NCBI GenBank assembly: GCA_903941205.1
Contig: CAJAOB010000046.1
Span: 1 to 33,497 of the forward strand
DNA: 33,497 nucleotides
Reading direction: 5' to 3'
From: an uncultured Burkholderiales bacterium
Lineage (GTDB): Bacteria; Pseudomonadota; Gammaproteobacteria; Burkholderiales; Burkholderiaceae_C
How positions within the stretch are numbered: position 1 is the first letter of the stretch; every line of letters starts with the position of its first letter. The position numbers were made by a program, and so were the translations under genes. The notes under the pieces are model-generated. The model was given only the letters and a program-made list of their open reading frames with translations. It searched no databases and was not told the DNA's origin. Below are positions 1-33,497 of this stretch, in pieces.

Positions 1-551
1 TCCGGTGCCGTGGCCAGTGCCCGCGCGATCGAGATGCGCTGGCGTTGTCCGCCTGAGAACTGGTGCGGGTACTTGACCATGTCGAGCGGCGACAAGCCGA
101 CCGACTTGAGCAATTCGGCAACTCGCGCTTTCAACTCATCCGCATCCTTGATCAGGCCATGCTCCTTGAGCGGCTCGCCAATGATGTTGTCCACGGTCCA
201 GCGCGGGTTCAGGCTGGCGTAGGGGTCCTGAAAAATCATCTGGATGCGCTTGCGCATCTTTTGGGCGTCGGGCGACTTGAAGGCGGCATGGGCGTCTTGC
301 CCGTCGAATGTCAGGCCACCGCGCGTGGGCTCATACAGGCCCACCAGCAAGCGCGCCACGGTGCTTTTGCCGCAGCCGGACTCGCCCACCAGGGCCAGGG
401 TTTTGCCGCGCTCGATCTCGAAGCTCACGCCATCCACGGCGTTCAGCATCTGGCGCGGTTTGCGCTCGATCACGCGGTTCAGCCAGGGGGCCGAGACGTC
501 AAAGGTTTTGGCCAGGTCGTGCGCGATGACCAAAGGAGCCGATTTGCTCAT
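1..551 (-). CDS. Dipeptide/oligopeptide ABC transporter ATP-binding protein, DppF/OppF type (3' end truncated by window edge)
   Basis: Minus-strand frame from ATG at 551 reads [76 protein letters not shown]...IFQDPYASLNPRW...[20 protein letters not shown]: Walker A, Q-loop and ABC signature. Overlaps the next CDS by 4 nt. Confidence 0.93.
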   Translation of the reverse strand, partial: MSKSAPLVIAHDLAKTFDVSAPWLNRVIERKPRQMLNAVDGVSFEIERGKTLALVGESGCGKSTVARLLVGLYEPTRGGLTFDGQDAHAAFKSPDAQKMRKRIQMIFQDPYASLNPRWTVDNIIGEPLKEHGLIKDADELKARVAELLKSVGLSPLDMVKYPHQFSGGQRQRISIARALATAP

Positions 552-1516
552 GCTGCGCTCCCGTCGTGCAGCCAGCAGGCCGCGCGGTTGGCGCCCGCCT
601 GGACCAGCTCGGGTCGCTCTTGCCGGCAGCGGTCAAAGGCCCTGGGGCAACGCGGGTTGAAAGCGCAGCCGCCAGGAATGGCGTTCAGGCGCGGCATGGC
701 GCCGTCGATCTGGTTCAGGCGTTCGCGCTCACTGTCCATGTCGGGAATCGAGGCCATCAGGCCTGCGGTGTAAGGGTGTGCCGGTTGGTTGATGACATCG
801 TGCACCGGACCGATTTCGGCCACACGCCCGGCGTACAGCACAGCCACCCGGTCGCAGGTTTCGGCGATCACGCCCATGTCGTGCGTGATCAGCATCACGG
901 CAGCGCCGCGGTCTTTGCAGACTTTTTTGAGCAAGCTGATGATCTGCGCCTGAATCGACACATCAAGCGCCGTGGTGGGCTCGTCGGCCACGATCAGTTG
1001 CGGCTCGGCCGCCAGAGCCAGTGCGATCACCACGCGCTGGCGCATACCGCCCGAGAACTGGTGCGGGTAGTGGTCAATGCGCTCTTCGGCGGCAGAAATG
1101 CCGGTGTCTTTGAGCAGGTCAATAGCGCGTTGCCTGGCCTCTTTGGGGGACACGGGCAGGTGGGCCAAAATCGTCTCGGTCAGTTGCCGGCCGATGGTGT
1201 ACAGCGGGTTGAGCGAGGTCAGCGGGTCCTGAAAAATCGCGCCGATCTTGCGACCCCGGATGTGGCGCATCTGGTCAGCGCTCAGGTGGTCGATGCGCTG
1301 GCCTTCCAGCAAAATCTGGCCGCTGGCCACCATGCCCGGTGGCTCCAGCAGGCCGATGATGGCGGCACCGGTGAGTGATTTGCCTGCGCCCGATTCACCC
1401 ACCACACCCAGAATTTCTCCGGGTGCGATGTCAAAGGAAATGTCGTCCAGCGCACGCAAAGTGCCGTGGCGGTTGGGAAACTCCACCACCAGATTTTTGA
1501 CTTGTAAAAGACTCAT
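548..1516 (-). CDS. Dipeptide/oligopeptide ABC transporter ATP-binding protein, DppD/OppD type
   Basis: 322 aa; GESGAGKS Walker [21 protein letters not shown] signature, C-terminal oligopeptide-type Cys-rich motif ([21 protein letters not shown]). Confidence 0.95.
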
Positions 1517-2421
1517 CGCAATCTCGGGTTCAGCGCATCGCGCAACCAGTCACCCAGCAAGTTGACTGACAGGGCGATCAGCACCAGCATCAGCCCCGGA
1601 AAAATCGTGATCCACCATTCGCCCGAAAACAAATAGTCGTTGCCCACCCGGATCAGGGTGCCCAGCGAGGGCGACGTGGGCGGCGCACCCACACCTAGAA
1701 ATGACAGTGTGGCCTCGGTGATGATGGCCGTGGCCACCTGAATGGTGGCCAGCACCATGACCGGGCCCATCACGTTGGGCATCACATGCTTGAACATGAT
1801 GCGCAAGTGCGCCACGCCCGTCACGCGGGCGGCTTGCACATATTCCTTGTTGCGCTCGACCAGCGTGGTGCCGCGCACCGTGCGGGCGTATTGCACCCAG
1901 CCGGTCAGCGAGATCGACAGGATCAGCACGCCAAAAGCCAGCGACTCGTGCGCGTTGGGAAACAGGGCGCGTCCCACACCCGCGATCAACAGGGCCACCA
2001 AAATTGCCGGAAAAGACAGCATCACATCGCACAGGCGCATCAGCAAGGCATCAATCCAGCCGCCCCTAAAGCCAGCCAGCAAACCCAGTCCCACACCGAC
2101 CACCACCGACAGCAGCACAGACGCCAGGCCCACCACCAAAGAAATGCGCGAGCCGTAAATCAGGGCCGACAAAATGTCGCGGCCCTGGTCATCGGTGCCC
2201 AGCAAGAATTTGGAACTGCCGCCGTCCAGCCAGGCGGGTGGCAAGCGGGCGTCGCTCAGCTCCAGCGTGGCCAGGTCGAAGGGGTTGGTGGGCGCGACCC
2301 AGCCGGCAAAGACCGAGCAAAAAAGGCAAATAAAGGCCATGCCAGCCGCCAGCATCGCCGTGGGCGACTGGCGAAAGCTGTAACCCACATCGCTGTTGAG
2401 CCAGCGTTTTAATACGTTCAT
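1513..2421 (-). CDS. Peptide ABC transporter permease, DppC type
   Basis: 302 aa, multiple TM segments, permease motif (EYVQAARVTGVAHLRIMFKHVMPNV), LGTDDQGRDILSALIYGSRISL typical of DppC. Confidence 0.95.
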   Translation of the reverse strand: MNVLKRWLNSDVGYSFRQSPTAMLAAGMAFICLFCSVFAGWVAPTNPFDLATLELSDARLPPAWLDGGSSKFLLGTDDQGRDILSALIYGSRISLVVGLASVLLSVVVGVGLGLLAGFRGGWIDALLMRLCDVMLSFPAILVALLIAGVGRALFPNAHESLAFGVLILSISLTGWVQYARTVRGTTLVERNKEYVQAARVTGVAHLRIMFKHVMPNVMGPVMVLATIQVATAIITEATLSFLGVGAPPTSPSLGTLIRVGNDYLFSGEWWITIFPGLMLVLIALSVNLLGDWLRDALNPRLR

Positions 2422-2424
2422 TGC

Positions 2425-4008
2425 TTACTTGATGGTGATGGACTTGAAGGGCATGTAGTTATCACCCCGCTGAACCAGTGTGACATTTTTGCCAGTGCCC
2501 CAGGCCAGGGCTTGCTGGTGCAATGGCAAATGGCCGATGTCGTCGCTGTGCAACTGGAACACTTCGCGGATCATGGCGTTGCGCTTGGCTTGGTCGGTCT
2601 CGCTCTGAATCTTGACCGTCAGCTCATCCACCTTCGGGTTGCAATAAGCGCCCAGGTTGAACTGGCCCGTGCCCTTGTCGTCCACACAGCGCATGAGCGC
2701 ATTCAGCGCGTTGTGCGCGTCGTAGGTGCTGGGTGTCCAGCCCAGCAAATAAAAGCTGGTGTCCCGGCGCAATATTTTGGGGAAATACGTGCCCTTGGTT
2801 TCGGCCTTCAGGTTGATGGTGATGCCCACTCGCGCCAGGTTGGCAGCCACAGCCTCGCAGATCTGGCCGTCGTTCACATAGCGGTCGTTCGGGCAGTTCA
2901 TGTCCACCGTGAAACCTGTGGGGTAACCGGCCTCGGTCAGCAGCTTTTTAGAAGCATCGGGGTCAAAGGGCAGGCGCTTGTTCAGGTCGGGGCTGTAACC
3001 GTTGATGCCAGGGCCCACCATCAGGGCGCTGGTGTTGGAGGCGCCGCGCATCACGGTGCGCTTGATGCCTTCGATGTCAATTGCCTGGTAGAAGGCCTGG
3101 CGCACGCGCTTGTCCTTGAAGGGGTTTTTGCCCTTCACGCTGGAGTACAGCAGTTCGTCGCGCTTTTGGTCCATGCCCAAAAAGATGGTGCGCAGCTCGG
3201 GGGCCACCAGGGCGCGCGTCTTGGCGCCGCTGTTGATGCGGGGCACGTCTTGCACTGGCACCGGCTCCATCACGTCGATCTCGCCCGACAGCAAAGCCGC
3301 CACACGGGTGGGGTCGTTGGCAATCACAGAGAAGATCACTTGATCGATATTGCCTTCGATCTTGCCCCAGTAGTTGCCATTGCGGACAAAGGTGGTGCGG
3401 ATGTTGGGCTGGCGTTCGCGCAGGCGGTACGGGCCGGTGCCGTTGGCGCGAAACGAGGCGGCGTTTTCAATGCCCTTGCGGCGGTCTACGGGGCGTGTGG
3501 CCTGGTTGTCCTCGCACCATTTCTTGCTCATGATGTAAACCGTGGACAGCACGTTGGGCAGGATGGGGAAGGGGGCTTTGGTCTCGATCTCGACGGTGTG
3601 GCTGTTGATCTTGCGCACTTCCTTGATGTCGTTGGTGTTGCTGCGCATGTCCGAGCCTTCGCCCGCCGCGCGGTTGATCGAGAACACCACGTCATCGGCG
3701 GTGAAAGGCGTGTCGTCATGAAAGCGCACGTTCTTGCGCAACTCAAAACGCCACACGGTGGGTGCTGTTTGCTTCCACGAAGAGGCCAGACCGGGTTCAA
3801 ACTTCAGGTCTTTGCTCACGCCCACCAGGGATTCGTAAACATTGTTGGTCACACTCAGTTGCAGCGACTCGTTCAGGGAATGCGGGTCCATGGACAAGGC
3901 ATCGCCCTGGTTGGCGATGCGCACGGTCGCGGCTTGCGCAGCGCCCAGCGAAAAGACGGCGGCGATGGCCGCAGCCACCATGGAACGGGACAGTTTGGAA
4001 GTTCGCAT
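2425..4008 (-). CDS. Peptide ABC transporter substrate-binding protein (SBP family 5), copy 1
   Basis: 527 aa; signal peptide; ADDVVFSINRA and KKLLTEAGYPTGF motifs of family 5 SBPs. Confidence 0.94.
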   Translation of the reverse strand: MRTSKLSRSMVAAAIAAVFSLGAAQAATVRIANQGDALSMDPHSLNESLQLSVTNNVYESLVGVSKDLKFEPGLASSWKQTAPTVWRFELRKNVRFHDDTPFTADDVVFSINRAAGEGSDMRSNTNDIKEVRKINSHTVEIETKAPFPILPNVLSTVYIMSKKWCEDNQATRPVDRRKGIENAASFRANGTGPYRLRERQPNIRTTFVRNGNYWGKIEGNIDQVIFSVIANDPTRVAALLSGEIDVMEPVPVQDVPRINSGAKTRALVAPELRTIFLGMDQKRDELLYSSVKGKNPFKDKRVRQAFYQAIDIEGIKRTVMRGASNTSALMVGPGINGYSPDLNKRLPFDPDASKKLLTEAGYPTGFTVDMNCPNDRYVNDGQICEAVAANLARVGITINLKAETKGTYFPKILRRDTSFYLLGWTPSTYDAHNALNALMRCVDDKGTGQFNLGAYCNPKVDELTVKIQSETDQAKRNAMIREVFQLHSDDIGHLPLHQQALAWGTGKNVTLVQRGDNYMPFKSITIK

Positions 4009-4046
4009 GAAAGACTCCTGAGGTTGGAAATGGTTGATTGCCAGGT

Positions 4047-5288
4047 TTAAGTGGCGGCGCCAAGAGGCAAAGCCTGTTCGACCAGACTGGCGTGCAAGGC
4101 GGCGCCCAGGGGCAAGATGTCGTCGTTGAAGTCGTACCGGCTGTTGTGCAAAGGGTGCGGGCCGGGGCCGTGTGGCAAGCCCTGCCCGATGCGGATATAG
4201 GCCCCGGGTCTGGCCTGCAGCATGAAGGAAAAATCTTCACCGCCCATGCTGGGCAGCATGTTGCGCCAGACCTTGTCTTCCCCCACCAGGCCAGCGGCCA
4301 CATCGGCGGCGAACTGAGCCTCTGGCACGGTGTTCACCGTGGCGGGATAGGTGCGCTCGTAACGGAGTTCTGCGCAAGCGCCCAAGCCCTGGGCGATTCC
4401 CGTGCACAAGTTGCGCAGGCGTTCTTCGATGTAGTCTTGCACGCCCTCGCTGTAAGTGCGCACGGTGCCCACCAGAGTCACTTCGCCCGGGATCACGCTC
4501 ATGGCGCCCGGATGGCCGCCCTGCATAGAGCAAATGCTCACCACCGCCTGGTCAAACGCTGACAGGTTGCGGGCCACCACGCTTTGCGCGGCGGTAATGA
4601 TGTGGCCAGCCACCAGCACCGGGTCTATGGCCTGGTGCGGTCGTGCACCATGACCGCCCTTGCCGCGAATGAGGATTTCGATGCGGTCCACCGCGGCCTG
4701 CATGGGCCCGGGGGTGATGCCGATAACGCCCAAAGGCGTTTCAGGCGAGTTGTGCTGGGCAAAAACTTTTTCGCAGGCGAAGCGATCAAACAAGCCGTCT
4801 TCCATCATGGCACGGGCACCTGCGTAGCCTTCTTCGCCCGGCTGAAAAATCAGCACCGCCGTGCCGTCAAAGCGGCGGGTCTCAGCCAGATACCGGGCAG
4901 CGCCCATCAGCATGGCGGTGTGGCCGTCGTGGCCGCAGCCGTGCATCAGCCCGGGTTTGGACGATTTCCAGGCGCACTCATTGAACTCGGTCAACGGCAG
5001 CGCGTCCATGTCGGCACGCAGGCCGATCATGCGGCCCGGGTTACCGGCCGAACGGCCCGCCCCGTGCACCAAAGCCACCACGCCGGTTTTGCCGATGCCG
5101 GTGTGAATGCTGTCGACACCACACAGCTTCAGGCCTTCAGCCACCCGGCCGGAGGTGTAAACCTCTTCAAAGCCCAGCTCGGGGTGGGCGTGCAAGTCGC
5201 GCCTGAAAGCCGTGAGTTCCGGGTGAAACTGCGCAATGCGCGCAAATGCAGTGCCACGCCCCAACACCGATTGCAAGGCTGCGCCCAT
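4047..5288 (-). CDS. M20 family metallo-amidohydrolase (hippurate hydrolase/aminoacylase-like)
   Basis: ORF track extends to 5753, but homologous protein starts at MGAALQSVLGRGTAFARIAQFHPELTAFRRDLHAHPELGFEE (ATG 5288). Motifs GLRADMDALPL, MHGCGHDGHTAMLMGAA, QPGEEGYAGA. Confidence 0.93.
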   Translation of the reverse strand: MGAALQSVLGRGTAFARIAQFHPELTAFRRDLHAHPELGFEEVYTSGRVAEGLKLCGVDSIHTGIGKTGVVALVHGAGRSAGNPGRMIGLRADMDALPLTEFNECAWKSSKPGLMHGCGHDGHTAMLMGAARYLAETRRFDGTAVLIFQPGEEGYAGARAMMEDGLFDRFACEKVFAQHNSPETPLGVIGITPGPMQAAVDRIEILIRGKGGHGARPHQAIDPVLVAGHIITAAQSVVARNLSAFDQAVVSICSMQGGHPGAMSVIPGEVTLVGTVRTYSEGVQDYIEERLRNLCTGIAQGLGACAELRYERTYPATVNTVPEAQFAADVAAGLVGEDKVWRNMLPSMGGEDFSFMLQARPGAYIRIGQGLPHGPGPHPLHNSRYDFNDDILPLGAALHASLVEQALPLGAAT

Positions 5289-5290
5289 GC

Positions 5291-6271
5291 TCAATGCCCA
5301 CCGGTCTTGCCCACCCGCAAGCGGGGATCGACCACAAAGTAGAGCAAGTCCACCACCAGGTTGATGACCACAAAAATCAGGGCAATCAGGCACAGGTAGG
5401 CGGCCATGACCGGGATGTCTGCAAAGGTCACCGCCTGAATGAACAGCAGGCCCATGCCGGGCCACTGGAACACGGTTTCGGTGATGATGGCAAACGCGAT
5501 CAGGCCGCCGAGCTGCAAACCGGTGATGGTCAGCACGGGCACCAGCGTGTTTTTGAGCGCATGGCCGAAGTGAATGGTCCGGTTGGACAAGCCCCGGGCA
5601 CGTGCGAACTTGATGTAATCGGTTCGCAGCACTTCCAGCATCTCGGCGCGCACCAGCCGCATGATCAGTGTCAGCTGAAAAACCGCCAGCGTGACCGCGG
5701 GCAACACAATGTGGTGCCATCCTTTGGCCGTCATCAGGCCGCTGGACCACCAACCCATCTGCACCACCTCGCCCCGGCCAAAGCTCGGAAACCAGCCCAG
5801 CATCACGGCAAACACCAAGATCAGCAAAATGCCAATCAGGAAGGTGGGCAAGGACACGCCCAGCAGCGACACCGTCATGATCAGCTGGCTGGCCCAGGTG
5901 CCGCGGCGCAGCGCCGCATAAACCCCCATGGGAATGCCAATCACCAGGGCCAGCGTGGCGGCCACAAAAGCCAGCTCCAGGGTAGCGGGCAGGCGCTCGG
6001 CGATCAAGCGCGAGACCTTGGCACCCTGGCGCAAGCTCAAACCAAACTCGCCCTGCACGGCGTTGGCCAAAAAGTGGCCAAACTGCACAAAGAAAGGCTG
6101 GTCCAGGCCCAGGTCGGCACGCAGCGACTCGATCTGCTCCTTGGTGGCGTCTTGCCCCAGCAAAAACACCACCGGATCACCCACATACTGAAACAGCAAA
6201 AAGGCGATGAACGCCACCGTGACCATGACGACCACGGCCTGAATCAGCCGCTGCAGGATGAAAGCGAGCAT
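5291..6271 (-). CDS. Peptide ABC transporter permease, DppB type
   Basis: 326 aa, TM-rich; DYIKFARARGLSNRTIHFGHALKNTLVPVLTI permease motif. Confidence 0.95.
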   Translation of the reverse strand: MLAFILQRLIQAVVVMVTVAFIAFLLFQYVGDPVVFLLGQDATKEQIESLRADLGLDQPFFVQFGHFLANAVQGEFGLSLRQGAKVSRLIAERLPATLELAFVAATLALVIGIPMGVYAALRRGTWASQLIMTVSLLGVSLPTFLIGILLILVFAVMLGWFPSFGRGEVVQMGWWSSGLMTAKGWHHIVLPAVTLAVFQLTLIMRLVRAEMLEVLRTDYIKFARARGLSNRTIHFGHALKNTLVPVLTITGLQLGGLIAFAIITETVFQWPGMGLLFIQAVTFADIPVMAAYLCLIALIFVVINLVVDLLYFVVDPRLRVGKTGGH

Positions 6272-7908
6272 CAGTTGACTTTGATCTGCGACCAGTCGAG
6301 GCGGTTGTCAGGCCGATGCACCACATCCACGTTTTTCTTCATGGCCCATGGGATCACCTGATTGTGCAGGGGAATGTGCGCCACCGTGTCGTTTTGCAAT
6401 TGCAGGCCTTCGGTCAGCAAGCGGTTGCGCACCTGCAAGTCGGTCTCGGTTTTGACACGGTCCACGATGTAGTCCATGCGCGTGTTGCTGTAGCGGCCCA
6501 CGTTGTAGTTGCCATCCCCGCCTGTGCCCACGGTGCGCACCAGGGACTGCAGGCTGTACAAGCCGTCAAAAGTCGGCACGCCCCAGCCCAGCATGTAAAT
6601 GCTGGCTTCGTAGCGTTGGATCATCGGGAAATACGTCACCAGCGGCATGGTGCGCAGCTTGGCCTTGATACCCACTTTGGCCCACATGGCCGTGATGGCC
6701 TGGCAAATTTCTTCGTCGTTGATGTAGCGGTTGTTGGGGCAGGCAAAGTCCACCTCAAAACCGTTGGGATAACCGGCTTCAGCTAACAGCTTTTTAGAAG
6801 CGTCCTGCGAATACGGGAAACGGGTGTCTACCGCTTTGGTCCAGCCATTGACCTGCGGGGCCACCAGTGCACCGGTGGTTTGTGCCAGCCCACGCATGGT
6901 CACGCGCTGGATGGTGTCGATGTCAATCGCCTGGTAAAGCGCTTTGCGCACTTTGACATCTTTCAGGGGGTTTTTGCCCTTGACGCTGGAGCCGGGCAAT
7001 TCGTCGCGCAGCTGGTCCATGCCCAAAAAGATGGTGCGGTTTTCAATACCGTCGACCACTTTCAGGTTGGCGTTGTTGCGCATGCGACCCAAGTCTTGCG
7101 GGCTGGGGTCCAGCACAAAGTCAAGCTCGCCAGACAGCAAGGCCGCAGCACGCGTGGCTTCGTTCTTGATGGGCGTGTAGATGATTTCGGTCACATTGCT
7201 GGGCACTTCAGACCAGCCCCACCAGTTGGGGTTTTTCACCAGCACCAGCTTCTGGTCGGGCTGCCATTCTTTGACCATGTAAGCGCCGCTGCCCAAGGCA
7301 TTGCGGTGGGCAAAGTTTTCTTCTTTGACTTTGATGTCTTTGGGTTCAACCGACTTGTTCTTTTCAGCCCAGGCCTTGCTCATGATGCGCAGCTCGGTCA
7401 ACTGGTTCAGCATCACCGGGTTGGGACCACTGAGAATAATGTCCACGGTGTTGGCATCGACCTTGACGATGCGGCTGAAGCCCTGGGTGTAAACAGTGAA
7501 GTTGGAGGTTTTGGCGCGGGCTCGGTCCAAAGAAAACACCACGTCGTCGGCCGTCAGCGGCGAGCCGTCGCTGAACTTCACGCCTTTGCGCAAATTAAAC
7601 CGGTACTGGGTGCCCGAGATCTCCTTCCAGGAGGTGGCCAGCTTGCCTTCCACCTTGAACGTATTGCTGTTGTAGTACACCAGCGAGTCAAAGATGGCGG
7701 CATGAACGCCGTTGCCCAAGGCATTGTTTTGCGAATGGATGTCCAGCGTGGGAATGTCGCTGGCACTGGACCATTTGAAAGGTTTGGCCTGTGCCAGGCC
7801 AGGGGCCAGGCAGGCGGCCAAGGCCAGGGAAATCATCAAGGGCTTGGCTTGAGACGGGAAACGGGACATCGAATTCATCATATTCACCTTATTCATTTGA
7901 TTCAACAA
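6271..7908 (-). CDS. Peptide ABC transporter substrate-binding protein (SBP family 5), copy 2
   Basis: 545 aa; ADDVVFSLDRA; shares GMDQLRDEL..SSVKGKNPLKDVKVRKALYQAIDI with copy 1. Confidence 0.94.
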   Translation of the reverse strand: MLNQMNKVNMMNSMSRFPSQAKPLMISLALAACLAPGLAQAKPFKWSSASDIPTLDIHSQNNALGNGVHAAIFDSLVYYNSNTFKVEGKLATSWKEISGTQYRFNLRKGVKFSDGSPLTADDVVFSLDRARAKTSNFTVYTQGFSRIVKVDANTVDIILSGPNPVMLNQLTELRIMSKAWAEKNKSVEPKDIKVKEENFAHRNALGSGAYMVKEWQPDQKLVLVKNPNWWGWSEVPSNVTEIIYTPIKNEATRAAALLSGELDFVLDPSPQDLGRMRNNANLKVVDGIENRTIFLGMDQLRDELPGSSVKGKNPLKDVKVRKALYQAIDIDTIQRVTMRGLAQTTGALVAPQVNGWTKAVDTRFPYSQDASKKLLAEAGYPNGFEVDFACPNNRYINDEEICQAITAMWAKVGIKAKLRTMPLVTYFPMIQRYEASIYMLGWGVPTFDGLYSLQSLVRTVGTGGDGNYNVGRYSNTRMDYIVDRVKTETDLQVRNRLLTEGLQLQNDTVAHIPLHNQVIPWAMKKNVDVVHRPDNRLDWSQIKVN

Positions 7909-8235
7909 AAACGGTGACTATGCAACATTCGGGCCATAGCAAGGGAGAGGGAATTCCCCCAAATGGCCGGTTTCACACAGCGCTGGCACGGGCTGGCGCT
8001 CTGTTGTCAAGCAAGGAAGACGAAGTAGACCTGGGACCCTCAGGCAGGCGTGTTGCAGAGCTCAGCACTCAGGGATGCTTGTGCAAGCTGCCAGCATCCT
8101 GATAAAACTTTGGTGTTCCTCTTTGCGTCGATCGCCGGACCGCGTGGCGTCGTCGTCATCGACCCGAGCCAGGGCGGTGACTGAGCTTGCCGGTGGCGCG
8201 CGGGCTTAGTGCAGCGTTGGCTGTCAAGCCATCTC

Positions 8236-8706
8236 TTAGCCGTCCGTTTTCCTGGCACCGAAATGCATGCGCGATCCGATCAGCGGTATGCCAAACATCA
8301 GCGCTGTTGCCGTGTTGAGCAGCACGTTGCCCCACACGCCATGGGCGACTGAAAAGCAGGTGTCGATCAGGTACCACCCTAGCAGCGGCCAGGCAATCGC
8401 GTTCCACGCGAAGCGCTCGCCTCTCATGAACGGTCCGCGCGCCAGGATGATGTTGGTCAGCATCCATCCCGCCATCACGGCCCCGATGATGCCGTTGGCA
8501 AACCGGAGATAACCCAGCACTTCATTGGGCACCGGCACGGGGCTGACCGCTTGTTTAAAGTACACGAGGTAGAACAGCGATTCGCCAAGGGGCGGCAGCA
8601 GCATCAGTACCGCGCTTAATCCGAGCACGATGAATGAAGCGGCCTGAATCAGGCGCGACCACATGAGCAGCGCCTGGAAGTTTGCTTGATTTAGATGGTT
8701 TTGCAT
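8236..8706 (-). CDS. Small multi-TM hypothetical membrane protein
   Basis: From ATG 8706: MQNHLNQANFQALLMWSRLIQAASFIVLGLSAVLMLLPP..., ~156 aa with about 4 hydrophobic segments. The longer ORF start at 8847 runs through a toxin remnant. Confidence 0.65.
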   Translation of the reverse strand: MQNHLNQANFQALLMWSRLIQAASFIVLGLSAVLMLLPPLGESLFYLVYFKQAVSPVPVPNEVLGYLRFANGIIGAVMAGWMLTNIILARGPFMRGERFAWNAIAWPLLGWYLIDTCFSVAHGVWGNVLLNTATALMFGIPLIGSRMHFGARKTDG

Positions 8707-8759
8707 GATTTCCAGGTGGGCTGGAGTGTGAGTGCCTTGACGCCTCACTGGGCGGCGGT

Positions 8760-8918
8760 GCCCCTCAAGGCCAGGCCGGGGCAGGGCGGATTGAGCGTTG
8801 AACCCACAGTCACTTCTATGGTGATCCTGATAGTAACCGTAATCCACCAGGATGGCATCTCGTGCTCTAAGGCAAAAGTCAGACGCCAGTCGCCATAGAC
8901 GCTGACTGACGAATGACC
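8760..8918 (-). pseudogene. HigB-like toxin C-terminus (frameshifted) followed by a possible HigA-like N-terminal scrap
   Basis: Frame 1: GHSSVSVYGDWRLTFALEHE; continuing in another frame: DAILVDYGYYQDHH; together resemble HigB 'GHW.VSV.GNWR.TF.FE..DA.LVDYQDYH'. Then LNPPCPGLALRG (8760-8792) resembles a HigA start (NPPHPG..LR) and hits a stop soon after. Confidence 0.6.
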
Positions 8919-9246
8919 GGGCGCGATCCCAAAAATTCGTCCCAAACCCCGTTCTGTCTCAGAACTTAATGACTGTTGAAGCCGTGGTGCGGCCCTGGTG
9001 GCAGGCGAAAAATTGGGGTTTCAGGGCCGTACGTAGTGAACGGTTTTGCAGGACGAGGTGCCTGGGTTAACGAGCGTCGCCGTCATCCTCCGAACTGTCG
9101 GATTGGGTGATTTTGGTGGCCGCTCAATTCATTCAAGCAGGGTGTGGCCTTCGCTCTCCGGTGAGTCCGCAGGGTCGGACCGGCTTGGTGTCTGGCTTGG
9201 GTTCGTCGTTGATCAAGCCGACTGATGGCCGCGTCACGAAATCGCT

Positions 9247-11019
9247 TCACGGTTTCAGTGTTGGGCCCATGCCTTGCTTGCGTAGCAATTGTGGGGACAG
9301 GAATGTGATGGCCTGAAAGTGTGTCAAGAAGATCGGGCCTTGCAAATGGCGCAGCAAGTCTGTGTCCTTGAGGCGATCCATGACCGGTCCCTTGACTTCG
9401 GAAAGATGCAGCGCGATACCCGAGTCGCGCAAGCGATGTTCGATGGCTTCCAGACTTTCCAGCGCGCTGGCGTCTATGTCATTGATGGCCGAGCACTGAA
9501 GTACCACATGGCGCAGCGAGGGCCGCTCTGCAACGGCGTCGTTGATGTAGTCTTCCAGCGCGCGCGCATTGGCAAAGTAGAGACTCTCATCAACGCGCAG
9601 GCTCAGGATTTGCGGATCGACCAGCACATCATGGCGCAGTACGTTGCGAAAGTGCTCGGTGCCGGGCACGAGCCCGACGGTGGCAATGTGTGGGCGACTG
9701 GTGCGGTGAAGGAAAAGTGCCAGCGAAACGGCCACGCCCACCACCAGCCCGACCTCCACCCCTTGCGCCAGCGTCGTCAACATGGTTGCGAGCACCGCGA
9801 TGAAGTCGGGGCGGGAATATCCCCAGGTGCGCTTGAGAATGCGCAGGTCCACCAGGGAAAGTACCGCCACTATGATGGTCGCGGCCAGCGTGGCCTGCGG
9901 CAGGAAATGGAGCGCGGGCGTCAGAAAGAGTGAGGCCAGGGTAATGCCCACTGCGGTGTAAACGCCGGCTGCAGGCGTCTGGGCGCCGGCATCGAAGTTC
10001 ACCACCGAACGCGCAAAGCCCCCGGTGACCGGGAAACCACCGGTGAAGGCTGCTGACAGATTGCTCGCGCCCAGCGCGACAAGTTCCTGGTTGGGCTCGA
10101 TCCGCTGGCGCCGCTTGGCGGCCAGTGTCTGCCCGACCGACACCGATTCCACAAAACCGACCACGCTGATCAGCAGCGCGGGCACTGCCAGCGACTGCCA
10201 GAGCGCCAGGTCCCACACCGGCAGGGTCAGGGGCGGCAGACCCTGGGGCACGTTACCCACCACCTTGAGGCCCTGGCCCTTCCAGTCCAGGGCCCAGGCC
10301 AGCACGGTGGTCACGGCAATGGCGGCCACCGGGCCGGCTTTGGCCAGCACATCGGCCAGACGAGCCTTGAGCCCCAGTCGGATCAGCAGCGGCTTGAGCC
10401 CCTTGCGAACCCAGAACAGAAACGCCGTAGCCAGCACGCCCACCACCAGCGTGAGCCCGTGGGTATGCGGCGCTTGAAGAATCAGTGCTTGCGTCAGCTC
10501 GATGAAGTTATGCCCCTCGGCCTTCACTCCCATCAGGGTCTTGAGCTGGCTGGCCGCAATCAGCAGGCCCGAAGCCGAAATGAAGCCGGAGATGACCGGA
10601 TGGCTCAAGAAGTTGGCCAGAAAACCCAGCCGCAGCACGCCCATGAGCAGCAGTATGGCGCCCGACAGAAAAGCCAGCGTGATGGCCACTGCCCAGTAAG
10701 CGGGGGTACCGGCGACCGCATGCTGACCGATGGCCGCCGCCGTCATGAGCGAGACCACCGCCACCGGGCCGACTGCCAACACCCGACTGGTGCCGAACAC
10801 GGCGTAGAGCAGCAGTGGCGCCACGCTGGCGTACAGCCCCACCTCGGGCGGAAGACCAGCCAGCAAGGCGTAGGCAAGGCTTTGCGGGATCAGCATGATG
10901 GTCACGATGAGCGCGGCCACCAAGTCGCTGATCAGCGTCTCACGCCCGTATTGCCGCCCCCAGCCCAGGATGGGCAGCGAAGGCAGCAGGCTGGCAGCTT
11001 TTTTGGCGGCGGCTCGCAT
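9247..11019 (-). CDS. SulP family inorganic anion transporter with C-terminal STAS domain
   Basis: ATG 11019: MRAAAKKAASLLPSLPILGWGRQYGRETLISDLVAALIVTIMLIPQSLAYALLAGLPPEVGLYAS...; STAS-like tail (VVLQCSAINDIDASALESLEAI). Confidence 0.93.
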   Translation of the reverse strand: MRAAAKKAASLLPSLPILGWGRQYGRETLISDLVAALIVTIMLIPQSLAYALLAGLPPEVGLYASVAPLLLYAVFGTSRVLAVGPVAVVSLMTAAAIGQHAVAGTPAYWAVAITLAFLSGAILLLMGVLRLGFLANFLSHPVISGFISASGLLIAASQLKTLMGVKAEGHNFIELTQALILQAPHTHGLTLVVGVLATAFLFWVRKGLKPLLIRLGLKARLADVLAKAGPVAAIAVTTVLAWALDWKGQGLKVVGNVPQGLPPLTLPVWDLALWQSLAVPALLISVVGFVESVSVGQTLAAKRRQRIEPNQELVALGASNLSAAFTGGFPVTGGFARSVVNFDAGAQTPAAGVYTAVGITLASLFLTPALHFLPQATLAATIIVAVLSLVDLRILKRTWGYSRPDFIAVLATMLTTLAQGVEVGLVVGVAVSLALFLHRTSRPHIATVGLVPGTEHFRNVLRHDVLVDPQILSLRVDESLYFANARALEDYINDAVAERPSLRHVVLQCSAINDIDASALESLEAIEHRLRDSGIALHLSEVKGPVMDRLKDTDLLRHLQGPIFLTHFQAITFLSPQLLRKQGMGPTLKP

Positions 11020-11612
11020 CAATTCACCATTTCGGAGCTGACCATCCACTCGCGGCCCTTGAGCATCGCGTCCCAATAGAGCGGCGGCAGGATGCGTTTC
11101 TTGAGGCGCCAGGCGAGCGCCCAGGCACGGGCGCTGTCGATCAGCCACTTGGGAAAGCCGAGCGCCAGCTTGCCGTCGCAGGTGAGCTCAGTCAGCACGA
11201 TCTTGCCGCACTCCACCGTCAGCGGGCAGCAGCCGTAGCCGGCTCGATCCGCCGTCCCGGTGATGCCGGGCAGCGCCAATTTGCCGGCGCTGGACAGGGC
11301 CCACATCGTGGTGGAACGCATGCCGGACCGACAGTAAGCCAGCACCGGCCTGGGCAGTTCCTCCACGGGTTGCCCTAAGACCGTACCCTGCTCGTCGCTG
11401 ACCTTGCCTGCCTCGGCGGGCAGGTAGCGGGCCTGCAGGCCCGGTGCGTGAGCCGCCTGCGCGATTTCCTCAAAGCCGGTCTGGTCGGCACTTTCGCCGT
11501 CTGGCCGGTTGCAGATGATGGACTTGAAACCGGCTTGGGTGACGGGGGCCAGGTCGGCCACCGAAATTTGTGCCGCCACAGACAGCACGGGCGTCAGAAG
11601 CCTGGTTTCCAT
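11019..11612 (-). CDS. TIGR01244/DUF442 (phosphatase/rhodanese-like) domain joined to the C-terminal tail of a sulfide:quinone oxidoreductase-like protein
   Basis: 197 aa. N-term: GFKSIICNRPDGE...PVLAYCRSGMRSTTMWALSSAGKL. C-term AGYGCCPLTVECGKIVLTELTCDGKLALGFP...LPPLYWDAMLKGREW resembles the SQR tail (YxSCPLxxGxGKxVLAEFxYxxKxxPxFP...YWxxMLKG). No GxGxxG FAD core between. Confidence 0.75.
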   Translation of the reverse strand: METRLLTPVLSVAAQISVADLAPVTQAGFKSIICNRPDGESADQTGFEEIAQAAHAPGLQARYLPAEAGKVSDEQGTVLGQPVEELPRPVLAYCRSGMRSTTMWALSSAGKLALPGITGTADRAGYGCCPLTVECGKIVLTELTCDGKLALGFPKWLIDSARAWALAWRLKKRILPPLYWDAMLKGREWMVSSEMVN

Positions 11613-11636
11613 GTCAGATCATCCTTTCAGGGATAG

Positions 11637-12083
11637 TTAAGGTGCAGCCGTCTCAGGTGCGCGGGGCTTGTGGATGAAACGGTCAGCCGCCTCGAACAGC
11701 AGCATGCCGGCAATCATGGCCACCACGAACACAGCGGCCTTGGGCTGCCCAGAAAACATGGACACCAGCCCCGGCCCGGGACAAAAGCCCGCCAGACCCC
11801 AGCCCGCGCCGAAGGCCAGGGCGCCGACCACCAGCCGGCGATCAATCTGCTTGGCCTTGGGCAGGTGCAGGGCGCCGCCCAGAAAGTTGGTCGTCCGCTT
11901 CTTGGCCACCGCGAAGGCGAAAACCCCCACCATGATGGCGCCTCCCATCACCAGAGCCAGCGATGGATCCCAGGTTCCGAACAGGTCCAAAAAGCCCAGC
12001 ACCTTGCCCGGATCAGTCATTCCCGAGAGCAAAAGGCCCATGCCGAAGAGCAGGCCGGCGACAAATTCACTGATTCTTTGCAT
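11637..12083 (-). CDS. YeeE/YedE-type transporter subunit (DUF6691/PmpB-like)
   Basis: 148 aa; GLLFGMGLLLSGMTDPGKVLGFLDLFG.WDPSLALVMGGA; GAGWGLAGFCPGPGLVS. Confidence 0.88.
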   Translation of the reverse strand: MQRISEFVAGLLFGMGLLLSGMTDPGKVLGFLDLFGTWDPSLALVMGGAIMVGVFAFAVAKKRTTNFLGGALHLPKAKQIDRRLVVGALAFGAGWGLAGFCPGPGLVSMFSGQPKAAVFVVAMIAGMLLFEAADRFIHKPRAPETAAP

Positions 12084-12094
12084 GTTGCGACTCC

Positions 12095-12532
12095 TTAAAA
12101 CAGATGACGAACCACAAACACCATGGCAAAACCGGCCCCCATGAAGGTCAGGGTTGCCACCAGCGAGCGCGGCGACAGGCGGGAGAGGCCGCAGACGCCG
12201 TGTCCGCTGGTGCAGCCCGAGCCATAGCGCGTGCCCAGCCCCACCAGAAGGCCGGCTGCGACGATCAGCGCGTAGCTCGCATCAATGCGCGGAGCAGATA
12301 TGACACCTGCTGGTGCCAACCAGGCAAACACAGCGGGTGCTGCGGCCATGCCCAGCAGGAAGAAAATCCGCCAGCCAATGTCGCCCCTGCGAGGTGAAAG
12401 CAGTCCACCCAGAATGCCGCTGATGCCCAGAATGCGGCCGTTGAACAAGATGAAGATGGCCGATGCCAGCCCCAGCACGATGCCGCCAATCAATGATGCC
12501 CACGGCGTGAAATGAGTCCAATCAATTACCAT
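12095..12532 (-). CDS. YeeE/YedE family protein (PmpA-like)
   Basis: 145 aa; [38 protein letters not shown]. Confidence 0.9.
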
Positions 12533-12535
12533 TTT

Positions 12536-12856
12536 TTACCCCTTAAGCTGACCGCAAAATTGACCATAAAGCACCTCCATCACGGCTAGCGCCTGTGGGC
12601 TGGAGATCTGGTAGTAGATGTTCTTGCCCTCGCGGCGGGTGCTCACCAGCGCTTCTTCGCGCAGCACGGTGAGCTGCTGCGAGAGCGTAGGCTGCACGAT
12701 GCCCAGCATTTCTTCCAGCTCTCCGACCCGCCTTTCACCCTGGCTGAGCTGGCAAAGAATCATCAGGCGATCGGCGTTGGCCAATACCTTCATGAGCCTG
12801 CAGGCCTGTCCAGCCGCTGCCTGCATTTCAGACAGCTCCAACATCACTGAATTCAT
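12536..12856 (-). CDS. ArsR-family regulator, BigR/SqrR-like (persulfide-sensing type)
   Basis: ATG at 12856 preceded by AGGAGG. ACRLMKVLANADRLMILCQLSQGERRVGELEEMLGIVQPTLSQQLTVLREEALVSTRREGKNIYYQISSPQALAVMEVLYGQFC; Cys at the two BigR/SqrR-type positions (RLMILC, GQFC). The upstream start at 12946 lies inside the promoter palindrome. Confidence 0.85.
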   Translation of the reverse strand: MNSVMLELSEMQAAAGQACRLMKVLANADRLMILCQLSQGERRVGELEEMLGIVQPTLSQQLTVLREEALVSTRREGKNIYYQISSPQALAVMEVLYGQFCGQLKG

Positions 12857-12930
12857 CGATGCCTCCTGTGTTTGGCTTGAAATTCGCGCTTCTTCCACGC
12901 TTTTTTCATGCTTTTGATTCCATCGTGATT

Positions 12931-12971
12931 TATAGTCTATTGACAAATAAACTATCTGTCAATAGACTATA
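12931..12971. promoter_or_regulatory. Perfect inverted repeat (15-bp arms, 11-bp loop) with overlapping divergent promoters; candidate BigR-type operator
   Basis: TATAGTCTATTGACA-aataaactatc-TGTCAATAGACTATA. TTGACA (12940-12945) + 17 bp + TAGACT (12963-12968) on plus; mirror copy on minus. Confidence 0.8.
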
Positions 12972-12999
12972 AAAATCTTAATCAAAAAAGGAGGCCAGC

Positions 13000-13875
13000 A
13001 TGACCACATCCAGCGCCAAACCTCAGGTGCATGGCATCTTTGACCCTGCCACCTGGACCGTGACCTATGTGGTGCACCAAGGCCCTGGCACGGCCTGCGC
13101 CATCATCGACTCGGTGCTCGATTACGACCCCAAGTCCGGTCGCACCCGCCACACTTCGGCGGCCAAGGTGATTGATTACGTTCGCAGCAACCGCTTGCAG
13201 GTGCAATGGATTCTTGAAACCCACGCCCATGCCGACCATCTGACCGCCGCCTCCTACCTGAAGGCCCAGCTGGGCGGCAAAACCGCGATTGGCAGTCACA
13301 TCACCACCGTGCAGCAGGTATTCAAGGGCATTTTTAACCTCGAGCCCGGCTTTGCGGTGGACGGCTCGCAGTTTGACCACCTGTTTGCTGAAGACGAGGA
13401 AATCAAGGTGGGTGAACTCAGCGGCAAGACCCTCTACGTGCCTGGCCACACCCCGGCCTGCGTGGCCTATCAGTTTGGCGACGCCGTGTTCGTCGGCGAT
13501 ACCCTGTTCATGCCTGACGTGGGCACCGCCCGCTGCGATTTCCCGGGGGGTGACGCCAAGGCCTTGTATGCATCCACGCGCAAGCTCCTGAGCCTGCCTG
13601 CGGATACCCGCCTCTTCATGTGCCACGATTACCCGCCGAACGGCCGTGAGGTGTCCTTCGAGAGCACCGTGGCCGAACAGCGCGCGCGCAATATCCACGT
13701 GCATGACGGCATCACCGAAGCCCAGTTCGTTGAAATGCGCACCCGGCGAGACGCTGGGCTGGAAATGCCGGTGCTGATCCTGCCGGCCGTGCAGATCAAC
13801 ATCCGCGCCGGTGAAATGCCGCCCAAGGAAGCCAACGGCGTGGCTTACGCCAAAATTCCCCTGAATGCGCTCTGA
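13000..13875 (+). CDS. MBL-fold metallohydrolase, Blh/ETHE1-like persulfide dioxygenase candidate
   Basis: 291 aa; ETHAHADHLTAASYL, VPGHTPACVAY, FVGDTLFMPDVGTARCDFPGGDAKALY, MCHDYPP; RBS aaggagg. Confidence 0.88.
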   Translation: MTTSSAKPQVHGIFDPATWTVTYVVHQGPGTACAIIDSVLDYDPKSGRTRHTSAAKVIDYVRSNRLQVQWILETHAHADHLTAASYLKAQLGGKTAIGSHITTVQQVFKGIFNLEPGFAVDGSQFDHLFAEDEEIKVGELSGKTLYVPGHTPACVAYQFGDAVFVGDTLFMPDVGTARCDFPGGDAKALYASTRKLLSLPADTRLFMCHDYPPNGREVSFESTVAEQRARNIHVHDGITEAQFVEMRTRRDAGLEMPVLILPAVQINIRAGEMPPKEANGVAYAKIPLNAL

Positions 13876-14494
13876 GATGGCTGGACTCAGTCACCCTCAG
13901 GCGACTTGGGACAAGCGCTTTTCAACGCCCGACTACGTATTTGGCGAGGAGCCCAACGCATTTTTGGTCGCTCAAACCGCTGCTTCGGGTCAGGGCCGAG
14001 CCCTGGCTTTGGCCGACGGCGAAGGGCGCAACAGCGTGTGGCTGGCCCGACAAGGTTTTACCGTGGACGCGTTTGATTTTTCTGCGCCTGCCGTGGAAAA
14101 AGCCAAGGCCCTCGCTGCAAAACACCGGGTCAAGGTGAACTTCAGTTGCACCGATTGGCAGGCGTTCGACTGGAAGCCCGCCCACTACGATCTGGTGGCG
14201 GGGATCTTTTTTCAGTTCGCCACACCCGATGAGCGGACCGAGCTGTTTGGAAAGATCAAACATGCCTTGAAGCCAGGTGGCACCGTCCTCATTCAGGGTT
14301 ACGGCAAGAACCAGCTCAGCTACAACACCGGTGGACCCGGCAAGTTGGACCACCTCTATGACGAAGACCTGCTGAAACACGCCTTTGACGGCTTTGAGGT
14401 GCAGGTCTGTGAAACCTATGAGACCAGCATCGAGGAAGGCGCAGGCCACAGCGGCATGTCGGCTTTGGTGGGTTTTGTTGCAAAAAAACCGTGA
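13865..14494 (+). CDS. Class I SAM-dependent methyltransferase (TehB-like)
   Basis: 209 aa; WDKRFSTPDYVFGEEPNAFL, ALALADGEGRNSVWLARQGFTVDAFDFS, LKPGGTVLIQGY. Start may be 13877. Confidence 0.85.
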   Translation: MRSEMAGLSHPQATWDKRFSTPDYVFGEEPNAFLVAQTAASGQGRALALADGEGRNSVWLARQGFTVDAFDFSAPAVEKAKALAAKHRVKVNFSCTDWQAFDWKPAHYDLVAGIFFQFATPDERTELFGKIKHALKPGGTVLIQGYGKNQLSYNTGGPGKLDHLYDEDLLKHAFDGFEVQVCETYETSIEEGAGHSGMSALVGFVAKKP

Positions 14495-14732
14495 GTCCGA
14501 TCCAGTTGGTGGGGCCGCCTTGCAGGGCAACCAAGCGGCTGCCGCCTTCCAAGTGGCAAGGCGACATGCACTGCGGAAAAGCGGTTAGCTGACGTGCATG
14601 GCCCCCAGGCCGGCTCAACCCGAACAGGCCTCGGGCTTGAAAAAAAATCAACGCCCCGATGTCACCGGAAGCCGTGGGCGGTGGCGCATCACTGCATCGG
14701 AGTCGATGCGGATGTTGCAGAAGCCGACGCAT

Positions 14733-15719
14733 TCATCTGCTGCTCTCGCGCAAGTCGATGCCCTCATGCCGGGCAATTTTTTCGAGCGCATTTTCGAACA
14801 GCGAACGTGCCGACCCGGAAATTGACTTGAGGTAGGCGTGCAGGTGCGCGTCTTCAGCGCTTTTATTCAGGCATTCCTGGCTGTATTCCTCAAAGCTGGC
14901 GAGTTGCGAGATAAGTTCGGCGACATGCCGGGGGCATTCGCACAGGACCTTGCTTGAAATGCCTGCGACTCGGCTCAGCGTGGCCTCAGAGTATTTGCGG
15001 CTTGCGATCACCACGCCGGCGGTACCGAACTCCCTGGCGCGGTCTTGGTCGACAAACAAGACGGACTGCAACAATTCGGCCAGTTCGCTGTCGGAGATCG
15101 GTTCCCGCCTGACGATCAGGCCGGAGAATTTCATGGCCTGAACCACCGCCTCGGTCGCAAAGTTGTAGATCACGATGGCCAGCGCGATGTTGTGCTGTTG
15201 GACCAGGGCCTGGATGGCTGTGTTCACGCCGGGCTGCAGCGTGTTGACCTTGATCAGCAAGACTTGCGGCTGGCCCGATAAACCGGCCTGGCTCGCGGTC
15301 GCCAAGTCGACCAGCACGTCGGTGACCTTGAGCTGGTTGGGCTTCAAGCCCATGGCGAAGTTCGTCGATTCAATCCGGTTGGCCATGCCAAGCCCCACGA
15401 CGGCCAGCGATACAGCCTGCCCCGGGGTGGCCAGACTCTTGGGCGTCTGGGCCGGCCCGTTGCTCATGCGCCGCAAATGATCCAGATCCAGCCCTGCAAT
15501 GGTTCTGATCGCATGGCCTGCCTGGGACAACTGCTTCAGGAGCAGTGCTTTTGAGATGTCATGCTCCTGGAACAAACGCTGTCTCCCCTCCGTCTTGACC
15601 GGACTGAAGGCTGCGTAGCGGGTTTCCCAGATGCGCAGGGTCGAGATCGGTATGCCGGTGGTCTTGGAGACCGCGCCTATCCGGTGAAGTGGAGGTGTTG
15701 ATAAGGAAGATGGGGGCAC
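14733..15719 (-). CDS. MerR-family transcriptional regulator with long non-HTH C-terminal domain
   Basis: 328 aa; HRIGAVSKTTGIPISTLRIWETRYAAFSPVKTEGRQRLFQEHDISKALLLKQL; no DxHxxG cobalamin motif seen in the C-terminal part. Confidence 0.85.
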   Translation of the reverse strand: MPPSSLSTPPLHRIGAVSKTTGIPISTLRIWETRYAAFSPVKTEGRQRLFQEHDISKALLLKQLSQAGHAIRTIAGLDLDHLRRMSNGPAQTPKSLATPGQAVSLAVVGLGMANRIESTNFAMGLKPNQLKVTDVLVDLATASQAGLSGQPQVLLIKVNTLQPGVNTAIQALVQQHNIALAIVIYNFATEAVVQAMKFSGLIVRREPISDSELAELLQSVLFVDQDRAREFGTAGVVIASRKYSEATLSRVAGISSKVLCECPRHVAELISQLASFEEYSQECLNKSAEDAHLHAYLKSISGSARSLFENALEKIARHEGIDLRESSR

Positions 15720-15834
15720 GGGTATTTTTTGAGCAGGTTTTGAGTAGATATTATGACGAAAAATCTAAGAAAAGAACATTTATTGGAGTTTGAGTAGCTA
15801 AAGGCGGCACAATCTGCGCTTGGACGGTGAAAAA

Positions 15835-16332
15835 ATGATCTCTCAGAAAACCATCAACGCGATCGAGCTTTGCACCCTTCTGGCACGGCAGCAAAACCAT
15901 GGTTGCACCACCACCTCAGAACTCGCGGCAAGGCTAGGTCTGACGTCCTCCTACCTCGAGAAAATCATCAAGCCGCTCAGGCAACACAATCTGGTCAGCG
16001 CAGTCAAGGGGCCGGGCGGCGGTTACCAGGTCCGAGGCGATCTCTCGCTGATCTCCATGTGGGATATCGCCTCGGTGTTCGAGCAAACATTCGCTGTAGC
16101 TGCCAAAGACGCGGACCTGCGCCCGGATGAGCCGGCCGCTTATGAGCTTGGGCTGGAGCAGATCGTCAAGGATGCCTTGTGCAGCTTCACCTTGGCGGAT
16201 TTTGTAGATCTTTCATCCGATCCTGGCAAGTCCTGTGCGCAAGAGATGGGCCGTTTCAAGTTCAAGCCGCTGGCTGCACCATTCATACCGAAAGCGCCCA
16301 ACTCGGTGTTTCAGCTGTCCATGGCGCTTTGA
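15835..16332 (+). CDS. Rrf2-family regulator
   Basis: MISQKTINAIELCTLLARQQNHGCTTTSELAARLGLTSSYLEKIIKPLRQHNLVSAVKGPGGGYQVRGDLSLISMWDIASVFEQ. ATG 15835 preferred over TTG 15820. Confidence 0.85.
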   Translation: MISQKTINAIELCTLLARQQNHGCTTTSELAARLGLTSSYLEKIIKPLRQHNLVSAVKGPGGGYQVRGDLSLISMWDIASVFEQTFAVAAKDADLRPDEPAAYELGLEQIVKDALCSFTLADFVDLSSDPGKSCAQEMGRFKFKPLAAPFIPKAPNSVFQLSMAL

Positions 16333-16354
16333 GCCGCGGCCTGGCGAAAGTTTC

Positions 16355-16642
16355 ATGTCCAGGAAGTTAGCCTTGCTCCCAACCACGCTGACCCCAGGCG
16401 ATATTTCGGCCGCGATCCAGATGGCCTGGGAAGACAGGACTGCCTTCGAGACCATCAGGGAGCGCATCGGCCTGACCGAGCCGCAGCTCATCGGACTGAT
16501 GCGGCGCGAACTCACGCCAAATTCTTTCCGGTTGTGGCGCAGCCGGATGCGGGGGCGCGCGACCAAGCACCGCGCTTTGAGAAGCCCGGACATGAAGTTT
16601 GACGACCGCGCGATCGCCGATCATCGCCGGGCAAATTGTTGA
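16355..16642 (+). CDS. TIGR03643/DUF2805 family protein
   Basis: From ATG 16355: MSRKLALLPTTLTPGDISAAIQMAWEDRTAFETIRERIGLTEPQLIGLMRRELTPNSFRLWRSRMRGRATKH. Confidence 0.82.
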   Translation: MSRKLALLPTTLTPGDISAAIQMAWEDRTAFETIRERIGLTEPQLIGLMRRELTPNSFRLWRSRMRGRATKHRALRSPDMKFDDRAIADHRRANC

Positions 16643-16666
16643 GACCTGACGAATTGGGAGCCTGTC

Positions 16667-16843
16667 ATGAATGACGACCTTAGATGTTGCGGAACCGGTA
16701 CTTGCATCATCAATGCGGAAGGCCTCTGCTGGTGCGGCCAGCAATGGGACGGGGAAAAGATGTGTTTCCCGGAGGCTGCGGGCAGCCTTGCGCCCAAGCC
16801 AGCGCAAGAGGCTGCAAGCCAGGCGCCTGAAGGGGATGCGTGA
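16667..16843 (+). CDS. 58-aa Cys-rich small protein (not in supplied ORF track)
   Basis: Translated by hand: MNDDLRCCGTGTCIINAEGLCWCGQQWDGEKMCFPEAAGSLAPKPAQEAASQAPEGDA*. Stop overlaps the downstream GTG start (GTGA), suggesting translational coupling. Confidence 0.7.
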   Translation: MNDDLRCCGTGTCIINAEGLCWCGQQWDGEKMCFPEAAGSLAPKPAQEAASQAPEGDA

Positions 16844-18114
16844 GCGCCCGATCAGCCGAACATCCGGTCACCCTGCTTAAAACCGGCGCGCTCGATCTTT
16901 TCGCCGCGCACCCTCAGGAGTCCCAGGCCTTGCCGCCTTCGCGAGGCGCCGCCCTGGCCCGCCTCGCACAAGTTCGGCCCGCGGCCTATGCGCGCACGCG
17001 CAATCATCTCGACGGTGCGGTGACGGGTCTGTCTGCCTACCTCACGCACGGTTTGCTGACGCCGCACGAGGTGCTGGCCGGGGTGCTGGCAAAAGGCGCT
17101 TTGCCGGTGGGACACAAGCTGGTGTTCGAACTGGGCTGGCGCGTGTTTTTTCGCCACGCCTGGTCCCACCTGGGGGACGGTATCGAGAATTCTCTGCACC
17201 CGGGCCCCATGCCGGACCACGCCTACCTTGCCGACTTGCCTGCCGACATTCGCCAGTCCCGCACCGGGCTGCCGGTGATTGACGAGGCGGTGCGCACGCT
17301 TTACGCCACGGGCACGCTGCACAACCACGCCCGCATGTGGCTGGCCAGCTATGTGGTGCATGTGCGCCATGTTCACTGGCGAGCAGGCGCCGACTGGCTG
17401 GTGGCGCACCTGCTCGACGGTGACCTCGCCAGCAACCACCTCAGTTGGCAGTGGGTCGCGGGTACGGGCAGTCATAAGCCCTATTTGTTCAATGCCGAGA
17501 ATGTCGCTCGCTACGCCCCGGCGCATTGGCACAGCCCCGGCTCGGTGATCGATGATTCCTACGAGGCGCTGGAGGCGCTGGCGCGCGGCGCGCGGGCGGC
17601 CATTGCCGGCGCGCGACCCGGCGATGGCAGGGGCGCGGCCCTGGCCGAGCCGGCCTTGTGCGCCATGCCACCTGCCGACCTGGGGCTGCATCCGCTTGAC
17701 GAAGCCACTGCCGAACGGCTTCGTGGCCGCGAAGTCTGGCTCGTCCACCCCTGGGCACTGCGGGCGCCTCCGCCAGACCTGCCAGCGTCTGCTGTCGTTA
17801 TCGGCGTGTACTTTTCCGAATACCACCAGCGCAGGCCCTGGCCTGAAGCCCGCTGGCGCTGGGTTGATGCGGCCATGGCGCAGGTGGCCCCGCAGCGCTG
17901 CCTGGTTGACGCCACACGCCTTGCCGCCGCGCTGGCCGGGGCGGCGCAGGTGCGCAGCGTCGATGATCCGCACCTCACGCGCTGGCTCGGGCCGCTGGCC
18001 CGGCTCGACGCTGCACCAACGCTGTTCCCGCATGTCGAGCGGCGCTGCGACAGTTTCTCGCAGTGGTGGACCCGTGCGACGCGCGGTTTGCAAGGCGCCG
18101 GGGAATTGCTATGA
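16840..18114 (+). CDS. Photolyase/cryptochrome-like FAD-binding domain protein, apparently permuted domain order
   Basis: GTG start. FAD-domain motifs begin near the N-terminus (GLSAYLTHGLLTPHEV; GLPVIDEAVRTLYATGTLHNHARMWLASYVVHVRHVHWRAGADWLVAHLLDGDLASNHLSWQWVAGTGSHKPYLFN); C-terminal alpha/beta region (VWLVHPWALRAPP...WPEARWRWVDAAMAQV). Confidence 0.85.
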   Translation: MSARSAEHPVTLLKTGALDLFAAHPQESQALPPSRGAALARLAQVRPAAYARTRNHLDGAVTGLSAYLTHGLLTPHEVLAGVLAKGALPVGHKLVFELGWRVFFRHAWSHLGDGIENSLHPGPMPDHAYLADLPADIRQSRTGLPVIDEAVRTLYATGTLHNHARMWLASYVVHVRHVHWRAGADWLVAHLLDGDLASNHLSWQWVAGTGSHKPYLFNAENVARYAPAHWHSPGSVIDDSYEALEALARGARAAIAGARPGDGRGAALAEPALCAMPPADLGLHPLDEATAERLRGREVWLVHPWALRAPPPDLPASAVVIGVYFSEYHQRRPWPEARWRWVDAAMAQVAPQRCLVDATRLAAALAGAAQVRSVDDPHLTRWLGPLARLDAAPTLFPHVERRCDSFSQWWTRATRGLQGAGELL

Positions 18115-19262
18115 GCCAGTCCGGCTCACCCGAAATGCTGCAGGTGCTGTACGACGGCGAATGCCCTTTGTGCCGGCGCGAAATCGCCCATGTCAAAGGC
18201 CTGGCCCAGCGACGCGGCGACAGCGGCCTGTGCTTTGTCGACATCAGTGGCGCGGTCCATGACGACAGTTTGCAGGGTGTCAGAACCCATGGCGCCAAAA
18301 TCAGCGGCGACAGCAATTTCGCTGCGGATCGCGCCACGCTGCTGGCGCGCTTTCACGTGCAGCGCGCTGACGGCTCGCGGCTGGACGGCGCCCGGGCCTT
18401 TGTGGCCATGTGGCAGCGCTTGCCCGGCTGGCGCTGGCTGGCCCGGCTGTCCCGTCTGCCGGGTGCGCTGGTGTTGCTGGAGTTGGCTTACCGCGGCTTT
18501 CTGCGCGTGCGGCCGGCGCTGCAAGCGCTGGCCCGCCGCCTGGATTCAACCGGCCCTTCAAGGCTGCGCCGGCCCGGACGCGCGGCTGAAAGTGCACCCG
18601 GCGCGACCCAAGCGCCGGCCCTGTCTGACTGCGCGACCCAAGCGCCGGCCCTGTCTGACTGCGCGACCCAAGCGCCGGCCCTGTCTGACCGCGCGACTCA
18701 AGCGCCGGCCCTGTCTGACCGCGCGGCCCCGTCGCCGGCCCTGTCTGGCTTCCTCGAACGCGAGTTGCGTTCCGACCATGCCGGGGAGATGGGCGCCGTT
18801 TTTATCTACCGCGGCATCGCCGCCGTGGCCACCCGGCGCGGTAACGCTGAACTGCTGGCTTTCGCCCAAGGCCACGGCGCGACCGAAGCGGAGCACCTGC
18901 GGCTCATCGAGGCCTGGTTGCCGCCTGCGCGCCGAAGTCGGCTGCTCGGGCCCTGGCGTCTGGCCGGCTGGTTGACTGGCGCGCTGCCGGCGCTGCTGGG
19001 CGCGCGTGCGGTTTACGCCACCATCGCCGCGGTCGAGACCTTTGTTGACCGCCATTACCAGCAGCAGATTGACCACCTGCAGCGCCATGGCGGCCCGCAG
19101 GGCTTGCTGGCGCTGTTGCTGCGCTGCCAGGCTGACGAGCGCCATCACCGCGACGAGGCTGCGGCACTGGCCGGCTCGCCGGCACCCCGGCTGCTGCGGC
19201 TCTGGTGTGCGCTGGTGGGCGCCGGTTCGGCCGCAGCCGTGGTCCTGGCGCGCCGTGTCTGA
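18111..19262 (+). CDS. DCC/DUF393 thiol-oxidoreductase domain fused to Coq7-like diiron domain
   Basis: N-term VLYDGECPLCRREIAHVK (DxxCPxC); C-term ERELRSDHAGEMGAVFIYRG, ATEAEHL, AVETFVDRHYQQQ, DERHHRDEA (diiron Glu/ExxH ligands). ATGA overlap with upstream gene. Confidence 0.88.
   Translation: MSQSGSPEMLQVLYDGECPLCRREIAHVKGLAQRRGDSGLCFVDISGAVHDDSLQGVRTHGAKISGDSNFAADRATLLARFHVQRADGSRLDGARAFVAMWQRLPGWRWLARLSRLPGALVLLELAYRGFLRVRPALQALARRLDSTGPSRLRRPGRAAESAPGATQAPALSDCATQAPALSDCATQAPALSDRATQAPALSDRAAPSPALSGFLERELRSDHAGEMGAVFIYRGIAAVATRRGNAELLAFAQGHGATEAEHLRLIEAWLPPARRSRLLGPWRLAGWLTGALPALLGARAVYATIAAVETFVDRHYQQQIDHLQRHGGPQGLLALLLRCQADERHHRDEAAALAGSPAPRLLRLWCALVGAGSAAAVVLARRV
18601..18750 (+). 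repeat. 5 x 30-bp in-frame tandem repeat encoding a 10-aa linker unit (ATQAPALSDC/R)
   Basis: 18601-18630 and 18631-18660 identical (gcgcgacccaagcgccggccctgtctgact); units 3-5 progressively diverged. Confidence 0.95.
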
Positions 19263-19286
19263 CAACCGAAAAAAACGGGAGTCCCT

Positions 19287-19679
19287 GTGATTGAAGTCCT
19301 TGCTCTTTGGGTCGTCGCACTGTTGTTCGGCGGCATGGTGCTTTATTCCTTTGGCTTTGCCGCCTTTGTGTTCTCGGCGCTACCCGCAGCGCTTGCCGGG
19401 CCCACGCTGCGGCGAGCCTTCCCGCATTTCTACCTCTTCGTCATCGTCACGGCCGCTGTGGCCGCGGCGCTGATGCTGTCGCAAGACAAAGAGTCCGCCC
19501 TTTACCTGGCCATCATCGCCGTCACCACGGTGCCCGCGCGCCAAATCCTGATGCCGGCGATCAATGCAGCCACGGACAGTCAGGCCAGGGCCCGCTTCAA
19601 ACTGCTGCACGGCCTTTCGGTGCTGATGACGCTGGCGCACATCGGTCTGGCGGCTTGGGTCCTTGCGCGCTTTGTTTGA
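19287..19679 (+). CDS. Small 3-4 TM membrane protein (DUF4149-like)
   Basis: GTG start; MIEVLALWVVALLFGGMVLYSFGFAAFVFSALP...FKLLHGLSVLMTLAHIGLAAWVLARFV. Confidence 0.75.
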   Translation: MIEVLALWVVALLFGGMVLYSFGFAAFVFSALPAALAGPTLRRAFPHFYLFVIVTAAVAAALMLSQDKESALYLAIIAVTTVPARQILMPAINAATDSQARARFKLLHGLSVLMTLAHIGLAAWVLARFV

Positions 19680-19708
19680 GCGGGCGCGCGGCGGCGTCTT
19701 GCCCCGAC

Positions 19709-20497
19709 TTAAAAGGTTCCCGGGTAGGCGCCGCCGTCGAGCAGGATGTTTTGGCCGTTGATGTAGCTGGCGTGGGCGCTGCACAGGAAGGCGCAGACTG
19801 AACCGAATTCTTCGGCGGTGCCGAAGCGATGGGCGGGGCTGGCGCGGCGCCTGGCCTGCGCCACTTGTTCTAGCGGTTGTCCTGCTTTGCTGGCCCACTC
19901 CATCAGAGTTTTTTGCAGGCGATCGGTATCAAACATGCCTGGCAGCATGTTGTTGATGGTGACGTTGCGGGACGCGAATTCTGCGCTGCGCGACAGACCC
20001 GCCACGAAGCCGGTCAGGCCCGAGCGCGCACCGTTGCTCAGGCCCAGAATGTCGATGGGCGCTTTCACCGACATCGAGGTGATGTTGATGATGCGTCCGA
20101 AGCCGCGTTCGGCCATGGGCCCGATGACCTTCTTCATGAGCTCGATGGGCGTGAGCATGTTCAGGTCCAGCGCCGCCAGCCAGGTGTCCCGGTCCCAGTC
20201 CCTGAAATCGCCTGGCGGTGGGCCGCCAGCGTTGTTGACCAGGATATCGATGTGCGGACAGGCGGCCAGCGCGGCGGCCCGGGCTTCTGCCTGGCCGATG
20301 TCGCCCGCCACGGTGCGTACCTGCACCGCGGGGTTGAGCTGGCGCAGTTCGGCCGCGGTCTTTTCCAGGGCCTCTTCGCCGCGGGCCGTGATGACGACAT
20401 GCACGCCTTCTCGCACCAGCGCCTGCGCGCAGCCTTTGCCCAGCCCCTTGCTGGCGGCGCAGACCAGCGCCCATTTGCCTTGTATTGCCAAATCCAT
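19709..20497 (-). CDS. SDR-family protein with degenerate catalytic motif
   Basis: MDLAIQGKWALVCAASKGLGKGCAQALVREGVHVVITAR...NNAGG...NITSMSVKAPIDILGLSNGARSGLTGF; YxxxK absent. Confidence 0.88.
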   Translation of the reverse strand: MDLAIQGKWALVCAASKGLGKGCAQALVREGVHVVITARGEEALEKTAAELRQLNPAVQVRTVAGDIGQAEARAAALAACPHIDILVNNAGGPPPGDFRDWDRDTWLAALDLNMLTPIELMKKVIGPMAERGFGRIINITSMSVKAPIDILGLSNGARSGLTGFVAGLSRSAEFASRNVTINNMLPGMFDTDRLQKTLMEWASKAGQPLEQVAQARRRASPAHRFGTAEEFGSVCAFLCSAHASYINGQNILLDGGAYPGTF

Positions 20498-20703
20498 GAC
20501 TTGCTCCTGTTGTTCGTGCGCCCCGGACTTTTGCCATCTGCCGAAGGGCCCCGGGGCGGGCTTCGGCTTGGCGGGCCAGAAGTCTTGCTTGACACAGGAC
20601 GAGACGCCGCTTAAATTAACCGGAATCATTTATAACGAATTCGGTTTTTCGATTTTCAGTGATGTTGCCCCCCTTTGGCAACCCGCAAATACCAAGGTTC
20701 TTC

Positions 20704-21738
20704 ATGCTCCCACAAGGCCTGCGTGACGCGCGAGTGATCGATTTTCACGCCCACATGGTGCTGGCCGAAACCATGGGTGCGGCCGGCTCCTTCGGCCCCT
20801 GGCTGGGCAAGGAAGACGACGGAACGCCGTTCTCCCAGATCGGCACGACCTACAAGCTGCGTGGCGTGCGCTACGTCGACAGCCCCTTCATGCGGGTCGA
20901 TCTGCGTTTGCAGCGCATGCGTGAGCGCGGTATTGATTTCCAGGTGGTCTCGCCCAACCCGCTGACTTACTTTCATTTCATTCCGGCCCGGGAAGCCATT
21001 GGCTTCTGCGAGGCCCATAACGATGCCATGGCGCGGGCCATCGCGCCGCACCCGGACCGGCTGGCCGGGCTGGCTGCGCTGCCGCTGCAAGCGCCGCAAG
21101 CCGCTGCCGAGGAACTCGAGCGCGCGGTCAAGGAGCTGGGTTTTATGGGTGCCGCCTTTGGTACCGACGCGCCCCTGCGGCTGGACGACCCGGCCCTGGA
21201 CGTGCTGTATGAAAAAGCCGTGGCGCTCGATGTGCCGCTGTACATCCATCCCGGTCCGGCCGGCATTGACGGCCCCAAGGGCGATCCCGCCTTGCAACGC
21301 TTTGACCTGGACATCATTTCCGGCTTTGCCGCCCAGGAGACTCTGGCCGTTGCCACGCTGATCTACGGCGGCGTGCTGGACCGGCATCCGCGTCTGGACC
21401 TTTGCATCAGCCACGGCGGCGGCGCCACCGCGCTGATGATGGGCCGCATGGCCCGCGGTACCCGCAAGCGCCCCTGGGCCCCGGACTACCTGCGGCCCGA
21501 AGGCGCATTTGAAGCGCGTTTGAAGCGCCTGTGGTTTGACACGCATGTCGAGCACCCCCAGGTGATGGCGCTTTTAAGCGCAGCCGTCGGCACCGATCAT
21601 CTGGTTTACGGCACCAATTTCGCGGGCTGGGATGAACCCGATGCCGGGGGCGCGCCCAGCCGGCACCATGCCGAGCTGGACCAGGCGCTCTTGTCGCGCA
21701 ACGCCCGACGCTTGTTGCGCGTGACGGGCAATGACTAG
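20704..21738 (+). CDS. Amidohydrolase 2 (ACMSD-like) family metal-dependent hydrolase
   Basis: DFHAHMVLAETMG, IHPGPAG, ISHGGGATALMMGRM, VYGTNFAGWD. Start 20704 (or 20659). Confidence 0.9.
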   Translation: MLPQGLRDARVIDFHAHMVLAETMGAAGSFGPWLGKEDDGTPFSQIGTTYKLRGVRYVDSPFMRVDLRLQRMRERGIDFQVVSPNPLTYFHFIPAREAIGFCEAHNDAMARAIAPHPDRLAGLAALPLQAPQAAAEELERAVKELGFMGAAFGTDAPLRLDDPALDVLYEKAVALDVPLYIHPGPAGIDGPKGDPALQRFDLDIISGFAAQETLAVATLIYGGVLDRHPRLDLCISHGGGATALMMGRMARGTRKRPWAPDYLRPEGAFEARLKRLWFDTHVEHPQVMALLSAAVGTDHLVYGTNFAGWDEPDAGGAPSRHHAELDQALLSRNARRLLRVTGND

Positions 21739-21753
21739 CCAAGGAAATCAGTC

Positions 21754-23079
21754 ATGAGCAGCTTCCTGTTTCAAAACGGCGCCGTCATCAACGGCGCGGG
21801 CGACCCGGTCCAGACCTGTTCGGTGCTGGTGGAAAAGGACCGCATCACCGAACTCGGGCCGCAGGCCGATGCCCGCGCCATGCAGCTGCCCGGCGTGCAG
21901 CGGCTCGACCTGAGCGGCAAGACCCTCATGCCGGGCTTGATTGACGCGCATTGCCACCTGTCTTTTGACGATGCCAGCTCCAACCCCGAGATCTTCTTTC
22001 AGCGCCGCAACGCCCTGTCCGCCATCACGGCGCTCTACAACGCCCGCAAGCTGCTGCGCGCCGGCGTGACCGGCATGCTGGACCCTGACTCGGTGTTTGA
22101 AAACATGGTCGATGTGCGCGACGCCCTGGAAGCCGGGCTGATGCAGGGCCCGCGCATCGCCTGCGGCTGCTACGCGCTGATCACCGGCGTGGGGGGTACC
22201 GCCGGCGGCCTGATCCGCGACGCGGGCGTGACCGGTTACTACAAAGTGGTCAATGGCCGCGACGAGATCGTGGCCGAGGTGCGCCGCCAGGTCAAGGTGG
22301 GGGCTGACTGGATCAAGGTCCATGTGTCCGGCATCGCCCCGCGTTATGCCCACCTGGGCGAGCAGTGCAGCTGGCTGCAGGACGAGCTGGACCTGATCTG
22401 CCATGTGGCCCACGACCTGGGCGTGCCCGTGATGGGCCACTGCCGCGGTGACGTGGCAAACCGGCGTGCCGCGCTGGCCGGCGTGGACCTGATCTTTCAT
22501 GCCACGGGCATGAGCGCGGACACCACCGGCTTGTTGATCGAGCGCAAGATTCCGGTCTGCCCGGCCATGACCTTTCAGGCCAACATGATTGATTTCGGCG
22601 CCGACCTCGGAACCGACCCGGCGCTGGTCAAGCTTTTCGAGCGCGAGATCATTGATTCAGCCGAGAATATGCAGCGTCTGCACCGCGCCGGCGTGCCTTT
22701 GCTGTGCGGCAGCGAGGCGGGTTTTTCGATGGTGCCTTACGGGCATTGGCATTACCGGGAGATGGAAGTTTTCATGAAGTATTTCGGCATGTCGGCCCTG
22801 CAAGCGATCCAGTGCGCCACCCAGTCGGGCGCCATTGCGCTTCGGATGGCCGGGCAGACCGGTGAAATTGCCGCGGGCATGAAGGCCGACCTGCTGGTGG
22901 TCGGCGGCGACCCCAGCCTGGACATCGGCTTGCTCGGGCGCTCGCAGGCGATCGAAGGCGTCTGGGTCGACGGCAAACCGATGGACCTGTCGCCCCCGCT
23001 GCCACGCCGGCCAATTCGCGGCTGGAGCCTGCCGAGCATGGGCAAGCGGCTGACCAATCCCCACGTTCTGGATGCCTGA
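21754..23079 (+). CDS. Amidohydrolase, imidazolonepropionase-like family
   Basis: LIDAHCHLSFDD, WIKVHVSG, GHCRGDVANRRAALAGVDLIFHATGM, LLCGSEAGFSMVPYGHWHYREMEVF, AGMKADLLVVGGDP. Confidence 0.9.
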   Translation: MSSFLFQNGAVINGAGDPVQTCSVLVEKDRITELGPQADARAMQLPGVQRLDLSGKTLMPGLIDAHCHLSFDDASSNPEIFFQRRNALSAITALYNARKLLRAGVTGMLDPDSVFENMVDVRDALEAGLMQGPRIACGCYALITGVGGTAGGLIRDAGVTGYYKVVNGRDEIVAEVRRQVKVGADWIKVHVSGIAPRYAHLGEQCSWLQDELDLICHVAHDLGVPVMGHCRGDVANRRAALAGVDLIFHATGMSADTTGLLIERKIPVCPAMTFQANMIDFGADLGTDPALVKLFEREIIDSAENMQRLHRAGVPLLCGSEAGFSMVPYGHWHYREMEVFMKYFGMSALQAIQCATQSGAIALRMAGQTGEIAAGMKADLLVVGGDPSLDIGLLGRSQAIEGVWVDGKPMDLSPPLPRRPIRGWSLPSMGKRLTNPHVLDA

Positions 23080-23098
23080 GCGCTGACTGCCTCCCGTC

Positions 23099-23146
23099 CT
23101 TTTCTCTTTTCTCTTTTCTCTTTTCTTGTTACTCGTTACTCGTTCC
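23099..23146. repeat. Heptanucleotide tandem repeats: 4 x CTTTTCT followed by about 2.6 x GTTACTC
   Basis: Read directly: cttttctcttttctcttttctcttttct-t-gttactcgttactcgttcc, between the amidohydrolase stop and the MarR start. Confidence 0.9.
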
Positions 23147-23178
23147 AATTCCCTGCTGGTTTCTTCCCTGATTGCTTC

Positions 23179-23715
23179 ATGAACACGCCTGACCACGACC
23201 TCTCAGACAACAGCGCTTTGGTCGAGCGGCTATCGTTTTTGATCCACACGATGAGTACCCGCATCGCGCTGATCGGCTCACGCCTGCATCGTGAGCATGG
23301 CATCAACAACTTCACGGCGCGCATCCTGGTGCTGCTGCTCGAACACGAGGAGCTTCGCGTCAGCGATCTGGTGGAGTTGCTGGTGCTGCCGCAATCGACC
23401 TTGTCCAGCCACCTTCAGGTCTTGCAAAAAAAGGGCCTGATTCGTCGCCGCCGCTCGCGCAAGGACAGTCGCTCGGTGTTCATTTCGCTGTCGGCCGTCG
23501 GCGCTCCGCTGGCCCAGGCCTGCAATGAACAAAGCCAGCGGGCCAACCTCGCCATGCTGGCCGAAGTGGACGAAGCGCAGCGCACAGCCGCCTTTGAATT
23601 TCTGCGTCATGTCAACCAGCGTCTGGAGTACCTGCTCGCTGAGTCTGCTGAATCGAGCCCCTTGACGCAAGCGCTCTCGGCCTCCAGCGTCGAGCCTGAA
23701 GCCGGCCAGCCCTGA
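23179..23715 (+). CDS. MarR-family transcriptional regulator
   Basis: 178 aa; FTARILVLLLEHEELRVSDLVELLVLPQSTLSSHLQVLQKKGLIRRRRSRKDSRSVFISLS. Confidence 0.9.
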   Translation: MNTPDHDLSDNSALVERLSFLIHTMSTRIALIGSRLHREHGINNFTARILVLLLEHEELRVSDLVELLVLPQSTLSSHLQVLQKKGLIRRRRSRKDSRSVFISLSAVGAPLAQACNEQSQRANLAMLAEVDEAQRTAAFEFLRHVNQRLEYLLAESAESSPLTQALSASSVEPEAGQP

Positions 23716-23753
23716 ACGGCCTATTTTTTAACCTTGCCTTCAGGAGCCACCTC

Positions 23754-24056
23754 ATGATCAAGCATCTCGTTTTCTGGAAGCTCAAAGACATGCCCCACGG
23801 CATAACCAAGGAAGAATGCATGCGCGTCATCCAGACGCGCATGCACGCCTTGCGCGGTCAGATCCCGGGCCTGCTGGCCCTGGAGATTGGCATTGACGCC
23901 AGCCGCAATGCCAACAGCAGCGAGCTGTCGCTTTATTCCGAGTTCGAAAGCCTCGAAGCGCTGGCGGTCTACCAGGCCCATCCTCTGCATCAGGCTATCG
24001 CCCCTTATGTGGCCGATGCCGTGCTCGAGCGCCGCGTGGTGGACTACGAAGTCTGA
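23754..24056 (+). CDS. Dabb (stress-responsive A/B barrel) family protein
   Basis: MIKHLVFWKLKD...LRGQIPGLLALEIGIDASRNANSSELSLYSEFESLEALAVYQAHPLHQAI. Confidence 0.9.
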   Translation: MIKHLVFWKLKDMPHGITKEECMRVIQTRMHALRGQIPGLLALEIGIDASRNANSSELSLYSEFESLEALAVYQAHPLHQAIAPYVADAVLERRVVDYEV

Positions 24057-24068
24057 TGCCTTTCCAGC

Positions 24069-24111
24069 GCCCACAAAAAAACGCGGCCGGGGCCGCGTTT
24101 TTTTTGTGGGC
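24069..24111. terminator. Bidirectional intrinsic terminator
   Basis: GCCCACAAAAAAACGCGGCC-gg-GGCCGCGTTTTTTTTGTGGGC between convergent genes; GC stem flanked by A and T tracts. Confidence 0.92.
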
Positions 24112-24128
24112 TTGCGCACCAGGCGTGA

Positions 24129-25265
24129 TCAGGGCTGTGTGAACTTGCCGTCCTTGATCGTCAACACGGCCGCTCCAAAGGAAGGAATGCGTTCGCTGTC
24201 GAGCGTGAACGTGCCTTGCCCGATGACCACCGGCAGCTTGTTGGTCTTGGACATGGCAATGCGCACGGCGTCGCGCGTCGGGTTGGGGCCTGCGGTCTTG
24301 ATGGCGTTGGCAGTGATGAGCATCATCGAGTAGCCCACGCCAGCCCACGAGTCGGGCGCCATGTTGTACTTCTTGGTGTAAGCGGCGATGAACTTGCGGC
24401 CCATCTCGTTCACGCCTGTCGGCACGAATTCAGCCGGGAATACCGTGCCTTCGACGGCCTTGCCGCCGGCCTTGAGGTAGCGGTCAGAGCCCATGCCGGT
24501 GTTGCCCACCAGCAGCGTGCTCGCGGGCAAGCCAGCCTGACGCGCTTGCAAGACGATGTTGGCGCCCTGCTCAGGCGGGGTGCCCACGTAGAGGCAATCG
24601 GCCTTGCTCGAAACGATCTTGGTGGCCAGCGCCGTGAAATCGGAATCGGCCGACAGGATGGACTCGTCACCCACGGTGGCGATGCCGCCCGCCGCGATGG
24701 TGTTGCGCAAGACATTTTTCTGGCGCACGTAGCCGTCGTTGTCGCGGATGAACACGTAAAAGCAGTTCTTGGGCTTGGACTTTTGAACCACGTGGTTACC
24801 CAGTGGCATCATGAACTGTTCGGCTGTTTCGGTGGACTTGAAAATCCACGGGCCCGCCTTCAGCACATCGGGCGTCGTGGCCGTGGTGAAGAGCGGAATC
24901 TTGAGGTCTACCGCCACAGGTGCTGCGGCCATGGCTTCGCCGGTCGACACCGGTCCGATGATGATGGTGGCCTGGTCGCGCGTGGCCATGCGGTTGATCA
25001 GGGTGATCGCCTCGGCACGGTCCGAACGGTTGTCTTCCACCATCAGGGTCACTTTGGTGTTGCCAAAGTAGTTGGCGGCGATCAGTTCTTCATAGGCCAG
25101 CTTGATGGCGTTGATCACCGGCGCGCCCACGAAGGCAAAGGTGCCGGTGTTGGACATCACCACCCCGATTTTGACTTCCTGGGCCAGTGCCGTGCCGGCC
25201 ACACCCGAAGCCAGCGCCGTGGCGATGGCCACGCGGGTCAGCAAGCGATTGAGTCTGTGTTTCAT
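24129..25265 (-). CDS. Branched-chain amino acid-type ABC transporter substrate-binding protein (LivJ/K-like)
   Basis: MKHRLNRLLTRVAIATALASGVAGTALAQEVKIGVVMSNTGTFAFVGAPVINAIKLAYEEL; periplasmic binding protein type 1. Confidence 0.92.
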   Translation of the reverse strand: MKHRLNRLLTRVAIATALASGVAGTALAQEVKIGVVMSNTGTFAFVGAPVINAIKLAYEELIAANYFGNTKVTLMVEDNRSDRAEAITLINRMATRDQATIIIGPVSTGEAMAAAPVAVDLKIPLFTTATTPDVLKAGPWIFKSTETAEQFMMPLGNHVVQKSKPKNCFYVFIRDNDGYVRQKNVLRNTIAAGGIATVGDESILSADSDFTALATKIVSSKADCLYVGTPPEQGANIVLQARQAGLPASTLLVGNTGMGSDRYLKAGGKAVEGTVFPAEFVPTGVNEMGRKFIAAYTKKYNMAPDSWAGVGYSMMLITANAIKTAGPNPTRDAVRIAMSKTNKLPVVIGQGTFTLDSERIPSFGAAVLTIKDGKFTQP

Positions 25266-25303
25266 GTCTCTTCCTTTTCGTTGAAAAATCACCCCGCTTT
25301 TCG

Positions 25304-26014
25304 TCATGCTGCCGCATGTCCCAGGTAATGCGCGATCACCTGGGGATCATCTTGCAGCTGACTACTCAGCCCCTCATGAACAATCCTTCCTTGTTCAATC
25401 ACGTAAGCGCGGTGCGTGGTGCTCAGCGCCAATTTTGAATTCTGTTCAACCAGCAAGATCGTCAGACCCTCGAGGTTGAGCGCGGTCAGGGCGTCGAACA
25501 CCTGCTTGACCACCAGCGGCGCCAGTCCCAGACTGGGCTCGTCGAGCAGCAGCAGGCGCGGGCTGCCCATCAGGGCGCGGCCAATGGCCAGCATCTGTTG
25601 CTGCCCGCCCGACAAAGAGCCGGCCAGCTGGCCCTGGCGCTGCACCAGAATCGGAAACAAATCGAAAATCCGCTCCAGCGGATAACTCGCGCGTCTGCCC
25701 TTGAGCGCGGTGGCGCCCAGTTGCAGGTTTTCCAGCACCGTCATCTCGGGCCAGACCTGCCGGCCCTCGGGCACTTGCTGCAAGCCCTGGCGGGAAATGT
25801 TCCACGGCGACTCGCCGAGGATCGGCTGGCCTTCGAGCAAGATGGAGCCCGCGCTGGAGGCCACCACGCCGCTGATGCAGTTGAGCAAGGTGGACTTGCC
25901 CGCCCCGTTGGGTCCTATCAGCGCGACCATTTCCCCTGCCTCAACCCGCAGCGAAACACCTTTGAGCGCGCGAATGCCGCTGTAAGACGCATGAACCGTA
26001 TCGACCACCAGCAT
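25304..26014 (-). CDS. ABC transporter ATP-binding protein, LivF type
   Basis: MLVVDTVHASYSGIRALKGVSLRVEAGEMVALIGPNGAGKSTLLNCISG...LSGGQQQMLAIGRALMGSPRLLLLDEPSLGLAP. Confidence 0.95.
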   Translation of the reverse strand: MLVVDTVHASYSGIRALKGVSLRVEAGEMVALIGPNGAGKSTLLNCISGVVASSAGSILLEGQPILGESPWNISRQGLQQVPEGRQVWPEMTVLENLQLGATALKGRRASYPLERIFDLFPILVQRQGQLAGSLSGGQQQMLAIGRALMGSPRLLLLDEPSLGLAPLVVKQVFDALTALNLEGLTILLVEQNSKLALSTTHRAYVIEQGRIVHEGLSSQLQDDPQVIAHYLGHAAA

Positions 26015-26015
26015 G

Positions 26016-26774
26016 TCAGCTCCCCAGGTAGGCGGCAATGACCGCCGGGTTGGCCACCACTTGCTCGGGCGTTCCCTGCGCAATGATGCGTCCGCCGTCA
26101 AGCACGTAGATGTATTCGCACATTTGCGTGACGAAGCGGATGTTGTGCTCAATCAGCAAGATGCCCATGCCCTGCTGGCTCAAGGTCTTGAAGATGCTGC
26201 CCAGCTCCTGCGCCTCGACATCGTTCATGCCGGCGACGGGTTCGTCGAGCATCAGCAAGGCCGGTTGCGAGGCCACGGCACGCATCATCTCGACCCGGCG
26301 CTGGTGCCCGTAGGCCAGACCAGAGGCCGGGTAATCGGCAAAACGGCTCATGTCAAAGCGTTGCAGCAAGGCCATGGCTTCTTCAGTGGTGCGGCGGGTT
26401 TCCCGGCGCGACGAGGCCAGGCCCAGCAGGCAAGACAGGAAGGCGCTGGTCTCGCGCTGGTGAAAACCGATCAGCAGGTTTTCAAGCACGGTGGCTTCTT
26501 TGAGCAGGCGGATGTTCTGAAAGGTTCTGGCAAAGCCGAGACGACTGATCTCATGGGCCGACAACTGCGAGGTTTCGTCCGCGCCAAAACGGATCGAGCC
26601 CGACGACAGCGGCAGCATGCCCGTGATCAGGTTGACCAGCGTGGTTTTGCCCGCACCATTCGGCCCTATCAAGCCGGTCACGCGGCCTGCGGGCACTTCC
26701 ATGTGCACATCCTGGGCCGCGACCACGCCGCCAAAGTTCTTGCACACCGCTTCGAGTACCAGGGATTTGCTCAT
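26016..26774 (-). CDS. ABC transporter ATP-binding protein, LivG type
   Basis: GPNGAGKTTLVNLITGMLP...GFARTFQNIRLLKEATVLENLLIG...LAYGHQRRVEMMRAVASQPALLMLDEPVAGMN. Confidence 0.95.
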   Translation of the reverse strand: MSKSLVLEAVCKNFGGVVAAQDVHMEVPAGRVTGLIGPNGAGKTTLVNLITGMLPLSSGSIRFGADETSQLSAHEISRLGFARTFQNIRLLKEATVLENLLIGFHQRETSAFLSCLLGLASSRRETRRTTEEAMALLQRFDMSRFADYPASGLAYGHQRRVEMMRAVASQPALLMLDEPVAGMNDVEAQELGSIFKTLSQQGMGILLIEHNIRFVTQMCEYIYVLDGGRIIAQGTPEQVVANPAVIAAYLGS

Positions 26775-27652
26775 AGTGGCGCCTTTTCCTGTTGTTCGGA
26801 CGAGCGCACCCGGCGGCGGTTTTTACGGTAATCGATCCAGGTGTCGACGATGCCGCGCGGCATGTAATTGATCACCAGGATCAGCAACAAGCCATACACC
26901 AGCATGCGGTAGTCGGCCAGCGGGCGGGACACTTCAGGCAATGCCACCAGCACCGCCGTGCCCACCACTGGTCCCCACACCGAGTGACGCCCGCCCAGCA
27001 CCACATAAGAAAGCGCGGCCACCAAAAACGGAAAGCCGAATTGGTTGGGCTCAAGCGAGTACACGTGGAAGGCTTCGAGCGAGCCAAAGAAACCCGCCAG
27101 CGCCCCTGACAAGGCAAAAGCCAGCAGCTGGTAGCGGGAGATCGCCACGCCCAGCGAAACCGCCACCGCCTCGTCTTGCCGAATCGCATCAAAGGCCCGC
27201 CCGATGCGCGAGCGGTTCAGGCAGGCCACCAGGTAAATGGCCACCACCGCTGAGATCAGCAGCGTCCAGGTGCCAACGGCCTTGGGAATGCCTGACAGAC
27301 CCATGGCGCCGCCAGTCAGGCGTTCGGCATAGATGTTCAGCGAGAGCACCACCTGCACAAAGGCCAGCGTGGCAATCGCCTGGTAGACCCCGCGCAAACG
27401 CGCCAGCGGCCAGGCCAGCAGCATCGACACCAAAATCGACACCAGCGTGCCCAGCAGGATCGACACGGGCACCGGCAAGCCGAGCTTGACCGTCAGCGAA
27501 GCGGCCAGGTAGGCGCCGATGGCCGTCAGCCCCGCATTGGCGATGGAAAAGGTGCCCGAGCGCAGCACCACGTATTGGCCCAGCGCATAACCCGTGTGCA
27601 GCAGGAACAGGTCAAACAGTGGCCGGTAGGCAATAAAAAAATCAACCATCAT
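26771..27652 (-). CDS. Branched-chain-type ABC permease, LivM type
   Basis: TM-rich; IGRAFDAIRQDEAVAVSLGVAISRYQLLAFALSGALAGFFGSL. Confidence 0.94.
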   Translation of the reverse strand: MMVDFFIAYRPLFDLFLLHTGYALGQYVVLRSGTFSIANAGLTAIGAYLAASLTVKLGLPVPVSILLGTLVSILVSMLLAWPLARLRGVYQAIATLAFVQVVLSLNIYAERLTGGAMGLSGIPKAVGTWTLLISAVVAIYLVACLNRSRIGRAFDAIRQDEAVAVSLGVAISRYQLLAFALSGALAGFFGSLEAFHVYSLEPNQFGFPFLVAALSYVVLGGRHSVWGPVVGTAVLVALPEVSRPLADYRMLVYGLLLILVINYMPRGIVDTWIDYRKNRRRVRSSEQQEKAPL

Positions 27653-28536
27653 CGACCCCGCATCAAACCAGCTTCAGGCTTGCCCAGGAGCCCGTGCGGA
27701 CGCAGCAGCAGGATCAGGAACAGCAAGGAAAAAATGATCGTGTCCGTCAGCCCCGACGGCAAATACGCCACCGACAGGGTCTGGATCATGCCGAGCAACA
27801 AGCCGGCCACCAGGGCCCCCGGAATGCTGCCCAGCCCGCCCAGAATGATCACCACGAAACCCCGCAGCAAGAAGGGCTCGCCCATCATGAAGTGGATGTT
27901 GTTGAAGGCCAGCCCGACCATCACGCCTGCGGCAGCGGCCAGCGCGCCCGACATGAAAAAAGTCTGAAAGAAAACGAAGTTCGGATTGACCCCGCTCAGG
28001 ATGGCGGCGCGCTCGTTGCCGGCCACGGCCCGCACCTGGCGCCCGGGCGCGGTTCGGGACAAATACAGCGTGATGAACAAGACCAGCGACGCGGCAAAGA
28101 ACGACATCATCAGTTGCAGCGCCGACACCCGCAGGCCCCACAGCTCGAAGATCACCACCGGAAAAGTCTCGAAGGGAAAGCGAAGAATCTGGGTTTCGGA
28201 GATTTTTTGCGCCAGGGTGATGATGATGAGGTTGGCACCAATGGCCGAGATGATGGCGCCGAACTCTTCTTCTCCCTGCTTGCGCAAGCGCCTGAAGGCG
28301 ATGAATTCGATCATGACGCTCAAGAGGCCGCCCGCCAGCACGCCGAGCACGAAGCCCAGCCACAAAGGCCAGCCGGCCAGCACCGAATACAGCGCCACGA
28401 AGGCCCCGACCATGAAAACCGCGCCATGGGCCAGGTTCAAGATACCGTGGATGCCAAAGACCAGCGTGTAGCCGAGGGCGAACAGCGCATAGACGCCGCC
28501 GACGATCAGGCCATTGAGTAATTGTTGAGCAATCAT
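27649..28536 (-). CDS. Branched-chain-type ABC permease, LivH type
   Basis: From ATG 28536: MIAQQLLNGLIVGGVYALFALGYTLVFGIHGILNLAHGAVFMVGAF. Confidence 0.94.
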   Translation of the reverse strand: MIAQQLLNGLIVGGVYALFALGYTLVFGIHGILNLAHGAVFMVGAFVALYSVLAGWPLWLGFVLGVLAGGLLSVMIEFIAFRRLRKQGEEEFGAIISAIGANLIIITLAQKISETQILRFPFETFPVVIFELWGLRVSALQLMMSFFAASLVLFITLYLSRTAPGRQVRAVAGNERAAILSGVNPNFVFFQTFFMSGALAAAAGVMVGLAFNNIHFMMGEPFLLRGFVVIILGGLGSIPGALVAGLLLGMIQTLSVAYLPSGLTDTIIFSLLFLILLLRPHGLLGKPEAGLMRGR

Positions 28537-28543
28537 GATGACC

Positions 28544-29308
28544 TCAGAATGGCGACAGCCCGAGCGACAGGCCGCCATCAATGACGATGGACTGGCCTGT
28601 GAACCACTCCGCCCGGATGCAGTAATCCACCGCCTCGGCGATTTCCTCGGGCTTGCCGACCCGGCCCAGCACATGGTAGGGCGCAATCGCGTCCATGCGC
28701 CGGTTGTGCTCTTCTTCGGTGAAGAGTCCGGCACGGATATTGAGGTCGGTGGGCACCGCGCCCGGCACCACGCAGTTCACCCGGACCTGTTTGGCGCCGA
28801 CTTCGGCCGCCACCACTTTGGTCAGCGCTTCGAGCGCACCCTTGGTCGCCGCATAGGGCGAGGCCCCCGGGTAAGCGCGCCGGGTATGGACCGAGCCAAA
28901 AAACACCACCGCCCCGCGGCGCTGCTCAAGGTGCGGCACGGCCAGGCCGGTGAGCATCATGGCCGCGACCACGTTGGTGTTGAAAACCTTCAGCAGCTCG
29001 TCCTCGCGCAGTTCGCTGATCGGTCCGCGCAGCATGTCGGCGGCGGTGTTGACCAAGGCATCAAGACCGCCGCCATGCGCCACGGCCTCTTGCATCAGAC
29101 GCTCGCGGTCGGCGGCCAGCGTGATGTCGGCCACCACCGCATGGCAAGCCGGCCCCAGCGCAGCGGCCGTGGCCTGAACGCGATCAGCCCGGCGCCCGCA
29201 AATGGTCACCCGGGCACCGTGGCCGACAAAGTAAGCGGCCGTCCCGGCGCCAATACCGGTGCCGCCGCCGGTGATGAGCAGGGACATGCCTTGGATGGCT
29301 CGCATCAT
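28544..29308 (-). CDS. SDR-family oxidoreductase
   Basis: LLITGGGTGIGAGTAAYF..., SPYAATKGALEALTK (canonical YxxxK), VNCVVPGAV. Confidence 0.92.
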   Translation of the reverse strand: MMRAIQGMSLLITGGGTGIGAGTAAYFVGHGARVTICGRRADRVQATAAALGPACHAVVADITLAADRERLMQEAVAHGGGLDALVNTAADMLRGPISELREDELLKVFNTNVVAAMMLTGLAVPHLEQRRGAVVFFGSVHTRRAYPGASPYAATKGALEALTKVVAAEVGAKQVRVNCVVPGAVPTDLNIRAGLFTEEEHNRRMDAIAPYHVLGRVGKPEEIAEAVDYCIRAEWFTGQSIVIDGGLSLGLSPF

Positions 29309-30018
29309 GAGTGGGCTCCTGAAGTCTTGTTTGAATCCAACAGCCAGCCAACGGCCTGCTTGAGCAGACGGCGGTGCTCTGGCGACGAAAAACTCTCCAG
29401 CTGGTGACCCAGTGCGTCGTAGCACACGCGGGCGCCTTGCCATTCATGGCACCAGACCGTGGGCATCCAGTCGCCGCCCTCGGCGCGCGACTCGGCCAGC
29501 ACGGTGCTGTGCGGGGCGCGGCGCAAGTGGCCGTAGACCTCGTCCTGGCTCTCGAAATCGGCCACGCCCTGCGTCAGCGGATGGTCGGCGCGGGTGATGC
29601 GCGTCTGCACGCGCCCAAACGGCGGATGGCCGGACTGACCCCAAACCCAGCGCCCGCCGACCATGTCTTCCCACTCGGGCCAGGTGTCAAAACTGATGCT
29701 CGCCGCATGCACGGCCAGCAAGGCGCCGCCGCGCTGCAAATGGCCGGTGATCGCCTGGCGAGCTGCCGCCGGCATGTCGTAGGCCCATTCGGCGCGATAC
29801 GGTGCATAGCGCTCGTTGCCGGCCATGGTCCATCGCAGCGCGCTCACCACGAGCAGGTCGTGGTCTTGCTGCGCCAGCGCTGCGCAGCCGGCATCCAGGT
29901 CCTCGTGCTTGCTGCACTGCAGGCCGATGTCCTGAAAGAAGTCATCCCAAAATGGCGCTGTGGCGCTCCACGGATGGTGCCAGCCAGCACAAAGATGCAG
30001 GGCGCGACGGGTGTTCAT
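29305..30018 (-). CDS. ThuA-domain protein
   Basis: RALHLCAGWHHPWSATAPFWDDFFQDIGLQ...DHDLLVVSALRW...GGALLAVHAASISFDTWPEWEDMVGGRW...HPLTQGVADFESQDEVYGHL. Confidence 0.87.
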   Translation of the reverse strand: MNTRRALHLCAGWHHPWSATAPFWDDFFQDIGLQCSKHEDLDAGCAALAQQDHDLLVVSALRWTMAGNERYAPYRAEWAYDMPAAARQAITGHLQRGGALLAVHAASISFDTWPEWEDMVGGRWVWGQSGHPPFGRVQTRITRADHPLTQGVADFESQDEVYGHLRRAPHSTVLAESRAEGGDWMPTVWCHEWQGARVCYDALGHQLESFSSPEHRRLLKQAVGWLLDSNKTSGAHS

Positions 30019-30030
30019 GCGCGGGCGCTT

Positions 30031-30789
30031 TCAGTTCTTGGAAGGTTCACGCGGCAACTGCATCAGGACGCTGCAGAACACCCCGCCGTCGACCACGAGC
30101 TCGTGGCCGTTGATATAGGCCGCTTCAGGGCCAGCCAGGAACATGACCGCATTGGCCACGTCTTCCGCCGTGCCGAGCCGGCGGATCGGGACCGCCTTGC
30201 TGCGCAGCTCGCGCACCGCCGGGTTGGCGTAAAAAGGCGTCGAGATGCCGGAGTCGATGAAACCCGGTGCGACTGCATTGACCCGGATGCCCAGCGGCCC
30301 CCATTCGAGCGCCATCTGCTCGGTCAGCCGGGCCAGGCCCGCCTTGGATGCCGGGTAAGCGCCCGAGCCGGGCCCCGGCGTGACCGAGTTGAGCGAGGTG
30401 ATGTTGACGATGTTGCCGCTGCCCCGTCGCTGCATGCCGCGAGCACAGGCGCGCGCCACCACGTAGCAGGCGATCAGGTTGACGTTCAGCACCTCGGTGA
30501 AATTGGCCAGCGACATGTCCATCAGCGGGCCGAAACGGCCGATGCCGGCGTTGTTGACCAGCACATCGGGCACCTCGCCCAAGCGCTCGAACAAGGCCTC
30601 GACATCGGCCTCGCGGGTCACATCAAGCTGTTCGGCGCGGCCCTCGCTCAGGCGCTGGCTGACCGCACGGGCGCTCTCCAGATTCTGGTCGACCACCACG
30701 ACCCGGTAGCCAAGCGCATCGGCACGCTCGCAAATGGCGGCACCAAGACCACCGCCGCCGCCTGTCACCAGGGCCATTTTCTTGCTCAT
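30031..30789 (-). CDS. SDR-family oxidoreductase
   Basis: ALVTGGGGGLGAAICERADALGYRVVVVDQN, VNNAGIG, SGAYPASKAGLARL, VDGGVFC. Confidence 0.93.
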   Translation of the reverse strand: MSKKMALVTGGGGGLGAAICERADALGYRVVVVDQNLESARAVSQRLSEGRAEQLDVTREADVEALFERLGEVPDVLVNNAGIGRFGPLMDMSLANFTEVLNVNLIACYVVARACARGMQRRGSGNIVNITSLNSVTPGPGSGAYPASKAGLARLTEQMALEWGPLGIRVNAVAPGFIDSGISTPFYANPAVRELRSKAVPIRRLGTAEDVANAVMFLAGPEAAYINGHELVVDGGVFCSVLMQLPREPSKN

Positions 30790-32000
30790 TCAGACGCTCC
30801 AAACAGGATGGGATAACTGCCCCAGTTGGGCCGTTCGGTATGGTTGGCGGGCTTGGCGGGCCGCGCCGGGTCGGGCCGCGCGCCGTGCTCGAAAAGCGCC
30901 CGCACAAACAGCGGCACGATGCCGTACTGGTGGCTCGCGGGGTCGCAATCCTCGCGCGGCAAAACGCCGCCGTCGAGATCGCGGCCCAGGCAGGTGTGCA
31001 CGCCGACACCAAAGGTCAGCCCCCAGGGCGGAACACCCTCGGGCAGCACGCGGTGCGGGTTGAAGACCTCAGCGTCCGCGCCAAACACCGCGCGGTCGCG
31101 GTTGGCGCTGGCCAGGTCGACGATCACGCGGTCCGTCACGCCAGCGGGCTGACCGGTGGGCAGTTGCATGGGGCAAGTGGGTTTGCGCCAGGCCACCGGA
31201 CTGGCTGGGTGCAGCCGCAGGCTCTCATGCACGCAGCGCTGTTGAAACAGCGGGTCGCTGGCCATCCGGGCCGCGTCCTGCGGATGCGCGCGGCCCCAGG
31301 TGAACAGGTCGTGAAAGGCATGGGCCGTGGCATTGGCCGTGCTGTGCGAGCCGGCCTGCAGGTAAAAGGCAATCTCGCGCATCATGATGTCGGCGGGCAG
31401 CTCGATGCGGTCTTCGTTTTGCGCCAGCACGGTCAGCACATCGCGCGGCAGGTCGGCCTCAGGCAGCTCGCCTTGCCGCCAGCGCTCAAGCAGCGCGCGC
31501 CGTCTGGTCAGCGAAGGCTGGTAGAAGCTGCGCTCGAACGCTTTCAAGGCGGCGCGAACTTCCTGCCGCACTTGCTCCTTGTCGCGGGTCGAATGCACCA
31601 GCGTGGCGCCCTCGCTGAAACTCATCACCAGGGCCAGCAGCTGCTCTGTTTCCTGGGCGCTGCGCAGCGGCCGGTCAATGCCCGCAAAGTCGGCAGTCAG
31701 GTTCATGGTCACGCGGTAACCCAGATCGATCAGGTCGGCCTGTCCGGCCTCGACGAAAGGCTGCATGGTTTGCGACAAGGTCGCCGGGAACAGTTCGTGC
31801 TCGTAGTAGCGAAAGAAATCGCGCCGGAACACCTTGAGTTCGAGCAGGCGCCGGGCGCGGTGCTCGGCGCCGTGCAGCACCAGCAGCACGTCGGCCATGA
31901 TGACTGCGCCCTCGTCGTAGAGTGACTGCGCGAGCAAGGGCTCACGCAGGCTCTCCAGCGAGTTCCGGTAGCCGTCTACGGTGAGCGAGGTCACCGTCAT
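30786..32000 (-). CDS. Cytochrome P450 (copy A)
   Basis: 404 aa; heme loop FGVGVHTCLG, ESLR (ExxR), I-helix AGSHSTANA. Confidence 0.92.
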   Translation of the reverse strand: MTVTSLTVDGYRNSLESLREPLLAQSLYDEGAVIMADVLLVLHGAEHRARRLLELKVFRRDFFRYYEHELFPATLSQTMQPFVEAGQADLIDLGYRVTMNLTADFAGIDRPLRSAQETEQLLALVMSFSEGATLVHSTRDKEQVRQEVRAALKAFERSFYQPSLTRRRALLERWRQGELPEADLPRDVLTVLAQNEDRIELPADIMMREIAFYLQAGSHSTANATAHAFHDLFTWGRAHPQDAARMASDPLFQQRCVHESLRLHPASPVAWRKPTCPMQLPTGQPAGVTDRVIVDLASANRDRAVFGADAEVFNPHRVLPEGVPPWGLTFGVGVHTCLGRDLDGGVLPREDCDPASHQYGIVPLFVRALFEHGARPDPARPAKPANHTERPNWGSYPILFGASE

Positions 32001-32001
32001 C

Positions 32002-33204
32002 TCAGTGCCCGAGCAGCATGGGGTAGCTGGACCAGTTGTTGCGAATGGTCGATCGGTCTACCACGCCGGGCCGGTCGGGGTCCGGGCGGGCGCCGCTTTC
32101 GAGCAGCTCCAGCGCGATCAGGGTGACGGTGCCCCACTGATGCGTGTCGGCCACGGAGTCGGCGCGCGGCAGCAAGCCGGCCGCCAGGTTCAGCCCGATG
32201 CAGGCATGCATGCCCATGCCGAAGGACAGTCCGTAGGGGCTGGCGCCTTTGGGGGCAGGGCGGTGCGGGTTGTAGTCGGCTGCATCCGCGCCAAAGACCG
32301 CGGTCTCGCGGTTGGCCGTCATCAGGTCGACGGACACGGTGTCCTGTTCGGTGACATCCTGACCCGTGGGCAGATGCACCGGGCAGGTCGGGCGGCGCCC
32401 GGCGGTCGGGCTCGAGGGGTGCAGGCGCATGCTCTCGTGAATGGCCTTTTGCAGGAAAAACCGGTCGCCCTTGTAGCGCAGCGCATCCTCGGGATGGTCC
32501 TTGCACCAGCTGAAGATTTCGTGCATCGCATGGGTCAGCGTGTGGATGGTGGTGAAAGCCCCGGCGAGCAGAAAAAAGCCGATCTCCTTCATCATCACCT
32601 CGTGGCCGATCGGATGCTCCTTCTCGTTGCGCAGCAACTCCACCAGCACATCGCGCGGCAAGCTGTCCTCGGCGCGCTCGCCACGGGCCCATTCTTCAAG
32701 CAGGAGACGGCGCCGCTCCATCGAGGGGCGAAAGAAGACGCGATCGAATTCATCCAGGGCTTCGCGAACTTCTGCCCTGATGACTTCCTTGTCGCCCAAA
32801 GCCTGCCCCAGCGTCGCGGCCTTGCCGAAGGTGCGCAGGATGCGCAGCAACTGGCTCGTCTCCTCGGGGCTGCGCAATGGCCGGTCCACGCCCGAAAAGT
32901 CGGCAGTCAGGTTCATCATCACCCGAAAGCCGAAGTCCACCAGATCGGTGCTTCCCTGCGCCAGATAGGGTGCTAGCGTTTCTTTCAGGGTGTGCGGAAA
33001 GACTTCGGTCTCGTACCACTGGAAAAAGTCGCGGCGAAACACCTTGGTTTCAATCTGTCGCCGGCTGCGGTGCTCCTGGCCATGCAGATTGACCAGGACC
33101 TTCTCCATGAGAATCGCACCCTCGTCATACAGCGCCTGGCGCAGGTCGGACAGTCGCAAGGTTTCATTGGCCGCTTGGTAACCGGAAACGACGATCGCGG
33201 TCAT
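32002..33204 (-). CDS. Cytochrome P450 (copy B)
   Basis: 400 aa; heme loop FGMGMHACIG, ESMR (ExxR), I-helix AGAFTTIHT; clear paralog of copy A. Confidence 0.92.
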   Translation of the reverse strand: MTAIVVSGYQAANETLRLSDLRQALYDEGAILMEKVLVNLHGQEHRSRRQIETKVFRRDFFQWYETEVFPHTLKETLAPYLAQGSTDLVDFGFRVMMNLTADFSGVDRPLRSPEETSQLLRILRTFGKAATLGQALGDKEVIRAEVREALDEFDRVFFRPSMERRRLLLEEWARGERAEDSLPRDVLVELLRNEKEHPIGHEVMMKEIGFFLLAGAFTTIHTLTHAMHEIFSWCKDHPEDALRYKGDRFFLQKAIHESMRLHPSSPTAGRRPTCPVHLPTGQDVTEQDTVSVDLMTANRETAVFGADAADYNPHRPAPKGASPYGLSFGMGMHACIGLNLAAGLLPRADSVADTHQWGTVTLIALELLESGARPDPDRPGVVDRSTIRNNWSSYPMLLGH

Positions 33205-33233
33205 GGATCAGTACCCCAAAAAAACAAAGGTAA

Positions 33234-33293
33234 AACGGATGTTTGAATCCAAACGATATCGATTGCATCGAAATCAGTTAAATCGATTCCGTT
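33234..33293. promoter_or_regulatory. AT-rich dyad-rich probable promoter/operator region upstream of the P450 cluster
   Basis: GTTTGaatcCAAAC (33241-33254), CGATATCG (33254-33261), ATCGAT at 33258 and 33282, outer AACGGA...TCCGTT (33234-33239/33288-33293). Confidence 0.55.
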
Positions 33294-33442
33294 AAGTTAC
33301 TTTCACGGGCTCGGTCTGTCAAGACGCTTGCGGGTAATCACTAGCAAGGCAAGAGGGGCTGACCCCATGGCTGGCTTCAAAGCCGGGCGGCCGAAAAATG
33401 CGAGGGCAGGCGAGTCAGGCGAGGCAGTGGCAGAGGGTAGGA

Positions 33443-33497
33443 GGGGAGAAGGGGAGAAGGGGAGAAGGGGAGAAGGGGAGAAGGGGAGAAGGGGAGA
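33443..33497 (+). repeat. GGGGAGAA octanucleotide tandem repeat (about 6.9 copies, runs off window edge)
   Basis: Read directly from 33443 to the last base. Confidence 0.97.

Follow-up and report, generated by a model that had tools for sequence, protein, structure and literature searches.

A candidate light-controlled photoreactivation operon with a domain-permuted short photolyase in an uncultured Burkholderiales bacterium

The 33,497-nucleotide stretch analyzed here (the window), from an uncultured Burkholderiales bacterium, holds at positions 14733 to 19679 a cluster of seven genes that we read, with moderate confidence, as a photoreactivation operon controlled by light or photo-oxidative stress, in which a permuted CPD photolyase is joined by membrane redox accessories. 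Its central protein, P0005, has its FAD domain first. It is likely that the short photolyases are circular permutants of a single origin, their antenna-type alpha/beta domain being not missing but placed at the C terminus. The seven-gene set itself combines two modules, each of which is conserved on its own.

RESULTS

Gene content and junctions of the locus

Matches to Pfam and NCBIfam models confirmed the seven ORFs and the families that a sequence-only reading of this DNA had assigned to them. The minus-strand gene encodes a 328-aa MerR-family regulator (14733 to 15719; PF13411, E 2e-11) and is divergent to the plus-strand genes, from which it is separated by an intergenic region of 115 bases with 37% GC. 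The plus strand encodes, in order, an Rrf2-family regulator (15835 to 16332, with an alternative TTG start at 15820; PF02082, E 7e-19), a DUF2805/TIGR03643 protein (16355 to 16642; PF10985, E 1e-25; TIGR03643, 89.4 bits with a cut-off of 66.55), a Cys-rich protein of 58 aa from an orphan family, recognized by the alignment of its homologues (16667 to 16843), the permuted short photolyase-like protein P0005 of 424 aa (16840 to 18114; PF03441, FAD_binding_7, E 1e-25), a 383-aa fusion of a DCC1-like thiol-disulfide oxidoreductase with a COQ7-like di-iron domain (18111 to 19262; PF04134, E 2e-16; PF03232, E 2e-34), and a small membrane protein, DUF4149 (19287 to 19679; PF13664, E 8e-11).

The photolyase-like gene starts within the end of the Cys-rich ORF at GTGA (16840), an overlap of four bases, and the DCC-COQ7 gene starts within the end of the photolyase-like gene at ATGA (18111). 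Both junctions had been pointed out before and are present in the sequence; the genes that they join may be co-transcribed. The source genome is a MAG, 89% complete with an estimated contamination of 6.6%, and the overlapping reading frames at 16840 argue against an assembly joint at that position. Rfam and tRNA scans gave no features. No sigma-70-like promoter was found either, which counts against the operon reading. Beside the cluster, at 11637 to 14494, DUF6691, YeeE/YedE-type sulphur-transport, ArsR, and metallo-beta-lactamase genes resemble an operon for sulfide detoxification of the BigR type.

FAD domain, active site, and class of P0005

The FAD domain of P0005 covers residues 96-222 by Pfam and about 35-248 in the predicted structure, and the protein can be aligned to the second halves of solved photolyases. 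Among 56 aligned homologues, E97, W100, W180, N199, W203, and W205 are invariant and M166 is near-invariant; in the alignment, E97, W100, M166, W180, N199, W203, and W205 correspond to E274, W277, M345, W359, N378, W382, and W384 of the E. coli enzyme. P0005 shares with the class I/III CPD photolyases (E. coli PhrB, Thermus Phr) the FAD_binding_7 fold and the equivalents of E274, W277, M345, N378, W382, and W384, but its domain order is reversed, about 70 C-terminal residues of the FAD domain are replaced, and W306, which is third in the Trp electron chain of the E. coli enzyme, is not conserved.

As described in PMC9649867 and PMC9178010, members of the short photolyase-like (SPL) class (Xu et al. 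2021) resemble P0005 in being eubacterial and shorter, with class I/III-like FAD and substrate-binding regions and no N-terminal alpha/beta (PF00875) domain. We infer that P0005 belongs to this class, an identity judged from the class description rather than from SPL reference sequences. The four conserved cysteines, an optional trait of some SPL members, are absent from P0005, a difference from those members, and are carried by its Deinococcus relatives. P0005 does not have the class I CPD photolyase order, in which an N-terminal DNA_photolyase domain precedes the FAD domain; it reached 86 bits with the DASH cryptochrome model TIGR02765, whose cut-off is 317; and it is without the PF04244 domain that, with four cysteines, characterizes FeS-BCP/prokaryotic 6-4 photolyases.

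Two other photolyase-family genes are present in the genome, a class I-like one on contig C158 and an FeS-type (DPRP) one with DUF2256 on contig C108, so the main repair work may fall to an enzyme other than P0005. SPL, class I, and FeS-BCP proteins are likewise found together in the genome of Synechococcus elongatus, whose PhrC is, like a protein of R. fascians, a published SPL. In 2021, Xu reportedly found that a member of the SPL class repairs CPDs. Because the residues of CPD repair are kept and relatives of P0005 adjoin other photolyases, repair remains the best reading of its role, and the earlier contrast with a plain DNA-repair gene is not supported. The lost third Trp, the other photolyases in the genome, and the redox neighbors (DCC, COQ7, HIPIP, SDR) and regulators around the gene could instead indicate a cryptochrome-type photosensor or a redox flavoprotein, in an operon that works chiefly as a light-signalling or redox module. 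We regard this as unlikely, since the equivalents of E274, W277, M345, and N378 are invariant or nearly so in the 56 sequences and a pure sensor would need none of them; PMC9649867 describes the SPL class as CPD repair enzymes.

Neighborhood of the photolyase gene across genomes

Relatives of P0005 occur in 78 of the 301 genomes of the family; one homologue, from Aquabacterium, is 77% identical to it. The neighborhood sample consisted of 60 family loci and the 80 closest named loci, and only strong same-family matches were kept in the neighbor clusters; some clusters that appeared conserved in a first pass were false and came from shadow ORFs in GC-rich DNA. An FeS-type photolyase lies immediately 5' of the P0005 relative in 31 of the 60 family loci and in 36 of the 80 close relatives. 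The family loci also contain DUF2256 (31 loci), a second photolyase (19), a divergent MerR (17), SDR (16), and HIPIP (12), with DCC immediately 3' in 8 and COQ7 in 2. Of the 80 closest named loci, 34 have DCC directly 3' and 11 have COQ7; it is mainly in the closest relatives that DCC-COQ7 follows a P0005-type gene. With 0 to 2 DCC genes and 0 to 3 COQ7 genes per genome in the 20 genomes searched, chance adjacency is negligible.

The recurrence of neighbor pairs in other genomes, on which the sequence-only reading had staked its proposal, was borne out. Neighbors shared with the loci of relatives support a recurring photolyase/light-stress neighborhood, and the linkage of DCC and DCC-COQ7 to photolyase is conserved in other genomes as well.

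Several further arrangements were seen. A UbiB/ABC1 kinase was considered as a general SPL neighbor and rejected, being present at 0 of 20 sampled loci. At four alphaproteobacterial plasmid loci the permuted photolyase homologue adjoins an AarF/ABC1/UbiB kinase gene, which is another link to quinone-type proteins. One locus from another class of the phylum has a DCC gene 5' of the permuted photolyase, and the link to DCC may therefore not be confined to Burkholderiales. In two Persicobacter (Bacteroidota) loci, a second photolyase-family gene directly follows the permuted photolyase, overlapping it in one of them.

The DCC-COQ7 fusion and DUF4149

In the fusion protein, PF04134 matches residues 12-137 and PF03232 residues 215-380, and the DCC domain carries the DGxCPxC motif as LYDGECPLC. 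The COQ7 part has the PF03232 domain and, by eye, intact-looking di-iron ligand motifs in common with COQ7 (DMQ monooxygenase), but it lies far below the equivalog cut-off (NF033656, 32.7 versus 180 bits) and has a DCC domain attached. Because of this low score, and because a separate COQ7 on contig C197 matches the COQ7 family better than the fusion does, the COQ7 domain of the fusion is probably not the housekeeping enzyme. Elsewhere the fusion is kept beside an FeS photolyase (L322) or DUF4149 (L323), and a DUF4149 gene follows DCC or DCC-COQ7 in L107, L323, and L326. A COQ7-like gene lies 5' of an FeS photolyase at six loci. The DCC and COQ7 domains are joined by a linker with a 30-bp tandem repeat (18601 to 18747; 4.9 copies, 94% match) that encodes repeats of ATQAPALSD, so the linker may vary in length.

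The regulatory module and its candidate operator

The MerR//Rrf2-DUF2805-Cys cassette recurs in L215 and L216, where photolyases lie within 5-8 kb of it, and without DUF2805 in L217, the MerR proteins of these three loci being 58-79% identical; over all orthologues beside Rrf2-DUF2805-Cys the range is 58-81%. DUF2805-Cys pairs are present in several more genomes, and homologues of the Cys-rich protein, DUF2805, and MerR recur beside other photolyases. Homologues of the Cys-rich protein were found in 38 of 251 family genomes, and 46 distinct sequences align on the motif RCCGtGTCiI..(E/D)GrCWCGQqWdG.kMc; searches of Pfam, NCBIfam, and PHROG gave zero matches. These small proteins stand recurrently beside DUF2805, DUF3429, or photolyases. 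The Rrf2 protein is below the NCBIfam superfamily cut-off and does not match the IscR, NsrR, or CymR equivalogs.

The MerR protein has no B12-binding domain and scores 21 bits, against 400, with the LitR/CarH class I model NF052513. Over residues 2-321 it is 36.5% identical to a Burkholderia anthina MerR whose cluster also contains photolyase, cfa, folE, and DUF2256, which supports grouping it with the MerR proteins of light clusters in Burkholderia. In Burkholderia, class III LitR is without a B12 domain, and its spectrum changes on illumination (PMC9758184); the absence of this domain from the MerR protein, together with about 36% identity to the B. anthina protein, fits that class. On this comparison with the B. 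anthina MerR, we treat the MerR protein as a candidate class III LitR-like light regulator.

The divergent promoter region carries a candidate operator, the 11-bp direct repeat TTGAGCAG-GTT-TTGAGTAG (15729 to 15747, plus strand), which in the form TTGAGTAG-N3-TTGAGTAG is common to four orthologous MerR//Rrf2 intergenic regions. About 50 bp farther on lies a third half-site copy, TTGAGTAG (15790 to 15797, plus strand), which is aligned in three of the four regions and degenerate in the fourth. Shuffles gave an expectation of 0.02 matches per window, and the repeat is the sole match in the whole genome at two or fewer mismatches. A repeat match at 28514 was dropped because it lies inside a coding region.

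Two modules in one cluster

The full seven-gene set was found at no other locus examined, and the left part (MerR//Rrf2-DUF2805-Cys) and the right part (photolyase-DCC-COQ7) each occur elsewhere without the other, so a single ancestral operon of all seven genes is not supported. The overall interpretation given earlier is supported for the recurring light-stress neighborhood but not for the seven genes as a unit, nor for the contrast with a plain repair gene. These facts, with the difference in GC between the two parts (0.57-0.62 on the left versus 0.69-0.71 on the right), might also mean that a regulator cassette was inserted by recent rearrangement beside an unrelated photolyase-DCC-COQ7 group with which it has neither function nor transcript in common. 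Such an accident is quite unlikely in view of the four-base overlap of the Cys-rich ORF and the photolyase gene, the congener locus L069, in which Cys, DUF2805, an FeS photolyase, and the P0005 homologue stand in a row, and the recurrence of Cys, DUF2805, and MerR homologues near other photolyases.

Probable domain permutation of the short photolyases

A Pfam search gave no PF00875 (DNA_photolyase) match in P0005, including its N terminus. The AlphaFold (AF2) model (pLDDT 88) has two domains, a helical FAD domain and then a five-stranded alpha/beta domain (residues about 288-424), which closes with a helix at SFSQWW. This arrangement, with the FAD domain N-terminal and the alpha/beta domain after it, agrees with the description of the protein as permuted in the sequence-only reading. 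When the C-domain was folded alone, its top PDB match in Foldseek was plant CRY2 (prob 0.96, E 0.01), followed by HUP-type folds (cytidylyltransferase, pantothenate synthetase, USP) with weak E-values.

More distant relatives are informative on the origin of this domain. Deinococcus proteins, 45% identical to P0005 over the FAD domain, match PF00875 in their C-terminal region (E 7e-4 and 1e-3), and in Deinococcus sp. QL22 (L288:2396-3687) the FAD and alpha/beta domains lie in separate, overlapping ORFs, so that the permuted photolyase is naturally split; the second ORF matches PF00875 at E 2e-4. By hhalign, the Deinococcus C-domain matched the N-domain of ordinary photolyases with a probability of 96-98% (E 4e-9 to 1e-11), and in profile comparison the alphaproteobacterial C-domains did so at E 2e-4; both matches are specific and run nearly end to end. 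In the controls, 0 of 60 column shuffles scored as well, and unrelated controls gave E values of at least 0.02. The betaproteobacterial C-domain alone had no significant hhalign match to photolyase or FeS-BCP N-domains; pooled with the alphaproteobacterial C-domains, it matched the photolyase N-domain at E 0.007. By eye, the FAD-first proteins also have a terminal aromatic motif like that after the antenna domain in normal photolyases. The FAD-domain tree unites all FAD-first proteins in a single clade (100/100), which lies among class I/III sequences under a midpoint rooting used for drawing only.

Since the C-domain of the Deinococcus relatives still matches DNA_photolyase, these proteins are permuted rather than missing the domain, and we conclude that the members of the FAD-first clade are circular permutants that arose once. 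In the case of P0005 itself, homology to its more distant relatives and the predicted structure together lead us to the same conclusion. That the C-domain is instead an unrelated HUP/Rossmann-like domain joined to a photolyase FAD domain, as its weak Foldseek matches to other HUP-type folds and the lack of a significant profile match for the betaproteobacterial domain alone would allow, is very unlikely against the nearly end-to-end match of same-clade Deinococcus and alphaproteobacterial homologues to the photolyase N-domain and the shared aromatic motif.

DISCUSSION

If the cluster is a photoreactivation operon, the MerR protein, as a class III LitR-like regulator, would keep both divergent transcripts repressed in darkness by binding the 11-bp direct repeats of the divergent promoter. 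Exposure to light or ROS would relieve this repression, with Rrf2 perhaps sensing redox or Fe-S state. P0005 would then bind FAD and use blue light to repair UV dimers, acting as a CPD photolyase with the FAD domain first and the antenna-type domain second. The DCC-COQ7 and DUF4149 proteins are probably located at the membrane, where thiol oxidoreductase and di-iron hydroxylase activities may work together on a quinone or lipid and so handle photo-oxidative damage.

Photoreactivation clusters are already known. The LitR/PplR light-inducible photolyase clusters of Pseudomonas and Burkholderia (PMC9758184) share MerR, photolyases, SDR, an FAD oxidoreductase, and DUF2256 with the surroundings of homologous genes, whereas the window lacks cfa/ufa and fol and adds Rrf2, DUF2805, the Cys-rich peptide, and DCC-COQ7. 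What look new are the permutation, its conflict with the view that the domain is lacking, the operator, and the DCC-COQ7 linkage. We found no relevant literature on circular permutation or permuted domains in photolyases, the original SPL description being represented by the papers that cite it. In PMC9649867 and PMC9178010, SPL proteins are described as being without the alpha/beta domain, whereas P0005 has one at its C terminus; it has also been proposed that all photolyases and cryptochromes descend from SPLs, and the tree in PMC9649867 is rooted on them.

With its candidate operator defined, the cluster makes light control in Burkholderiales testable, and it offers a way to ask why photolyases are accompanied by COQ7-like and DCC proteins. 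If the permutant reading is true, SPLs would not represent an early stage with a single domain, and trees that are rooted on them, as an ancestor of photolyases and cryptochromes without the second domain, would need to be revisited. A simpler ancestral form becomes less convincing if the alpha/beta domain is there in permuted position, and the history of the family would need re-examination.
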